A DNA stretch of 64,000 nucleotides from Kiloniellales bacterium (GTDB taxonomy: Bacteria; Pseudomonadota; Alphaproteobacteria; Kiloniellales; JAKSDN01). The stretch is from contig JANQLT010000030.1 in the NCBI GenBank assembly GCA_028280455.1, positions 62,001-126,000 on the forward strand. The letters are read 5' to 3'. Under the pieces are notes generated by a model. It did no database searches and had not been told where the DNA came from. It saw only the letters and a list, made by a program, of their open reading frames with translations. Positions 1-64,000 of this stretch are shown in pieces (position 1 is the stretch's first letter; every line of letters begins with the position of its first letter). A program made the position numbers and the translations under genes.

Positions 1-1829
1 TTGGTCTCCTTGGCCGCCGGCGCCGCCTTGGCCGGGGCTTTCGGCGCGGCGTCGGGCCCGGCCGCCTTGTCGTCCGGCGTCTCCGGCTTGGCTGCCGGCC
101 CCGGTGCTGCCGCGGGCGGTGCCGCGGGGGGCGGCGCGCTGCCGAGCTTCGGCGGCTCGCTATCGGGCCGCTCGACCGCGGGCGCCGGGCGGGGCGGATC
201 GGCCGTTCCCGGCGGCTTCAGGGTCGGCTCGCTGCGCGACTCCTGAGGCGCCGGCGCGGCTTTCTGGCCCGCGCTGTCGGGTGTCTTCGGCGGCGTTGCC
301 GGCGGCTTGGCCTCGGCGGCTTTCGCCGCGGCCGGCTTGTCGGCTTCCGCCGGCTTGACGGCCGGCGCCTCGGCGACCCGCAGCGCGCTCGCCGGCGGGG
401 CCGGCTTCGGCGCGTCGGGGGCCTTGCTGGCCGGCGGCGCGGCCTCGGCGGTCGGCGTCTGGGGCGCCGGTGACGGCTTCGCGGCCGGCCGTTCCGCGGT
501 CGGCGCTTTCGCCGCGGGCTGGGGCGCCGGGGGCGAGGCGGGACGCGCCGGCTGCTTCGCTGCGGCCGGTTTCGAATCCGTCTCGCGCGTGACCTTACCG
601 GTGACGCCTTCGCCGAAGCTGACGCCGAGATTGGGTTTCTGTGTTGCGGCCTCGCCGCTCCGCCGGGCCGGGTCCGGCTGGCTCGGCGGCGTCGGGGCGG
701 GCGCGGCCTTGGCCGAGACGGCCGGCTTGCTCGGCGCCGGGCCGCTCGGCGCTTCCGGCCGAGTCTCCGGAGCGCTCGTGGCCGGCGGCGGTGCTGAAGG
801 CTTCGGCGCCGGCTTCGGCGGCGAGCTGTCGGCGGCGGGCGGGGCCTGGCGGACGATCCGGTTCGGGCGCGGCGCGGCTTGGGACGGCGATGCCGGCGCG
901 GCGGCGGTCGCCGTCGGTGTCGCTGGGGCCGGTTTCGCCGGGGCCGGTTGCGTCGGGGCGGGTTGCGCCGGGGCCGGTTGCGCCGGGGCGGGTGCCGGCC
1001 GGGCAGCGGCCGCCGGGGCCGGACGCGGCGGGGCCTGCGGCTCGCTGGGCGGCGTGGGCCGCGTCGCGACTTTCGCCGGCGGCTCGTCCATCGGCTCGTC
1101 CGGCGTCGTCCTGGCCGGCGGCGGAGCCGGGGCGGCCGGCTTCGGCGCGGCTCGGCGAGGCGGCGGTGGCGGTGGGGGCGGCGGCGCGGCGGGGGCGGCG
1201 GCTCTCGAGGCGGCCGGCACCTTGGCGACGGCCGCGGCGGGTGCCCGTTGCCGCAGGCTGGCGATGAAGGAGCGGGTGTCGGAGCCCTTGCGTTGCCCGG
1301 CGGCTTGCGGGGCCGGTCCCGGCCTTTGTCGAGCCGCCGCTTGGGGTGCGGGTGCCGCGGGCGGCGCCGGCTCGGTCGCTGCCGGCGGCGCGGCCGGTGG
1401 CGGTGGCGCGCTCGGCGGTGCGGCGCTCGGTGGTGCGGCGGGCGGTGGTGCGGCGGGTGGCGTGGGGGGCTGCAGGTCCAGGCTCTCCTGCAGCGGCATC
1501 TCGTCGCGGGCCAGCGCTTCCGGGTCGTCGAGCCAGCTCGCCGGCCCGGGCGCGGTCGCGGGCGCCGATGCGGGGGCCGCTTCGGCGCCCGCGATGGTGG
1601 AGGCGCGGGTCATGCGCAGCTCCATGCGCTGCAAGGTCCGGCCGAAGCGGAAGTAGCCGAGCACGAACCAGAGCACGCCGAGCGGCAGCACCACGCCGAT
1701 GGCGAACTGGCCGATCTCCTGGGGCAGCAGGAAGAGCAGGTTTTCGAAGCCGACGAACTCGCCGACGTACCAGAGCGCCAGCAGCAGCCAGAGCAGCGAG
1801 ATCAGCAGTCCTATGTAACCCAGGGCCAT
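1..1829 (-). CDS. Pro/Ala-rich membrane-anchored protein (partial)
   Basis: Reading from an ATG at 1829, the frame stays open to the left edge (609 codons, no stop), so the C-terminus is missing. An AGCGGAGGG ribosome-binding site lies just upstream. Residues about 4-65 hold two hydrophobic segments rich in Leu and Trp (LLWLLLALWYV, then VVLPLGVLWFVLGYF), probably an inner-membrane anchor. The remainder is Pro/Ala/Lys low-complexity sequence with poly-Pro runs and APAQP-type repeats, expected to be disordered and possibly wall-spanning. Islands such as RSFIASLRQRA (about residue 190) and NLGVSFGEGVTGKV break it up. It starts 15 bp after glcE, so it is probably cotranscribed with the glycolate oxidase genes. 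No function is recognised; TonB-like or polar scaffold roles are guesses. Confidence 0.7.
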   Translation of the reverse strand, partial: MALGYIGLLISLLWLLLALWYVGEFVGFENLLFLLPQEIGQFAIGVVLPLGVLWFVLGYFRFGRTLQRMELRMTRASTIAGAEAAPASAPATAPGPASWLDDPEALARDEMPLQESLDLQPPTPPAAPPPAAPPSAAPPSAPPPPAAPPAATEPAPPAAPAPQAAARQRPGPAPQAAGQRKGSDTRSFIASLRQRAPAAAVAKVPAASRAAAPAAPPPPPPPPPRRAAPKPAAPAPPPARTTPDEPMDEPPAKVATRPTPPSEPQAPPRPAPAAAARPAPAPAQPAPAQPAPTQPAPAKPAPATPTATAAAPASPSQAAPRPNRIVRQAPPAADSSPPKPAPKPSAPPPATSAPETRPEAPSGPAPSKPAVSAKAAPAPTPPSQPDPARRSGEAATQKPNLGVSFGEGVTGKVTRETDSKPAAAKQPARPASPPAPQPAAKAPTAERPAAKPSPAPQTPTAEAAPPASKAPDAPKPAPPASALRVAEAPAVKPAEADKPAAAKAAEAKPPATPPKTPDSAGQKAAPAPQESRSEPTLKPPGTADPPRPAPAVERPDSEPPKLGSAPPPAAPPAAAPGPAAKPETPDDKAAGPDAAPKAPAKAAPAAKET

Positions 1830-1844
1830 GACCGCATCCCTCCG

Positions 1845-3074
1845 CTAGATACCGGCGTACATGCGGCCGGGATTGAGGACCCGGCGCGGATCGAAGCCGT
1901 CCTTGATCCGCTCGGTCAGCGCGCCCTTGGCCGCGTCGAGCGGCTCGAAGACCGGCACCGCGGCGCGCAGCGCGTCGTCGGCGCGCAGCAAGGTCGCGTG
2001 GCCGCGCAAACCTTCGAGCGCGCCGCGAACACGTCCGGCGCCGGCATCCTCGCCTTGGGGTAAGGCCAGCCACAGCAGGCCGCCGCCCCAGTCGTAGTAG
2101 CTCTCGAGAGTCTCCTCGCCGGCGATCTTGGCCATCACGCTCGGACCCTCCGAGGGCGTCGTCGACAGGCGCCAGATTGCCGCGCCCTCGTTGACGCCAT
2201 TGGCGAGTGGACCGCCGCCGGCGAGCCAGTGCCAGAGCGTCGCCGAGTTCCGGCTGTGCAGCTCCTCGCTCGGCGCCAGGTCGCCCAGCTCTTGCCGAAG
2301 CGCAGCGACCCGGTGCTTGACCGAGGGCCCCGGCCCCTCGACGCGGATCGCGGTGACGTTGCTGCCAGCCTCGGCCAGGTAGTCGACCGGGGCGCGCTTG
2401 GCCATCGCCTCGGGCAGGTGGGCGGCGCCGGAGACCTCGTGCTCGGAGGTCAGGGCCCGGGTCATGGCTTCGAGCGCGCCGCGGTCGTCGAGGCCGAACA
2501 GCAGGACGCTGTAGGTCTTCTCCGGCCGCGGCAGGACCTTGACCGTGACCTCGGTGAAGGCGGCCAGGGTGCCGTAGGAGCCGGCCAGCAGCTTGGCGAG
2601 GTCGTAGCCCGTGACGTTCTTCACCACCTTGCCGCCGGCGCGGAAGATCTCGCCGCGGCCGCTCACCGCTTCCAGGCCGAGAAAGTGGTCGCGGGCGGCG
2701 CCGGCCTTGATCCGGCGGGGACCGGAGAGGTTGCAGGCCAGGACGCCGCCGATCGAGCCGCCGCCGGCTTCCCGGCCGTAGAGCGGCCCGAGGTCCGGCG
2801 GCTCGAAGGCCAGCATCTGGCCCTCCGCTTCCAGCGCCTGCTCGATCTCCGCCATCGGCGTGCCCGCGGCCGCCGTCAGCACCAGCTCGTCGGGCTCGTA
2901 GCTAGCGATGCCGCTCAGGGCGCTCAGGTCGAGGTCGCGGCTGGCCTGAACCGGCCGGCCCAGGCCGCGCTTGCTGCCCTGTCCGAGGACTTCCAGCGGC
3001 GCCTCTTCGGCGGCGGCCCAGGCCACCGCTTCCGCGGCCTGCTTGCTGTCTTCGGGTTTGAAGGTCTCTCGCAT
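1845..3074 (-). CDS. glcE: Glycolate oxidase FAD-binding subunit GlcE
   Basis: 409 residues from the ATG at 3074. With GlcD and the iron-sulfur subunit GlcF, this subunit oxidises glycolate to glyoxylate and passes electrons to the respiratory chain. The PCMH-type FAD-binding region covers the N-terminal half (AAGTPMAEIEQAL, GGSIGGVLACNLSGPRR, VVKNVTGYDLAKL, GSYGTLA). The end, FDPRRVLNPGRMYAGI, is the usual closing motif of the family. Length fits GlcE, which is shorter than GlcD. It follows glcD by 35 bp on the same strand. The longer in-frame extension upstream overlaps glcD and is only a shadow. Confidence 0.93.
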   Translation of the reverse strand: MRETFKPEDSKQAAEAVAWAAAEEAPLEVLGQGSKRGLGRPVQASRDLDLSALSGIASYEPDELVLTAAAGTPMAEIEQALEAEGQMLAFEPPDLGPLYGREAGGGSIGGVLACNLSGPRRIKAGAARDHFLGLEAVSGRGEIFRAGGKVVKNVTGYDLAKLLAGSYGTLAAFTEVTVKVLPRPEKTYSVLLFGLDDRGALEAMTRALTSEHEVSGAAHLPEAMAKRAPVDYLAEAGSNVTAIRVEGPGPSVKHRVAALRQELGDLAPSEELHSRNSATLWHWLAGGGPLANGVNEGAAIWRLSTTPSEGPSVMAKIAGEETLESYYDWGGGLLWLALPQGEDAGAGRVRGALEGLRGHATLLRADDALRAAVPVFEPLDAAKGALTERIKDGFDPRRVLNPGRMYAGI

Positions 3075-3109
3075 CGAGCTTTCGGTCGCCCCTGAGACCG
3101 CTTGTGACC

Positions 3110-4591
3110 TTAGAATCTCGGTAGATCCGGAAACGGCATCCGGCCGCGATGGATATGCATGCGCCCGAGCTCGGCGCAGCGGTGCAACTGCGGAAACACC
3201 TTGCCCGGGTTGAGCAGCGCATCGGGATCGAAGGCGCACTTGACCCGCTGCTGCTGTTTCAGGTCGGCCTCGCTGAACATCTCGCCCATCAGGTCGCGCT
3301 TCTCGACGCCGACGCCGTGCTCGCCGGTCAGCACGCCGCCGACCTCGACGCAGAGCTTGAGGATCTCGGCGCCGAACTCCTCGGCGCGCTCCAGCTCGCC
3401 CGGGTTGTTGGCGTCGTACATGATCAGCGGGTGCAGGTTGCCGTCGCCGGCATGGAAGACGTTGGCGACGCCGAGGCCGTAGCGCTCGCTCATCTCGGTC
3501 ATGCGCTTGAGAACCTCGGGTAGCCGGCGCCGCGGGATCGTGCCGTCCATGCAGTAGTAGTCCGGCGTGATGCGGCCGATCGCCGGGAAGGCGGCCTTGC
3601 GGCCGGCCCAGAAGCGCAAGCGCTCCTCCTCGCTCTCCGAGACCTTGCTGGTGACCGCGCCTTTCGCCTCGGCGATGGCGCCGACCTGCGCGACCAGGTG
3701 GTCGACCTCGACCTGCGGCCCGTCCAGCTCGACGATCAGCAGGGCCTCGACGTCGAGCGGGTAGCCGGCCTTGACGAAGTCCTCGGCGGCGCGCACCGCG
3801 TTGGCGTCCATGATCTCCATGCCGCCGGGGATGATGCCGGCGCCGATGATGGCGGCGACGCAGTCGCCGGCCTGCTCGCTGGAGGGGAAGCCGACGAGCA
3901 GGGCGCGCGCGGTCTCCGGCTTGCGCAGGATGCGCACGGTCACCTCGGTCACCACCCCGAGCAGGCCCTCGGACCCGGTCAGCAGGCCGAGCAGGTCGTA
4001 GCCCTCGGAGTCCAGGTGCCGGCCGCCGATCTCGATCGCCGAGCCGTCCATCAGCACAACCTCGAGGCCGAGCAGGTTGTTGGTGGTCACGCCGTACTTT
4101 AGACAATGGACACCGCCGGAGTTCTCCGCGACGTTGCCGCCGATCGAGCAGGCGATCTGGCTGGAGGGATCCGGCGCGTAGTAGAAGCCCTCGGCCTCGA
4201 CCGCCTGGGTGATCGCCAGGTTGGTGACGCCGGGCTGGGCGACCACGCAACGGTTGTCGTAGTCGACCTCGAGAATCCGATTGAACTTGCCCATGGCGAG
4301 CAGGATGCCGTCGCGCAGCGGCAGGGCGCCGCCCGACAGGCCCGTGCCGGCGCCGCGCGGCACGACCTTGACGCCGGCCTCCTTGCAATAGGCGAGCACG
4401 CGGCTGGCCTGCTCGCGCGTCTCCGGCAGGACCACCGCCAGCGGCAGATCGCGATAGGCCGTCAGGCCATCTGTCTCGTATGCGCGGCGCTCGTCCTCGT
4501 CCGTCACCACGCCTTCGCCGGGGACGATCTCGCGCAGCGCCGCGGCGATCTCGTCGCGGCGCGCCAGAATGCCGTCGTCCGGACGCGGCAT
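3110..4591 (-). CDS. glcD: Glycolate oxidase catalytic FAD subunit GlcD
   Basis: About 493 residues, close to the E. coli protein (about 499), and similar along its whole length. GlcD binds FAD and oxidises glycolate, D-lactate or related 2-hydroxy acids. Visible motifs are the FAD-binding VVPRGAGTGLSGGALP and PDPSSQIACSIGGNVAENSGG, the C-terminal domain VFHAGDGNLHPL and GEHGVGVEK, and the ending HIHRGRMPFPDLPRF. The start used is the ATG at 4591. A TTG two codons upstream is better spaced from the GGGAGGA ribosome-binding site, so the true start may be 4597. An in-frame ATG at 4702 would add an unconserved Arg-rich leader. It is the first gene of the glcD-glcE operon. Confidence 0.95.
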   Translation of the reverse strand: MPRPDDGILARRDEIAAALREIVPGEGVVTDEDERRAYETDGLTAYRDLPLAVVLPETREQASRVLAYCKEAGVKVVPRGAGTGLSGGALPLRDGILLAMGKFNRILEVDYDNRCVVAQPGVTNLAITQAVEAEGFYYAPDPSSQIACSIGGNVAENSGGVHCLKYGVTTNNLLGLEVVLMDGSAIEIGGRHLDSEGYDLLGLLTGSEGLLGVVTEVTVRILRKPETARALLVGFPSSEQAGDCVAAIIGAGIIPGGMEIMDANAVRAAEDFVKAGYPLDVEALLIVELDGPQVEVDHLVAQVGAIAEAKGAVTSKVSESEEERLRFWAGRKAAFPAIGRITPDYYCMDGTIPRRRLPEVLKRMTEMSERYGLGVANVFHAGDGNLHPLIMYDANNPGELERAEEFGAEILKLCVEVGGVLTGEHGVGVEKRDLMGEMFSEADLKQQQRVKCAFDPDALLNPGKVFPQLHRCAELGRMHIHRGRMPFPDLPRF

Positions 4592-4757
4592 CTCCAAGAT
4601 CTCGTCCTCCCGCTTCGCACCGGCGTCGCATGCCGGAACGACCCGCCGGCGCAGCGTCGAGGCCGTCGCGCGGGCCGACTCGGGGCCGCCAAGTGGCGGC
4701 AATCCAACCTAAATAGCGGGGGTTATGACGCTTGGCAACGACGCGACCCTTAACGGA

Positions 4758-4776
4758 ACTGTCGATAATGGACAGT
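4758..4776. promoter_or_regulatory. Inverted repeat upstream of glcD
   Basis: ACTGTC and GACAGT form a 6-bp inverted repeat around a 7-base AT-rich centre, about 165 bp upstream of glcD and between it and rpmJ. This is the right place for a regulator site (GntR-family GlcC proteins control glc operons in other bacteria), but the match is short and could be chance. Confidence 0.25.
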
Positions 4777-4845
4777 CAAGGCCGCAGCAGGACGAGCCCA
4801 TGGCGGCCGAAGCGGGCCGCCGACGGCAGCGCGAGAGCCCGGCGC

Positions 4846-4971
4846 TCAGCCCTGGCGGGCCTTGAAGCGCGGGTTCTTCTTGTTGATGACGTAGGTCCGA
4901 CCGCGCCGCCGCACGACCCGGCAGCCGCGCTCGCGCAGCTTCGCGGTCTTGAGGGAATTGACGACCTTCAT
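4846..4971 (-). CDS. rpmJ: 50S ribosomal protein L36 (41-residue type)
   Basis: 41 residues, [17 protein letters not shown] to [10 protein letters not shown]36 is the smallest large-subunit ribosomal protein. This is the 41-residue paralogue type: the C-x2-C...C...H zinc ribbon of the 37-38-residue form is absent and only one Cys remains (RGCRVV). It is a single gene between glcD and the methyltransferase, outside any ribosomal operon, as usual for this form. An AAAGG ribosome-binding site lies about 8 bp before the ATG. Confidence 0.95.
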
Positions 4972-5075
4972 GGGATCGACCTTTCTGGCTCGGCGTTTGC
5001 GGTCTCGGAGGGCCGGGAAACTAGGCGAGGGGCGGGGGCCTGTCAATCGCTGCAAGCGCAGGTTTCTGGTGCGGA

Positions 5076-6029
5076 TTACCAGTCCGACAAGAGGTTCGAG
5101 CTGGACTTGCGGCGGGCGTAGATGCGGCAGTGCCGCAGGTCGCCGCTTTCCAGGGCCCGCATGCGGCGGGTCCAGAGCTCGACTTCGTGGACCAGCGCGG
5201 CGGCGTAGCGGGGACAACCGGCTTCCGCGTTGACCACCTCCATTTGGTCGGCCCAGCACTTGACCACCTGCTCGCGCAGCTTGTCGCTGCGGTCCTCGAC
5301 GATGCGCACCTCCAGGTCGCGCCCTTCCAGCGTGACCTTGTACTGCTCGACCGACCAGGGCTCGACCGGCTCCGGCTCGCCGGCCAGCCAGTCCGCGATG
5401 ATCTGGCTTTCCGCGCCGGGTCTGGCGACCACGAAGTCCGTGATGAGCATCTGGCCGTTGGCCTTGAGCGCGTTGTCCAGGACGTCGATCAGACGCATGC
5501 GGTTCTTCACCGAGAAGAGATAGCCGAAGCTGACGATGGCGTCGAAGGAGCCCGCCTTGGGCTCGAAGCTGTCCGGGTCGAAGATCACCACCGGCGCCTT
5601 CTTGGCCAAGCCGGCCTTCTCGGCCAGGGCCATGCCCACCTTGACCAGCTCCCGCTCCGCCTCGAGTCCGGTCACCCAGACGCCGAAGCTCTCGGCCATC
5701 ACGCGCCCGGGCCCGCCCAAGCCGGCGCCGACATGGAGCAGGCTCATCGCCGGGTTGAGGCCCAGGGGCTTGACGAGATGCTGGATCTCCTCGGGCAGGG
5801 TGGGGCCGATCATGCCGGCGCCCCAGATCGCCTGCGCCACCCTGAGGTGTGCCTCGTTCCAGCGCTCGAAGGGCTCGATCTGCTCGACGGCGCCCTTGCG
5901 GCCGGCCGCGCCGCCCCCGTCCTTGACGCGGATCTCGTCGCCGTTCCACCAGGCCTTGAGACGGAGTCGCAGCGGTACCTTCGCCGAGCCCGGCGTTCTC
6001 CGCTCGCTGGCTGCCGTCGCCTGCGACAT
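5076..6029 (-). CDS. Class I SAM-dependent methyltransferase
   Basis: 317 residues. The SAM-binding motif I appears as [13 protein letters not shown] (about residues 97-109), followed by an acidic residue in [25 protein letters not shown] and a post-motif LLITDFVV-like strand (MLITDF). The GLGG form resembles phosphoethanolamine/sarcosine-type N-methyltransferases, but the substrate cannot be read from sequence. Residues 1-75 form an extra N-terminal helical region ([41 protein letters not shown]). It stands alone on the minus strand and shares its upstream region with the plus-strand metF-like gene. Soluble, no signal peptide. Confidence 0.8.
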
Positions 6030-6292
6030 GGATAGTCAGCCTCACAGTCTAGCCAAGAACACGCGGAGCGGGTCCTGGCCGGCTGTCACAACTATCTTAG
6101 GCAAGTGAAGCGAGCGTTAACGGCAGGTAAGCCTTAAAACCTTGTCAACGATGTGCTTTTTCGCGCAGTCGTAGGTCCCCGGCGGCGGGCCGCCCGGCGG
6201 AATCGGTTGCGCTGGCCCCCGGGGCTCCGCTATTCCCAAGACCCGGGACAGCTTGGTCCCGCAACCACAGGCGTCGCCGGGGTGCCACGCTC

Positions 6293-7192
6293 ATGACCGA
6301 CCGCTCGAAGCTGGAAACCCGCCTGGCGCAAGGCGACTTCGTGATCACCGCCGAGATCACGCCGCCGCTCTCGGCGGACCCCCAAGCCCTGCTGTCCAAG
6401 GCCGAGCCGCTGCGCGGCAAGGTCGACGCCATCAACGTCACCGACGGCGCCGGCGCGCGCATCGCCATGTCGAGCCTGGCGGCGGCCACGCTCCTGGTCC
6501 AGGCGGGCCTGGAGCCGGTGCTGCAGCTCACCTGCCGCGACCGCAACCGCATCGGCTTGGCCGCCGACCTGATCGGCGCCGCCGCGCTCGGCATGCACAA
6601 CATCCTGGTGCTGCACGGCGACGACCCCTCGCGCGGCGAGCTGCCCGAGACCAAGGGCGTGTTCGACCTCGACTCCCGCGGGGTCATGACCATGGTCAAG
6701 GCGATGCGCGACGAGGGCAAGATCCCCTCGGGGCGCGCCATCGAGCCGCCGCCGCATCTCTTCGTCGGCGCCGCCGACGTGCCGAGCGACCCGCCGCCGG
6801 ACTGGGAGCCGAAGTCCCTGACCGGCAAGGCCGAGGCCGGCGCCGACTTCGTCCAGACCCAGTTCAGCTTCGAGCCCGAGGTCGCCGCGCGCTACCTGGC
6901 GCGGCTCGCCGACTTCGGCCTGACCGAGCGGCTGAAGGTGATCATCGGCGTCGGCCCGCTCGCCTCGGCCCGCTCGGCGCGCTGGATGAACGACAACCTC
7001 TTCGGCGTCACGGTGCCGGAGGCGACCATCGCCCGGCTCGAGGGCGCGGCGGACCAGACCGCCGAGGGCCGCAAGATCTGCGTCGAGCTGATCCAGGCGC
7101 TGCGCGAGGTGCCCCATTGCAGCGGTGTGCACATCATGGCGCCGCTGCAGGGCAGCGACGCCATCGCCGCGGTGATCGACGCGGCCGGGTGA
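6293..7192 (+). CDS. Methylenetetrahydrofolate reductase-like protein
   Basis: 299 residues, a TIM-barrel MetF/MTHFR-family flavoprotein: FVITAEITPP at the start (catalytic-Glu strand), INVTDGAGARIAMSSLAAA, LQLTCRDRNRIGL, NILVLHGDDP and GADFVQTQFSFEP, where the Gln binds the pterin. The expected reaction is NAD(P)H-dependent reduction of 5,10-methylene-THF to 5-methyl-THF. The ITPP and VTDGAG forms resemble the MetF-related proteins of methyl-transfer loci more than classical E. coli MetF. It lies upstream of two MttB homologues, so it may feed or draw on a methyl-THF pool rather than serve only methionine synthesis. Gene choice is certain, subfamily is not. Confidence 0.85.
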   Translation: MTDRSKLETRLAQGDFVITAEITPPLSADPQALLSKAEPLRGKVDAINVTDGAGARIAMSSLAAATLLVQAGLEPVLQLTCRDRNRIGLAADLIGAAALGMHNILVLHGDDPSRGELPETKGVFDLDSRGVMTMVKAMRDEGKIPSGRAIEPPPHLFVGAADVPSDPPPDWEPKSLTGKAEAGADFVQTQFSFEPEVAARYLARLADFGLTERLKVIIGVGPLASARSARWMNDNLFGVTVPEATIARLEGAADQTAEGRKICVELIQALREVPHCSGVHIMAPLQGSDAIAAVIDAAG

Positions 7193-7199
7193 ATTCGGG

Positions 7200-7979
7200 A
7201 TGAGCAGCAGCGACAGCAAGATCGCCGTCGAGGGCCTGGCCAAGAGCTTCGGCGACAACAGGGTCCTGGAGGACGTCAGCTTCTCGCTCGACGCCGGCGA
7301 GTCGCTGGTGCTGTTCGGCACCTCGGGCAGCGGCAAGTCGCTGGTGCTCAAGTGCATCCTCGGCCTGATCCCGCCCGACGGCGGCTCGGTGCGCATCGAC
7401 GGCGCGGAGACGACCCACGCCGGCGGCCGCGCGCACATCGAGCTGATGGACCGCATCGGCATGCTGTTCCAGTACTCCGGCCTGTTCGACAGCCTGCCGA
7501 TCTGGGAGAACGTCGCCTTCCAGCTCACCCACTACCGCGGCATGGGCCGTAAGCAGGCCCGCGAGATCGCCGTGGCCAAGCTCGCCGCCGTCGGCCTCAA
7601 GCCGGAGACCGCCGACCTCTTTCCCTCGGAGATCTCCGGCGGCATGCAGAAGCGCGTCGGTATCGCCCGGGCCGTCGCGATCGATCCCAAGATCCTGTTC
7701 CTCGACGAGCCGACCGCCGGCCTCGACCCGATCATGAGCAACCGGATCAACGAGCTGATCCTCCAGGTCATGGAGGAGCTGGGCGCCACGGTCATCTCGA
7801 TCACCAGCGACATGCGCTCGGCCCGGCAGATCTCCAACCGGATGGCCATGCTGCACGACGGCCGGATCATCTGGACGGGCCCGACCGACCAGCTCGATCG
7901 GTCGGGCAGCGAGCACGTCCATCAGTTCGTCAACCAGCTCGCCGAGGGCCCGATCAAGATGCGGGTGCGCGCGGCTTGA
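7200..7979 (+). CDS. MlaF-type ABC transporter ATPase (orphan)
   Basis: 259 residues, starting 7 bp after the MetF-like gene. ABC motifs: Walker A GTSGSGKS (40-47), Q-loop FQYSGLFDSLPIWENVAF, signature ISGGMQKR (145-152), Walker B ILFLDEPTAGLDP (165-177). The Q-loop text and the late motif match MlaF ATPases, which drive phospholipid trafficking with the permease MlaE and the MCE protein MlaD. Neither partner is adjacent. The switch-region His, normally in a THDM motif, is Ser203 here (ITSDMRSAR), a change expected to weaken ATP hydrolysis. The C-terminus ends with a short tail after LAEGPIKM. Confidence 0.85.
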   Translation: MSSSDSKIAVEGLAKSFGDNRVLEDVSFSLDAGESLVLFGTSGSGKSLVLKCILGLIPPDGGSVRIDGAETTHAGGRAHIELMDRIGMLFQYSGLFDSLPIWENVAFQLTHYRGMGRKQAREIAVAKLAAVGLKPETADLFPSEISGGMQKRVGIARAVAIDPKILFLDEPTAGLDPIMSNRINELILQVMEELGATVISITSDMRSARQISNRMAMLHDGRIIWTGPTDQLDRSGSEHVHQFVNQLAEGPIKMRVRAA

Positions 7980-8043
7980 GCCGGGCGGCCGAGGCCCGCC
8001 GACAGGCCGCGAGCCCTCGCTAGGTCACGGATAGGTTCCCAGG

Positions 8044-9945
8044 ATGTGCGGCATCGCCGGATGGCTCTCCTGGCAGCGGCCGCCGGAACGCGCGGCGGTC
8101 GCGGCCATGACCGAGGCCCTGCAGCACCGCGGGCCGGACGGCGGCGCGGTCGAGGCGCTCGGCCCCGTCGTGCTCGGCCACCGGCGCCTGGCGATCATCG
8201 ACCCGCGGCCCGAGAGCGACCAGCCTTTCGCCGACCCGCCGCGGCGCTGCTGGCTGAGCTTCAACGGCGAGATCTACAACTTCCGCGACCTGCGGCGCGA
8301 TCTCGAGGCGCGCGGCGTCGCCTTCCGCACGCAAGGCGACACCGAGGTCGTGCTCGAGGCCTACAAGGCCTGGGGCGAGTCCTTCGTCGAGCGGCTGGTC
8401 GGCCAGTTCGCCCTGGCGATCTGGGACGCCGGGCAGGACCGCTTGCTGCTGGCCCGCGACCGCGCCGGCGAGAAGCCGCTGTTCTACCAGTGGCTCGACG
8501 ACGGCGGCCTGGTCTTCGCCTCGGAGCCGGGCGCCCTGCGCCGGCATCCCGCGGTCGACCGCGCCATCGATCCGCTGGCGCTGGCCGAGTACCTGGCGCT
8601 CAACTACGGCATCGGCGCGCGGACCTTGAGCCCCTCGGTGAAGCGCCTGCCGCCGGCCCATGTCATGACCGTCGAGCGCGACCGGCCGCCGCGCCTCGAG
8701 CGCTATTGGGACCCGGCCGGCGCCTTTCGCAACAAGCGGGCTTTCGCCTCCGAGGCCGCGGCGGCCGAGGAGCTGAACGCCCTGCTCGACCAGGCCGTCG
8801 CCGGCCAGATGATCAGCGACGTGCCGCTCGGCGCCTTCCTCTCCGGCGGCATCGACTCCTCGGCGGTGGTCGCCTCGATGACGCGGCTGCGGCCGCCGGC
8901 CGAGGTGCAGTCCTTCTCCATGGGCTTCACCGAGAAGAGCTACAGCGAGCTGGCCGAGGCCGAGCGCGCCGCCAAGCATCTCGGGGTCGACCACCGCGAC
9001 CGCCTGGTCTCGCCCGAGCCGGCCCAGGTCATGACCGCCCTGGTCCGCGCGGCCGACGAGCCCCTGGCCGACAGCTCGGCGGTGCCGATGTACTACCTGG
9101 CGGCCCACGCCCGGGAATCGGTGACGGTGGTGCTCTCCGGCGACGGCGGTGACGAGTGCTTCGCCGGCTACGAGACCTATCTGGCCGACCGGCTGCATGC
9201 CTTGCTCCGCCATCTGCCGCGCGCGGTGACCCGCGGCCTGACCGGCGCCGTCGAGCGGCTCTGGCCGGTCAGCCACGACAAGGTCAGCTTCGACTACAAG
9301 CTGCGCCGCTTCCTGCACGGCCAGGCCCTGCCGCCGCGCGAGGCGCATCTCTCCTGGCGCTCGATCTTCGACCCGGCCGAGCGCCTGGCGCTGATGCAGC
9401 CGGACTGGCGCGCCGCCGTCGCGGCGGCGGCCGACGAACCGCCGGCCGAGGCCCTGCACCACTTCGAGGCCGTGGCCGACTGCCACCCCCTGGACCAGGC
9501 CCTCTATGTCGACTTTATGACCTGGTTGCCGGGCGATATCCTGGTCAAGGTCGACCGCATGACCATGGCCCACTCCCTGGAGGCGCGGGCGCCGTTCCTG
9601 GACCACCGCCTGGTCGAGTTCGCCGCCGCCCTGCCGACCGCCTGGAAGCTCAAGGGACTGCGCATGAAACACCTGCTCAAGCAGAGCCAGCGCGCGCGCC
9701 TGCCGGCCTGGCTGCTGGAGCGGCGCAAGCAGGGCTTCAACGCGCCGATCTCGGGCTGGCTGCAGGGTCCGCTGGGCGAGCTGGCGCGTGACGCTTTGGC
9801 CGCGCCGGCGATGGCCGCCTGGTTCCGGCCGGAAGAGATCGAGCGGCTCTGGGAGGAGCATCGCGCCAAGCGGCGCGACAACGGCCTGCGTCTGCTCTCG
9901 CTGCTGTCGGTGGCGCTCTGGCTGGAGGGACTGCGCGCGTCATGA
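8044..9945 (+). CDS. asnB: Asparagine synthase (glutamine-hydrolysing)
   Basis: 633 residues, full length. The N-terminal Ntn glutaminase has catalytic Cys2 (MCGIAGW), LGHRRLAIID and FNGEIYN. The C-terminal synthetase has the PP-loop LSGGIDSS (about 270) and VVLSGDGGDECFAGYE. It makes asparagine or an amidated analogue from Asp, Gln and ATP. AsnB of this length next to a methyltransferase and a dolichol-phosphate-mannose-type glycosyltransferase is common in polysaccharide and secondary-metabolite loci, so amidation of a sugar or peptide is an alternative to housekeeping asparagine synthesis. It overlaps the next gene by 4 bp. Confidence 0.93.
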   Translation: MCGIAGWLSWQRPPERAAVAAMTEALQHRGPDGGAVEALGPVVLGHRRLAIIDPRPESDQPFADPPRRCWLSFNGEIYNFRDLRRDLEARGVAFRTQGDTEVVLEAYKAWGESFVERLVGQFALAIWDAGQDRLLLARDRAGEKPLFYQWLDDGGLVFASEPGALRRHPAVDRAIDPLALAEYLALNYGIGARTLSPSVKRLPPAHVMTVERDRPPRLERYWDPAGAFRNKRAFASEAAAAEELNALLDQAVAGQMISDVPLGAFLSGGIDSSAVVASMTRLRPPAEVQSFSMGFTEKSYSELAEAERAAKHLGVDHRDRLVSPEPAQVMTALVRAADEPLADSSAVPMYYLAAHARESVTVVLSGDGGDECFAGYETYLADRLHALLRHLPRAVTRGLTGAVERLWPVSHDKVSFDYKLRRFLHGQALPPREAHLSWRSIFDPAERLALMQPDWRAAVAAAADEPPAEALHHFEAVADCHPLDQALYVDFMTWLPGDILVKVDRMTMAHSLEARAPFLDHRLVEFAAALPTAWKLKGLRMKHLLKQSQRARLPAWLLERRKQGFNAPISGWLQGPLGELARDALAAPAMAAWFRPEEIERLWEEHRAKRRDNGLRLLSLLSVALWLEGLRAS

Positions 9946-10649
9946 CCGCGGCCAGCGACGAGACCTATTCCTCGGCGATCGCCGAGGCGCAGAACTACAC
10001 CGCCTGGGTGGTCGAGGCCTTCCGGCCCTACTACGGCCAGCGCCTGCTCGAGGTCGGGCTCGGTCACGGCGGCTACCGCGCGGCGCTGCCGGCGCTGGAG
10101 CGCTACGTCGGCGTCGACATCGATCCGGCGGCGATCGAGGCCATGCGCCGCCGCCATCCGGGCGACCGCTTCCTGGCCGGCGACATCACCGACCCCGGCC
10201 TGGCCGGCGCGCTCGCCGAGGAGCGGCTGGACAGCGTGCTCTGCGTCAACGTGCTGGAGCACGTCGAAGAGGACCAGCGGGCCGTCGCCACCCTGCTCGG
10301 CGCCCTGCAGCCGGGCGGCCACCTGCTGCTCTTCGTGCCGGCCTTCGGCGCCCTCTACAACGACCTGGACCGCATGGCCGGCCATATCCGCCGCTATCGC
10401 CGCAACGACCTGCAACGCCTGTTGCCGGGCGAGGGCGCAGCGCTGGTCGAGGCGCGCTACTTCAACGCGGTCGGCGGGCTCGGCTGGTGGCTCAACGGCT
10501 TCGCCCGCCACCGCTCGCTGAACGACGAGGGCGTCAACCGGCAGATCGAGGTCTTCGACCGCTACGTGCTGCCGGTCTCGCGGAGGCTCGACCCGCTGGT
10601 CCGCTGGGCCTTCGGCCAGTCCCTGGTCGCCGTGGTGCGCAAGCGATGA
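9942..10649 (+). CDS. Class I SAM-dependent methyltransferase
   Basis: 235 residues. SAM-binding motifs: RLLEVGLGHGGYRAAL (about 34-49), YVGVDIDP, FLAGDITDP, SVLCVNVLEHVEEDQRAV and LQPGGHLLLFVPAF. The NVLEHVEED stretch and the RRYRRNDL segment are typical of methyltransferases next to sugar transferases in surface-glycan clusters. Starts by ATGA overlap with asnB and ends by ATGA overlap with the glycosyltransferase, so the three are translationally coupled. The methyl acceptor is unknown. Confidence 0.85.
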   Translation: MTAASDETYSSAIAEAQNYTAWVVEAFRPYYGQRLLEVGLGHGGYRAALPALERYVGVDIDPAAIEAMRRRHPGDRFLAGDITDPGLAGALAEERLDSVLCVNVLEHVEEDQRAVATLLGALQPGGHLLLFVPAFGALYNDLDRMAGHIRRYRRNDLQRLLPGEGAALVEARYFNAVGGLGWWLNGFARHRSLNDEGVNRQIEVFDRYVLPVSRRLDPLVRWAFGQSLVAVVRKR

Positions 10650-11506
10650 TCTCCATCGTCATCCCGGCCTACAACGAAGGCGGTGCCATCGTCGGCACCA
10701 TCGCCGCCCTGCGCGACACGGTCGAGCGCGCCGGCCTCGAGTCGGTCGAGATCCTGGTGGTCGACGACGGCTCCTCGGACGAGACCGCCGCCTTCGCCGA
10801 GTCCGAAGGCGCGCGCGTGATCCGCCATCCGATCAACGTGGGCTACGGCCGGGCGCTCAAGTCCGGGATCCAGGCGGCGCGCCACGACACCATCGTCATC
10901 ATGGACGCCGACCTGACCTATCCGGCGGAGGCGATCCCGCGCCTGCTGGAAGAATACCGCAAGGGCTTCGACATGGTGGTCGGCGCGCGGCGCGGCGCCC
11001 ACGTCAACACGACGCCCTTCAAGGGGCCGCTGCGCCGGCTGCTCAAGGCCATGGTCGAGTTCGTCGCCGAGCGGCCGATCCCCGACGTCAACTCGGGCCT
11101 CCGGGTGTTCAGCAAGGCGACCATCGAGGGCTACCTGAAGCACCTCTGCGACACCTTCAGCTTCACCACCTCGCTGACCCTGGCCTACATGCTGACCGGC
11201 CGCTTCGTCGGCTACCTGCCGATCGCCTATCACGAGCGGGTCGGCCGGACCAAGGTGCGCATGCTCTGGGATTCCCTGCGCACCCTGCAGTACATCGCCC
11301 AGGCGGTGATCTACTACAACCCGCTCAAGCTCTTCGTCCTGGTCAGCGGCCTCTTCGTGGTCTTCTCGCTGGTCAGCTTCCTGGTCGGCGCGATCACCAC
11401 GATCGCCGCCTTCTACTACTTCGGCATCATCGGCATCCTGATGGCTTTCATCATGTTCGGCATCGGGCTGCTGGCCGACCTGCTGCGCCAGATCATGGCC
11501 AAGTGA
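10646..11506 (+). CDS. Family 2 glycosyltransferase, DPM1/DPG-type
   Basis: 286 residues. GT-A fold: ISIVIPAYNEGGAIVGTI at the N-terminus, LVVDDGSSDET, VGYGRALKSGI, and the DxD-type IVIMDADLTYPAE (about 91-103). Two C-terminal membrane segments (LFVLVSGLFVVFSLVSFLVGAI and a following IGILMAFIMFGIGLLADLL) anchor it. This layout is that of polyprenyl-phosphate mannosyl/glucosyltransferases that load a lipid carrier with one sugar at the inner membrane. The start ATG lies inside the stop of the methyltransferase. The next gene's GTG overlaps its stop. Confidence 0.88.
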   Translation: MISIVIPAYNEGGAIVGTIAALRDTVERAGLESVEILVVDDGSSDETAAFAESEGARVIRHPINVGYGRALKSGIQAARHDTIVIMDADLTYPAEAIPRLLEEYRKGFDMVVGARRGAHVNTTPFKGPLRRLLKAMVEFVAERPIPDVNSGLRVFSKATIEGYLKHLCDTFSFTTSLTLAYMLTGRFVGYLPIAYHERVGRTKVRMLWDSLRTLQYIAQAVIYYNPLKLFVLVSGLFVVFSLVSFLVGAITTIAAFYYFGIIGILMAFIMFGIGLLADLLRQIMAK

Positions 11507-11991
11507 CCGCCGTGCCGGCGCGCGCCCTCGACCATTGGGACGAGCGCTTCCTGGCCCTGGCGGCGCACATCGCCGGCTGGTCGAAGGACCCCAGCACCAA
11601 GGTCGGCTGCGTCATCGCCAGCGCCGACCGGCGGGTGGTCTCGACCGGCTTCAACGGCCTGCCGAGCGGCGTCGAGGACAGCATCGAGCGCCTCAGCGAC
11701 CGCGACCTCAAGTACGAGATGACCATCCACGCCGAGCGCAACGCCATCATCAACGCCCGGCGCGACCTGACCGGCTGCCGGCTCTACGTCACCCTGCAGC
11801 CTTGCAGCGTCTGCGCCGCCATGATCATCCAGGCCGGCATCGCCGAGGTGATCGCCCCGCCCTGCACGGACCCCCGGCTCGCCGAGACCTTCAACCTGGC
11901 CCTGACCGAACAGATGCTCGCCGAAGCCGGCGTCGCGCTGCAAAGCCTGGCGCTGGACCACTCACCAGGGCCGCAAGGCCACGGCGGTTGA
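11503..11991 (+). CDS. dCMP deaminase-family protein
   Basis: 162 residues, GTG start overlapping the previous stop (GTGA). Zinc deaminase motifs: HAERNAI (catalytic His and Glu) and PCSVCAAMI (two Cys ligands). DPSTKVGCVI and the STGFNGLP segment match the deoxycytidylate/ComEB-like deaminases, which give dUMP from dCMP. Within a glycan-type operon it may act on another nucleotide. It ends the asnB operon. A 207-bp gap follows before the MttB genes. Confidence 0.85.
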   Translation: MTAVPARALDHWDERFLALAAHIAGWSKDPSTKVGCVIASADRRVVSTGFNGLPSGVEDSIERLSDRDLKYEMTIHAERNAIINARRDLTGCRLYVTLQPCSVCAAMIIQAGIAEVIAPPCTDPRLAETFNLALTEQMLAEAGVALQSLALDHSPGPQGHGG

Positions 11992-12198
11992 TACAAACCA
12001 AAGCGCTACAAACTGGGCCGTTGAGGCCCCGCGCCCCCATGGGCGCGAAGCCTAGGGCGCGGATGCGCCCGCCCGGCGTCTGAGGGCCTTCACGAAAAAT
12101 GCCGCTACCGTGCTAGTGGGGGGCGGGTAGCCATCAGTGCCGGGGGGCGTGGGGCCGCTAGGCTTCGCGGCGGTGCCGAGGGATGGGGAGGCGAATCG

Positions 12199-13746
12199 AT
12201 GGCGCAGGCGAGGCGCCGACGCCGGGCCGAGCGCCCGCGCGGGGGCGGGGCGGCGATTCCGCGGCTGCCCTGGCGCAAGCTGCGCAATCCCTTGCCGCCC
12301 ATCGAGGTGCTCAGCGCCGACCAGGTCGAGGCGATCCACGAGGCTTCGCTGCAGGTCCTGGCCCGCGCCGGCATGAAGGTGACCGACGACGAGGCCCGGG
12401 CCCTGCTGCGGTCCGCCGGTGCCGAGGTCGACGAGGCCGAGCAGATGGTCCGCTTCGATCCCGGCCTGGTCGAGGAGAGTGTCGCCAAGGCGCCGGCCGA
12501 GTTCACGATACGGGCGCGGAACCCCGCGAAGAACGCCACCATCGGCGGCAACCATGTCAACTTCGCGCCGGTCGGCGGGCCCTCCTTCGTCTCCGACCTG
12601 GACCGCGGCCGGCGCGCCGGCACCCTGGCCGAGCTGGCCGACTTCATGAAGCTGGTGCAGTGCTTCGACGTGATCTCGGTGGCCGGCGTCAGTCCCTTCG
12701 AGCCGCTCGACCTGCCGCCCCAGACCCGCCACCTCGACACCTACGAGGCCGTGCTTCGCTGGACCGACAAGGTCTGGAGCACCTGGCTGCTGGGTGCCGG
12801 CCGGGCGCGCGACGGGATCGCGATGGCCGCCATCGTCCACGGCCTGACCCCGGAGCAGGTCGCCGCGCAGCCGCTGACCTACGGCAACATCAACACCAAC
12901 TCGCCGCGCCTGATCGACGGGCCCATGGCCCAGGGCGCCATGACCTTCGCCCGGGCGCGCCAACCAGTGATCGTCACGCCCTTCACCCTGGCCGGCGCGA
13001 TGGCCCCGGCCACCGTCGCCGGTGCCCTGGTCGAGCAGAACGCCGAGGCCCTGGCGGGCATCACGCTCGTGCAAGTGGCCAGCCCCGGCGCGCCGGTGAT
13101 CTACGGCGGCTTCACCTCGAACGTCGACATGAAGACCGGCGCCCCCGCCTTCGGCACGCCCGAGCAGACCCAGGCGGCGCAGGCGACCGGCCAGCTCTGC
13201 CGGCGCTACGGCCTGCCCTACCGCTCCTCCAACACCAACGCCTCGAACTGCGCCGACGCCCAGGCGGCCTACGAGAGCGAGATGTCGCTCTGGGGCGCGG
13301 TCATGGGCCACGCCAACCTGATCTTCCATTCCGCCGGCTGGCTCGAGGGCGGCCTGACCGCCTCCTTCGAGAAGCTGATCATCGACGTCGAGATGCTGCA
13401 GATGCTGAGCGAGTACCTGCAGCCGGTCGTGGTCGACGAAGACACGCTCGCGGTCGAGGCCATCGCCGGGGTGCCGCCGGCCGGCCACTACTTCGGCGAG
13501 GCCCACACCCTGGCGCGCTACGAGACGGCCTTCTACAGCCCGCTGGTCTCCGACTGGCGCAACTTCGAGACCTGGAGCGAGGACGGCGGCCGCGACGCGG
13601 CGCAGCGCGCCAACGCCATCTGGAAGCAGCTCCTAAAGGACTACGAGCCGCCACCACTCGACCCGGCCGTCGACGAAGAGCTCACCGCCTATGTCGCCAA
13701 GCGCAAGGAAGCGATCGGGACCAGTGACGATGCCGTCGATCGCTAG
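12199..13746 (+). CDS. Trimethylamine methyltransferase (MttB) family protein, copy 1
   Basis: 515 residues, ATG preceded by GGGGAGG. This is an MttB-superfamily (COG5598) TIM-barrel methyltransferase: LSADQVEAIHEASLQVLARAGMKV at the N-terminus, GGNHVNFAPVGGPSFVSDLDRGRR, YGNINTNSPRLIDGPM, SNTNASNCADAQAAYES and HSAGWLEGGLTASFEK. Archaeal MttB carries pyrrolysine at an in-frame UAG. Here the frame is read through with no internal stop, so this belongs to the non-Pyl branch, whose characterised members demethylate quaternary amines such as glycine betaine and pass the methyl group to a corrinoid protein. No corrinoid protein or RamA-like activator is nearby. The N-terminal 20 residues are Arg-rich and probably disordered. 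Confidence 0.88.
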   Translation: MAQARRRRRAERPRGGGAAIPRLPWRKLRNPLPPIEVLSADQVEAIHEASLQVLARAGMKVTDDEARALLRSAGAEVDEAEQMVRFDPGLVEESVAKAPAEFTIRARNPAKNATIGGNHVNFAPVGGPSFVSDLDRGRRAGTLAELADFMKLVQCFDVISVAGVSPFEPLDLPPQTRHLDTYEAVLRWTDKVWSTWLLGAGRARDGIAMAAIVHGLTPEQVAAQPLTYGNINTNSPRLIDGPMAQGAMTFARARQPVIVTPFTLAGAMAPATVAGALVEQNAEALAGITLVQVASPGAPVIYGGFTSNVDMKTGAPAFGTPEQTQAAQATGQLCRRYGLPYRSSNTNASNCADAQAAYESEMSLWGAVMGHANLIFHSAGWLEGGLTASFEKLIIDVEMLQMLSEYLQPVVVDEDTLAVEAIAGVPPAGHYFGEAHTLARYETAFYSPLVSDWRNFETWSEDGGRDAAQRANAIWKQLLKDYEPPPLDPAVDEELTAYVAKRKEAIGTSDDAVDR

Positions 13747-13765
13747 ACCCTCTTCATCTCGGACG

Positions 13766-13841
13766 GCACCGGCCCGCTCCCCCTCCCGGCCAGCCAATGG
13801 GATACTGCCGCGGGTGGCCGGGAGGGGGAGCGGGCCGGTGC
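13766..13841. repeat. Large palindromic repeat, copy 1 (27-bp arms)
   Basis: A perfect 27-bp inverted repeat (13766-13792 with 13815-13841) around a 22-base centre containing GGATACTGCCG. The same arms and centre recur at 28569-28650, so this is a dispersed element rather than a simple terminator. It fills the gap between the two mttB homologues. The right arm contains GGAGGGGGAG, the only ribosome-binding-like sequence before the second gene, and the hairpin would bury it. Confidence 0.85.
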
Positions 13842-13851
13842 GAGACGCCGC

Positions 13852-15438
13852 ATGAGCGGCGGGCCTGCCAGAGGCAGGCGACGCGGCCGCGAGCGCTCCA
13901 GCGCCGGGCAACGGCGTGAAGCGCTGCGTGCCGGTGGCGGCACTGCGACGCTGCCGCAACGGCCCTGGAAGACCCTCCGCAACACCCGCCCGCCGCTGGA
14001 AGTCCTGAGTGCCGACCAGCTCGAGGCCATCCACCGCGCCTCGCTGCGCGTGCTCGCCGAGGCCGGCATCAAGGTCACCGACGCGGAGGCCCGCTCGCTC
14101 TACAAGGGCCTCGGCGCCGAGGTCGACGAGGCCGAGGAGATGGTCCGCTTCGACCCGGCCCTGATCGAGGCGCAGGTCGCGCTGGCGCCGGCCGAGGTGA
14201 CGATCGAGGCGCGCAACCCGGCGCGCTCGGTCACCCTCGGCGGCAACCACGTCAGCTTCCAGAGCGTCAGCGGCCCGGCCTTCGTCTCCGACCTGGCGAA
14301 GGGCCGGCGCGCCGGCACCTACGCCGAGCTCTGCGACTTCGTGCGCCTGGTGCAGCAGCTCGACTGCCTGCACCTGGCCAGCAGCGCGCCCCTGGCCTCG
14401 CTCGACCTGCCGGCGCAGAGCCGCCACCTGCACGGCTACTACGCCTGCGCCCGCTACACGGACAAGGCCTGGAACGCCTCGCTGCTCGGCCGCGGCCGGG
14501 CGCGCGACGCCATCGAGATGGCCGCCATCGCCCGCGGCCGGACGGCCGAGGAAGCCGCCGGCACGCCCATGGTCCACGGCAACATCAACAGCAACTCGCC
14601 GCGCCTGCTCGACGGGCCCATGGCCCAGGGCGCCCTCGAGTTCGCCCGCCACGGCCAGGTCGTGGTGGTGACGCCCTTCACCCTGCTCGGTGCCATGGCA
14701 CCCTCGACCCTGGCGGGCGCGCTGGTCCAGCAGAACGCCGAGGCCCTGGCCATGGTCGCCCTGGTGCAGGCCGCGGCGCCGGGCGGCCCGGTGGTCTACG
14801 GCGGCTTCACCTCCAACGTCGACATGAAGTCGGGCGCGCCTGCGTTTGGCACGCCGGAGTACACCAAGGCCGTGCACGCCACCGGCCAGCTCTGCCGCCG
14901 CTACGGCCTGCCCTACCGCTCCTCCAACACCAATGCCTCGAATTGCGTCGACGCCCAGGCGGCCTACGAGAGCGCCATGTCGCTCTGGGGCGTGGTCATG
15001 GGTCACGTCAACCTGGTCAACCACGCGGCCGGCTGGCTCGAGGGCGGCCTGGTCTGCTCCTTCGAGAAGCTGATCCTCGACGCCGAGATGATCCAGCTCA
15101 TGTCCGCCTACCTCGACCCCCTGCCGGTCGACCCGGACAGCCTCGCGGTCGAGGCCATCGTCGAGACCCCACCCGCCGGCCACTACTTCGGCTCGGCCCA
15201 CACGCTCGCCCGCTACGAGACCGCCTTCTACGAGCCGATCCTCTCCGACTGGCGCAACTTCGAGACTTGGAACGAAGACGGCGCCAAGACCGCCGCCGAA
15301 CGCGCCCACGCGATCTGGCAGCAATTGCTCGCGGCGTACGAGCCGCCGCCGATGGACCCGGCCATCGACGAGGCGCTCAAGGCCTACATCGCCAAGCGTG
15401 AGGAGGAGCTGCAGAGCGCGGATGCGATTGAAAGGTGA
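13852..15438 (+). CDS. Trimethylamine methyltransferase (MttB) family protein, copy 2
   Basis: 528 residues, a tandem paralogue of the preceding gene with the same motifs (LSADQLEAIHRASLRVLAEAGIKV, GNINSNSPRLLDGPM, SNTNASNCVDAQAAYES, AAGWLEGGLVCSFEK) and the same ending (YEPPPMDPAIDEALKAYIAKR). There is no internal UAG, so it is non-pyrrolysine. The copies differ at many positions, so this is not a recent duplication; they may act on different methylamines or as a heteromer. The Arg/Gly-rich leader (about 35 residues) has no alternative ATG, so the start at 13852 is taken although the only purine-rich site lies in the upstream hairpin. Confidence 0.87.
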   Translation: MSGGPARGRRRGRERSSAGQRREALRAGGGTATLPQRPWKTLRNTRPPLEVLSADQLEAIHRASLRVLAEAGIKVTDAEARSLYKGLGAEVDEAEEMVRFDPALIEAQVALAPAEVTIEARNPARSVTLGGNHVSFQSVSGPAFVSDLAKGRRAGTYAELCDFVRLVQQLDCLHLASSAPLASLDLPAQSRHLHGYYACARYTDKAWNASLLGRGRARDAIEMAAIARGRTAEEAAGTPMVHGNINSNSPRLLDGPMAQGALEFARHGQVVVVTPFTLLGAMAPSTLAGALVQQNAEALAMVALVQAAAPGGPVVYGGFTSNVDMKSGAPAFGTPEYTKAVHATGQLCRRYGLPYRSSNTNASNCVDAQAAYESAMSLWGVVMGHVNLVNHAAGWLEGGLVCSFEKLILDAEMIQLMSAYLDPLPVDPDSLAVEAIVETPPAGHYFGSAHTLARYETAFYEPILSDWRNFETWNEDGAKTAAERAHAIWQQLLAAYEPPPMDPAIDEALKAYIAKREEELQSADAIER

Positions 15439-15599
15439 GGGGCGGGTAGAGTAATCGAGGGCGCTCGCAGTCGGTCGACCTTAGCGCGTGCCCTTGCGGC
15501 AATCAGGCGATGCTGATGAATAGTCAAGTCGATAGTGTCGGCGATCCTAGAGGCGACAATACATAGTTCAGGACCAGACCTATATCTCGGATGCTCCCC

Positions 15600-16664
15600 T
15601 TAGAGGCCAACGCCAACTGCTATAGTCATGCCCTCGTCGCCATGTGCAATCAAACTACGCAGCGACCTATTCTTGTCTTGCGATTCTCCCAGTTCCAGTT
15701 CCATTGCCGGACCTAGCATTGATCCATAGGCGTGATACTCGTTGGAAAAACTGCGACTTACGATCCCTCTGATCACGGCGCCTCTTGCACCGAAGATGGG
15801 TGCACCACTCATCTTGCCTGGTATACGGGCATCAAAATCAAAACAAGGGCCGGGCGTCGGAACTTCCATTTGAATATGGTTTTGCGGGAAGGTTCTGATG
15901 ATGTTTCCAACAGAAACATGGAGCTTCAGCTTGAAGTTCTTGTCCTCAATGTCGCCACTCCTTGGGTCTAGTTTTATGTCCGGCATTTCCGCGTATCCCA
16001 ACGCGTAGGCGTCTTCGCCTGGCGAGAAGGGATTCAACGACATATTGAGTGGCTGGTACGCTCTGCCGCCAGGCAGTTCTGGGATCTTGCACACAGCGAC
16101 ATCTGTCAGATGCTCCCAACGGTCTTCTTCATGGAGCAGAGGACTTTGCTTCCACTCTCCCCAATTCCATATGCTCTCGAAAGGGAAGAACCGAAAGCCC
16201 CTATGTAAGGTTGTTCTATTTGTGGGGGTCCAAAAGGGGATTAGAACGCCGAAATTCAATCCATCATGGAGCTCCACCTGTTGCCCATAGCGTACTGCTC
16301 CGTATCCGCCTTCCAAGGGGTCCATGACAACATGTGCCGCGGTCAACAAGTAGCCAGTACAACTGATGACCGATGCAGTGCCAATGCATCTTATCGTTCT
16401 CTGACCTTCTAGCCATGCGACAACAGGAACGACGCTCTGTTGCATCAGAAAATCGGATGGTCCGAAAGTTGTCATCGCATCTTCAATGGAGCAATTGGGC
16501 GTGTCAGTCATGAGCTGTACATTGCCTGAAAGAATAAAATACCGATCATCGGTACCGCTTGCTGAGGAAAGCTCGAGGCCTTTGACGTCACTAATTGCCC
16601 AACGCCCGTCCTCTGCGCGGTTCCAAAGGGTTTTCAAGACAGAGATTGGAAACTGAATCGCCAT
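15600..16664 (-). CDS. Trypsin-like serine protease
   Basis: 354 residues. The chymotrypsin-fold triad can be placed: His111 in LLTAAHVVMD, Asp188 in HLTDVAVCKI and Ser286 in GKMSGAPIFG. The nucleophile region reads MSGAP instead of the usual NSGGP. The rest (GYLLTAAHVV, ALGYAEMP, GAVIRGIVSRSF) follows S1 proteases with a free-standing domain. No signal peptide is evident, so a cytoplasmic role is likely. Base composition is clearly lower in GC than neighbours and codon use is atypical, pointing to horizontal acquisition. No Shine-Dalgarno is visible before the ATG. Partner genes, such as a defence effector, are not adjacent. Confidence 0.75.
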   Translation of the reverse strand: MAIQFPISVLKTLWNRAEDGRWAISDVKGLELSSASGTDDRYFILSGNVQLMTDTPNCSIEDAMTTFGPSDFLMQQSVVPVVAWLEGQRTIRCIGTASVISCTGYLLTAAHVVMDPLEGGYGAVRYGQQVELHDGLNFGVLIPFWTPTNRTTLHRGFRFFPFESIWNWGEWKQSPLLHEEDRWEHLTDVAVCKIPELPGGRAYQPLNMSLNPFSPGEDAYALGYAEMPDIKLDPRSGDIEDKNFKLKLHVSVGNIIRTFPQNHIQMEVPTPGPCFDFDARIPGKMSGAPIFGARGAVIRGIVSRSFSNEYHAYGSMLGPAMELELGESQDKNRSLRSLIAHGDEGMTIAVGVGL

Positions 16665-16875
16665 ATTGGGTGTCTACTACGATTCTCGACCTTGAGTGAA
16701 CAAGAATGCAAATGGGCAGGGGAGAGATGTGGTCGGGTCCAGCAGAGCAACATCTGAGTGGTCTGAGTGAGCCAATTGCAATTGAATCCCAGATTCGGCG
16801 ACAGCATGCAGATGCGATTCAGCGTTAGCGCTGTACCAGGTCCGAACGAAGAACTACTCGAAGCGTGATCAGAGG

Positions 16876-17247
16876 ATGCGTTGGGCCCTTCCCGACCGGG
16901 TTTTCTTCGCTTGCGGCGCCTGCCACATCCTCGCCCATGCCTTCCTCGAGCGCTACGGGACTGCGAGCCACAAAGCGCTCTGGTTCAAACCGGCCTCCGG
17001 CTTCATTGGTAGCCAAATCGTCTTGGCGGGCGAGGGCTGGATCCTCGACTATCGCGGCTACGCCGCGCGCCAGCTCTACCTGGCGCACACCTTCAAGCGC
17101 ACCGCGCAGCGATGGTCCGACTGGACGGCGACGATGCACGATCTGCCGTCGCATGAACAGGGTCAAGTCTTGCATCCTGCATTGCGGTTCGAAGCGAAGC
17201 GCGCAGGCTGCCGAACCGAGATTCCAAGAGACGACCTCTTTGCATGA
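16876..17247 (+). CDS. Conserved-looking hypothetical protein
   Basis: 123 residues. The N-terminus contains CGACHILAHAFLERY, followed by LWFKPASGFIGSQIVLAGEGWILDYRG; Cys and His here could bind a metal. Not assigned to a family. A purine-rich AGAGG sits directly against the ATG, so translation initiation is poor. It lies in the accessory stretch between the protease and the pRiA4b ORF-3 gene. The C-terminal 25 residues look less constrained. Confidence 0.5.
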   Translation: MRWALPDRVFFACGACHILAHAFLERYGTASHKALWFKPASGFIGSQIVLAGEGWILDYRGYAARQLYLAHTFKRTAQRWSDWTATMHDLPSHEQGQVLHPALRFEAKRAGCRTEIPRDDLFA

Positions 17248-17290
17248 TTCAAGACCTTCCCCCCCCCCTTCGGGCTGACCCGCCGGTGCC

Positions 17291-17929
17291 TCACGCGCGC
17301 TTCGTCCACACCCTGTTCGTGGTTGCCCGACTGCCTTTGGCCTGTCCCTTCCGGCGGCTCGCCCTGATCCGCTCGAGCATTGCTTCGACGATCGCCAGCT
17401 CTAGGTCGTCCGGGTCGAAGCGTGCCCCGTGCCAGTCCATCATGCTCTCGTGCTCTTCGTGATCTTCGTCCAGCATGGCTTCGAGGAACGCTTCGAACCC
17501 TAGCGGGCCTCCGCAGTCCTCAGGCGGCGCGCGGCGCGCGCCATCCACCAGGATCGGATACTCCACGCCATCTTCCGCCTCCAGCGCCCCTTCGACGGTG
17601 ACGACATGCTCCCAATCGTCGCCGAAGTCGTAGCGGTAGATGAAGCGTTCGACTCCACGGGCCAGAACCGCAGCGAGCCTGATGTTCCGGTCACTGTACA
17701 GCTTTTGTCCGCCGATATCCCCATCATCGTATTCTGGCGCGCCGTAGATTCGATCGCCGATCTCGAACTGATGGAGATGGTAGTCTCGCCAGTCGAAGAC
17801 GGCCTGGATCAGGTGATGCACACGGCGTAGCGGGAAGTCCACCGGCACGTCGACACGGCGCCAGATCGGTGGGCTTGTATCGCTTAGCTCGATCCTCAGG
17901 CGTACGATCTTTTGCGCCGATCTCGCCAT
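17291..17929 (-). CDS. Plasmid pRiA4b ORF-3 family protein
   Basis: About 212 residues from the ATG at 17929 (GAGGGCGTGAAG upstream); an ATG at 17962 would add 11 residues. Family marks: LRIELSDTSPPIWRRVDVP near the start, FDWRDYHLHQFEIGDRIYG, FIYRYDFGDDWEHVV and PPEDCGGPLGFEAF. These match PF07929 (pRiA4b ORF-3-like), a small family of unknown biochemical role found on plasmids and in accessory regions of many alphaproteobacteria. The Arg/Lys-rich C-terminus may bind nucleic acid. Single gene. Confidence 0.88.
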   Translation of the reverse strand: MARSAQKIVRLRIELSDTSPPIWRRVDVPVDFPLRRVHHLIQAVFDWRDYHLHQFEIGDRIYGAPEYDDGDIGGQKLYSDRNIRLAAVLARGVERFIYRYDFGDDWEHVVTVEGALEAEDGVEYPILVDGARRAPPEDCGGPLGFEAFLEAMLDEDHEEHESMMDWHGARFDPDDLELAIVEAMLERIRASRRKGQAKGSRATTNRVWTKRA

Positions 17930-18152
17930 CTTCACGCCCTCATAAGCAATGCCCCTCAGCACATCCTAGCGAACCGGGACCTGAGGGGCAGGTCTTGAAT
18001 CCTGCATGGCTGTCGGCCGATCATATGGAGAGTAAGGAATCGCGCGTCCACAGGAAACCTGGGATGCGCGAATCAGGGCCTGACTCAAAGGCCCTGTGCT
18101 TGCCGGGCGCCGGGATCGTGAACGGCATTTGCCCGCGAGACACACTTCCGTG

Positions 18153-18698
18153 ATGTCTCGCGCAAGGCTTCGCGTCCTGCCGATCGAGCGATTCGGTTGG
18201 CAGCAAGGGGAGGCGCTCATGGTCGGCGGTGGGGTTCTGGTGGCGGCTCCGGGCGATGTCGCGGAGCTATGCGGCGTGTTCCAGCTCCCTCATGTCCGAG
18301 ACTTCGTGACGACCATGTCCGCGTCCGAGATCGATGAGGCGATCGAGAGCGAGGACGACGTGCTCCTGCTGAGCCGCGAGAGTGGCCAGCCCTTGAGCGC
18401 GCTGGCCCATCTCACCGGGCTCCGCAATCCGCACAGGTCGATCGAGCTTCGCCGATTCGCCGTCGTCGAGGCGGGCAAGGGGCATGGCCGGCGCTTCCTG
18501 CCCGCCGTCATGACGGAAGCCTTCAATGCCTATCACGCACAACGCCTCTGGCTCGACGTCTTCCCCGACAACGAGCGCGCGCGGCGCCTCTATCGGAGCC
18601 TCGGCTTCGTCGAGGAAGGCACGCTGCGCAACGCTTACATCTGGAACGGCGAGCCGAAGTCGGTCGTCGTCATGTCGATCCTGCGCGAGGAGCTCTAG
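18153..18698 (+). CDS. GNAT-family N-acetyltransferase
   Basis: 181 residues from the ATG at 18153; an upstream in-frame ATG at 18096 gives an Arg-rich leader that is not convincing. GNAT core: LRRFAVVEAGKGHGRRFLPAVM (acetyl-CoA-binding loop, Q/RxxGxG/A-like KGHGRR), LWLDVFPDNERARRLYRSLGFVEEGTLR. It would transfer an acyl group from acyl-CoA to an amine; the ending YRSLGFVEEGTLRNAYIWNG resembles RimJ/RimL-type members. The substrate is unknown. It is convergent with the downstream FAD oxidoreductase, 16 bp apart. Confidence 0.8.
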   Translation: MSRARLRVLPIERFGWQQGEALMVGGGVLVAAPGDVAELCGVFQLPHVRDFVTTMSASEIDEAIESEDDVLLLSRESGQPLSALAHLTGLRNPHRSIELRRFAVVEAGKGHGRRFLPAVMTEAFNAYHAQRLWLDVFPDNERARRLYRSLGFVEEGTLRNAYIWNGEPKSVVVMSILREEL

Positions 18699-18714
18699 CC
18701 GAGGGCGCCGCACC

Positions 18715-20010
18715 TCACCCCAAAACCGAAAAGCTGCTCTCCACGTTGATCTCGCGCTTGCGGGAGTAGAAGCCGAGGTCAATGGCGCGGCCGGTATGGG
18801 TGAGGGGGAACTGGATCGGCTCGGCGTCGTGGTCGTGGCCCTTCTGGCAGCGCTCGACGATCTCGGCCATCAGCTCGCCGGCGACGGGGGCATTCTTGAA
18901 CTGGTTGCCGCTGGTGCCGACCGCCATGTAGTAGCCGCCGAGGTTGGTCTTGTCGTAGATCGGGATCCAGTCGTCGGACACGTCGTAGAGCGAGACCACG
19001 CCGCGCGCCTGGTTGGGGATGCCGAGGCTCGGCAGGCGCTGGGCGTAGCGCTGGGCCTGTACGCCCCACTGCTCGGTGAAGTCCTCGTTGAAGTCGTCCG
19101 GATCGACCCATTCGCGCTCGTCGCACTCCGGGTCCTCGCTGCCGACCAGGATGTGGTTGCCGGTTTCCGGCCGGCAGTAGCAGCCGATGTCGCTGTCCGA
19201 GGTGACGAAGGGCAGGGCGAAGCCCTCGGGCGCCGGCACGTGGGTGACCTCCTGCCGCAGCGCCTTGGTGCCGATGTTCATCTCCTCGAGCACGCCGGCC
19301 ATGCCGTTGATCTTGGCGGCGTAGGGGCCGGAGACGTTGACCACCACGGGCGAGTCGATCTCGCTGCCGTCGCCGAGGGTGACGCCGGCGACCTTGCCGT
19401 CCTGCCGGCGGATCGCGGTGACCGTGGTGTTGAAGCGGAAAGCGCCGCCGACGGCCTCGGCGCCGCGCTGGATGTTGTGGGTGGCGAGCTGCGGGTCGCT
19501 GACGTAGCCGGCGCGCGGGAAGAAGACGGCGCCGGTCACCAGGTCCTCGGAGGCCTGGCCGAAGCCGGCGTCGTCGGGCCGGCGCACCGGCGAGAACTTG
19601 TGCAGGTCGTAGACCGGCAGGCGCGCCTGGATGGTCGCCGGGTCCCACTCCTCATAGGGGATGTCGAGGGCCTGCATGTTGGCGATGATGGTCGCGAGCT
19701 GGTTGTTGTGCTCGGTCTTCATGACCATGCAGCCCGTGTCGTAGTACGCGATCAGGCCGCGCTCGTCCTCGGCGCCGATGTAGCCGGCCCAGTCCTTCCA
19801 GTAGTACCAACCCTCGTGGGCGATGGCGGCGCCGTCCTTGGTCGAGTAGTGGGTGCGGATGATGGCGCAGGAAGCCGCGGTCGGGCCGTAGCCGGCCGCC
19901 GGCAGCTTGTCGACGTTGAGCGTCTTCCAGCCGCGCTTGGCCAGGCTGAAGCCGATGGCGGCGCCGATGATCCCGGCACCGATGATGATCGCGTCGAAGC
20001 GCTCGGCCAT
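18715..20010 (-). CDS. FAD-dependent oxidoreductase, DAO (amine oxidase) family
   Basis: 431 residues. Rossmann FAD site at the N-terminus, DAIIIGAGIIGAAIGFSLAKRG (IIIGAGIIGA shown to be GxGxxG). Later DAO-fold motifs: RAGYVSDPQLATHNIQRGAEA, VVVNVSGPYAAKING, CYCRPETGNHILVGSEDPE, and the C-terminal YYMAVGTSGNQFKNAPVAGELMAEI. This architecture is that of sarcosine/glycine/dimethylglycine oxidases and dehydrogenases, which oxidise N-methyl or amino groups and release formaldehyde, an aldehyde or an imine. With the MttB homologues nearby, methylamine or betaine catabolism is plausible, but no THF-binding C-terminal domain is present. Confidence 0.88.
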   Translation of the reverse strand: MAERFDAIIIGAGIIGAAIGFSLAKRGWKTLNVDKLPAAGYGPTAASCAIIRTHYSTKDGAAIAHEGWYYWKDWAGYIGAEDERGLIAYYDTGCMVMKTEHNNQLATIIANMQALDIPYEEWDPATIQARLPVYDLHKFSPVRRPDDAGFGQASEDLVTGAVFFPRAGYVSDPQLATHNIQRGAEAVGGAFRFNTTVTAIRRQDGKVAGVTLGDGSEIDSPVVVNVSGPYAAKINGMAGVLEEMNIGTKALRQEVTHVPAPEGFALPFVTSDSDIGCYCRPETGNHILVGSEDPECDEREWVDPDDFNEDFTEQWGVQAQRYAQRLPSLGIPNQARGVVSLYDVSDDWIPIYDKTNLGGYYMAVGTSGNQFKNAPVAGELMAEIVERCQKGHDHDAEPIQFPLTHTGRAIDLGFYSRKREINVESSFSVLG

Positions 20011-20486
20011 GTCTCTCCGCTCCCTCCCAATGGCAGCCGCCCCTCGTTCGATCTCCGTCGGGGACGGGCCGCGACTCTTGCCATAGCCGGGGTGCGGCGT
20101 ACAGAGCCCCTTGCTGGGCCGCCCGGGCCGCGGAGACCCTCACGACATGCCAGCACCATGGCCTCTGCTAGCCTCTGTCGCTCACGCTGATCATGCGTCT
20201 CGCGGGCTATGCGGACGTCGACCCTTGGCGCAGCCGGACAGCGGCGGAGCGAACTACCTCGGGAAGCTATGCGACTTGATCAGTGTTGTTCGTTGGGATT
20301 TCGGGTGCTCTAAACTAGCTGTGCAATGGCAATTGTATCGTCATTGGTCAGGATTGACCCGATACGAGGCTGGATCGATCTCGATTGGCCTTAGACAGAT
20401 TGATTGTTTCCTTTGCGATTCGATGACTAGTAGGTCAACGTGTCGCGTTGAGTGAAGATTTCTGAGGATTAGCTGGGGCGAGGATC
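20011..20486. other. Intergenic region with falling GC
   Basis: 476 bases between the divergent oxidoreductase and the next gene pair. From about 20250 the GC content falls sharply, marking the left edge of a lower-GC patch that runs to about 21420. No hairpin terminator, RNA gene or convincing coding frame was seen; the 114-codon frame at 20111-20455 has atypical composition and no ribosome-binding site. It must hold promoters in both directions. Confidence 0.4.
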
Positions 20487-20978
20487 TTGGAACCCAACAT
20501 TTTATTGTATTCTACCAATACTTGGCTTGCCTACATGATTGCCGAGCGCTTCTATGCGCGCATTCACTATGTGTGGTGCACTCCGTACTTCGATTCACGT
20601 CGTTTCTCGACGCTTGCGAGTCCAATCCCTCCAACGTCGAGTCCCGCCGAGATTTACCAGAATCTCTTCGAGGAAGTGTATCGTGGTGACCGCCATAGTT
20701 CGAAGATCAAGGAGAACAGAATCGGGATCTTGAGGGGTGCCGCCATCAAGAAAGACCAGGGTATAATCGCCGATAAGGATGTCCAAGATATCGCCGCAAT
20801 CTTGGAGCAATCTGAAACGAGAGACTTTCGTCCACTGATTTACGTGATGCCATACCAGACCGTAAGCCACAGATTGTCAGAAGTACCGGTCAAGAAGAGG
20901 GCGCATCCCCTTTCTATAGAATACGTCATTGAGGAACTGCCTCATGATGAGTTTGACGTAATCGAGCCAAGGGCATAG
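20487..20978 (+). CDS. Hypothetical protein, first gene of a low-GC pair
   Basis: 163 residues from a TTG at 20487 with GGGGCGAGG directly upstream. The protein begins ILLYSTNTWLAYMIAERFY then HYVWCTPYFDSR, a segment that looks structured, and continues with RIGILRGAAIKKDQGII and PLIYVMPYQTVSHRL. No signal peptide or membrane span. Not recognised. GC is much lower than in core genes. It is followed after 10 bp by a second small gene with its own AGGAGA site, so the two form an operon, as in small accessory modules carried by mobile elements. Confidence 0.6.
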   Translation: MEPNILLYSTNTWLAYMIAERFYARIHYVWCTPYFDSRRFSTLASPIPPTSSPAEIYQNLFEEVYRGDRHSSKIKENRIGILRGAAIKKDQGIIADKDVQDIAAILEQSETRDFRPLIYVMPYQTVSHRLSEVPVKKRAHPLSIEYVIEELPHDEFDVIEPRA

Positions 20979-20988
20979 GAGAGCATGC

Positions 20989-21345
20989 ATGTCGATCGAG
21001 CATCTCCTCAACAGCGTCGGCACGAAGATTGCCATCGATGCAATTTACTACGTGACCCGGCTCATTCGCCACCGGTCAGGATTCGGTGGCACTGAACCGA
21101 GACTGCTTGTCGAAGGTTTGGCGAACGAGCCCTCTCCTGACGCCGAAGCTGTTGCGTATGAACTTGTTAAAGAGATTGAGAAAGAAACTGGAACACGAGT
21201 GGAGAATCTGAACACCGAAGGTGCTTCAGCCCTCATCAACCGTCTCGAACGATTGGCACGGCACCTTTATATCGGGAAGCAACGCATTGACAGAGTTCGG
21301 GGTGACGCTTTGCTGAAGGAGCTTCGCGGCTCGTCGACCTACTAG
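20989..21345 (+). CDS. Hypothetical protein, second gene of a low-GC pair
   Basis: 118 residues, ATG with AGGAGA 5 bp upstream. Mostly helical and charged (AVAYELVKEIEKETGTRVENL, LINRLERLARHLYIGKQRIDRVRGDALL). It begins MSIEHLLNSVGTKIAIDAIYYVTRLIRHRSG; the IAIDAIYYVTRLI stretch is amphipathic. No known domain recognised. Coupled to the preceding gene; GC low for this genome. A toxin-antitoxin or defence role is possible but unsupported. Confidence 0.6.
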   Translation: MSIEHLLNSVGTKIAIDAIYYVTRLIRHRSGFGGTEPRLLVEGLANEPSPDAEAVAYELVKEIEKETGTRVENLNTEGASALINRLERLARHLYIGKQRIDRVRGDALLKELRGSSTY

Positions 21346-21426
21346 GAAAGGGCTCTCTAGTCTGCGGGCCAGAAGCTGGGATTCGCGCCGCCGACGGTCA
21401 GTTGCGGTGCCGTCTATCGAGAGACT

Positions 21427-22449
21427 ATGAGGCGCGGACTGTTTTCTCAGCCGCGTAAGAAAGGCCAAGGCGAACTGATCCGCGCCGAGTCGAGCCTCAT
21501 TTCCAACAAGCTGCCCACTGTTGTTGCCCATGCCGACTGGAGCGTCTCGCCAGCCAAGCGCTGGCTGGTCGCGGCGCGTCTGGACGGGCCCGGGCGATAC
21601 CGCGCCGCGGCACCGGTGCCTGTCGGCGACCCGGCGACCTTGCTCGAGCGCCTCGGCGGCGAGTCCCTGTTCCTCGGTCTCGACCTGCCGCTCGGCCTGC
21701 CCCTGGCCTACGCCCGCCGCGCCGGCATCGAGGCCTTCGCCGACTGGCTCGTCGGCCTGGGCCGGGGCGACTGGGCCGAGGTCTTCGACGTCGCCGAGCG
21801 GCCGGACGAGATCGCTCTGACCCGGCCCTTCTATCCGCGGCGGCCGGGCGGCGCCAAGCTGCGGCACCTGGTCGAGGGCTTGGGGCTCGAGAGCCCGCGC
21901 GATCTGCGGCGGCTCTGCGACCTGGCGACGGCCACGCGGCCGGCGGCGGCGCCGATCTTCTGGACCATCGGCGCCCAGCAGGTCGGCAAGGCGGCGCTCT
22001 CGGCCTGGGCCGCGCTGCTGCTGCCGGGGCGCCGCGCCGGGGCAATGGCGCTCTGGCCCTTCGACGGCGATCTCGCCGCGCTGCTCGACGCAGGCACGCC
22101 GGTGGTGGCGGAGACTTATCCCGGGGAGATCTACCGCCACCTCGGCATCGCCTTCCGGCGCCCCGACGGCCGGCGCGCCGGCAAGGGCCGGCAGGCCGAC
22201 CGGGCGGCGGAGGGCGCGCGGCTGCGCGCGGTCGCCCGCGATCTCGAGGTGGCCTTGGCGCCGCCGCTGCGCCGGGCCATCGTCGAAGGCTTCGGCCCGG
22301 AGGCCGGCGGCGACGACGGCTTCGACGCCACGGTCGGCCTGCTCGGCATGATCAACGTGCTGCGCGGCCGGCGGCCGCCCGGTACGCCGGCCGATCCCGC
22401 TCTGCGCCGGGTCGAGGGCTGGATTCTCGGCCAGGCCGAGTCAGAATGA
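21427..22449 (+). CDS. DUF429 family protein
   Basis: 340 residues. The core begins VVAHADWSVSPAKRWLVAARL, the RNase H-like first strand with an acidic residue, followed by LFLGLDLPLGLPLAYARRAG, PVVAETYPGEIYRHLG and DDGFDATVGLLGMI. These match DUF429, predicted RNase H-fold nucleases of unknown substrate. The only in-frame ATG (21427) gives about 30 extra N-terminal residues (MRRGLFSQPRKKGQGE...), so the real start may be a non-ATG codon further in. Core GC returns here, marking the end of the low-GC patch. Confidence 0.8.
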   Translation: MRRGLFSQPRKKGQGELIRAESSLISNKLPTVVAHADWSVSPAKRWLVAARLDGPGRYRAAAPVPVGDPATLLERLGGESLFLGLDLPLGLPLAYARRAGIEAFADWLVGLGRGDWAEVFDVAERPDEIALTRPFYPRRPGGAKLRHLVEGLGLESPRDLRRLCDLATATRPAAAPIFWTIGAQQVGKAALSAWAALLLPGRRAGAMALWPFDGDLAALLDAGTPVVAETYPGEIYRHLGIAFRRPDGRRAGKGRQADRAAEGARLRAVARDLEVALAPPLRRAIVEGFGPEAGGDDGFDATVGLLGMINVLRGRRPPGTPADPALRRVEGWILGQAESE

Positions 22450-22460
22450 GCCGCGCGCCC

Positions 22461-22524
22461 TAGAGCGGATCGGGATTAGGTGGAAGCACGCTGTGCTTCC
22501 ACCTAGTCTCGTGAATCCGCTCTA
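22461..22524. repeat. Palindromic repeat with CTAGAGCG ends
   Basis: Nested inverted repeats. The outer 10-bp arms TAGAGCGGAT and ATCCGCTCTA (22461-22470, 22515-22524) are perfect. The inner 13-bp stem is 22477-22489 with 22493-22505 (GGTGGAAGCAC) around a 3-base loop. It lies 11 bases after DUF429 and may also end its transcript. The outer ends match those around the repeat at 28549-28678. Confidence 0.8.
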
Positions 22525-22536
22525 ACTTTGCAGGTT

Positions 22537-22595
22537 AGATCAGATCCCGATGAGATGGAATCGCGTCACGATTCCATCTCATCGGGATCTGATCT
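22537..22595. repeat. Perfect 27-bp palindrome before the MFS gene
   Basis: 22537-22563 and 22569-22595 are exact reverse complements around a 5-base centre (CGTCA). It directly follows the previous palindrome, giving a tandem pair between DUF429 and the MFS gene, and ends 32 bases before the MFS start. No coding role; a dispersed element or strong RNA hairpin. Confidence 0.8.
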
Positions 22596-22627
22596 GGCCC
22601 ATCACCCGCAGCACGAAAGCTCTCCCC

Positions 22628-23860
22628 ATGTCCGCGCAGCCCCTCCCGCAACCCGGGCGCCTGTTCCTCTTCGCCCTGGTCGCGGTGACGGCGCTGGGGC
22701 CCTTGTCGATGCAGATCTTCGTGCCGGCGCTGCCCATCATCCAGGGGGACTTCGCGGTCTCGGCGGGCACGGCGCAGCTCGCGCTCAGCCTCTCCATGGC
22801 CGCCATCGCGGTCTCGACCCTGGCCTTCGGGCCGCTGTCGGACCGCTACGGCCGGCGCCCGGTGCTGATCGTCGGGCTCGTCGTCTTCCTCCTGGGCAGC
22901 CTGCTCTGCGCGGTGGCGCCGAGTATCGAGCTGCTGATCCTCGGGCGCATCGTGCAGGCGGCCGGCGGCACCTCGGGCATGGTCCTGGCGCGCGCCATGG
23001 TGCGCGACGTCTACGCCCAGGAGCGGGTCGCCTCGGTCCTTGCCATGATCACCATCGCCATGGTCGTCGCGCCGATGTTCGCGCCGGCCATCGGCGGCCT
23101 TCTGACCGACGCCTACGGTTGGCGCTCCAACTTCACCTTCGGCGGCCTGGTCGGCCTCGGCGTGATCCTGCTGGTGGTGCTGCGCCTGGTCGAGACCAAC
23201 GCGCGGCCGCCGAGCCACCCGGGCGTCTCGGGCATGCTGCAGGGCTTCGCCCGGCTGATGCGCTCGCCGGTCTTCTGCGGCTACGCCTTCTCCGGCGCCT
23301 TCGGCCTGGCCAGCTTCTTCTCCTTCGTTTCGGCGGCGCCCTACCTGATGGTCAACAGCCTGGGCCGGCCGGCGGCCGAGTACGGCCTCTACTTCATCGC
23401 CATCTCGCTCGCCTTCATGGCCGGCAACGGAGTCACCGCGCGCTACTCGCCCAAGCTCGGCGTCGACCGCATGATCCTGCTGGGCTCCGGCGTGGCGCTG
23501 GTCGGCGTGGTCTTGCTGGCCGCGCTCGCCGCGGCGGGCATCTTCGCGCCCTGGACGCTGTTCGGGCCGACGGCGGTCATCGTGTTCGGCAACGGCCTGG
23601 CCATGGCCAACCTGCAAGCCGGCGCGCTCGGCGTCTATCCGCAGTCGGCGGGCACGGCCTCGGGCCTCAGCGGCTTCCTGCAGATGGCCATCGCCGCGGT
23701 CATCGCCCAGGCCGTCGGCAACCTGCAGAACGGCACGCCCTGGCCGATGATCGGCTTCATGGCGGCCTGCCTGTTCCTGGCCTTCGCGACCTTCGTGTTG
23801 GCGCTGCGGGCTGCCGCGCGCCAGGCGGCGCCGGCGGACGAACCTGGCTCTTCATTCTAG
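22628..23860 (+). CDS. Bcr/CflA-family multidrug efflux MFS transporter
   Basis: 410 residues from the ATG at 22628 (MSAQPLPQPGRLF); the ATG at 22550 lies inside the palindrome and is not credible. Twelve membrane segments; MFS signature between TM2 and TM3 (FGPLSDRYGRRPVLIVG), and motif C-like AGGTSGMVLARAMVRD with APMFAPAIGGLLTDAYGW, both typical of the Bcr/CflA DHA1 drug/H+ antiporters. Expected to export small hydrophobic drugs, sulfonamide/bicyclomycin-like compounds or cysteine. Located after two palindromes and before a repeat mosaic. No regulator adjacent. Confidence 0.9.
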   Translation: MSAQPLPQPGRLFLFALVAVTALGPLSMQIFVPALPIIQGDFAVSAGTAQLALSLSMAAIAVSTLAFGPLSDRYGRRPVLIVGLVVFLLGSLLCAVAPSIELLILGRIVQAAGGTSGMVLARAMVRDVYAQERVASVLAMITIAMVVAPMFAPAIGGLLTDAYGWRSNFTFGGLVGLGVILLVVLRLVETNARPPSHPGVSGMLQGFARLMRSPVFCGYAFSGAFGLASFFSFVSAAPYLMVNSLGRPAAEYGLYFIAISLAFMAGNGVTARYSPKLGVDRMILLGSGVALVGVVLLAALAAAGIFAPWTLFGPTAVIVFGNGLAMANLQAGALGVYPQSAGTASGLSGFLQMAIAAVIAQAVGNLQNGTPWPMIGFMAACLFLAFATFVLALRAAARQAAPADEPGSSF

Positions 23861-23863
23861 AGG

Positions 23864-23980
23864 GTCATCCTCGGGCAAGGGCCGCGTAGCGGCCCGCCGA
23901 CCCGAGAATCCATGGCTCGGCTTGGCGCCAGGCCCTGACATGGATCCTCGGGTCTCCGCTGCGCTCCGCCCGAGGATGAC
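23864..23980. repeat. Mosaic palindromic repeat (GTCATCCTCGGGC)
   Basis: Outer arms GTCATCCTCGGGC (23864-23876) and its exact complement (23968-23980). Inside are a CCCGAGAATCCATG/CATGGATCCTCGGG pair with one mismatch (23901-23914, 23939-23952) and a small GGGCCGCGTAGCGGCCC hairpin. This layered structure is typical of dispersed repeats in alphaproteobacterial intergenic regions. It lies between the convergent MFS and PBP genes and probably ends both transcripts. Confidence 0.75.
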
Positions 23981-24051
23981 AGGAAATGGGGAGGGTCTGC
24001 GCTCGATCCTTCCGGCCCCCCAGGCTTGCGCTCAGGTCACGTCGAAGTGGC

Positions 24052-27000
24052 TCAGCCCGAGGCCTGCTCGGTGGCGGCGACCGGGGCCTTGATCAGAGTC
24101 TGGAAGGCCGGGGCGAGCTGGCGCAGCAGGGCGGTCGGCAGGGAGCTGGTGAAGCCGTAGTCGGCGGCCTCGGGGCCGTCGACGTAGGCGGTAATGGTGC
24201 CGAAGAAGCGCTCGCCGAGGAAGAACACGAAGGTCGCGGTGCGGTTGACCACGCGGTCCTCGAGCAGGACACCGCCGGCGCCGTAGACCTTGAAGCGGTT
24301 GTCGCCGGTGCCGGTCTTGCCGCCGACCGGCAGCGCGCCGCCGTCGCCGGCGGCCAGCACGCCGCGGGCCCGCCGTGCCGTGCCGTTCTCGACCACGTCC
24401 TGCAGGGCCGTGCGCAGGATCTCGGCGATCGCCGGCGAGAGCACGCGCTTGCCGCGCCGCGGCGCCGGGCCGACGTGGGTCTCGTAGGGCGTCTGCTCGG
24501 CGAAGCGGAGCTCCTCGATGCGCAGGCTCGGCAGGCGCAGGCCGTCGTTCATGATGATGCCGATCAGCTCTGACAGGGCGTCGGGCCGGTCGGCCGAGCT
24601 GCCGATCGCGGTGGCGAAGGAGGGCACCAGGCTCTCGAAGGGATAGCCCAGGCGCTGCCAGTCCCGGTGCAGGCGATGCATGGCCTCCTGTTCGAGAATG
24701 GTCCAGATGCGGATGTTCTGGTCGCCGTGGCGCTCGTCGGACTCGGTGAGCCAGGCCATGACCGCCTGCCGCTCGGCGGCGCTGGCCCGGAGCAGCTCGC
24801 GGCGCGTCGCCTCGGGCTTCTGCTGCAGGTAGCTGACCAGCCAGAGCTCGAGCGGATGGACGCCGATCAGCGCGGCGCGCTCGATCAGCGAGACCTTCTG
24901 CGGGTCGACGCTCTCGTAGAGCCGGGCGATCCGCTTCTTGCCGGGCGCGCCGGCGCCGAGTTGCTCCTTGAGGAAGGCGCCGAGCGCCGCCTCGTCGCCC
25001 GCCGGCTCGAGGCTGCGGAACACCGTGGCCAGGCGCTTGGGCGTGTGCCGCACCTTGTCGACCAGGCGGGCGCGGGCCTGCGGCGGCTCCAGGACTTTGT
25101 AGATCCTGTGGAAGCGCTCGAGGAACACGCTGCCGTCCTGGTCGGCGTAGCGGGCCAGGTAGGCGCGCCGCGCCGGGTGGTCCTTGTCGGCCAGCAGGGC
25201 GCGGCCGCGACCGCCGCCCTCGGCGATCAGGAAGTCGACCATGTCGCGCATCAGCCGCACGAAGGGCAGGTTGATCGAGTGGCGGATCGACTCGGCGACT
25301 GTGTAGACGCCGTTGTCGTGCTTGCTGTTGAAGTTCTCGAACTCGTGGACGCCACCGCCGGTGAAGAAGGTCTCGGTCGGGTTGCCGCTGTAGCTGCGCA
25401 GCATGGCCGCCTCGAGCATCGGCCTGAGCCGCCGGTCCTCGGCCGCGGCCAGGTAGCGCACCGCCCACTCCGTCAGCACGTCGGGCGGCTCGACGGCGAT
25501 CGCTTCGAGCTGATAGGTCTCCTGCCTGGCGTGGCGCTTGTGCAGCCGCTCGACGATCTGCAGGTAGCTGGTCAGGGTGCGCAGCTTGGCCGTCGAGCCG
25601 AGGTCGAGCTTGGCGCCGCGGTTCAGGTCGAAGGGCCGGTCCAGCGTGTCGGCCTGGACGCGCACCAGATTGAAGCCTTCGCTGCGCTCGAACAGCGTGA
25701 CGCTGTAGACCACCTTGGCGGGATCGCCGCTGCCCAGCAGCCGGGCGCCGGTCAGGCCGCGGGAGCGGACCTGCGCCGGGTCGGCCAGGTCGCGCAGGAT
25801 GTCCGTCACCGCCGCCTGGGCCTCGCCGTCGATCGTGGTCTCGACGGTCAGGTCGAGGCGGTCGAGGTCGTAGGGGCTGGCCTCGCCGAGGGCGGCCATC
25901 AGCTCGGCGCGGATCGCGTTGCTCGCCTTCTGCTCGACGAAGGAGATCTCGCGCGCGGCCGGCGGCTCCTTGCGGAAGCTCAGCTCGGCCTTGAGGGCGG
26001 CGTCGTGCAGCGCCTGCGGGATCACGCCGGCCTCGAGGAACAGCCCGAGGTAGCGGTCGGCCAGCCGGCGCAGGGCGTCGCGGTTGTCGATCAGGTAGGC
26101 CTGGGGCCGGCGCTGCGCGAGCATCAGGCTGAGCGCCTGCTTGTAGGCCAGCGCCTGCTGCGCCAGGGCCTCGCCCGCATCGAGCGGCTGGTGCAGCAGC
26201 TTGTTGACGCTGTCGAAGTCAGCGCCGTACCAGGCCTCGAGGCCGGCGGCCAGGCCGTTGACCTCGCCGAAGCCGGCGCGCCCGCCGAGCGGCGTGGTGT
26301 TGAGATAGTCGACCACGATGCGCCGGCGCGCCTCGGTGGTGTCCGGGCCGTCGACGTAGGCCCGCAGGCTGGCCGAGGCGATCTGGCGCAGCTTCTCGAC
26401 CGGCCCGTCGGTGCGGCCGCCCTTCGAGTGGCGGAACTTCTCGAGCTGGGTCGCCAGGGTGCTGCCGCCGCCGGCATCCGTGTCGAAGCCGACCAGGCGG
26501 CCGACCTGGCCGAGCGTGGCCGAGGCGAAGCGGTCCCACTCGATGGCCGGGTTGCGGGTCTTCTGGCTCGGGTCGAGCAGCTCGCGGTTCTCGATGTAGA
26601 GCAGGCTCGCGGTCAGCAGCGGCGGCACGGCCTCGAAGCTCTCGTAGGCCCGCTCGGGATAGGCGACCTTGTAGATCGGCCGGCCGTTGCGGTTGACGAT
26701 GGTCAGGCCGGCGCGGGACTTCTCCCGGTAGGGCGGCGAGCCGCCCCAGGCGATGAAGCGCTCCAGGGCCGGCGCATGCAGGGCCTGGCGCTCGATATCG
26801 AAGCCCCTAGCCAGCAGCGAGGCCTGGTAGGTCGGGATCCGGGCATAGCCGAGGCGCTGGTCGTAGGGGCCTTGGGTCGGGAACTGCAGGGCGTTGTTCG
26901 GGCCGTCGGCCAGGCCGAACTGCAGTTGCGTGTCGAGCCAGGCGAAGACCTCGGCCTGGACGCGGAAGGTCTTGAGCTCGGCCACGACTCCGATGACGGC

Positions 27001-27396
27001 AGCAACGAGCAGGGCGAGCAAAAGCCGCCCGGTTATGGTCCTGCCAACCCGAGCCTCTCTCAAGGGACGCGCTCCTGCGTCTCGATCTCCGCGCCAAGTG
27101 TGATTTCCAGCGCGAGACGAGTCTAGCGCGTCCGGGGCGCCCCCTGGCAAGCCCGGGTCTGCCACACTGTGGCGAGACTGTGGCCGCATCTGAACCAGGC
27201 CGCCGAGGGCCTCCGGCGCCGGGCTCTCGGCCGGGGGCAGCGGCTCGGGCTGCAGGGCCGGGCCGATCAGCCGCGGCGCGCCGACGCTCTCGCCGACCAG
27301 CCTGACCGGCAGGCTGCGCCGCGCCTCGGCCTGCCGGCCGAAGGTCGGGTCTCTGGCTTCGCGTCTGCCGGACTCTTGCCGCGTCATCCAGGCCAT
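24052..27396 (-). CDS. Class A penicillin-binding protein (transglycosylase/transpeptidase)
   Basis: 1114 residues from the ATG at 27396, which has GGGAG upstream. A TTG at 27063 with AGGAGCG 8 bp upstream gives 1003 residues and is also plausible. One membrane span (RLLLALLVAAVIGVVAEL, about 123-140). Glycosyltransferase 51 domain: LYIENRELLD (catalytic Glu, normally ED) and GGSTLATQLEKFRHSKGG. Transpeptidase domain: SxxK in DLGSTAKLRT, SxN in SIRHSINLP and KTG in GGKTGTGDN. It polymerises and cross-links peptidoglycan in the periplasm. It is longer than typical PBP1 proteins because of a helical insert around residues 700-900. The linker between residues 70 and 112 has codon use unlike the rest. 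Confidence 0.87.
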   Translation of the reverse strand: MAWMTRQESGRREARDPTFGRQAEARRSLPVRLVGESVGAPRLIGPALQPEPLPPAESPAPEALGGLVQMRPQSRHSVADPGLPGGAPDALDSSRAGNHTWRGDRDAGARPLREARVGRTITGRLLLALLVAAVIGVVAELKTFRVQAEVFAWLDTQLQFGLADGPNNALQFPTQGPYDQRLGYARIPTYQASLLARGFDIERQALHAPALERFIAWGGSPPYREKSRAGLTIVNRNGRPIYKVAYPERAYESFEAVPPLLTASLLYIENRELLDPSQKTRNPAIEWDRFASATLGQVGRLVGFDTDAGGGSTLATQLEKFRHSKGGRTDGPVEKLRQIASASLRAYVDGPDTTEARRRIVVDYLNTTPLGGRAGFGEVNGLAAGLEAWYGADFDSVNKLLHQPLDAGEALAQQALAYKQALSLMLAQRRPQAYLIDNRDALRRLADRYLGLFLEAGVIPQALHDAALKAELSFRKEPPAAREISFVEQKASNAIRAELMAALGEASPYDLDRLDLTVETTIDGEAQAAVTDILRDLADPAQVRSRGLTGARLLGSGDPAKVVYSVTLFERSEGFNLVRVQADTLDRPFDLNRGAKLDLGSTAKLRTLTSYLQIVERLHKRHARQETYQLEAIAVEPPDVLTEWAVRYLAAAEDRRLRPMLEAAMLRSYSGNPTETFFTGGGVHEFENFNSKHDNGVYTVAESIRHSINLPFVRLMRDMVDFLIAEGGGRGRALLADKDHPARRAYLARYADQDGSVFLERFHRIYKVLEPPQARARLVDKVRHTPKRLATVFRSLEPAGDEAALGAFLKEQLGAGAPGKKRIARLYESVDPQKVSLIERAALIGVHPLELWLVSYLQQKPEATRRELLRASAAERQAVMAWLTESDERHGDQNIRIWTILEQEAMHRLHRDWQRLGYPFESLVPSFATAIGSSADRPDALSELIGIIMNDGLRLPSLRIEELRFAEQTPYETHVGPAPRRGKRVLSPAIAEILRTALQDVVENGTARRARGVLAAGDGGALPVGGKTGTGDNRFKVYGAGGVLLEDRVVNRTATFVFFLGERFFGTITAYVDGPEAADYGFTSSLPTALLRQLAPAFQTLIKAPVAATEQASG

Positions 27397-27480
27397 CGGC
27401 CGCTCCCGAACGCCGCTCCCGAACGCCGCTCGGGGGCGGCTTTAGGAAGGTTAAGGAAGTCTGTATGCCGGCATAGGCGT

Positions 27481-27499
27481 GGTTAAGATTGGCTTAACC
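27481..27499. promoter_or_regulatory. GGTTAAG inverted repeat between PBP and rarD
   Basis: Perfect 7-bp arms GGTTAAG and CTTAACC around a 5-base spacer, AT-rich for this genome, in the region between the divergent PBP and rarD genes. Size and placement fit an operator for a dimeric regulator; the regulator is unknown. Confidence 0.3.
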
Positions 27500-27652
27500 C
27501 GAAAGCCAGAAGCACAAATGGCCTGCTTTGGTCACAGGCAAGCAGCCTGGGGCCGGCTCGACGGCGGCGGCTCGGCCGCCTTGCCTTGGCCGTGACCGCC
27601 GTGCGATAGGCGGTGCATCGGCAGCCGCCCTTTCGCCCACCCGGAGCCCGCC

Positions 27653-28552
27653 ATGAGCGTCGCGACCGAGCAGGACGCGCGACAGAGCTTCTCGACCGGC
27701 GTCGCCTACGCGGTGGCGGCCTACGGCTTCTGGGGCCTCAACCCGGTCTACTTCAAGGCCGTTGCCGGCATCCCGGCGCTGGAGATCGTCGCCCACCGCA
27801 CGCTCTGGACGGTCCTCCTGCTGGCGCTGCTGATGACCTTGCGCCGGCGCTGGCCGGCCATCGCCGAGGCGCTGCGCGACCGCCGGACGCTGCTGCTGCT
27901 CTGCCTCAGCACGCTGATCATCTCGGTCAACTGGCTGATCTACGTCTGGGCCATTCATGTCGAGCGGGTGCTGGAGACCAGCCTCGGCTACTACATCAAC
28001 CCGCTGGTCAGCGTGCTCCTAGGCGTGGTCGTGCTGGGCGAGCGCCTGACCAAGCTGCAGGGCCTGGCGGTGCTGCTGGCGGCGCTCGGCGTCCTCAACC
28101 TGGCGGTCGGCGCGGGCGGCCTGCCCTGGGTCGCCCTCTCGCTGGCGCTGACCTTCGGGCTCTACGGCCTGATCCGCAAGACGGCGCGGATCGGCGCCGC
28201 CGACGGCCTGCTGGTCGAGACCTGCCTGCTCCTGCCGATCGCGCTCGGCTATCTGCTGTTCCTGGCGACCGAGGGCAGCGGCAGCTTCGCGACCCGCGAC
28301 CTGACGACGGACCTGCTGATCGTCGCCTCGGGGCCGGTCACCATGCTGCCGCTGATCTGGTTCGCCAACGCGGCGCGGCGCTTGCCGCTCTCCCTGGTCG
28401 GCTTCTTCCAGTACATCGCGCCGACCTGCCACTTCCTGCTGGCGGTCTTCGCCTTCGGCGAGCCCTTCACCCGCACGCACCTGATCACCTTCCTGCTGAT
28501 CTGGACCGCGGTGGCAATCTTCGTGTGGCAGACCCTGCGCGAGCGGCGCTAG
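27653..28552 (+). CDS. rarD: EamA-family transporter RarD
   Basis: 299 residues, ten predicted membrane segments in two EamA halves. Characteristic RarD text: AYGFWGLNPVYFKAV near the start, EIVAHRTLWTVLLLA, NWLIYVWAIHVERVLETSLGYYINPLVSVLLG, LPLSLVGFFQYIAPTCHFLLAVF. RarD proteins are drug/metabolite transporters first linked to chloramphenicol tolerance; the native substrate is unknown. Its TAG stop lies within the CTAGAGCG end of the downstream repeat. Confidence 0.93.
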   Translation: MSVATEQDARQSFSTGVAYAVAAYGFWGLNPVYFKAVAGIPALEIVAHRTLWTVLLLALLMTLRRRWPAIAEALRDRRTLLLLCLSTLIISVNWLIYVWAIHVERVLETSLGYYINPLVSVLLGVVVLGERLTKLQGLAVLLAALGVLNLAVGAGGLPWVALSLALTFGLYGLIRKTARIGAADGLLVETCLLLPIALGYLLFLATEGSGSFATRDLTTDLLIVASGPVTMLPLIWFANAARRLPLSLVGFFQYIAPTCHFLLAVFAFGEPFTRTHLITFLLIWTAVAIFVWQTLRERR

Positions 28553-28678
28553 AGCGATTTCCGATCGGACGGCACCGGGCCGCTCCCCCTCCCGGCCACC
28601 CAATAGGATACTGCCGTGGGTGGCCGGGAGGGGGAGCGGCCCGGTGCCGTGATTCCGCGTCAGCGGAAAACGCTCTAG
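28549..28678. repeat. Large palindromic repeat, copy 2, with CTAGAGCG ends
   Basis: Inner perfect 34-bp arms 28569-28602 and 28617-28650 around a 14-base centre ATAGGATACTGCCG, the same sequence as the element at 13766-13841 apart from a few bases. Outside it a second pair, AGAGCGATTTCCG (28551-28563) and CGGAAAACGCTCT (28664-28676), matches with one mismatch, and CTAGAGCG ends are shared with the element at 22461. It overlaps the rarD stop codon and may terminate both rarD and the convergent PilZ gene. Confidence 0.85.
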
Positions 28679-28709
28679 TCGGGGTCGCGCGCGGGCGGTC
28701 GGCGGCGGC

Positions 28710-29048
28710 TCAGGCCGCGCCGGACATCATCGTCCGGAAGAAGTTCACGAACATCATCACGGCGCCCTCGGAGAGGCGCTCGAACTCGATGGCGACCACG
28801 TTGCGCTCCTTGTCGATGCGCACGATCCGGCCGCTCCAGTCGTGATGGGTCGGGCTGCCTTCCTGGCCGAGCATTCCGGAGACCTCGTCGCGCAGCTTTA
28901 TGCCCGACAGGGCCTCCTTGGCCAGGCTCACCGCCACGCCGCCCAGCGACCAATCCTTGGTCATGCCGGGCTTGCCGTTCAGCTCGATGGCCAGTTCCGG
29001 TTGTCGGAACCGGTGGTGCTGTCGGCGCGTAACGCTCTGCAGACCCAC
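28710..29048 (-). CDS. PilZ-domain protein
   Basis: 112 residues, the size of a stand-alone PilZ domain. The c-di-GMP-binding marks are R9-QHH-R13 (RxxxR) near the N-terminus and D32-WSLGG (D/NxSxxG), then a beta-barrel (AVSLAKEAL, WSGRIVRIDKERNVVAIEFERL). It probably reports c-di-GMP levels to motility or surface systems. Single gene between rarD and the CoA-binding gene, transcribed leftwards. Confidence 0.85.
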   Translation of the reverse strand: MGLQSVTRRQHHRFRQPELAIELNGKPGMTKDWSLGGVAVSLAKEALSGIKLRDEVSGMLGQEGSPTHHDWSGRIVRIDKERNVVAIEFERLSEGAVMMFVNFFRTMMSGAA

Positions 29049-29239
29049 TCCAGCCCCCTAATTCCTGGATCCAAGAGGCTCCAGGCTAGTGCGGCAACCT
29101 TGTCAAAACCTTTCCGAGTCGGGGAACGGCGCATATCTGCCCTGCCCGGCAGGCCGGCCACGGAGCGCGCGAACGGCGTGCCCAGGCGGCCGGAAGGGTC
29201 TAGGATAGCGGCCGAAACGGGCCCCAGAGGAAGACCGCC

Positions 29240-29743
29240 GTGCTCGAGCCCCTGGTCTACGACGACAAGCAGATCCGCGGGATCCTGAACCGGGTCAGGA
29301 CCATCGCCATGGTCGGCGCCAGCCCGACCTGGAACCGGCCCAGCTACTTCGCCATGAAATACCTGCAGGCCAAGGGCTTCCGGGTCATCCCGATCAACCC
29401 GCGGGCGGCCGGCAGCGAGATCCTCGACGAGCGGGTCTACGCCGAGCTGGCGGAGGTCCCGGAGCGCATCGACATGGTGCAGATCTTCCGCAACTCCGAG
29501 GCCGCCGGCCCGATCACCGACGCCATCATCGCGGCGGCCGCGGACAAGGGCATCGGGGTGGTCTGGATGCAGCTCGGCGTGCGCAACGACGAGGCCGCCG
29601 GCCGGGCCGAGGCGGCCGGCTTGGAGGTCGTCATGGACCGCTGCCCGAAGATCGAGTTCGGCCGGCTGCACAGCGAGCTCTCCTGGGGCGGCTTCAACTC
29701 CAACGTGATCTCCAGCCGGCGGCCGATCGTGAGGATCGCATGA
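29240..29743 (+). CDS. CoA-binding domain protein (YccU-like)
   Basis: 167 residues from a GTG at 29240 with AGAGGAAG upstream. Rossmann-type CoA_binding_2 domain: IRGILNRVRTIAMVGASPTWNRPSYFAMKYL, GFRVIPINPRAAGSEILDERVY, IDMVQIFRNSEAAGPI, GVVWMQLGVRNDEAAGRAE, VVMDRCPKIEF. Members bind CoA or a nucleotide; the biological role is unsettled. It overlaps metY by 4 bp, as these two genes often do in alphaproteobacteria, suggesting a link to sulfur amino acid or CoA metabolism. Confidence 0.9.
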   Translation: MLEPLVYDDKQIRGILNRVRTIAMVGASPTWNRPSYFAMKYLQAKGFRVIPINPRAAGSEILDERVYAELAEVPERIDMVQIFRNSEAAGPITDAIIAAAADKGIGVVWMQLGVRNDEAAGRAEAAGLEVVMDRCPKIEFGRLHSELSWGGFNSNVISSRRPIVRIA

Positions 29744-31104
29744 GCGAGCGCGACAGCGGGAGCAAGCCCGCCGGCGAGACCGCCAGCAAGACCGGAGAGG
29801 CCCGGGGCTACGGCTTCGAGACCAAGATGATCCACGCCGGCAACCAGCCGGAGCCGATCACCGGCGCCCGCCAGACGCCGATCTACCAGAACGTCGGCTA
29901 CGTCTTCCAGGACGCCGACCACGCCGCCTCGCTCTACAACCTGCAGACCTTCGGCTTCATCTACACCCGGGTCGGCAACCCGACGGTGGCGGCCCTCGAG
30001 GAGCGGATCGCGGCCATGGAAGGCGGCCGCGGCGCGACCTGCTGCGCCTCCGGGCATTCCGCACAGCTCCTCGCCTTCTTCGCCCTGATGGAGCCGGGCG
30101 ACGAGTTCGTGGCCTCCAACCGGCTCTACGGCGGATCGATCACCCAGTTCTCGAAGACCTTCCGCAAGTTCGACTGGCGCGCCCATCTGGTCGACACGGA
30201 CGACCTGAATGCCGTGCGCGCCGCCATCGGCCCCAAGTGCAAGGCGCTCTTCGTCGAGAGCCTGGCCAATCCCGGCGGCTCGATCAGCGACCTCGAAGCC
30301 CTGGCCGAGATCGCCCACGCCGCCGGCATCCCGCTGATCGTCGACAACACCCTGGCCACGCCCTATCTCTGCCGGCCGATCGAGTGGGGCGCGGACATCG
30401 TCGTCCATTCGACCACCAAGTTCATGGCCGGCAGCGGCACCAGCGTCGGCGGCTGCGTGGTCGACAGCGGCAAGTTCGACTGGGCGCAGAACGACAAGTT
30501 CGGCGGCCTGACCCAGCCCGAGCCGGCCTACCACGGCATCACCTTCTACGAGACCTTCGGCGACCTGGCCTTCACCAACCTGGCCCACGCGGTCGCGCTG
30601 CGCGACCTCGGCCCGGCGATGGCGCCGATGAACGCCTTCCTCACCCTGCTCGGCGCCGAGACCCTGTCGCTGCGCATGGCCCGGCATTGCGAGAACGCCG
30701 AGAAGGTCGCGGGCTTCCTGGCCGAGCATCCCGAGGTCGCCTGGGTCTCCTACGCCGGCCTGCCGGACAGCCCCTATCACGAGCGCGGGCAGAAGTACCT
30801 CGGCGGCCGCTACGGCTCGCTCTTCGCCTTCGGCGTCACGGGCGGCTACGACATGGGCATGCGCGTGGTCGAGAGCTGCGAGCTCTGGAGCCATCTCGCC
30901 AACATCGGCGACACCCGCTCGCTGATCCTGCATCCCGCCTCGACGACCCATCGGCAGCTAACCGACGAGCAGCGCATCACCGCCGGCGCCGCCGACGATA
31001 CGGTCCGGCTCTCGGTCGGCCTTGAGACCGCGGAGGACTTGATCGAGGATCTCGGCCGAGCCCTCGAGCGGGCCGCCGCGGCCGGGCGCAAGGCGGCGGA
31101 GTAG
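29740..31104 (+). CDS. metY: O-acetylhomoserine aminocarboxypropyltransferase (sulfhydrylase)
   Basis: 454 residues. PLP-dependent Cys/Met-metabolism family: QTPIYQNVGYVFQDADHAASLY, RVGNPTVAALEERIAAMEGG, and the PLP lysine in HSTTKFMAGSG. VDNTLATPYLCRPIEWGADIV matches the O-acetylhomoserine sulfhydrylase branch, which makes homocysteine from O-acetylhomoserine and sulfide (or methanethiol to methionine). Start by ATGA overlap with the CoA-binding gene. The first 25 residues (SERDSGSKPAGETASKTGEARG) are a charged, likely disordered leader. Confidence 0.94.
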   Translation: MSERDSGSKPAGETASKTGEARGYGFETKMIHAGNQPEPITGARQTPIYQNVGYVFQDADHAASLYNLQTFGFIYTRVGNPTVAALEERIAAMEGGRGATCCASGHSAQLLAFFALMEPGDEFVASNRLYGGSITQFSKTFRKFDWRAHLVDTDDLNAVRAAIGPKCKALFVESLANPGGSISDLEALAEIAHAAGIPLIVDNTLATPYLCRPIEWGADIVVHSTTKFMAGSGTSVGGCVVDSGKFDWAQNDKFGGLTQPEPAYHGITFYETFGDLAFTNLAHAVALRDLGPAMAPMNAFLTLLGAETLSLRMARHCENAEKVAGFLAEHPEVAWVSYAGLPDSPYHERGQKYLGGRYGSLFAFGVTGGYDMGMRVVESCELWSHLANIGDTRSLILHPASTTHRQLTDEQRITAGAADDTVRLSVGLETAEDLIEDLGRALERAAAAGRKAAE

Positions 31105-31176
31105 CCGGGTCCCCTCCGCCACCGCCGGCAAGACCAAGCAAGGAAGCAACAAAGGGGCCTTCGGGGGAGAGCAACG

Positions 31177-31284
31177 ATGGTCGATCGTCTTGAATCGCTG
31201 CTCCGGGGCAACGGCGAAGCCGACCGGAGCTTAGAGCCGGTCTGGGCGGAAAGCCGCGCCGGCAAGAGCGAAGCCAAGAGCTGA
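31177..31284 (+). CDS. Possible 35-residue leader peptide
   Basis: ATG with GGGGGAG 7 bp upstream, 35 codons to a TGA at 31284: MVDRLESLLRGNGEADRSLEP then VWAESRAGKSEAKS. It ends 4 bp before the GTG of the sodium-channel gene, which has no good ribosome-binding site of its own, so translational coupling is plausible. No membrane span; acidic and basic residues mixed. Too short to judge by composition. Confidence 0.35.
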   Translation: MVDRLESLLRGNGEADRSLEPVWAESRAGKSEAKS

Positions 31285-31288
31285 GCGC

Positions 31289-32155
31289 GTGCCGGAGGGG
31301 TCGCTTCAGGGCGCAGCGCAGGCCGGCGGCGGCTTTCGACAGCGCGTCGCCAGCTTGATCGCGAACCGCTTCTTCGAGCGGACGATCATCGCGCTGATCG
31401 CCGTCAATGCCGTCATCCTCGGCCTGGAGACCTTCCCGGAGGTCATGGACGCGACCGGCGGTGTCCTGACGCTGCTCGACCGCGTGATCCTCGGGATCTT
31501 CGTGGTCGAGATCGGCCTGCGCCTGGTCGCCCACGGCTGGCGCTTCTTCCGCGACCCCTGGAGCCTCTTCGACCTGGTGGTCGTGGGCATCGCCCTGGTG
31601 CCGGCGAGCGGCCCCTTCTCGGTGCTGCGCGCCTTGCGCGTCCTGCGGGCCCTGCGCCTGATCTCGACGGCGCCGCGCATGCGCCGGGTGGTCTTCGCCC
31701 TGCTCTCGGCGATCCCGGGCCTCGGCTCGATCATCGCCTTGCTGGCGCTGTTCTTCTACGTCGGCGCCGTCATCGCCACCAAGCTCTTCGGCGCGGACTT
31801 CCCGGAGTGGTTCGGCAACATCTGGCGCTCCATGTTCTCGCTGTTCCAGATCATGACCCTGGAGAGCTGGTCGATGGGCATCGTCCGGCCGGTCATGGAG
31901 ATCTACGCCTTCGCCTGGCTGTTCTTCGTGCCCTTCATCCTGATGACCACCTTCGTGGTCCTGAACCTCTTCATCGCCGTGATCGTCAATGCCATGCAGT
32001 CGCAGCACGAAAGCGACGAGGCCGAGGCCAACGCCGCCGTCGCCGCCGAGGCGCACGACGAGCGCGAGGCGATCCTGGCCGAGCTGAAGGGCCTGCGGCA
32101 GGAGGTCATGGACCTGAAGGGCGTGCTGGCCGCACGGGACAGGTCCCCTCCCTAG
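31289..32155 (+). CDS. Voltage-gated sodium channel, BacNav type
   Basis: 288 residues, six membrane segments of one channel domain; four subunits would make the pore. S4 carries Arg every third residue (VLRALRVLRALRL, R114, R117, R120, R123). The pore selectivity filter TLESWSM (190-196) is identical to the filter of NavAb-type bacterial sodium channels. S6 LNLFIAVIVNAMQ is followed by a charged C-terminal coiled coil (about 258-283), as in BacNav. It would let Na+ in on depolarisation, with roles in motility, pH or osmotic control in marine or alkaline bacteria. GTG start, 4 bp after a tiny ORF. Confidence 0.92.
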   Translation: MPEGSLQGAAQAGGGFRQRVASLIANRFFERTIIALIAVNAVILGLETFPEVMDATGGVLTLLDRVILGIFVVEIGLRLVAHGWRFFRDPWSLFDLVVVGIALVPASGPFSVLRALRVLRALRLISTAPRMRRVVFALLSAIPGLGSIIALLALFFYVGAVIATKLFGADFPEWFGNIWRSMFSLFQIMTLESWSMGIVRPVMEIYAFAWLFFVPFILMTTFVVLNLFIAVIVNAMQSQHESDEAEANAAVAAEAHDEREAILAELKGLRQEVMDLKGVLAARDRSPP

Positions 32156-32319
32156 CGGCACCTTTGCGGCAGCCAAGCGGCAGGGCGGCGCCCGGTCGCC
32201 CTGGCCTTCGGCAGCCACGAAACGACGGCTCTGGAACAGCCCCGATTTCGCCGCTGCTGATCAAATGTCCAACAAGTCGAAACGGCCTTCGGGCACAAGA
32301 GCGGAAAGGAGACCAGGCC

Positions 32320-33582
32320 TTGACCGTCGTCGAGATGACTCAGCCGGTGGGCGGCGAACGCGAGCGGCTGCACAACCCGCATGTCCAGACCCTGCGCGTG
32401 CCGAACCTGAGCGAGATCGACTTCAAGCAGCTCCGGGCCGGCCGCCTCGCGCGCCTGCAGGCCATGATGGCCAAGCACGACATCCCGGTCTGCCTGTTCT
32501 ACAACCCGGCCAACATCCGCTACGCGACGGGCACCGAGGTGATGGGCGTCTGGACCGCCACCACCCTCGCCCGCTACAGCCTGGTGCCCGCCGAGGGCAA
32601 GCCGATCCACTTCGAATACGCCAACTCGGCCCACGTCTCGCGGAAGTTCGTCGAGGACGTGCGGCCGGCCGATAGCTGGCAGTACGGCGCCACCGAGGGC
32701 CTGGAGCGCGCCAAGCGCTGGGCGGCCGAGATCAAGTCGGTCATGGCCGAGCTCGGCTGCGCCGGCGAGCCCCTGGCCGTCGACAAGCTCGACGGCTACG
32801 GCTTTCTGGCCCTGCAGTCGCAGGGCATCGAGATCGCCGATCCGAGCCCGGCGACCGTCGACGCCCGCGAGGTCAAGACGCCGGAAGAGGTCCAGCTCAT
32901 GATCCTCAACGGCGTGATCGGCGACGCCATGATGGCCGAGTTCGAAGCCGCCATCGCGCCCGGCAAGCGCGAGTACGAGCTGCTCGCCGTGCTCAACGAC
33001 TCGCTGTTCCGGCACCACGGCGAGTTCATGTTCACCCGCCTGGTCGCCAGTGGCACCAACACCAACCCCTGGATGTCGGAGGCCCACGACAAGATCGTCC
33101 AGCCGGGCGACCTGGTCGGCATCGACACCGACGCCAACGGCTACGAAGGCTACGTCATCGACTTCTCGCGCACCTTCCTCTGCGGCGACAAGGCGACCGC
33201 GGGCCAGAAGGAGGCCTACCGCATCTCCTACGACTGCGTGAACGGCATGCGCGAGCTGATGCGCCCGGGCATGACCTTCGACGAGTTCGCCCACCGCGCG
33301 CCCCAGCTTCCCGAGGGCTACCGCAACCTGCGCTATAGCTGCATGGCGCACCAGGCCGGCCTCGAGGACGAGGGCCCGGGCATCCCCTACACCTACACGG
33401 ACCAGAAGGTCGACAAGGACATGAGCGACCGGGAGATCCAGGAGAACATGGTGTTCTGCCTGGAGTGCTACGCCGGCAAGGAAGGCGCGCCCTACGGCGT
33501 CAAGCTGGAGGACCAGGTGCTGGTCACCGCCAACGGCGCCGTGCCGCTCTGCACCTACCCCTTCGAGAAGAAGCTGCTCTAA
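32320..33582 (+). CDS. M24 metallopeptidase-fold enzyme, DddP-like
   Basis: 420 residues from a TTG at 32320 with GGAAAGGAGA 7 bp upstream; the ATG at 32335 is too far from that site. Creatinase/pita-bread fold with all six metal ligands: D269 and D271 (GIDTDANG), D281 (VIDFSRTF), H344 (CMAHQAGL), E382 (CLECYAG), E397 (VKLEDQVLV). TNTNPWMSEAHD, GLEDEGPGIPY and the ending CTYPFEKKLL follow DddP, the M24-family DMSP lyase, more closely than Xaa-Pro aminopeptidases. Cleavage of DMSP to acrylate and DMS is thus possible, but ectoine or peptide hydrolases share the fold. No DMSP gene neighbours. Confidence 0.82.
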   Translation: MTVVEMTQPVGGERERLHNPHVQTLRVPNLSEIDFKQLRAGRLARLQAMMAKHDIPVCLFYNPANIRYATGTEVMGVWTATTLARYSLVPAEGKPIHFEYANSAHVSRKFVEDVRPADSWQYGATEGLERAKRWAAEIKSVMAELGCAGEPLAVDKLDGYGFLALQSQGIEIADPSPATVDAREVKTPEEVQLMILNGVIGDAMMAEFEAAIAPGKREYELLAVLNDSLFRHHGEFMFTRLVASGTNTNPWMSEAHDKIVQPGDLVGIDTDANGYEGYVIDFSRTFLCGDKATAGQKEAYRISYDCVNGMRELMRPGMTFDEFAHRAPQLPEGYRNLRYSCMAHQAGLEDEGPGIPYTYTDQKVDKDMSDREIQENMVFCLECYAGKEGAPYGVKLEDQVLVTANGAVPLCTYPFEKKLL

Positions 33583-33614
33583 GGGACTGCGAAAAGAGAG
33601 TGCCGGCGGCCAGC

Positions 33615-33835
33615 CTCACCCTTCGTCAGGCTCACCCTTCGTCAGGCTCACCCTTCGTCAGGCTCACCCTTCGTCAGGCTCAGGGTGAGGGTGAAGGTGA
33701 GCCCTATCGGCAATCAAACCTCACCCTAAGGGTGAAGGTGAGCTCTGTCGGTAGTTCGACCTCATCCTGAGTTTCCTCATCCCGAGCTTGTCGAGGGACA
33801 AAGGATGTCGTGGTCAAGGTCTCAGGACTTCTTCA
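33615..33835. repeat. Tandem 16-bp repeats and degenerate palindromes
   Basis: Four exact tandem copies of CTCACCCTTCGTCAGG (33615-33678), followed by CTCAGGGTGAGGGTGAAGG and degenerate copies of CTCATCCTGAG and CCGAGCTTGTCGAGGGACAAAGGATG up to about 33835. These parts belong to the widespread GAAGGGTGAGG / CTCACCCTGAG intergenic repeat type. The region fills the gap between the convergent M24 and VOC genes. Frames crossing it have no coding character. Confidence 0.8.
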
Positions 33836-33841
33836 ACGGCC

Positions 33842-34249
33842 CTAGGCAGCCTCGGCGGCGTTCGAGATCTCGATCAGGTTGCCGTCCGGGTCGCGGCAGT
33901 AGAGCGACAGGATCGGCCCCTCGGCGCCGGTCCGCGCGACCGGTCCTTCGATGATCGCGACGCCGCAGTCCTGCAGGTGCGCGGCGACCGTCTCGAGGGG
34001 CGTCTCGGTCAGGAAGCAGAGGTCGGCGCTGCCCGGCAGCGGCGTCTTCGCGACCGGGTCATGCGGGCTCGGGTGCGGGTGCAGGTTGATCTTCTGCCGG
34101 CCGAAACGCAGGGCCACGCGGCCCTCGCCGAAGCTCTCGCGGCGCATGCCGAGGGCCCGCTCGTAGAACGCGCAAGCGGCCTCGACGTCGGCGACGGTCA
34201 GCACCAGGTGGTCGAGACGGTCGATCTCGAAACCCGGCAAGGCGCTCAC
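33842..34249 (-). CDS. VOC-family protein (glyoxalase/dioxygenase superfamily)
   Basis: 135 residues from a GTG at 34249 overlapping the stop of the MFS gene (GTGA). One VOC domain: IDRLDHLVLTVADVEAACAFYERALGM, RVALRFGRQKINLHP, CFLTETPLETVAAHL, ILSLYCRDPDGNLIEISN. Candidate metal ligands are His16 in DHLVLTV, the His in INLHPHP and Glu in LIEISN. Members include glyoxalase I, fosfomycin resistance enzymes and extradiol dioxygenases; this one has no diagnostic feature. Coupled to an MFS exporter, so detoxification of its substrate is possible. Confidence 0.87.
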   Translation of the reverse strand: MSALPGFEIDRLDHLVLTVADVEAACAFYERALGMRRESFGEGRVALRFGRQKINLHPHPSPHDPVAKTPLPGSADLCFLTETPLETVAAHLQDCGVAIIEGPVARTGAEGPILSLYCRDPDGNLIEISNAAEAA

Positions 34250-35445
34250 TCCGCGGCCGCGCCGGCCGGCAGGCGCCGCGACGAGGCGGGCAGCAGCATG
34301 ACCGCCAGGGTGCAGGCCGCGGCGACGGCGGCGAAGCCGGTGAAGAGCCAGGCGAACTCGCCGGTCTGGGCCTGCACCATGGCAGCCAGCTTGATCGCCA
34401 CCGGTGCCGCGCCGAAGGACAGCACGAACTTGACGCCGAAGGCGAGGCTCTGGTGCTTGGCCGGCGTGTAGCGCGACAGCAGCATGTTCTCGGCCGGCAG
34501 CGGTGCCGCGGTCAGCAGGACGATGCCGATCGCCACCAGCACCAGGGGCACGCCGCCCAGGGCGGCCAGGCCCAAGAGCACCGGGATCTGCAGGAACCAG
34601 GAGGCCAGGTAGATCGGCTTCAGGGGATAGCGGTCGGCCAGGTGGCCGCCGATGATCTGCATGATGCCGCCGATCACGAAGACCGCCGCCACCAGGGCGC
34701 CGATGCCGAAGGCGCCCTCGCCCACCAGGCTGCGCAGGCGCAGGTCGAAGAGCTTCGGCATGACCGTCTGCATGCCCTGGAAGATCAGCCCCAGGCAGAA
34801 CATGGTCAGCAGCAGGATGGCGAAGACCCGGATCATCTCGCCGCGGCTGGCCGGCGGCTCTTCCGGGCGCTTGATGCCTTCGTCGGAGACCAGGCCGAGG
34901 CGCAGGCAGACCCAGAGGGCGAGGCCGGTGGCGAGGCAGAGCACGCCCGGCAGCGCGAAGGCCGCGCGCCAGCCGAAGAGGTCGATCAGCGCGCCCGCGC
35001 CGAAGGTGCCGGCGGCGATGCCGATCGGCCCGAAGATGCCGTTGATCCCGAGGGCCTTGCCCCGGGTCTCGGCGTTGCGCACCAGCCAGGGGATGCCCAC
35101 GGGGTGATAGATGGCGGCGAAGAGGCCGATGGCGCTCAGGCCGAGGAACATCGCCAGGGTGGTGTCGACGAAGCTGCAGAGGATCGCCGAGATCCCGAGG
35201 CCGACGAAGAACACCACCATCATCGCCCCGGCCGACCAGCGGTCGCCCAGCCAGCCGGCCGGCAGCGCGGCAAGGCCGACCAGCGCCGAGCCGAGCGCCC
35301 AAAGCTCGATCAGCTCGTGGTACTCGAGCTGCCAGTCGACCTCCAGCGCCAGGACCACGACCGTATAGAAGGCCGTGAACATGTGCATGAAGCCGTGCCC
35401 GAGGCAGGAGAACAGCAGGGACAGGCGCGAAGAACGCTGGGACAT
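34246..35445 (-). CDS. MFS transporter
   Basis: 399 residues, twelve membrane segments. MFS marks: LPAGWLGDRWSAGAMMV (TM2-TM3 loop), AIYHPVGIPWLVRNAETRGKALGINGIFGPIG (motif in TM5 region), and GGHLADRYPLKP in the second half. The IYHPVG...RGKALG pattern is that of the fosmidomycin-resistance (Fsr)-like group. Translationally coupled to the VOC gene downstream. The substrate is not identified. The ATG at 35445 fits the predicted cytoplasmic start. Confidence 0.88.
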   Translation of the reverse strand: MSQRSSRLSLLFSCLGHGFMHMFTAFYTVVVLALEVDWQLEYHELIELWALGSALVGLAALPAGWLGDRWSAGAMMVVFFVGLGISAILCSFVDTTLAMFLGLSAIGLFAAIYHPVGIPWLVRNAETRGKALGINGIFGPIGIAAGTFGAGALIDLFGWRAAFALPGVLCLATGLALWVCLRLGLVSDEGIKRPEEPPASRGEMIRVFAILLLTMFCLGLIFQGMQTVMPKLFDLRLRSLVGEGAFGIGALVAAVFVIGGIMQIIGGHLADRYPLKPIYLASWFLQIPVLLGLAALGGVPLVLVAIGIVLLTAAPLPAENMLLSRYTPAKHQSLAFGVKFVLSFGAAPVAIKLAAMVQAQTGEFAWLFTGFAAVAAACTLAVMLLPASSRRLPAGAAAE

Positions 35446-35657
35446 GGCGCTTTGGCTCGGCTCGGGGGAGCTACTTTCCTACAAGCCGGGGCTCGCAGCG
35501 ACAAGGCGGCCCGGCGCATGGCTGCCCCGCGGCCGCACCGCCGAACTGGCGGTCCGCGGCGTTATCGCCTAGTATCCGGCCGTCCCGCGCCGAGCGGCCC
35601 CGTCGTTAACAAATCAATGAGGGTCGGCAGGCTAGGGTCGCTGCAGGGAGACAGCTC

Positions 35658-35981
35658 ATGCGCCAAGGCGAGAGCCGGCGGTCGCGTCCGACCGCCGTGC
35701 AGAAAGCGTACCTGGCCCGCGGCCTCGATCAGCCGGGCGGCAAGCTGCCGCTGTTCGATGGGCAGGGCCAGCGCTACAGCGAGCGGACCATCCGAAGCTG
35801 CATCGAGCAGGGCTGGGCCGAGCCATGGTTCGACAATCCGGTCAAGCCGGACTGGCTGGTCTGCCGCCTGACCGAGGCCGGCCGGAGCTGCCTGAGCCAG
35901 CCGGCCGAGCCGAGCGAGACCCGGGAAGCCGCCGAGGTGGTGCCCCTGCCCTTGCTGCGGGACATCAAGAAAGCTTCCTAA
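35658..35981 (+). CDS. Conserved hypothetical protein
   Basis: 107 residues, ATG after CAGGGAGACAG. The core VQKAYLARGLDQPGGKLPLFDGQGQRY...TIRSCIEQGWAEPWFDNPVKPDWLVCRLTEAGR looks conserved and folds like a short winged-helix (helix, TIRSCIE recognition-like helix, wing). Similar proteins seem common in Rhodospirillales and related groups, with no assigned function. A DNA-binding role is a guess. Stands alone between the MFS gene and the aspartic protease. Confidence 0.75.
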   Translation: MRQGESRRSRPTAVQKAYLARGLDQPGGKLPLFDGQGQRYSERTIRSCIEQGWAEPWFDNPVKPDWLVCRLTEAGRSCLSQPAEPSETREAAEVVPLPLLRDIKKAS

Positions 35982-36147
35982 GGCGCTTTCGACTATCGGA
36001 ATTGTCGCCGGTCGGGCCGCCCAGGCCCGGACCCTCGCCCGGCTTGTGAAATCGACCGGACATTCGGCGTTCCTTTACCCAATCTTGGGATAATCCCTGA
36101 CCGTCGAGGGCCGCAAGCGGCCGATCAGCTCGCCGTTCGGATTGTCC

Positions 36148-36750
36148 ATGTACGAAACCGAAGCGCTTTGGCGCGAGAAGCGCAAAGGCGAAGCCGCGCC
36201 CGGCATCGGCAGTGTCTTCAAGTGGCTGCTGCGCATCGGCGCCGTCGGCGCCTTCGGCCTCTTCGTCATCTTCGGCATCACCAGCCTGCCCGGCACCCGG
36301 GACAGGGCGGCGAGCGAGCCGGCGACAAGCAGCGCCCAGGCGGCCGCGCCGGATGCCAAAGCCGGGGGCGGCGAGAAGATGGAGCGCCAGCTCGTCCTGC
36401 GCCGCGCGGCCAACGGTCACTTCAAGGTCCGCGCCTACGTCAACGGCGTGTCGATCCCCTTCCTGGTCGACACCGGCGCCAGCGACGTCGCGCTCTCGGC
36501 CGAGGCGGCCCGCCAGATCGGCATCAATATGGACAGTCTCAAGTACACCCGGCGCTACCAGACCGCCAACGGCACGATCTATGCCGCCCCGGTCAACTTG
36601 CGCGACGTGCGGATCGGCGATCTGCGGGTCTACGACGTCGATGCCAGCATCACCAAGTCGGACCTCGGCGTTTCCCTGCTTGGTATGTCGTTTCTTAACA
36701 GACTGACCAGCTTCGAGGTCCGCGGCGGGGAGCTGATTCTGCGTTGGTAG
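36148..36750 (+). CDS. Membrane-anchored retropepsin-like aspartic protease (TIGR02281 type)
   Basis: 200 residues from the ATG at 36148. One membrane span (WLLRIGAVGAFGLFVIFGITSL, about 26-47), an Ala/Gly linker, then a single retropepsin domain: IPFLVDTGASDVALS with catalytic Asp108 in DTGAS, GTIYAAPVNLRDVRIGDLRV and SLLGMSFLNRLTSFEV, the hydrophobic flap-like end. This layout is the TIGR02281 clan AA family, widespread in alphaproteobacteria; active as a homodimer facing the periplasm. Substrates unknown. Confidence 0.9.
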   Translation: MYETEALWREKRKGEAAPGIGSVFKWLLRIGAVGAFGLFVIFGITSLPGTRDRAASEPATSSAQAAAPDAKAGGGEKMERQLVLRRAANGHFKVRAYVNGVSIPFLVDTGASDVALSAEAARQIGINMDSLKYTRRYQTANGTIYAAPVNLRDVRIGDLRVYDVDASITKSDLGVSLLGMSFLNRLTSFEVRGGELILRW

Positions 36751-36826
36751 GGTCCCTGTGCCCCGCCGCAGGGCGTGCCGGCCGGAGCCCGAGAGTCCCG
36801 GCACAAAGCCCTGAAACGTCAAAGAA

Positions 36827-36857
36827 AGCCCCGCCAACTGGGGGAGTGGGCGGGGCT
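36827..36857 (-). terminator. Hairpin terminator after the HtpX-like gene
   Basis: 9-bp perfect stem AGCCCCGCC/GGCGGGGCT (36827-36835, 36849-36857) with a 13-base loop. On the minus strand it is followed by TTTCTTTG, so it would end transcription of the HtpX-like gene about 150 bases after its stop. On the plus strand the T-tract is missing. Confidence 0.55.
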
Positions 36858-37007
36858 AGAGTCAGGGAATTCCCCTCGCGATGAGGGGCACCGGAGATGT
36901 CCCGCAAGAGTGCCGGGAAAAAGTTAACAAGACGTAAAGACGGTTAATGAATGGCCGGGGCATTTTTCGGGCCTCGGCTTTCGAACGGCCGCTGCGAGGA
37001 CCGGCTT

Positions 37008-37979
37008 TCAGTACCAAAGGCCGCTACGCCGCCAGCGCGGCCGCTTCGGCGCGCTGGGAATGGCCGAGCGGCGCGGCTGAGGCCCGGCGGCAAACAGCGG
37101 CGGCACCGGCGCGTGGTCCGGCCGCAGCTCGAGCAGCCGGCGCACGCGCTCCTCGATGGGCGGGTGGGTCCGCAGCACCGAAGGGTCCGGTGCGCGTCGG
37201 CCGGGCAAGAGAATGTCCTCCCAGAAGCGTCCCTGCAGGCGCTCGAGCTTGCCGAGCGCCAGGGCCAGGCCTTCCGGATCGCCCGTCAAGGCGGCGGCCT
37301 GCAGGTCGGCGTCGTACTCGCGCGTGCGCGACAAGGCGAGCTGAAGCAAGGTGCCGATCCAAGGCGCCGCCATCAGGAGAAACACCAGCAGCCAGGACAC
37401 GCCGCTCTGGCCGGTCATCGCCAGAGGCAGATTGGACAGCAGCAGCAAGATGCCGACGAGCAAAAGCGCGCGTGTCAGCCGCGACATGATGTCGGCCAAG
37501 CCCATGACCCACATGTCGTCGTTGCGGACATGGCTGACTTCGTGGGCCAGGACCGCCGCCAGCTCTCGCAGGGTCAAGCGCTGCAAAAGGCCGCTGGTCA
37601 CGACCACTGCAGCGTCGGCGAGCCGGCCAACGGTGAAGGCGTTCAGTAGCGGGCTCGACACGTAGTAGAGCCGAGGCGCTTTCGGCAAGCCGGCGCGCGA
37701 CGCGAGAGCCGCGACCACCTGGTGGACCGCCTCGAGGCCGTCGATGGGCAGCGTCCGGGCGCCGAAGAGCCGGAGCACGACGGCCGACGACACGGCACTC
37801 AGCGACAGCAGGCCGAAGGCGCCGAAGACGGCGGCGAGCCAAAGCCCGCTCGGGCCGGCGACCAGCCAGCCGCAAGCCGCGAGCAGCGCCACCATGCCGG
37901 CGATCAATAGGGTCGATTGCAGCCGGTTGTGCAGACGTCGGCGCCGACGCAGGTCGGCATCGATTCGGAACGGCGCCAT
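37008..37979 (-). CDS. HtpX-like M48 zinc metalloprotease
   Basis: 323 residues from the ATG at 37979 (AAGGAAC upstream). Two membrane segments near the N-terminus (about 23-42 and 46-70), the zinc motif HEVSH (146-150), two more membrane segments (LLLVGILLLLSNLP, LLVFLLMAAPWIG) and the third ligand region REYDAD. This is the HtpX/Ste24 layout, an inner-membrane protease that degrades misfolded membrane proteins. The C-terminal tail is Pro/Arg-rich. It is divergent from Hsp20 and UspA genes, which fits an envelope-stress context. Confidence 0.9.
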   Translation of the reverse strand: MAPFRIDADLRRRRRLHNRLQSTLLIAGMVALLAACGWLVAGPSGLWLAAVFGAFGLLSLSAVSSAVVLRLFGARTLPIDGLEAVHQVVAALASRAGLPKAPRLYYVSSPLLNAFTVGRLADAAVVVTSGLLQRLTLRELAAVLAHEVSHVRNDDMWVMGLADIMSRLTRALLLVGILLLLSNLPLAMTGQSGVSWLLVFLLMAAPWIGTLLQLALSRTREYDADLQAAALTGDPEGLALALGKLERLQGRFWEDILLPGRRAPDPSVLRTHPPIEERVRRLLELRPDHAPVPPLFAAGPQPRRSAIPSAPKRPRWRRSGLWY

Positions 37980-38059
37980 GTTCCTTATCTGCCATCTCCG
38001 TGCGCCGTAACAAGACCCCCGTGGCGCAGCCTCGCGCACGGCTGCAGGCGTCGAAAAGC

Positions 38060-38073
38060 TTGACGCAGATCAA
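38060..38073. promoter_or_regulatory. FNR/FixK-type box
   Basis: TTGACGCAGATCAA matches the FNR/FixK consensus TTGAT-N4-ATCAA with one mismatch. It lies about 87 bp before the hsp20 start and 81 bp before the HtpX start on the other side, in a position to drive the Hsp20-UspA genes under low oxygen. This would fit stress genes induced by oxygen limitation. Confidence 0.55.
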
Positions 38074-38160
38074 GGTAGCAGCCGACGGGAAGGCCTATTC
38101 GAAACCCGAATGGAGGGTCCGGGCTCGGGGCCCGGCCTGGGAATGGATGGAGCCAGAGCA

Positions 38161-38721
38161 ATGCCTGAGACACACGACAAGAACGTCGCGGCGGCAGCCG
38201 GCAAGCCCGCGGTGCCGGGCCGCGAGACGGCGATGCACCCCTATGGCGAGCTGCGCCGGCAGATGGACCGGCTGTTGGACGATTTCCTGCACGGCTGGCC
38301 CGCGGCCGGCCGGCCCTTCGGTTCGCTGCCGCTCGATTTCGCCCGCTTGGCCGAGCCCCTCGGCGCGAGCCGCGGCAGCAGCAACCTGATCAACGTCCAT
38401 TTCGACGTCAGCGAGAGCGAGGATGCCGTCGAGATCACGGCCGAGCTGCCGGGCATCGAGGAATCGGATGTCGAGCTCACGCTGGCCGACGGCGTCATGA
38501 CCATCAAGGGCGAGAAGAAGGCCGAGACCGAGGAGAAGAAGAAGGACTATCACCTCTCCGAGCGGCACTACGGCTCCTTCGTCCGCTCCTTCCGGCTACC
38601 GGACACGGTCGACGAAGAGAACGTCAAGGCGACTTTCGACAAGGGGGTCCTGGCGATCACCCTAGCGAAGCGCGCCGAGGCCAAACAGAGACAGAGGAAG
38701 ATCTCCATCTCGTCGGCCTGA
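38161..38721 (+). CDS. Hsp20/alpha-crystallin small heat-shock protein
   Basis: 186 residues from the ATG at 38161; an in-frame ATG at 38110 would add a Gly-rich leader of 17 residues. The alpha-crystallin domain covers about residues 75-180: FDVSESEDAVEITAELPG, GVMTIKGEKKAE, SERHYGSFVRSFRLPD, VKATFDKGVLAITLAK. ATP-independent holdase that binds unfolded proteins as oligomers. Preceded by an FNR/FixK-type box and followed by UspA; the pair is often co-regulated in alphaproteobacteria. Confidence 0.92.
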   Translation: MPETHDKNVAAAAGKPAVPGRETAMHPYGELRRQMDRLLDDFLHGWPAAGRPFGSLPLDFARLAEPLGASRGSSNLINVHFDVSESEDAVEITAELPGIEESDVELTLADGVMTIKGEKKAETEEKKKDYHLSERHYGSFVRSFRLPDTVDEENVKATFDKGVLAITLAKRAEAKQRQRKISISSA

Positions 38722-38731
38722 TGAAGAGAAC

Positions 38732-38765
38732 GGCAGGCGGGCCCCAGGTTTAGGGCCGGCCTGCC
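38732..38765. terminator. Hairpin between hsp20 and uspA
   Basis: A 13-bp stem with one mismatch (GGCAGGCGGGCCC with GGGCCGGCCTGCC) and an 8-base loop directly after the hsp20 stop. No T-tract follows, so it may be an attenuator or an mRNA stabiliser rather than a full terminator. Confidence 0.45.
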
Positions 38766-38814
38766 GCTTCGGGCGTGCCGGGCGAAGGCTTAGAGCAAGA
38801 GAGGAAATGCAAAC

Positions 38815-39342
38815 ATGATAAAAACGATCCTTGTGCCGATCGACGGCTCCGAGCACGCCCGCAAGGCAACGCTTCTCGCCGGCGACATCGCCGAGAAGTA
38901 CGGCGCCGAGGTGGTGCTGCTGCATGTGATGATCCCCGGCAAGCGCCTGCCGGAGAACCTGCGTCGCATGGCGGAGGTCGAGCATCTGGTCGACCCGAAC
39001 CGCAAGCCCCAGGGCGTCACCACCGGCATGCCGGGTGACACGGTCGCCGCCGTCCAGGACAACAGCAACAGCGCCTTCTCCGACCAGGCCAGCGCGCGCA
39101 TCGGCCAGTGGCTGCTCGATCAGGCCGAGAAGGTGGTGCGCGAGAAGGGCGTCGAGTTGGTCAGCAAGGAGCTGGAAGACGGCGACCCCGTGGAGAGCAT
39201 CATCAAGAGCGCGCGCGACAAGCAGGCGAGCCTGGTGATCATGGGCAGCCGCGGCCTGTCGGATCTCGAGGGTCTCTTGCTCGGCAGCGTCTCCCACAAG
39301 GTCAGCCAGCTCGCCGACTGTTCCTGCATCACCGTGAAGTAG
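38815..39342 (+). CDS. Universal stress protein
   Basis: 175 residues, ATG with GAGGAAATG upstream. UspA fold: IKTILVPIDGSEHARKATLLAGDIAEKYGAEVVLLHVM at the start and the nucleotide-binding end VIMGSRGLSDLEGLLLGSVSHKVSQLADCSCITVK (ATP-type G-2x-G-9x-G-S pattern). The middle has an acidic insert (GVTTGMPGDTVAAVQDN). Binds ATP and supports survival under stress; downstream of hsp20 and a FNR-type box. Confidence 0.92.
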   Translation: MIKTILVPIDGSEHARKATLLAGDIAEKYGAEVVLLHVMIPGKRLPENLRRMAEVEHLVDPNRKPQGVTTGMPGDTVAAVQDNSNSAFSDQASARIGQWLLDQAEKVVREKGVELVSKELEDGDPVESIIKSARDKQASLVIMGSRGLSDLEGLLLGSVSHKVSQLADCSCITVK

Positions 39343-39365
39343 CCGACGCGGCGGGCGCGGGGTCG

Positions 39366-40135
39366 CTAGCCCTCCCCTCGCCGGCCCCGCAGGTGGGTCG
39401 GCCGCAGCGCGCCGACGGCGGCCGCCTCGGTCATGGCGCGCCGGATCGTCGTCCAGTGCTCGGTCAGCGCCTCGCCGGCCACCTCGACGATGCGCCCGCG
39501 CAGCGGGCCCTCGATCTGCTCCAGCTCGTAGCGCAGCAGGTCGGCGAACCAGGCATTGCGGTCGCGCGAGGCCACCTCGAGGAAGCCCGCGTCCCGCATC
39601 ACCGCCTCGGTCTCCTCGGCCGTCGCCATGGTGAAGTCGAGGTGGCCGATCTCGCGAAAGCGCCGGAAGGACGGCTGCGCGTCGGCGTCGGCGCCGGCCA
39701 GCCAATCGCTCACCGCGAGATGGCCGCCGGGCTTGAGGACACGCCGCGCCTCGCGGAAGAAGCCGGCCTTGTCCTTGACGTGGACCAGCGCGTCCTTGCT
39801 GAAGACCAGGTCGAAGCGGGCAGCGGGCCGGGCGTGACCGCCTGAAAGGCGATCCGCGTCTCGAGCCCGGCGCGCGCGACATGGCCCCTGGCGCGATCCA
39901 GGAGCTGCGGCTCGATGTCGATCCCGACCACCTCGCCGGCGCCGAGATCGCCCGCCAGGACGATGGTCGGCCCGCCGTTGCCGCAGCCGACGTCCAGGAC
40001 CGAGCGGCCCGCGAGCTCGAGGCCCTCGACGATCTGCCTGACCTCGTCCGGGCCGCCCGGCGACAGGAAGCCGGCGCCCCAGAGGATCTCGAGCCGCTCG
40101 ACGAAGTGGTCCGGATACTGAACGTCATCGGACAT
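39366..40135 (-). pseudogene. SAM-dependent methyltransferase, frameshifted
   Basis: Two adjacent frames make one methyltransferase. The first (from the ATG at 40135) gives LDVGCGNGGPTIVLAGDLGAGEVVGIDIEP and reads correctly to AFQAVTPGPLP, then turns to Ser/Arg-rich nonsense. The expected continuation, FDLVFSKDALVHVKDKAGFF then REARRVLKPGGHLAVSDW, is in the next frame and runs to the stop at 39366. The shift is near 39822 in a GC-rich run (total length is 3n+2), so a 1-base insertion or 2-base loss. It may be a true pseudogene or an assembly error. The intact protein would be about 256 residues with a C-terminal helical part. Confidence 0.8.
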
Positions 40136-40193
40136 CGGCGCTTCCCCCCGAACCGCAGACTGTCCAGAGGCTACAGGATTCCGGCTTGGCGCG

Positions 40194-41261
40194 TCACGCT
40201 CGGGCCGGCGGCGCCGTCGTGCCGCGGACCACGAGGTCGGTGACGAGCGCGCAGGGCGCGACCTCCTCGCCCGCCTCGATGGCGTCGATCAGCGCCCGCG
40301 CGGCCCGGGCGCCCATCTCGCCGGCCGGCACGCGGATCGTCGTGAGCTGGGGCGTGACGTAGCGGGCGATCGGCAGGTCGTCGAAGCCGACGATCGACAT
40401 GTCGCGCGGCACCGCCACGCCGGCCTCCTGGCATTCGTACATGGCGCCGATCGCCTGGATGTCGTTGGCGCAGAACACCGCGGTCGGGCGCTCCGGGCGC
40501 GCCAGCATGGTGTGCATGGCGGCGCGGCCGTCGACGAACTCGAAGCTGCGCTCGAAGATCAGAGAGGGGTCCGGCGTGAGGCCGGCGGCCTGCAGGCTGT
40601 CCTCGAAGGCCCGGCGCCGGTCCAGCGCCCGGTCGTTGACGTCGCTGCGGCCGCAGATCAGGCCGATGCGGCGATGGCCGAGGGCGATCAGATGCGCCAC
40701 CGCCGCCTGCGCCGCGCGATAGTTGTCGAAGGAGATCGAGGGCAAGGCCGCCTCGCGCGACTGGCGCCAGGTGATGACGAAGGGCGTGCGGTTGTGCCGG
40801 ATCTTCTCGTAGAGATCGGGCCGGCGCTCGCGGCCGGTCAGGATCAGGCCCTGGACCCGGCGCTCGAGCAGCCGATGGATCAGCAAGGCCTCCTCGTCCG
40901 CGGAGAACTCCGAGATGCCGATCAGCACCGTGTAGCCGACCTCCTGGGCCGCCTGCTGGATCGCCTGGGTCGAGGAGGCGTAGATCGAGTTCATGATGGT
41001 CGGGATCACCAGCCCGAGGGTGCGCGAGCGCCGCGAGGCGAGACCGCGCGCCAGAGCGTCCGAGACGTAGTGGTGGCGCGCGATCACCGCCTCGACGCGG
41101 TCCCGGGTCCGGGCGCTGACCTTTTCGGGCTGGTTGAAGACCCGCGAGACGGTGGCCGTCGAAACGCCCGCCTCGCGGGCGATGTCGTGAATCGTCGCCC
41201 GCGAGGGCGCGCCGCTGGCCCCCGCCGCAGCACCGTCCGGCGCGAGCCGGGGCCGCCTCAT
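40194..41261 (-). CDS. LacI-family transcriptional regulator
   Basis: 355 residues. N-terminal helix-turn-helix TIHDIAREAGVSTATVSRVFNQPEKVSARTRDRV, preceded by an unconserved leader. The periplasmic-binding-protein-like effector domain follows (TLGLVIPTIMNSIYASSTQAIQQAA, GLILTGRERRPD, FDNYRAAQAAVAHLIALGHRRIG, VFCANDIQAIGAMYECQEAG, SIVGFDDLPIARYVTPQLTT). Effectors of such proteins are usually sugars or other transport substrates. It is divergent from the HisD-like gene, and two operator-like palindromes lie between them, so it probably represses the transport operon and itself. Confidence 0.94.
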   Translation of the reverse strand: MRRPRLAPDGAAAGASGAPSRATIHDIAREAGVSTATVSRVFNQPEKVSARTRDRVEAVIARHHYVSDALARGLASRRSRTLGLVIPTIMNSIYASSTQAIQQAAQEVGYTVLIGISEFSADEEALLIHRLLERRVQGLILTGRERRPDLYEKIRHNRTPFVITWRQSREAALPSISFDNYRAAQAAVAHLIALGHRRIGLICGRSDVNDRALDRRRAFEDSLQAAGLTPDPSLIFERSFEFVDGRAAMHTMLARPERPTAVFCANDIQAIGAMYECQEAGVAVPRDMSIVGFDDLPIARYVTPQLTTIRVPAGEMGARAARALIDAIEAGEEVAPCALVTDLVVRGTTAPPARA

Positions 41262-41369
41262 GGCGCGCTTCCCGCGGCGGCACCATTCAACAATGGATTC
41301 CGCACTGCGGCATCGACGAGCCGCGTCCGGAACCGGGCCGAACGCGAAGGATTTGGCAGCGAAGCATCT

Positions 41370-41383
41370 TGCAAACGATTACA
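41370..41383. promoter_or_regulatory. LacI-type operator, imperfect
   Basis: TGCAAACGATTACA differs from the strong operator TGTAAACGTTTACA at two positions. It is about 110 bp upstream of the LacI-family gene and could give autoregulation or DNA looping with the second site. Confidence 0.5.
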
Positions 41384-41588
41384 CAAATCTGACCGGCTTT
41401 TTGCACTGCAACGGCCTAAAGACCTAGGGGCGAACCCGGACTCTAGCCCGATTGGGAGAACCCTAGGATGGGTTATACGTCCTGAATTGCAAGCAGTTCA
41501 ACGGATTGCCCGCGCAATCAGGATTGACAGCGAAAGACGAGCTAGCTTAGGCTTTACTCAAGTGAGCCGCTCGAATTGCCGCTGCTTG

Positions 41589-41604
41589 ATGTAAACGTTT
41601 ACAT
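41589..41604. promoter_or_regulatory. LacI-family operator, perfect 16-bp palindrome
   Basis: ATGTAAACGTTTACAT is a perfect palindrome with the central CG and AANCGNTT pattern bound by LacI-family repressors. It lies 52 bp before the GTG of the HisD-like gene, a position where a bound repressor would block the promoter. The divergent LacI gene supports it. Confidence 0.8.
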
Positions 41605-41655
41605 TTTTTGGCACGGAAAAGCAAGAAGAGCTCAGCCTGCAGGGAGGAGAACGAC

Positions 41656-42933
41656 GTGCGTCGTTACCTGAAAACAGGCCCCAAGACGGAAGACGGCGAG
41701 GCCCTGCAGCGCGTCGAGGAGAGGGTCCGCGCGATGCTCGCGCATCTCCGCCAGGAGCGCGACGCGGCGGTCAGGGCCTACGCCGAAGAGCTCGACGGCT
41801 GGGTCCAGCCCTTCCGCGTCCAGCGCGCGCAGATCGACGCCGTCGCCACGCGCCTGCCCGAGACCTTCAAAGAGGACTTCGCCGTCTGCCAGCAGCAGGT
41901 CCAGGACTTCGCCCGCCGCCAGCTCGACTCCCTGATCGAGATCGAGGCCGAGGTCGGCCCGGGCATCACCCTCGGCCATCGCCACATCCCGGTGCGCAAC
42001 GTCGGCTGCTACATCCCGGGCGGCAAGTATCCCCTGGTCAGCGCGGCCATCATGTCGGTCGGCACGGCGCGGGTCGCCGGCGTGTCCCACGTCATCGGCT
42101 GTGCCCCGCCGCGCGATGCCGACGGCATCTTCGCCCCGACCCTCTACGCCTTGGACGCTGCCGGCGCCGACGAGATCTACTGCCTCGGCGGCGTCCAGGC
42201 CCTGGCCTCGATGGCCCTCGGCTGCGTCGGCATGACCGCCGTCGACATGATCACCGGCCCCGGCAACCCCTATGTCGCCGAAGCCAAGCGCCAGCTCTTC
42301 GGCACGGTCGGCATCGACCTGCTGGCCGGGCCCACCGAGATCCTGATCATCGCCGACGACAGCGCCGATCCCAAGCTGGTGGCGACCGACCTGCTCGGCC
42401 AGGCCGAGCACGGGCCCGACAGCCCGGCCTGGCTGGTGACCACTTCAGAGGCGCTCGGCAACCAGGTCATCGCCGAAGTCGAGCGCCAGCTCGAAGGCCT
42501 GCCGACCAAGGACATCGCGGCGCGCTCCTGGCGCGACTTCGGCGAGGTCGTGCTGGTCGAGAACGACGACGAGGCGATCGCCGTCAGCGACGACTACGCG
42601 CCCGAGCACCTCGAGGTCATGACCGCGCGCAACGACTACTTCCTCGCCAAGCTGCGCAACTACGGCAGCCTCTTCGTCGGCGAGGAGACGACGGTCGCCT
42701 ACGGCGACAAGGGGATCGGCACCAATCACACGCTGCCCACGGGCAAGGCCGCCCGCTACACCGGCGGCCTCTGGGTCGGCAAGTTCATGAAGACGGTCAC
42801 CTACCAGCGCATGACGCCCGAGGCGAGCGCCGGCTTCGCGCCGGTCGCCTCGCGCCAGTGCGAGACCGAGTCCCTGCTTGCCCACAAGATAACCGCCGAC
42901 GTCCGTATCGACCGTTACGGCGACGGCAACTAG
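41656..42933 (+). CDS. HisD-family dehydrogenase, HpsN-like
   Basis: 425 residues from a GTG at 41656 with AGGGAGGAG 6 bp upstream. Histidinol-dehydrogenase fold: VRNVGCYIPGGKYPLVSAAIMS, MITGPGNPYVAEAKRQLFG, GIDLLAGPTEILII, zinc-site GQAEHGPDS, catalytic DYAPEHLEV, YGDKGIGTNHTLPTG and the final ETESLLAHK. Zinc and catalytic positions are kept. A lone HisD paralogue under LacI control next to an ABC importer is unlikely to make histidine. Sulfopropanediol 3-dehydrogenase HpsN belongs to this branch and oxidises the imported C3-sulfonate with NAD+. The exact substrate is not proven by sequence. Confidence 0.87.
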   Translation: MRRYLKTGPKTEDGEALQRVEERVRAMLAHLRQERDAAVRAYAEELDGWVQPFRVQRAQIDAVATRLPETFKEDFAVCQQQVQDFARRQLDSLIEIEAEVGPGITLGHRHIPVRNVGCYIPGGKYPLVSAAIMSVGTARVAGVSHVIGCAPPRDADGIFAPTLYALDAAGADEIYCLGGVQALASMALGCVGMTAVDMITGPGNPYVAEAKRQLFGTVGIDLLAGPTEILIIADDSADPKLVATDLLGQAEHGPDSPAWLVTTSEALGNQVIAEVERQLEGLPTKDIAARSWRDFGEVVLVENDDEAIAVSDDYAPEHLEVMTARNDYFLAKLRNYGSLFVGEETTVAYGDKGIGTNHTLPTGKAARYTGGLWVGKFMKTVTYQRMTPEASAGFAPVASRQCETESLLAHKITADVRIDRYGDGN

Positions 42934-43024
42934 GCGATGCGGAGGTAAAGGCACAAGGAGCGCGTCGATGCCCCCAGCCAGCGAGAGCGGATCGGCGCCA
43001 AGACAACGACAAGGGAGGAACTCG

Positions 43025-44512
43025 ATGCCCAGCGGTAACGGAAACAACAGCGGCAAGACTCGCCGGCGTTTCTTGCAAGGAACGGCGGCCACGGCCGGAC
43101 TGGCCGCCCTCGCCCCGTCGTTCATGATGCGGCCGCGGCGGGCGAGCGCGGCGACCCTGGACGACGTTCACATGGAAGCAGCCAAGGCGGCCAAGGAGCT
43201 GGCAGCCGGGCGCAGCGTCACCCTGACCATCATGCAGCCCTCCGGCTCGCTCGGGAACGTCAAGCCGGTGGCCGACAAGTTCACCGAAGAGACCGGCATC
43301 GCCATCGAATACGTCGAGGTGCCCCTCGGCGAGATCAATCAGAAGGTGCTTCTGGAGGCGGTCTCCAAGACCGGCTCCTTCGACATCGCCCTGCCGGCGA
43401 CCTTCGGCATCCCGGACCTGGCGGAGTCCGGCATCCTGGTCAATCTCGACCAGTATGCCGCGAAGCACGAGCCGGAGGACATGCAGCAGGACGCGCTCTA
43501 CGCCACCGGCGACTACTACAAGGGCAACCTCTACGGCTATCAGACCGACGGCGACACCTACGTCATGTTCTATCACAAGGACTGGCTGGAGAACGCCGAC
43601 GAGAACAAGGCCTTCTCCGACAAGCACGGCTACGCGCTGAAGGTGCCGGACACCTGGGAAGAGCTCGACGCCATGATGGCCCACTTCCATCGGCCCGATA
43701 AGGGCATGTACGGCGGCGCGCTGTTCCGCACCCAGTTCTTCATCGCCTGGGAGTGGTGGGTCCGCTTCCACGCCAAGGGCTACTTCCCGCTCGACGACGA
43801 CCTCAATCCGCAGATCAACAACGATGCCGGCGTCAAGGCGCTGGAAGAGCTGGTGGCCGCCTCCAAGACCCTCTACCCGGGCGCCCGCACCAACGGCCTG
43901 TTCGAGAACTTCGAGGCCTTCGGCGAAGGCGACAAGTTCTGCAACATCGGCTGGGGCGGCACCCAGAAGTTCCTCAACAGCGACAAGTCGAAGATCAAGG
44001 GCCGCATGGCGCACGGGCCGACGCCGGGCGGCATGGTCGACGGCAAGCTGATCAAGACGCCCTACTTCAACTGGGGCTGGAACTACGTGGTCTCCTCGGT
44101 CAGCCCCGAGCCCGAGATCGCCTACCTCTTCACGCTCTATGCCTGCAGCCCGGCCATGTCGACGGTCGCCGTGCGCGATCCCGGCGGCTACTTCGATCCC
44201 TTCCGCGGCGCCCACTACAAGGACGCCAAGATCACCGAGACCTACAGCAAGCCCTTCCTGGATGCCCACGAGGACTCCATGCGCAACTCGATCCCCGACC
44301 TCTACCTCAAGGGCCAGGGCGAGTACTTCGACGAGCTGCGGGTCAATCTCACCGCCGCCGACGTCGGCGAGAAGAGCCCCAAGGAGGCGCTCGACGACAC
44401 GGCCGCCGCCTGGACGCGCATCACCCGTCGCATGGGCAAGCGCAGCCAGAAGGTGCAGTGGGATTTCCTCAAGTCGATCTATCCTGCGGGCGTGCGGGAC
44501 ATTCTGACCTGA
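43025..44512 (+). CDS. Extracellular solute-binding protein (Tat-exported, CUT1-like)
   Basis: 495 residues from the ATG at 43025 (CAAGGGAGGAA upstream). A Tat signal is visible: RRRFLQGTAATAGLAAL, cleavage near ASAAT (about residue 45). The family-1 substrate-binding fold follows (VTLTIMQPSGSLGNVKPVADKFTEETGIAIEYVEVP, FDIALPATFGIPDLAESGILVNL, GYQTDGDTYVMFYHKDWLENA). The Trp/Phe-rich AWEWWVRFHAKGY and YFNWGWNYVVS probably line the binding cleft. It delivers the substrate to the permeases just downstream. Export through Tat implies cytoplasmic folding, uncommon but not rare in alphaproteobacteria. Confidence 0.9.
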   Translation: MPSGNGNNSGKTRRRFLQGTAATAGLAALAPSFMMRPRRASAATLDDVHMEAAKAAKELAAGRSVTLTIMQPSGSLGNVKPVADKFTEETGIAIEYVEVPLGEINQKVLLEAVSKTGSFDIALPATFGIPDLAESGILVNLDQYAAKHEPEDMQQDALYATGDYYKGNLYGYQTDGDTYVMFYHKDWLENADENKAFSDKHGYALKVPDTWEELDAMMAHFHRPDKGMYGGALFRTQFFIAWEWWVRFHAKGYFPLDDDLNPQINNDAGVKALEELVAASKTLYPGARTNGLFENFEAFGEGDKFCNIGWGGTQKFLNSDKSKIKGRMAHGPTPGGMVDGKLIKTPYFNWGWNYVVSSVSPEPEIAYLFTLYACSPAMSTVAVRDPGGYFDPFRGAHYKDAKITETYSKPFLDAHEDSMRNSIPDLYLKGQGEYFDELRVNLTAADVGEKSPKEALDDTAAAWTRITRRMGKRSQKVQWDFLKSIYPAGVRDILT

Positions 44513-44576
44513 GGACGTAACGGCGGCGGGCGGCCCGCGACCGCCAGGGCCCCCGCCGCGCATCTCGAGCCTGCCG

Positions 44577-45506
44577 ATGGCCCAAGAGTCTCTCGATGCC
44601 ACAGCCATGAAACAGGCCGCGCCGCCCCGTCGGCGCGGCCTGCCCTTCAACGTGGCCCTGGTGCTGCCGGCCCAGCTCACGGTACTGGCGGTGGTGCTCT
44701 GCCCGACCCTGATCGTGCTCTGGCTGTCGATCACCGACTGGCAGCCGACCAGCGGCGTGACCTGGTACCAGGCCGAGCCGGTCTGGCATTGGAACTTCTA
44801 CGACCTCTATTTCGACGACCGCTTCATCGGCGCCCTGCTGCGCACGATCCTGGTGGTCTGCGTCTGCGTCGCCCTGGAGCTGGCCATCGCGATCGGCCTG
44901 GCGCTGCTGTTCCTCGAGGAGTGGCCCTGGCGCAAGCTGGCGGTCAGCGCCGTCATCCTGCCGATGATGATCGTCCCGGTCGACGCGGCCAATGCCTTCT
45001 TCATGCTGTTCAACGAGCGCGGGCCGATCAATCACATCATCAGCCTGGTGATCGGCGAGGCCTTCGAGTTCTCCTGGCTGGCCGATCCGGACTGGGCCCT
45101 GCTGCCGATCATGCTGGCGGAGATCTGGCAGTGGACGCCGCTGATGTTCCTGCTGGTGCTGACCGGCCTGATGAACCTGCCGGAGAACCAGATCCGCGCC
45201 GCCATCGTGCTCGGCGCCTCGCCGGCGCGGATCTTCTTCCGGGTCATGCTGCCGCTGATGGCGCCGGTGATCGCCATCGCCCTGCTGGTCCGCTCGATCG
45301 AGACCTTCAAGATCTTCGACCCGGTCTACATCCTGACCCGCGGCGGGCCGGGCGCGGCCACCGAGACGATCTCGATGTTCATGTACAACGGCGCCTTCGT
45401 CTATTTCCGCATGGGCTACATCGCCGCCGCCGGCCTCCTGGTGCTGATCGTGGTGATCTCGATCTGCCTGGCGCTGTCCAAGCCGCTGAAGCGGCACCAC
45501 GGGTGA
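44577..45506 (+). CDS. Sugar-type ABC transporter permease
   Basis: 309 residues, six membrane segments, MalF/UgpA-type (CUT1). The coupling EAA motif appears as AAIVLGASPARIFFRVMLPLMAPVI (about 210-235), and ITDWQPTS forms a periplasmic loop near the start. With the second permease it makes the translocation channel. It is 64 bp from the binding-protein gene and 7 bp from the next permease. Confidence 0.9.
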   Translation: MAQESLDATAMKQAAPPRRRGLPFNVALVLPAQLTVLAVVLCPTLIVLWLSITDWQPTSGVTWYQAEPVWHWNFYDLYFDDRFIGALLRTILVVCVCVALELAIAIGLALLFLEEWPWRKLAVSAVILPMMIVPVDAANAFFMLFNERGPINHIISLVIGEAFEFSWLADPDWALLPIMLAEIWQWTPLMFLLVLTGLMNLPENQIRAAIVLGASPARIFFRVMLPLMAPVIAIALLVRSIETFKIFDPVYILTRGGPGAATETISMFMYNGAFVYFRMGYIAAAGLLVLIVVISICLALSKPLKRHHG

Positions 45507-45513
45507 GGCGGCC

Positions 45514-46401
45514 ATGAGCAGCGACAAGCCCTGGCTGGTGGTCCTCAAGCGCTCGGCGGTCATCCTCTCCATGGTGATCGCCTTCTTCCCGATCTTCTGG
45601 CTGGTCTCGACCTCCCTCAAGCCCTTCGACGAGTGGGCCAACTGGCCGCCGATCTGGATCACCGACCGGCCGACCCTGCAGAACTACCGCATCGTCTTCT
45701 TCCCCGAGGCGGCGCGGGAGTTCGCGGCGGCCCAGGAAGGCTCGCTCGACTACAAGGTCTCCGGCAGCGCTTGGAAGTCCTTCCAGGACTCCGCGATCAT
45801 CTCGACCCTGGCGACCTTCTTCTCGGTCGTCTTCGGCACCCTGGCCGCCTACTCCGTCGTGCGCTTCCGCACCGGCGGCGAGAACTACCCCTTCCAGTTC
45901 CTGACGGTGCGCATGTTCCCGCCGATCGCCGTGGTCGTGCCGATGGTCGCCATGTTCTCGGTCCTCAAGCTCTCCGACACCTACTTCGGCCTGATCCTCG
46001 CCTACACCGCCTTCACCCTGCCCTTCAGCATCTGGATGATCCGCAGCTTCATCGAGGATGTGCCCGCCGAACTGGAGGGCGCGGCGATGATCCACGGCAT
46101 GGGCCAGTTCAAGGCCTTCCTGACGGTCACCCTGCCGCTGATCCGCGGCGGCGTGCTCTCGACGGCGCTGTTCATCTTCATCCTGAACTGGTCGGAGTTC
46201 CTCTTCGCCCTGGTGCTGACCTCCGGCGACGTGGTGACCATCACCATCCAGGTCGCCAACTACGTCTCGGCCAGCTCGGGCAAGCTCTACGGCGTGCAGG
46301 CCGCCATGGGCTCGGTCTCGACGCTGCCCGTCATCCTGTTCGGCTACATCATCCAGCGCCACCTGGTGCGTGGCCTGACCTTCGGCGCAATCAAGCGGTA
46401 G
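45514..46401 (+). CDS. Sugar-type ABC transporter permease
   Basis: 295 residues, MalG/UgpE-type CUT1 permease with six membrane segments. The cytoplasmic loop motif EGAAMIHGMGQFKAFLTVTLPLIRGG (about 187-212) contacts an ATPase. A large periplasmic loop (ITDRPTLQNYRIVFFPEAAREFAAAQEGSLDYKVSGSAWKSF) follows the first span. It pairs with the previous permease; the next gene starts 4 bp later. Confidence 0.9.
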   Translation: MSSDKPWLVVLKRSAVILSMVIAFFPIFWLVSTSLKPFDEWANWPPIWITDRPTLQNYRIVFFPEAAREFAAAQEGSLDYKVSGSAWKSFQDSAIISTLATFFSVVFGTLAAYSVVRFRTGGENYPFQFLTVRMFPPIAVVVPMVAMFSVLKLSDTYFGLILAYTAFTLPFSIWMIRSFIEDVPAELEGAAMIHGMGQFKAFLTVTLPLIRGGVLSTALFIFILNWSEFLFALVLTSGDVVTITIQVANYVSASSGKLYGVQAAMGSVSTLPVILFGYIIQRHLVRGLTFGAIKR

Positions 46402-46405
46402 GGCC

Positions 46406-48594
<2,189 letters not shown>

Positions 48595-48646
48595 CCAAGC
48601 GGCCGCGCCGAGACGCGGCGAGTCCATATCGGCAGGGAGAGCGAGC

Positions 48647-49807
48647 ATGACGATCAACGACGTCAACACCCGCGGCCAGGGGCCGCTGCCCGGCAAGTTC
48701 GACTACACGAGCTTCTCCGAGGACCTCGACCTGGCGCCCACGCGCAGCCTCGACGAGGTCATCGCCATGAGCCCGGAGGCCATGGCCCGCGCCTCGCGCA
48801 GCGTCTCGGCCGCCTACGACGAGCTGCTGCAGACCGCGGCCAGCCTCGAGGACCCGGGCTACCGGCGGCTGATGACCGAGTGCATCGCCAAGCCGCAGGT
48901 CACCTTCCTCGAGCTCTATCCGAGCGACGACGACCGCCGCAAGCTCTTCGACGAGATGGTCAAGCTCGGCTTCTTCAACGCCGAGGACGACCCCGAGCAC
49001 GTCTGGCCGAGCGGGCACATGTCGCCGCAGACCTACCTGACCGCGCCCTCGAGCCACAACGACTTCTACAACGCCCATCCCGGCGGCCTGGCGATCACCG
49101 TCGCCTACAACATCCGCATGGCCGACGCCTACACCGAGAACTACCGGCAGATGTTCGGCCTGCCGATCAACCGCGACCTGCCGGCGGCCTCGCTCTGCGT
49201 GCACGAGTATCCGAAGGTCTGGCTCTACCAGTGGCTGGAGGACGGCTCCTGGCTGGAGGAGCCGCGCACGGTCTGCGACGACACCTGGCACGCCCATTGC
49301 ATCTACGTCACGGCCGAGCTGATGTACCGGCGCTTCGACTCGCGCATCGTCATGGCCATGGCGGCGGCGCATCAGCTCTCCTTGCTGGACGCCTCGATGG
49401 ACGGCCACCGGGTGGTCTGCAACTGGATCGGCCTCGACCGGGTCGCCCACTTCATCAAGGCCGCCGCGGTCATGGCCCAGGTCGACCCGGTCGACTACGG
49501 CCTGCTGGAGCGCAAGGGCAGCGAGATGGTGCTGGCGCCGGTGCCGGCCGAGCAGTGGGTCACCCACCTGGCCGACATGAACTGGCCTTACACCATGGGC
49601 GCTGCCCACCTCTACACCTGGCCCCTGCTGCAGCAGATCGCCCGCGACGACCTCGGCCTCTCCGACGCCGACCTGACCCGCCGGCCCTTCAACCAGCTCA
49701 AGAACTACGTCTGGTCCCAGCTCGGCCAGATCCCGCTCTACGAGGTGCTGGTGCGCGAGGGCTTCGACGCAGCCCGCAAGACGGTGAACCGGATGGTCTC
49801 GAAGTGA
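48647..49807 (+). CDS. HD-like metal-dependent phosphohydrolase-type protein
   Basis: 386 residues, ATG after CAGGGAGAGCG. The pattern is that of HD-fold hydrolases: SSHNDFYNAHPGGLAI (His137, His144), an LCVHEYPKVWLYQW segment where an HD dyad is expected but the second residue is Glu (HE, about 186-187), TWHAHCIYVTAELMYRRF (His215, His217) and AAHQLSLLDASMDGHRVVCNW. PVDYGLLERKGS and LAPVPAEQWVTHL follow. The histidine ladder suggests two metals. Found as the last gene of the LacI-HisD-ABC operon, so it probably processes the same substrate; function not recognised. Confidence 0.7.
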   Translation: MTINDVNTRGQGPLPGKFDYTSFSEDLDLAPTRSLDEVIAMSPEAMARASRSVSAAYDELLQTAASLEDPGYRRLMTECIAKPQVTFLELYPSDDDRRKLFDEMVKLGFFNAEDDPEHVWPSGHMSPQTYLTAPSSHNDFYNAHPGGLAITVAYNIRMADAYTENYRQMFGLPINRDLPAASLCVHEYPKVWLYQWLEDGSWLEEPRTVCDDTWHAHCIYVTAELMYRRFDSRIVMAMAAAHQLSLLDASMDGHRVVCNWIGLDRVAHFIKAAAVMAQVDPVDYGLLERKGSEMVLAPVPAEQWVTHLADMNWPYTMGAAHLYTWPLLQQIARDDLGLSDADLTRRPFNQLKNYVWSQLGQIPLYEVLVREGFDAARKTVNRMVSK

Positions 49808-49824
49808 CCTGAGACCGCGACCGG

Positions 49825-51024
49825 CTAGTCCGGCGCCCCCGCGCGGATCCAGGCGCCGAGCAGGGCGCGCTCCTCCCCGGTCATGCCGGTCTCGTTGCCG
49901 AGCGGCATGACGTCGCTCAGCACCGTCTGCGCCAGAACCCGGGCGGCGTGGCTGCGCAGTTGGTCCGGCGCGTCGAACATGACACCGCCGGGCGCCTCCT
50001 CGAAGGACTCGTGACTCGGCGCCGCCGAGTGGCAGTTGACGCAACGCGCCTGCACGACGGCGAAGGCTTCGGCGGCGCTCGGCGTCTCGGCTAGCTCGCC
50101 ACTGCCTGGGCCGCCGAGCCCGACCGCCGTGAAGCCGACCAGGCCGAGCGCCACCGCCGCCGCCGCCGGGAACTGCCAGGCGATCGCCAGGCCGCCGCCG
50201 CCGCTGTTGCGCGTGTTGAAGAAGTGCCGGATCACGGCGCCGAGCAGGATCACGCCGGCGACGATGACCCAGGCCTGGGGATGGCCGTAGCTCATGGGGT
50301 AGTGGTTGCTGATCATCATCAGCAGCACCGGCAGGGTCAGGTAGTTGTTGTGGGTCGAGCGCTGCTTGGCCTGCAGGCCGAGCGCCGGCTCGGGCTGCTT
50401 GCCGGCGAGCATCGCCGCCACCGCCTTCTTCTGATTGGGAATGATCACGAAGAAGACGTTGCCCGCCATGATCGTGCCGAGCATGGCGCCGACATGGATG
50501 AAGGCCGCCCGGCCGCTGAAGACCAGGCCGAGACCGTAGGCGGCGGCGACGGAGAAGACGAAGACCAGGATTGCCAGGAGCGTCGTGTTGCGGCCGAGAG
50601 GCGAGCGGCAGAGCAGGTCGTAGGCGATCCAGCCGCCGGCCAGGAACGCGAGGCTGATCAGGATCGCCGCCCAGGGCTCCAGCGCCAGCACGCGCGGATC
50701 GATCAGGAAGGATTCGGCGCCCCAGTAGTAGATCAGCGCCAGCAGCAGGAAGCCGGTGATCCAGGTGAAATAGGCCTCGTACTTGAACCAGTGCAGCTCT
50801 TCCGGCAGCGCCGGCGGCGCGACCATGAACTTGCGCGCGTGATAGAAGCCGCCGCCGTGCACCATCCAGGACTCGCCGGCGACGCCCTCGGGCAGGTCCG
50901 CGCTCTTCTTCAGGCCGAGGTCGAGCCAGATGAAATAGAACGAGCTGCCGATCCAGGCGATGCCGACGATCAGATGCGCCCAGCGCAGCAGCAGGCTCAG
51001 CCACTCGGCCAGCAGGACGTCCAT
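49825..51024 (-). CDS. puuD: Urate hydroxylase PuuD, cytochrome c-fused
   Basis: 399 residues from the ATG at 51024 (an upstream ATG at 51063 adds 13 residues and is less typical). About eight membrane segments: RWAHLIVGIAWIGSSFYFIWLD at the start, YFTWITGFLLLALIYYWGAES, AAFIHVGAMLGTIMAGNVFFVIIPNQKKA, NHYPMSYGHPQAW. The C-terminal 90 residues form a c-type cytochrome with CVNCH haem site and Met ligand in LSDVMPLGNETG. PuuD-type membrane proteins oxidise urate to 5-hydroxyisourate and pass electrons to cytochrome c. Part of the purine cluster to the right. Confidence 0.9.
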   Translation of the reverse strand: MDVLLAEWLSLLLRWAHLIVGIAWIGSSFYFIWLDLGLKKSADLPEGVAGESWMVHGGGFYHARKFMVAPPALPEELHWFKYEAYFTWITGFLLLALIYYWGAESFLIDPRVLALEPWAAILISLAFLAGGWIAYDLLCRSPLGRNTTLLAILVFVFSVAAAYGLGLVFSGRAAFIHVGAMLGTIMAGNVFFVIIPNQKKAVAAMLAGKQPEPALGLQAKQRSTHNNYLTLPVLLMMISNHYPMSYGHPQAWVIVAGVILLGAVIRHFFNTRNSGGGGLAIAWQFPAAAAVALGLVGFTAVGLGGPGSGELAETPSAAEAFAVVQARCVNCHSAAPSHESFEEAPGGVMFDAPDQLRSHAARVLAQTVLSDVMPLGNETGMTGEERALLGAWIRAGAPD

Positions 51025-51138
51025 AGCACTTGTCTCGCAGCCACCAAGCTTTGGGACGCCCATTATGGAACGAGCGCAGCCCTTCTGGATCGACTTTTCT
51101 GAGCCCTAGGTGACAAGCGCCATCGGCGCTCCCAGGTC

Positions 51139-52608
51139 CTAGCGCTCAATCGAGATCAGTGGCTGCGCCGTCGGCACGGCAGAGCGGCTCTGATAGAGGC
51201 CCCAAACCTGATTGAGGAAGTTCAACGTCAAGAGGGTCCTGGAACAGTCGTCCGCGTGCGGTATCCAGTGCTCCTCGCCGCCGTGCGAAACCGAAACGAC
51301 CGTCTTCGTCAGCGGCGCGCCCTTGCCGACCTCGAGGATGGGAATGCGCACGTCGACCTTGACGTCGTCAGGCGCCTCCTGGTCGGCCGCATTCCCTGAA
51401 AACGCGCCTGGGCATTCGCTCCTGCTACGACTAGCAGAGACCCGAACATCGCCCTCGTTGTCGTCCCTCAGCAGCTCTCCGGCGTAGTAGAGCATGCCTT
51501 GAAGCGACCTGACATGAGCACGGAACTGGAGCTTTTGGCCTGAATCGAACTTCTCCCTCAGGTCGCGTGACAGATCCTCCCTCTGCACCACGATTTCCTC
51601 CATTCCCGATCTTCTTGTGGGTAGCTCGTCCTCACGCGGCAGTGAATCGCCATAGGCGATGTCATCCTCGCCGCCATTCCTCTCTTCACTTTCTTCAGTC
51701 GGTTCGTCTGCTGTCTTTCGCTTCCCGTCGGGCGTCTTGCATTTGTCGACAACGATCCTCTCTTCCCGACAGGGACCAATGCAGAATTTCAACGTGGTGC
51801 TGGTTTCGCAGAGCTGGTAGCCGCCTTCCTTCTCAATGAACGTGAAACCCTTCTCCCGGACTTGCAGCAGAACATCGGCGTTCTTGCCAACCCATTGATC
51901 GAGCACGGGTCCAACTGGGCTCCGATTGACCTGTGCAACGAGCTTCAGTCTTTCCCGACCATCACCAAGTCTTTCGACAAGGAAGTCGACGATGCCGCGA
52001 AAGCACTCACTATCGCGTTTGCCGCCAGGGTTGTTCCTGATCACAGCACGGTCGAAGCCTCCACACTCTTCGATGCCGAGACCGGAGAAGCTGAACATGG
52101 AGACTCCTTCCTCGTCCACGACCGGACTTCCATCCTCTGCAAGGAGTCGCACTTCCGCGCTTTCCACCAGAAGGTAGAGCAGGACCTCCATCGGCCAGCC
52201 TTGGTTCTTGAAGTAGCGAATGATGCTGAGATCGAGCGGCGTCAAGATCGCGTTGATGAACTGCGGGGAGTTCTCCAGCACGGTGACACCGAAGGTCGGC
52301 TGGCTTTCTTGAGAGACGTTGAACTCGGGATTGAAGATGTAGTTCCGAGCCGCGTCGCCGCCGATGGGGATCTCCACCCCCAAGCCGGCGCTGGAGGCCA
52401 AGGTGAGGTTGCCTGTGAAAGACGAGAGCGCCGTGAAGTGCATCGGCTGGCGATCGCGCGCTCGCAAGATATTCAGCAGAAGCTGTGAATCCCGGCTCTG
52501 AGCGACGCTCTTGTTGTAGTCGATCGCATGCTCCGCGATGGTTTGGCTAAAGGAACAGGCGCCAAGCGCTAGCGAGAGCGCGAGCACTATTTGATTTGCT
52601 GCTTTCAT
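51139..52608 (-). CDS. Hypothetical lipoprotein
   Basis: 489 residues. The N-terminus is a lipoprotein signal, ALSLALGAC, with lipidation Cys18. It then has AIDYNKSVAQSRDSQLLLNILRARDRQPMHFTALSSFTGNL, a segment that looks conserved and helical, then FNVSQESQPTFGVTVLENSPQF. A charged low-complexity insert (KRKTADEPTEESEERNGGEDD) occurs in the middle. Five Cys in the central part may form disulfides. Function not recognised; likely outer-membrane or periplasmic. GC is lower than in core genes. It separates puuD from the rest of the purine cluster. Confidence 0.7.
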   Translation of the reverse strand: MKAANQIVLALSLALGACSFSQTIAEHAIDYNKSVAQSRDSQLLLNILRARDRQPMHFTALSSFTGNLTLASSAGLGVEIPIGGDAARNYIFNPEFNVSQESQPTFGVTVLENSPQFINAILTPLDLSIIRYFKNQGWPMEVLLYLLVESAEVRLLAEDGSPVVDEEGVSMFSFSGLGIEECGGFDRAVIRNNPGGKRDSECFRGIVDFLVERLGDGRERLKLVAQVNRSPVGPVLDQWVGKNADVLLQVREKGFTFIEKEGGYQLCETSTTLKFCIGPCREERIVVDKCKTPDGKRKTADEPTEESEERNGGEDDIAYGDSLPREDELPTRRSGMEEIVVQREDLSRDLREKFDSGQKLQFRAHVRSLQGMLYYAGELLRDDNEGDVRVSASRSRSECPGAFSGNAADQEAPDDVKVDVRIPILEVGKGAPLTKTVVSVSHGGEEHWIPHADDCSRTLLTLNFLNQVWGLYQSRSAVPTAQPLISIER

Positions 52609-52882
52609 GATGTCCCTCCCCGGATCGAATATCAGGGGAAGGCTATCATCGGATATCTATCTCACGTAGTTCATTTACGCAATTACATTAACCATAAGTA
52701 TTAATATTTGGCCGCCACCGGGAAAGGCCCAAGGCGCCCGACAGGCACTCCTGCCGTGACCAAACAGCCTCGCGCACGGCTTGAGATACCCGATGCGGTG
52801 GGGGCCTAGCGCTCAGATCTCCACACGATGCGGCCGTCGGTGGTGCCGGCCTTCCTGCGCTCGAAGATGCCGGTGCAGCGCC

Positions 52883-54283
52883 TCAGCGCGCTGCGCTCAG
52901 GTTCATCTCCTGCCACATCCAGCGAAAGTCGACGGGCTTCTGCCCCAGGCTCGCGGCTCTCCGAGACTCGGAGTTCTCGACCAGCTTCAGCCAACCGATC
53001 ACGCCGGCCCGGCCATCCTCGGTCATCGCCGCCTCCCTGGGCGTCTTGCCGTCGAGGTAGGGCAAGGGCTCGTCGAGCACGCGCCGATAGTGCTCCTCGA
53101 CCACCTCGGCGAGCACCGCCTCGGCGTCCTCGAAGGGCAATTCCGGCATCGTCCCCGCGACCTCTTCCTCCTCGTGGCCCTCGCCCGGCATCTCCAATTC
53201 CTCATGGGAGATCGAGGCCTCGCCCAGCATGCCGTCGAGATGAGCCAGAAGCAGAGCGCGGCCCTGCTCCTCCCGCTCGACTGAGTTGCTGGTCAGATGG
53301 AGCGCCGCCTCCTTGATCTCGACATGGCCCAAGAGGGTCTCGCCGAACTCGGTTCTGGTATCGAAGGCCACTGTGTCCGGCTGGTCCGCCGAAGCCGCCG
53401 GCGCCGTCTCCGAAAGCCAGCCCCAGGTCATCGCCTCGGGAGCCTCCCGCTGGAGCCCCGGGGTCGCCTCCAGAGCGGCAACCACCGCCTCCTGGTCGAC
53501 GAGCAGTGGAAAGCACGACTTCGAGAGCACGATGTCGTGGCCGTCGCCATTGCAGACCTGCGGCGGTGTCAACAGGCGTGCGAAGGCGTCCATCAGCCAA
53601 GCCCCCGTGAAACGGCCGACACTGAACCGGAGCACGGCATCGCGTAGCTTCCGCTCGTCAACGGGCTCGTCCTTTCCCGCAGCGGCGTTCAGCTCCGGCA
53701 CCTCTTTAGCCAAGAGGTCGACCGCATCCTTGAAACTGGAGACCAAGGCGTCTGCGATCTCATGGCGAAACAGGAGGAGCGAGCCCGTGAAGTGGGTCTT
53801 GCCATTGACGATCACGATGCGGGCCGCGAAGCGGTCCCAGATCGCCGCGGTCTCGGAGCCGAGCTTCTCGGCAACCGTGATCGGCTCACCGCCCCTGATG
53901 AGATCCCGAACCGTCAGGCTTCGCCCCGGCTCGAGATCCACCACTTCGTAGAGGGACATGACAGAGTCCCGAAGACTCTCCAGATAGCGTTTTCCGGGAA
54001 CCGATTCGCGCCAACCTCGGCGCGCCAGGTAGTCGTCGATGACGTTCTCCGACTCTTCACCGAAGCGCGCCGTGAAAAAGTCCTCCAGCACGCAGGCTAA
54101 AAGGCTCTCGGCAGCGGGTCCGAACATCGCCATCAGTGTCTCGGCATCTATGTCGAGCTCGAACTCCTTGCGGACCGGCTCGAGATGCTCCGCGAGGATC
54201 TCCGCGCCGACAGGTCCCCATTTCGCATTGCTGGACCATTTCAGGAGGTTGTTTCTCGCCTTCTCGGCCCCGGGAATGCGCAT
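52883..54283 (-). CDS. Hypothetical protein
   Basis: 466 residues, no signal or membrane span. The N-terminal part is helical (EHLEPVRKEFELDIDAETLMAMFGPAAESLLACVLEDFF), the centre has GKTHFTGSLLLFRHEIADALVSSF and VCNGDGHDIVLSKSCFP, and the tail is acidic (EMPGEGHEEEEVAGTMPELPFEDAEAVL). The C-terminus holds PYLDGKTPREAAMTEDGRAGVIGWLKLVEN, a motif also seen at the ends of proteins near pRiA4b ORF-3/SEC-C families, of unknown role. Lies on the same strand as the preceding lipoprotein, 274 bp away, in the block that interrupts the purine genes. Confidence 0.65.
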   Translation of the reverse strand: MRIPGAEKARNNLLKWSSNAKWGPVGAEILAEHLEPVRKEFELDIDAETLMAMFGPAAESLLACVLEDFFTARFGEESENVIDDYLARRGWRESVPGKRYLESLRDSVMSLYEVVDLEPGRSLTVRDLIRGGEPITVAEKLGSETAAIWDRFAARIVIVNGKTHFTGSLLLFRHEIADALVSSFKDAVDLLAKEVPELNAAAGKDEPVDERKLRDAVLRFSVGRFTGAWLMDAFARLLTPPQVCNGDGHDIVLSKSCFPLLVDQEAVVAALEATPGLQREAPEAMTWGWLSETAPAASADQPDTVAFDTRTEFGETLLGHVEIKEAALHLTSNSVEREEQGRALLLAHLDGMLGEASISHEELEMPGEGHEEEEVAGTMPELPFEDAEAVLAEVVEEHYRRVLDEPLPYLDGKTPREAAMTEDGRAGVIGWLKLVENSESRRAASLGQKPVDFRWMWQEMNLSAAR

Positions 54284-54471
54284 CGTACCAAGCCTCCATC
54301 ACACGAAAAGGCGATCATCAACGAGCGAGCCCGCCCGGTGGCGAGTCACGCCGAGCCCCTCCGCGACACTACAGTGCCGACCGGAGTCGTGTGGCCGAAG
54401 ACCGCGCCCCGAAGGCCGAGTTATCCCCAGCTCGCTCGGGGCACGGCGGGAAAGCGCGACAGCGCCAGGCG

Positions 54472-55557
54472 CTACTTCGGCACCTTGCCTTCGACGCCCA
54501 TGACGTACCAGTCCATCCGCAGCAGATCCTCGTCGCTGACCGTCTCGCCTTCGGCCACGACGACCTTGCCGGACTGGTCCTTGATCGGGCCCTGGAAGGG
54601 ATGCAGCGTGCCGTTGCTGATCGCCTCGGTCACCTCGGCGGCGAGCTTGGCGACATCGTCGGGCATGTTGGTGAAGGGCGCCATGGCGACCATGCCGCTA
54701 TCCATGCCACCCCAGGTGTCGCCGGACTCCCAGTTGCCGTCCATCACCGCCTTGGCCCGCGCCACGTAGTAGCCGTTCCAGTCGTCGATCACGGCCGTCA
54801 ACTGGGCCTTGGGCGCGAACTGGATCATGTCGGAGGCCTGGCCGAAACCCATGACGCCGCGGTTCTCGGCGACCTGCAGCGGCGCCGGCGAGTCCGTGTG
54901 CTGGGCGATCATGTCGGCACCCTGGTCGATCAGCGCCTTGGCCGCGTCGCCCTCCTTGCCCGGGTCGTACCAGGAGTTGACCCAGACCACCTTGATCTTG
55001 ACGTCGGGGTTGACCGAGTGGGCGCCGAGCATGAAGGCGTTGATGCCGCGCACCACCTCGGGAATCGGGAAGGAGCCGACGTAGCCGACGATGTTCGACT
55101 CGGTCAGCTTGCCGGCGATCACGCCCGAGACGTAGCGGCCCTCGTAGAAGCGCGCCATGTAGGTCGAGAGGTTGTTGCTGCGCTTGTAGCCGGTGGCGTG
55201 CTCGAACATCACCTTGGGGTTGCGCTTGGCGACCTTGGCGGTGGCGTTCATGAAGCCGAAGGAGGTGGTGAAGATCAGGTCGTGGCCGCTGGCCGCGAGC
55301 TGCTGGATCACGCGCTCGGCGTCGGCGCCCTCCTTGACGCTCTCGACGAAGGTCGTCTCGACCTTGTCGCCCAGGGCCTCCTCGATGGCCAGGCGGCCGA
55401 TGTCGTGGCGGTAGGTCCAGCCGTGGTCGCCGATCGGGCCGACGTAGACGAAGCCGACCTTGATGTCGTCGTCGGCCATGGCGCCTGCGGCGGCCAGGAC
55501 CAGCCCGCCCGCCAGCGCCAAGCCGGCCGCGCGCTTCAAGCTGTCTCTCAGGTTCAT
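54472..55557 (-). CDS. BMP-family ABC substrate-binding protein (purine/nucleoside type)
   Basis: 361 residues, ATG after GGGAG. Sec signal peptide (LALAGGLVLAAAGAMA, cleavage near residue 28). BMP/PnrA fold: IKVGFVYVGPIGDHGWTYRHDIGR, DLIFTTSFGFMNATAKVAK, VMFEHATGYKRSNNLSTYM, and VMGFGQASDMIQFAPKAQLTAVIDDWNGYYV. Proteins of this kind bind nucleosides or purine bases and work with YufOPQ-like ABC subunits. Last gene of the purine importer operon, 84 bp after a permease gene. Confidence 0.92.
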   Translation of the reverse strand: MNLRDSLKRAAGLALAGGLVLAAAGAMADDDIKVGFVYVGPIGDHGWTYRHDIGRLAIEEALGDKVETTFVESVKEGADAERVIQQLAASGHDLIFTTSFGFMNATAKVAKRNPKVMFEHATGYKRSNNLSTYMARFYEGRYVSGVIAGKLTESNIVGYVGSFPIPEVVRGINAFMLGAHSVNPDVKIKVVWVNSWYDPGKEGDAAKALIDQGADMIAQHTDSPAPLQVAENRGVMGFGQASDMIQFAPKAQLTAVIDDWNGYYVARAKAVMDGNWESGDTWGGMDSGMVAMAPFTNMPDDVAKLAAEVTEAISNGTLHPFQGPIKDQSGKVVVAEGETVSDEDLLRMDWYVMGVEGKVPK

Positions 55558-55641
55558 GTCGGGACTCCCTGCTTTCCCTTGCTGTTGCCTCTATCGCTCT
55601 CCGGGCGACTTCCGATCCCTTTGCCGCACCATTCTCCGGGC

Positions 55642-56571
55642 TCAACGCGCCGGCCGGAAGACCTTGCCGAGGCAGGCCGGGGCGTTCAGCCGGATCTTGG
55701 TGCTGTCCCGCGATATCAGCACCAAAACCAGGATGGTCGCAAGGTAGGGCAGCATCGACATGAACTGGGAGGGGATCTCGACCCCGGCCCCCTGGGCATG
55801 GAGCTGCAGGATGGTGATGGCGCCGAACATGTAGGCCCCGAGCAGCAGGCGGCCCGGGCGCCAGGTGGCGAAGACCACCAGCGCCAGGGCGATCCAGCCG
55901 CGCCCAGCGGTCATGTTCTCGGCCCACATGGGCGTGTAGGAGAGCGACAGGTAGGCGCCGCCGAGCCCCGCCATGGCGCCGCCGAAGAGCGTCGCGCCGT
56001 AGCGGATGGCGATCACGCGGTAGCCCAGGGCATGGGCCGAGTCGTGGGACTCGCCGACCGCCTTGAGCACCAGGCCGGGCCGGGTGCGGGCCAGGAACCA
56101 GGCGACCGCCGCCAGGATCGCGAAGGAGAGATAGACCAGCAGGTCCTGGCCGAAGAGGATCGGCCCGAGGACCGGGATCGCGCTGAGCCCCGGGATCGAG
56201 AGCTGCGGCAGGGGATCGAGGGCGATGCCGACGAAGCTGGCGCCGACCAGGGCGCTGAGCCCGACGCCGAAGATGGTCAGCGCCAGGCCCGAGGCCACCT
56301 GGTTGGCCATCATCGAGATCGTCAGGACGGCGAAGACCAGGGCCATGGCCGCGCCGGCCAGCAGCGCCGCCAGGATGCCCAGCAGGCCGCTGCCCGTCGC
56401 GCTGGCCACCGCGAAGGCGGCGATGGCGCCGACCAGCATCATGCCCTCGACGCCGAGGTTGAGCACGCCGGCGCGCTCGGTGACCAGCTCGCCGGTGGCC
56501 GCCAGGAGCAGCGGCGTCGAGGCGGTGATGACGGTCAGGACCACCGGGATCAGCCAATCGAGCCCGCTCAT
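55642..56571 (-). CDS. BMP-type ABC transporter permease (YufQ-like)
   Basis: 309 residues, eight to nine membrane segments. Family marks: ERAGVLNLGVEGMMLVGAIAAF, FVGIALDPLPQLSIPGLSAIPVLGPILFGQDLLVYL, ALGYRVIAIRYGATLFGGAMAGLGGAYLSLSYTPMWAENMTAGRGWIALALVVFATWRP. These are typical of the second permease of nucleoside/purine importers. Starts inside the stop of the other permease (ATGA), so translationally coupled. Confidence 0.92.
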   Translation of the reverse strand: MSGLDWLIPVVLTVITASTPLLLAATGELVTERAGVLNLGVEGMMLVGAIAAFAVASATGSGLLGILAALLAGAAMALVFAVLTISMMANQVASGLALTIFGVGLSALVGASFVGIALDPLPQLSIPGLSAIPVLGPILFGQDLLVYLSFAILAAVAWFLARTRPGLVLKAVGESHDSAHALGYRVIAIRYGATLFGGAMAGLGGAYLSLSYTPMWAENMTAGRGWIALALVVFATWRPGRLLLGAYMFGAITILQLHAQGAGVEIPSQFMSMLPYLATILVLVLISRDSTKIRLNAPACLGKVFRPAR

Positions 56572-57686
56572 TGCGCCGCCGCCTCCCCGGCGGCCGGCTT
56601 GACCGAGGCGACCGGCCCAGCGGCCGGCTGTCGGACGAAGCGGATCCGATAGGTCGAGAGCATGTCGCAGGCCAGCAGGAAGAACAGCAGCACGCCCTGG
56701 AACAGGCCGGTGACGGCGGCCGGCAGGCCGATCTCGATCTGCGCCGCCTCGCCGCCGATGTAGGTCAGCGCCATGACCAGGCCGGCGAAGAGCACGCCGA
56801 CGGGATGCAGCCGGCCGAGGAAGGCGACGATGATCGCGGTGAAGCCGTAGCCCGGCGAGATGCTCGGCGTGAGCTGGCCGATCGGCCCGGCGACCTCGGA
56901 GAGCCCGGCCAGCCCGGCCAGGCCGCCGCTGAACAGCAGGCAGAACCAGATCAGCCGCTTCTGCCGGAAGCCGACATAGCGCGCCGCCGCCGGCGCCAGG
57001 CCGACGACCCGGAGCTGGAAGCCGATCAGCGCCTTGGTCAGCAGCACCCAGGCCGCCACGACGACGAGGAGCGCGATGACGGCGCCGAGGTGCAGGCGGC
57101 TGGCCTCGAGCAGCAGCGGCAGGGTGCCGGCCTCCGAGAACATCCGGGATTCCGGGAAGTTGTAGCCATCCGGATCGCGCCAGGGCCCGTGCACCAGGTA
57201 GCTCAGCAGCAGCACCGCGACGTAGGTCAGCATCAGGCTGGTGAGGATCTCGTTGGCGTTGAAGCGGGTCTTCAGCCAGGCCGGGATCGCCGCCCAGGCC
57301 ATGCCGCCGAGCACGCCGGCGAGGATCATGGCCGGCAGCAGCAGGGCACTGTCGCTGTCGTAGAAGGCGATGCCGAGGCCGCCGCCGAAGATCGCGCCGA
57401 GCGTAAGCTGGCCTTCGGCGCCGATGTTCCAGACGTTGGCCCGGAAGCCGAAGGAGAGGCCGATGCCGATCAGGATCAGCGGCGTCGCCTTCACGCCCAG
57501 CTCGGTCAGGCCGTAGAGGCTGGTCAGCGGCAACACGAAGAAGGTGTAGAGCGACAGGAAGGGATCCTTGCCGAGGAGCGCGAAGATGACGATGCCGCTG
57601 AGCAGGGTCAGCAGAATGGCGATCACCGGCGACAGCGTCACCATGAGCTGGGAGTGCTGGGCGCGCCGCTCGAGTCTCAGCGCCAT
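56568..57686 (-). CDS. BMP-type ABC transporter permease (YufP-like)
   Basis: 372 residues, about nine membrane segments. Marks: LGVKATPLILIGIGLSFGFRANVWNIGAEGQLTLGAIFGG, IPAWLKTRFNANEILTSLMLTYVAVLLLSYLVHGPW, and VVGLAPAAARYVGFRQKRLIW. These match the first permease of nucleoside importers. It starts 3 bp after the ATPase stop. The C-terminal 20 residues are an Ala/Pro tail with no conservation expected. Confidence 0.92.
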   Translation of the reverse strand: MALRLERRAQHSQLMVTLSPVIAILLTLLSGIVIFALLGKDPFLSLYTFFVLPLTSLYGLTELGVKATPLILIGIGLSFGFRANVWNIGAEGQLTLGAIFGGGLGIAFYDSDSALLLPAMILAGVLGGMAWAAIPAWLKTRFNANEILTSLMLTYVAVLLLSYLVHGPWRDPDGYNFPESRMFSEAGTLPLLLEASRLHLGAVIALLVVVAAWVLLTKALIGFQLRVVGLAPAAARYVGFRQKRLIWFCLLFSGGLAGLAGLSEVAGPIGQLTPSISPGYGFTAIIVAFLGRLHPVGVLFAGLVMALTYIGGEAAQIEIGLPAAVTGLFQGVLLFFLLACDMLSTYRIRFVRQPAAGPVASVKPAAGEAAAQ

Positions 57687-57689
57687 CGC

Positions 57690-59261
57690 CTAGCTCCCCC
57701 GCTCCACGCGGCCCTCCGGGGCTTGCGCCGCCAGGTCGTGCAGGCCGCCCATCAGCAGGCCGATCTCCTCGACCGTGATCTCGGCCACCGGGCGCGCCTC
57801 GGAGAGCTTGCCCTCGGAGATCACCGCCACGCGGTCGCAGATCTCCAGGATCTCGTCCAGGTCCTGGGAGATCACCAGGACCGCCGTGCCGTTCGCCGCC
57901 AGGTCGAGCAGGGCCTGGCGGATCGCCGAGGCGGCGCCCGGATCGACGCCCCAGGTCGGCTGGGCGATGACCAGCAGGCCCGGCTCCTGCAGCATCTCGC
58001 GGCCGACGATGAACTTCTGCATGTTGCCGCCCGAGAGGCTGCCGGCATCGGCCTGGGCGCCGGTGGTGCGCACGTCGTAGTCCGCGATGATCCGGCCGGC
58101 GAAGCGGCGGGTCGGCGCCTCGCTCATCAGCCCGTGCTTGAGCAGGCCGAGGCGCCGGAAGGCGGTCAGGAAGGCGTTCTCGGCCAGCGACATGGCCGGG
58201 ATCGCGGCATGGCCGTTGCGCTCCTCGGGCACGAAGACCGCACCCAAGGCGCGCCGTGCGGGCGGTCCCAGGGAGCCGACCGGCCGGCCGTCGATGACGA
58301 TGGCGTCGGGCCTAACCGGCAGCAGGCGCTCGCCGGTCAGCGCCGCCATCAGCTCGTTCTGGCCGTTGCCGGCGATGCCGGCGATCCCGAGGATCTCGCC
58401 GCCCGAGACCGACAGGCTCAGGTCCCGCAGGTCGACGCCGAAGGCGCTCTCGGCGACCAGGCTGAGGCCCGCGACCGAGAGCCGCTCGGCGCGCTCGCCC
58501 GAAGCCTTGGGCCGGCTCGGCGGCTGCACCTTGGCGCCGATCATCAGCTCGGCCATGGAGCGCGCCGTCTCGACCTTGGGGTCGCACTCGGCGACGGTCC
58601 GGCCCGCGCGCAGGATCGTCGCCCGGTCGCAGAGCGCCTTCACCTCGTCGAGCTTGTGGGAGATGTAGAGGATCGCGCAGCCCTCGCGCGCGAGCTGGCG
58701 CAGGGTCTCGAACAGCCGCTCGACCTCCTGCGGCGTCAGCACCGAGGTCGGCTCGTCCAGGATCAGCAGCTTCGGGTTCTGCAGCAGGCAGCGGACGATC
58801 TCGATGCGCTGCCGCTCGCCGACCGAGAGGGCGTAGACGTGGCTGTCGAGGTCGAGCGGCAGGCCGTAGGTCTTGGACAGCGTGGTGATGCGCGCGCGCA
58901 GCGCCCGGTTGTCGCGCTCGCCGTCCATCGCCAGGGCGATGTTCTCGAAAACCGTCATGGCCTCGAACAGCGAGAAGTGCTGGAAGACCATGCCGATGCC
59001 CAGGCGCCGGGCGGCGGCCGGCCCCGAGACCCGGACCGGCCGGCCCTGCCAGAGGATCTCGCCGGCGTCGGCCTGCAGCACGCCGTAGATGATCTTGACC
59101 AACGTGCTCTTGCCGGCGCCGTTCTCGCCGAGCAGGGCGTGGATCTCGTGCGGCATGATCGAGAAGCCGATCCGGTCGTTCGCCAGGATGCCCGGAAAGG
59201 CCTTGGTGATGCCGCGCAGCTCCAGCAGCGCCGTTTCGCTCGCCGTCTCGTTTGTTGTCAA
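57690..59261 (-). CDS. BMP-type ABC importer ATPase with two ABC domains
   Basis: 523 residues with two ABC domains. The first is active: Walker A GENGAGKSTL (about 50-59), signature LSVGERQRIEI, Walker B LLILDEPTSVL, H-loop ISHKLDEV. The second has the family's degenerate Walker A GIAGNGQNEL, signature LSGGNMQKFIVGREM and a late H-loop ISQDLDEI. This is the YufO/RbsA-like layout of nucleoside importers. It drives uptake of nucleosides or purine bases for the downstream enzymes of the same operon. The gene precedes the permeases. Confidence 0.93.
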   Translation of the reverse strand: MTTNETASETALLELRGITKAFPGILANDRIGFSIMPHEIHALLGENGAGKSTLVKIIYGVLQADAGEILWQGRPVRVSGPAAARRLGIGMVFQHFSLFEAMTVFENIALAMDGERDNRALRARITTLSKTYGLPLDLDSHVYALSVGERQRIEIVRCLLQNPKLLILDEPTSVLTPQEVERLFETLRQLAREGCAILYISHKLDEVKALCDRATILRAGRTVAECDPKVETARSMAELMIGAKVQPPSRPKASGERAERLSVAGLSLVAESAFGVDLRDLSLSVSGGEILGIAGIAGNGQNELMAALTGERLLPVRPDAIVIDGRPVGSLGPPARRALGAVFVPEERNGHAAIPAMSLAENAFLTAFRRLGLLKHGLMSEAPTRRFAGRIIADYDVRTTGAQADAGSLSGGNMQKFIVGREMLQEPGLLVIAQPTWGVDPGAASAIRQALLDLAANGTAVLVISQDLDEILEICDRVAVISEGKLSEARPVAEITVEEIGLLMGGLHDLAAQAPEGRVERGS

Positions 59262-59292
59262 ACGCTCACCCCCAAAACCGGTCCCCTTCCCC

Positions 59293-59766
59293 TCAATAGG
59301 GAACCTTGTCGGCCATCGCCTCCCATTCCCGGAAGATCTCGTCGGCCTCGCTCAAGACCAAGCGCGTCATCGGCAGCCTGCGGCCTTCGATCGGCTTGGC
59401 GATCTCAGTGTAGAGCAAGGCGTCGTCGAAGCCGATCCGCGCCGCATCCTCCCTGGCATTGGCATAGTAGACCGCCTCCAGCCGGGCCCAGTAGATCGCC
59501 GAGAGGCACATGGGACAGGGCTCGCAGGAGGCATAGATCACGCAGCCCGAGAGGTCGAAGGTGCCGAGCGCCGCACAGGCCGCGCGGATCGCCACGACCT
59601 CGGCATGGGCCGTCGGGTCGTTGGCCGTGGTCACCCGGTTGTGGCCCTCGGCGACGATCTCGCCGTCCCTCGCGATCACCGCGCCGAAGGGCCCGCCCTG
59701 GCGATTGCGCATCTCGATGCCGGAGATCTCCACGGCGCGGCGCAGCAGGGTCTCGTGGTCGGCCAT
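59293..59766 (-). CDS. guaD: Guanine deaminase (CDA-fold)
   Basis: 157 residues. Cytidine-deaminase-fold motifs: GGPFGAVIARDGEIVAEGHNRV, zinc and proton-shuttle motif HAEVVAI, and SCEPCPMCLSAIYWARLEAVYYAN with the two Cys ligands. The ending IFREWEAMADKVPY is that of GuaD-type guanine deaminases, which give xanthine from guanine. It sits 4 bp after xdhB, so its product feeds the xanthine dehydrogenase directly. A nucleoside deaminase of the TadA superfamily remains a lesser alternative. Confidence 0.92.
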   Translation of the reverse strand: MADHETLLRRAVEISGIEMRNRQGGPFGAVIARDGEIVAEGHNRVTTANDPTAHAEVVAIRAACAALGTFDLSGCVIYASCEPCPMCLSAIYWARLEAVYYANAREDAARIGFDDALLYTEIAKPIEGRRLPMTRLVLSEADEIFREWEAMADKVPY

Positions 59767-59770
59767 GGCC

Positions 59771-62134
59771 CTACGCGCCCGCCGCGGCGAGTGCCGCCGC
59801 GTCCCTCGAGCCCTCGGCGGCCCGGCGCTTGATGTCCTCGACCGCCATCAGGATGCGCTCCGGCGTCGCCGGCGCGTCGAGCGCCGGCAGCAGGCGGTTG
59901 TCGCCCAGGCTGGCGATTGCGTCGGAGATGGCGTGGAAGACCGAGATGGCGAGCATCAGCGGCGGCTCGCCGACGGCCTTGGAGCGGTGGATCGTCTCTT
60001 CCCGGTTCTCGCCGCGCTCGAAGATCGCCATGCGGAAGTCCCCCGGCCGGTCGCTGCAGGCCGGGATCTTGTACGTCGAAGGCGCATGGGTGGCGAGCCG
60101 GCCCCGGTCGTCGAACCAGAGCTCCTCGCTGGTCAGCCAGCCCATGCCCTGGATGAAGCCGCCCTCGATCTGGCCGTAGTCGACCGCCGGGTTCAGCGAG
60201 CGGCCGACGTCGTGCAGGATGTCGACGCGCAGCACCTTGCTCTCGCCGGTCAGGCAATCGATCGCCACCTCCGAGACAGCGGCGCCATAGGCGAAGTAGT
60301 AGAAGGGCCGGCCGGCGGCCTTGTCGCGGTCGTAGTGCACCTTGGGCGTGCGGTAGAAGCCGGTCGCCGAGAGCTGGACGCGGCCGAGGTAGGCGCGCTC
60401 GACCAGGTCGTCGAAGTTCAGCTCGTGATCGCCGACGCGCACCCGGTTCGGCAGGAAGCGCACCTCGGCCTCGGGCACGCCGAACGCGACGGCGGCGAAG
60501 GCGGTGAGCCGCTGCTTCAAGGTCTCGGCGGCGGCGAGCGCGGCCATGCCGTTCATGTCGGTGCCGGCCGAGGCCGCGGTCGGCGAGGTGTTGGGCACCT
60601 TGCCGGTGTTGGTCGCGGTGATCTTGATGCGCTCGATGTCGACCTGCAGCGCCTCCGCCACGACCTGGGCGACCTTGACGAAGAGCCCCTGCCCCATCTC
60701 GGTGCCGCCGTGGTTCAGGTGCACGCTGCCGTCGCGGTAGATGTGGATCAGCGCGCCGGCCTGGTTGAGGAAGGTCGTGGTGAAGGAGATGCCGAACTTG
60801 ACCGGCGTCAGCGCCAGGCCGCGCTTGAGCACCGGGTTGTCCCGGTTGAAGGCCGCGACGGCGCGGCGGCGCCCGGCGTAGTCGGCGCTGACCTCCAGCG
60901 CGGCGATCAGCTCGGGCAGGACGTTGTCCTCGACGGTCATGTGGTAGGGCGTCACGTCGCGTCCCGCCGCGCCGTAGAGGTTGCGCTTGCGGACCTCCAA
61001 GGGATCGAGACCGAGCTCGCGGGCGATCGCCTCGATCACCCGCTCGATGGCCATCATACCCTGCGGCCCGCCGAAGCCGCGGAAGGCGGTGTTGGAGACC
61101 GTGTTGGTCCGGCAGGGATAGGAGCGCAGCTCGGCGCTCGGCAGGTAGTAGGCGTTGTCGGCGTGGAACAGCGCCCGGTCGTTGATCGAGGAGGAGAGAT
61201 CGGCGGAGAAGCCGCAGCGCGAGGCGAGCGACAGGTCGAGCGCCTCGATCCGGCCCTCGGCGTCGAATCCGACGTCGTAGTCGGCGAGGAAGTCGTGGCG
61301 CTTGCCGGTCATGATCATGTCGTCGTCGCGGTCCAGGCGCATCTTCGCCGGACGGCCGGTCTTGACCGCGGTCAGGGCCGCCAGGACGGCCCACTGCGCC
61401 GCCTGGGTCTCCTTGCCGCCGAAGCCACCGCCCATCCGCCGCACCTCGACGGTCACGGCATTGGCCGGCCGGCCCAGGTTGTGCGCCACCGCGCTCTGCA
61501 CCTCGCTCGGGTGCTGGCTGGACGTTTGCACCGTCACGTCGCCGTCCTCGCCGGGCAGCGCCAGCGAGACCTGGCCCTCCAGGTAGAAGTGGTCCTGCCC
61601 GCCGATCGCCAGCCGGCCCTGCAGCCGCTTGGCGGCCTTGGCCAGGGCGGCCCCGGGCTCGCCCCGGCGCAGCTTGTGGGGCGGCGTGACGTAGTCCTGC
61701 TTGGCCCAGCCCTCTTCCGCCGTCAGGGCCGGCGTCAGGTCCTCGTACTCGACCACCGCCAGGGCCGCGGCGGCGCGGGCCTGCTCGACGGTCTCGGCGG
61801 CGACGGCGAAGATCGGCTGGCCGTGGAACAGCACCCGGCCGTCGGCGAGCAGCGGGTCGTCGAGCGTGCCGGTCGGGCTGACGTCGTTGATGCCGGGGAT
61901 GTCGGCGGCGGTCAGCACCAGCGCGACGCCCGGCGCGTCTCGGACGGCCGTCACGTCGAGCGCGACGATGCGGGCGTGGGCGCGCTCCGACATGGCGGCG
62001 TAAAGCTGCAGGCAGCCGGCCGACGTCGGGATGTCGTCGACGTAGAGCGCCTCGCCGCTGACGTGCTTGGCCGCGCTGTCGTGGGCCTGCGGGTTGCGGA
62101 CGCCGCCGCTGAGCGCGGGTGCGGGCTCAGCCAT
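59771..62134 (-). CDS. xdhB: Xanthine dehydrogenase molybdopterin subunit
   Basis: 787 residues from the ATG at 62134, overlapping xdhA by 8 bp. Molybdopterin-binding subunit: SGEALYVDDIPTSAGCLQLYAAMSERAHARI at the start, MGGGFGGKETQA, RDDDMIMTGKRHDF, NTAFRGFGGPQGMMAIE, GGTEMGQGLFVKVAQVVAEAL, TAASAGTDMNG and the catalytic Glu in KAVGEPPLML. Oxidises hypoxanthine and xanthine to urate with XdhA. No xdhC (Moco-loading factor) is present in the window. The C-terminal Ala-rich tail is variable. Confidence 0.95.
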   Translation of the reverse strand: MAEPAPALSGGVRNPQAHDSAAKHVSGEALYVDDIPTSAGCLQLYAAMSERAHARIVALDVTAVRDAPGVALVLTAADIPGINDVSPTGTLDDPLLADGRVLFHGQPIFAVAAETVEQARAAAALAVVEYEDLTPALTAEEGWAKQDYVTPPHKLRRGEPGAALAKAAKRLQGRLAIGGQDHFYLEGQVSLALPGEDGDVTVQTSSQHPSEVQSAVAHNLGRPANAVTVEVRRMGGGFGGKETQAAQWAVLAALTAVKTGRPAKMRLDRDDDMIMTGKRHDFLADYDVGFDAEGRIEALDLSLASRCGFSADLSSSINDRALFHADNAYYLPSAELRSYPCRTNTVSNTAFRGFGGPQGMMAIERVIEAIARELGLDPLEVRKRNLYGAAGRDVTPYHMTVEDNVLPELIAALEVSADYAGRRRAVAAFNRDNPVLKRGLALTPVKFGISFTTTFLNQAGALIHIYRDGSVHLNHGGTEMGQGLFVKVAQVVAEALQVDIERIKITATNTGKVPNTSPTAASAGTDMNGMAALAAAETLKQRLTAFAAVAFGVPEAEVRFLPNRVRVGDHELNFDDLVERAYLGRVQLSATGFYRTPKVHYDRDKAAGRPFYYFAYGAAVSEVAIDCLTGESKVLRVDILHDVGRSLNPAVDYGQIEGGFIQGMGWLTSEELWFDDRGRLATHAPSTYKIPACSDRPGDFRMAIFERGENREETIHRSKAVGEPPLMLAISVFHAISDAIASLGDNRLLPALDAPATPERILMAVEDIKRRAAEGSRDAAALAAAGA

Positions 62135-63569
62135 AGGCCACCTGCCTGTCACCGACCAGCCGGGTCGCCGTCGCCGGCTCGCTGGTCTCGACGTAGACCT
62201 TGGTCAGCAGGTTCCGGGCGACCTGCAGGCGATAGGCGGCGCTGGCCCGCATGTCGCCGATCGGCGCAAAGTCCTGCGCCAGGGCGTCGCGCGCCCGGGA
62301 CAGAGTCGCCTCGGACCAGGGCGCGCCGGTCAGCACCGCCTCGCAGGCCGACGCGCGCTTCGGGGTCGCCGCCATGCCGCCGTAGCAGATCCGCGCCGCC
62401 GCCACGCGGCCGCCCTCGAGCTTGAGGTTGAAGGCGCCGAGCACGGCGGTGATGTCCTGGTCGAAGCGCTTGGAGACCTTGTAGCAGCGGAAGCGCCAGT
62501 CGCTCGCCTGGCGCGGCAGGATCACCGTCTCGACGAATTCGCCCGGCTCGAGGTCCTGCTGGCCGTAGGCGATGAAGAAGTCCTCCAGGGCGATCTCGCG
62601 GCGCGCGTCGCCCCGGCGCAGGACTAGCCGGGCGTCGAGGGCGATCAGCGGCGGCGGGCTGTCGCCGATCGGCGAGCCGTTGGCGATGTTGCCGCCGATT
62701 GTGCCGAGGTTGCGGATCTGCCGCGAGCCGAGCCGGCGGATCACCTCGCCGAAGTCGGGATAGGCCTCGGCGATGGCCCGATGCGCCTCGCTGTAGGTCA
62801 CCGCCGCACCGATCTCGATCCGCTCCGCCGTGACCTCCAGCCGGCGCAGCTCGGCGACGGCGCCGACGTAGACGATCGGCTCCAGCCGGCGGTGCTGCTT
62901 GGTAACCCAGAGGCCGACGTCGGTGCCGCCTGCCAGGATCGTGGCCTCGGGGTACGCCAGGAGCCGTGCCGCCAGATCGTCTGCCGTGCGGGGCGCGAAG
63001 TAGCCCCCCTCGAGCGCCAGTGCCTCGCCGTCGTCGAATGACGCGAGCTGCGCCAGGACCGCCGCCTCGTCACCGTCGTCGCCCGCGCCCATGCACCGGG
63101 CGGCGGCAACGATCGGGCCGTAGCCGGTGCAGCGGCAGAGGTTGCCGGCCAGGGCGTCGTCGATGACACCGCGGTCCCGGGCACCGCCGTCGCGGTAGAG
63201 CGCGAAGAGCGACATGACGAAGCCGGGGGTGCAGAAGCCGCACTGCGAGCCGTGGCTCTCGACCAGCGCCTGCTGCACGGGATGCAGGCTGCCATCGGCC
63301 GCCTTCAGGTGCTCGACCGCGATGAGCTGCTTGCCCTGCAGGGTCGGCAGGAACTGGATGCAGGCGTTGACCGCCCGGTGCCGCAGCCGGCCGTCCACCT
63401 CTTCGCCGAGCACCACGGTGCAGGCGCCGCAGTCGCCTTCGGCGCAGCCCTCCTTGGTGCCGCAGAGCCCTTCCTGCTCCCGCAGATAGCGGAGCACCGT
63501 CAGGTTGGGGTCGAGGCCGGCGACCTTCCGCGGCTCGTCGCCGAGCAGGAATCGGATGGCCCCGGTCAT
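62127..63569 (-). CDS. xdhA: Xanthine dehydrogenase FeS/FAD subunit
   Basis: 480 residues. N-terminal [2Fe-2S] domains: LREQEGLCGTKEGCAEGDCGACTVVLGE and CGFCTPGFVMSLFALY with NLCRCTGYGPIV. FAD domain: ATILAGGTDVGLWVTKQHRRLEPIVYVG, LGSRQIRNLGTIGGNIANGSPIGD and the FAD-binding end. It takes electrons from the molybdenum centre of XdhB and passes them to NAD+. Starts 12 bp after the uraH stop and overlaps xdhB by 8 bp. Confidence 0.95.
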   Translation of the reverse strand: MTGAIRFLLGDEPRKVAGLDPNLTVLRYLREQEGLCGTKEGCAEGDCGACTVVLGEEVDGRLRHRAVNACIQFLPTLQGKQLIAVEHLKAADGSLHPVQQALVESHGSQCGFCTPGFVMSLFALYRDGGARDRGVIDDALAGNLCRCTGYGPIVAAARCMGAGDDGDEAAVLAQLASFDDGEALALEGGYFAPRTADDLAARLLAYPEATILAGGTDVGLWVTKQHRRLEPIVYVGAVAELRRLEVTAERIEIGAAVTYSEAHRAIAEAYPDFGEVIRRLGSRQIRNLGTIGGNIANGSPIGDSPPPLIALDARLVLRRGDARREIALEDFFIAYGQQDLEPGEFVETVILPRQASDWRFRCYKVSKRFDQDITAVLGAFNLKLEGGRVAAARICYGGMAATPKRASACEAVLTGAPWSEATLSRARDALAQDFAPIGDMRASAAYRLQVARNLLTKVYVETSEPATATRLVGDRQVAYG

Positions 63570-63581
63570 GACTCGCCCACC

Positions 63582-63932
63582 CTAGGACCCGCGATAGGTG
63601 CTGTAGCCGTAGGGTGAGATCAGCAGCGGCACGTGATAGTGCGCACCCGCCTCGGCGATGCCGAAGCGGACCACCACCCGGTCGAGGAAACGCGGCTCGG
63701 GCAGCGCCACGCCCTGGGCGGCGAAGTAGTCGCCGGCATGGAACACCAGCTCGTATGTCCCGGGCCCGAAGGCCTCGCCCTCCAGCAGCGGCCCGTCGCA
63801 GCGGCCGTCGGCATTGGTCTCGGCCTCGGCCGCGAGGCGCCGCTCCGCGTCCAGCCGGTAAAGCTCGATCCGGATGCCCTGGCCGGGGCGGCCGTGGGCC
63901 GTGTCCAGAACGTGCGTCGTCAAGCGCCCCAA
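63582..63932 (-). CDS. uraH: 5-Hydroxyisourate hydrolase
   Basis: 116 residues, transthyretin-like. Marks: [24 protein letters not shown] (His in THVLDT), [48 protein letters not shown], ending in the diagnostic YRGS. It hydrolyses 5-hydroxyisourate, the product of PuuD, to OHCU. First complete gene of the purine operon in this window; genes beyond the right edge, such as OHCU decarboxylase, cannot be seen. Confidence 0.95.
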
Positions 63933-64000
63933 GGCCCCCTCCCGCGCCCGGCGGCAAAGCCCCCTGCGGGCGCGAAGATGCTAGAATCGTCGGCAACTCA

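Follow-up and report, generated by a model that had tools for sequence, protein, structure and literature searches.

A DddP-like M24 protein of a Kiloniellales bacterium from a separate, uncharacterised branch outside the DMSP lyase clade

The gene at positions 32320-33582 on the forward strand of the window (the whole stretch of 64,000 nucleotides analysed here) encodes an M24-fold protein that keeps the metal ligands and the proposed catalytic residues of the DMSP lyase DddP. Judged from its sequence, this protein belongs to a separate branch outside the DddP clade, whose function is uncharacterised, and it is probably not a DMSP lyase. The reading that we tentatively favour is that of a two-domain M24-fold enzyme with a DddP-type six-ligand dinuclear site, a member of an uncharacterised clade that would not be a peptidase and may act on a quaternary-ammonium or betaine-like compound. 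We infer, rather than observe, that it would be a dimer, and the same goes for the identity of the metals, the class of the substrate and the choice between elimination and hydrolysis.

The open reading frame is real and confirmed, with the following features at its 5' end.

32320-33582, forward strand: gene of the DddP-like M24 enzyme, 420 codons and a TAA stop, with 12 orthologs at 67-80% identity
32307-32311, forward strand: AGGAG ribosome-binding site, 8 nt 5' of the TTG, read directly
32335, forward strand: alternative start ATG at codon 6, without a clear ribosome-binding site

An earlier note, made from the sequence alone, had the ribosome-binding site select the TTG. The site is indeed well placed, but the choice of start is less settled: since several orthologs (L040, L042 and L049) begin with M.VGG, both the TTG and the ATG are possible starts. 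On the 420-aa protein, the Pfam Peptidase_M24 domain scores 111.1 bits (gathering score 23), far beyond chance, and the Creatinase_N domain gives a weak Pfam match. A recent foreign origin is not supported by composition, as both GC and GC3 of the gene match those of other window genes (GC3 of 0.964 versus 0.937-0.968 in five of them). Just 3' of the gene, at window positions 33615-33678, four head-to-tail copies of CTCACCCTTCGTCAGG can be seen by eye, and after them comes a GGTGAGGGTGAAGGTGAG stretch resembling inverted copies.

With regard to solved structures, the four best database matches are all DddP (4rzy, 4s01, 4s00 and 4b28), with E values from 6e-52 to 1e-48 and 169-180 bits, and the identity to RlDddP is 30.5%. 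As a single sequence the window protein reaches 180 bits to 4rzy versus 60 bits to the best prolidase; with a 13-row profile of its clade, the DddP structures rise to 210-220 bits (best E 6e-64) versus 82 bits. Among the NCBIfam models, the DddP model NF043017 comes first at 238.8-239.5 bits, which is below its equivalog cut-off of 600, and PepQ is next at 61.5 bits; the DoeA models give 32-38 bits, with TIGR02993 at 31.9-32.3 bits versus a cut-off of 613. These scores agree with the earlier view that the protein is closer to DddP than to aminopeptidase P or DoeA. The AlphaFold model is poor (mean pLDDT 61.2, pTM 0.66), and a VIA-align search with this rough model places the four DddP entries first, with Z of 25.8-26.3 versus 23.0 for the next entry and an rmsd of 6.5-7.2. 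Creatinase and DoeA structures stand lower in both the profile and the fold match lists.

The residues of the putative active site were located by alignment as follows.

32551-32553, forward strand: W78, equivalent to W95 of RlDddP (residue alignment)
33073-33075, forward strand: M252, where prolidase 1pv9 has a histidine and DddP has F278
33124-33162, forward strand: stretch with the ligands D269, D271 and D281 (D295, D297 and D307 of DddP)
33334-33336, forward strand: Y339, equivalent to Y366 of DddP
33349-33375, forward strand: ligand H344 and the clade motif HQAGLEDEG
33463-33510, forward strand: stretch with the ligands E382 and E397 (E406 and E421 of DddP)

All six metal ligands of DddP are kept, with D269, D271, D281, H344, E382 and E397 aligning to D295, D297, D307, H371, E406 and E421 of RlDddP, which bears out what had been read from the letters of the sequence. 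The tryptophan and tyrosine positions of DddP, singled out in the earlier note as a check, are occupied by W78 and Y339, and the aspartate by D350, so that no loss of the contact residues is seen; W95 of DddP is the residue that we take to be its sulfur-contacting tryptophan. The six ligands and the counterparts of W95, Y366 and D377 are retained in 13 of the 13 clade members. Within HQAGLEDEG, D350 corresponds to D377 of DddP (the proposed base, a histidine in prolidase), E349 to C376 and G352 to W379. In the profile alignment to prolidase 1pv9, M252 and D350 sit at its two histidines, presumably the catalytic pair. This fits PMC5395565, according to which two M24-peptidase histidines are exchanged in DddP for Asp and Phe, and the sulfur is bound by one Trp, given without a number, and one Tyr. 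The six ligands of DddP are those given by PMC4108388, where Y366 and D377 are put forward as possible catalytic residues. Since both M24-peptidase histidines are replaced, by Met and Asp, the window protein is unlikely to be a peptidase, and the non-peptidase make-up of DddP thus extends to its clade.

Nevertheless, all 13 clade members depart from roseobacter DddP at six positions close to the active-site residues: N91 is replaced by V or I, H98 by T, S or G, F278 by M, V373 by A, C376 by E and W379 by G. The Phe at the F278 position, which is the aligned peptidase-histidine site, is absent and Met stands there in 13 of 13 members; it is also missing from 3 of the 12 near-cut-off DddPs (two with Tyr, one with Met). 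Furthermore, W95 is found in 42, Y366 in 47 and D377 in 43 of the 49 DddP-like proteins outside the DddP rows, the window clade not counted. Because they are common to most of these proteins, the three residues are not diagnostic of DddP, and calling the protein DddP from its ligands, Trp and Tyr was rejected for the same reason. The sister protein L051, which is 46% identical, has an Asn where DddP has D377. The motifs that had been described as DddP-like are so in part: TNTNPW matches TNPW of DddP and the C-terminal end, TYPF, is of the DddP kind, but LEDEGPGIPY also departs from DddP (C to E, W to G).

In a quick IQ-TREE of 86 rows, the window protein and its 12 orthologs form a fork with a support of 92 (99 ignoring ungrouped rows), which is joined with L051 at a support of 97. 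A separate DddP clade of 17 rows, with a support of 99, holds both structures and the higher-scoring NCBIfam matches. In this tree the remaining 65 DddP-like rows, DddP among them, are separated from the window clade and its sister L051. A more careful tree of 49 rows gives supports of 100/98 for the DddP clade (15 rows) and 98/92 for the window clade; in all 200 bootstrap trees, each group sits to one side of a branch. DoeA proteins are a distant outgroup in both trees, and the root of the 86-row tree is soft because they align badly in the C-terminal part, although the DddP and window clades separate irrespective of where the root is placed. The earlier note had named a place outside the DddP clade as a result that would speak against its proposal, and this is where the protein falls in both trees, which were built without the ratified fungal (Aspergillus, Fusarium) and Oceanimonas DddPs. 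According to PMC4108388, FgDddP of Fusarium graminearum lies in the DddP clade and led to DMS production in E. coli while being 32% identical to RdDddP, so that an identity of about 30% does not in itself rule out DMSP activity.

The DddP model recovers six DddP-like proteins in the same genome (C201 with 612.9 bits, C229 with 360.5, C20 with 325.7, C218 with 277.1, C77 with 253.8 and the window protein with 238.8), of which the window protein scores lowest; a seventh match, at 28.5 bits, is another M24 protein. The best of the six, G000:C201:14504-15817 (L014), is above the cut-off of 600, is 53% identical to RlDddP and falls in the DddP clade in both trees. The earlier proposal that the window gene places DMSP cleavage in this lineage is therefore not supported: its separate branch makes it no evidence that the bacterium makes DMS, and if the lineage cleaves DMSP, the C201 gene would be the candidate. 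The genome also carries two separate genes above the DoeA cut-off and 14 MttB-family genes. The model of the DMSP demethylase (DmdA, GcvT-type) has 17 matches in this genome, none above its cut-off of 410 and the best at 375 bits; for 13 of these matches the open frame is at least 797 codons long, a length that would be expected of dimethylglycine-dehydrogenase- or sarcosine-oxidase-type proteins.

Six exact peptide patterns were used to scan genome_contigs, a method that can overlook some orthologs, and gave the 12 ortholog loci. Their sources are Thioalkalivibrio sp. HK1 (L047) and MAGs assigned to the Gamma- and Alphaproteobacteria, Acidobacteria and Actinomycetota, assignments that may be wrong. 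Across a phylum sample of 398 genomes, with at most 4 candidates scored per genome, an ortholog was detected in the own genome only (843 bits, the next at 314), and none was present in a sample of 57 other genomes of relatives, where the best match was 47% identical.

Of the flanking genes tested in the window, two encode an O-acetylhomoserine sulfhydrylase and an ion channel, and those on the opposite strand encode a glyoxalase-fold protein and an MFS transporter. None of them is a gene of DMSP or acrylate use, in line with the earlier note, and no methylated-amine demethylation gene lies within 10 kb of the M24 gene. Further away, tandem MttB-family genes (Pfam MTTB, 667 and 637 bits) are located about 17 kb or more upstream, at 12199-13743 and 13852-15435 on the forward strand. 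At 41608-47503 on the forward strand, a gene for a histidinol-dehydrogenase-family protein precedes genes for a solute-binding protein, a permease and, last, an ABC ATPase; together they may form an operon for the transport and dehydrogenation of a small polar compound. A protein with a Urate oxidase N-terminal domain (436 bits) is encoded at 49828-51063 on the reverse strand.

Methylated-amine demethylation genes, namely of the MttB family, the dimethylglycine-dehydrogenase/sarcosine-oxidase type or the Rieske type, occur at 7 of the 12 ortholog loci and are operon-like in two, these families having been picked after viewing the same loci.

L039 and L040: MttB family and GbcA-like Rieske
L041: M24 gene, then a dimethylglycine-dehydrogenase-like gene after a 12-bp gap; a CoA-ligase-type gene after the pair
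L043: sarcosine-oxidase alpha and beta type, Rieske (456 bits on the GbcA model) and oligopeptide-type ABC transporter; a divergent pair
L044: MttB family, 9 kb away
L045: enoyl-CoA hydratase, M24, MttB family and dimethylglycine-dehydrogenase-like genes on one strand; also oligopeptide-type ABC transporter genes
L049: weak Rieske
L042: oligopeptide-type solute-binding protein only

At the other five loci (L042, L046, L047, L048 and L050) there is no demethylation gene in the sequence covered; L042 and L048 are short, and L046 and L050 are near copies. Eight amine-type neighbours were tested, and none scores above the cut-off of the MttB, GbcA or sarcosine-oxidase model. The neighbours differ between lineages, so no single pathway is fixed by them. 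At L049, a gene for a TauD/TfdA-family dioxygenase (8867-9898, reverse strand) is directly upstream of the ortholog and divergent from it.

As a control, six DddP-clade loci (L101-L105 and L088, the last ending soon after the gene) show no methylated-amine gene. Of a further 14 DddP-like loci not belonging to the DddP clade, 5 have an MttB- or dimethylglycine-dehydrogenase-like gene, weak in L087 and L089 and strong in L098, L099 and L100, the last three having been selected for tandem copies, and 9 have none. At L100, four consecutive DddP-like genes stand beside an MttB-family gene (7423-13702). In a sample of the class, 11 of 96 DddP-like genes, spread over 9 separate places, have a listed MttB-family gene within 10 kb versus 1.7 expected under random placement, and 5 have one within 1.5 kb versus 0.43 expected; of the 15 highest DddP scorers in this sample, 0 lie within 10 kb of one. 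Among relatives, 4 of 100 DddP-like genes are near MttB versus 1.6 expected, so the link is uneven and weak among near relatives. None of the literature matches listed, in the text available, ties DddP-like proteins to MttB or dimethylglycine dehydrogenase (the genome paper PMC4818494 contains both words), and none of them describes a tested inactive DddP homolog.

The kept onium-binding residues and the neighbours of the orthologs lead us to suggest a quaternary-ammonium or betaine-like substrate, most likely a small compound of this kind rather than DMSP. The retained Trp and Tyr would hold its positively charged onium group and the metal its carboxylate, Asp350 may act as a base, as proposed for DddP, and the products could enter methylated-amine demethylation. 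A broader proposal, which we regard as distinctly improbable, takes the whole DddP-like M24 family to be onium lyases or hydrolases for quaternary-ammonium betaines that would work with MttB-type, Rieske and dimethylglycine-dehydrogenase-type demethylases. DddP would then be a sulfonium-specialised branch, and the substrate of the window protein would be a trimethylammonium carboxylate, split by base-catalysed elimination into a tertiary amine and an unsaturated acid, a reading tied to the enoyl-CoA hydratase gene directly upstream in L045 and the CoA-ligase-type gene in L041.

The same neighbours could also be incidental in amine-rich genomes, with the enzyme acting on some other small carboxylate. 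The patchy linkage to amine genes would suit such a case, as would a genome that itself holds 14 MttB-family genes and 17 matches to a GcvT-type model, but the close same-strand spacing in L041 and L045 and the divergent pair in L043 make it somewhat unlikely. Hydrolysis of an osmolyte- or amidine-type C-N bond within methylated-amine pathways, comparable to that of ectoine by DoeA or of creatine by creatinase, would agree with the demethylase and sarcosine-oxidase-type genes adjoining orthologs and with the presence of creatinase and DoeA structures lower in the match lists; given that DoeA is a distant outgroup and that its models score 32-38 bits, it is unlikely.

Quite doubtful is a divergent but genuine lyase of DMSP (or DMSOP), which would work as DddP does despite its place beyond the sampled DddP clade. 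The full metal site and the retained W95, Y366 and D377 speak for it, as does the activity of FgDddP at 32% identity to RdDddP (PMC4108388), and the 600-bit NCBI cut-off may miss real DddPs. Nonetheless, the protein is outside the clade in both trees, its DddP score is the lowest of six in a genome where another of the six passes the cut-off, six positions near active-site residues are changed and no DMSP gene is present among the neighbours tested. An M24B peptidase of the aminopeptidase P or prolidase type, cleaving Xaa-Pro bonds, would account for the M24 and Creatinase_N domains and for the oligopeptide-type ABC transporter genes in L043 and L045, together with the related solute-binding protein in L042. 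It is very unlikely in view of the replacement of both prolidase histidines (M252, D350) and of the 60 bits to the best prolidase versus 180 to DddP.

The main use of these results lies in the caution that they add to dddP calling and in the clue that they give to the origin of DddP. The catalytic residues of DddP alone do not mark a DMSP lyase, as six proteins with such residues occur in this genome and one of them is in the DddP clade; dddP could be over-called where genes are counted with loose cut-offs. The occurrence of some branches near methylated-amine genes leads to the testable idea that DddP arose from enzymes handling nitrogen onium compounds.

Among known systems, Xaa-Pro dipeptidase and aminopeptidase P (1pv9, 1a16) share the pita-bread metal domain with the window protein, but both histidines are replaced and the score is low. 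The ectoine hydrolase DoeA/EutD (TIGR02993), which belongs to osmolyte metabolism, has a similar M24-type fold and is a distant outgroup. Closer are other alphaproteobacterial DddP-like M24 proteins (L002, L003, L005 and L006 in the same genome, others among L026-L038 and L051-L079), which are of the same family, mostly have the same catalytic core and in some cases lie near MttB-family genes; we know of no tested function for such alphaproteobacterial proteins outside the DddP clade. DddP itself (RlDddP 4rzy/4s00/4s01, RdDddP 4b28; NF043017) differs from the window protein, which is about 30% identical to it, lies outside its clade, reaches about 239 bits versus the cut-off of 600, has N91, H98, F278, V373, C376 and W379 replaced and has other gene neighbours in the loci examined. 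Aligned with LCDEWP of DddP, LEDEGPGIPY has the D and the E in common, with C changed to E and W to G. The likeness nonetheless covers the M24 fold over nearly the whole length, the six ligands, W95, Y366 and D377, the TNPW motif, the change of one peptidase His to Asp, and the C-terminal end, which reads TYPF in the window protein, TYPF in 4rzy and KYPF in 4b28.
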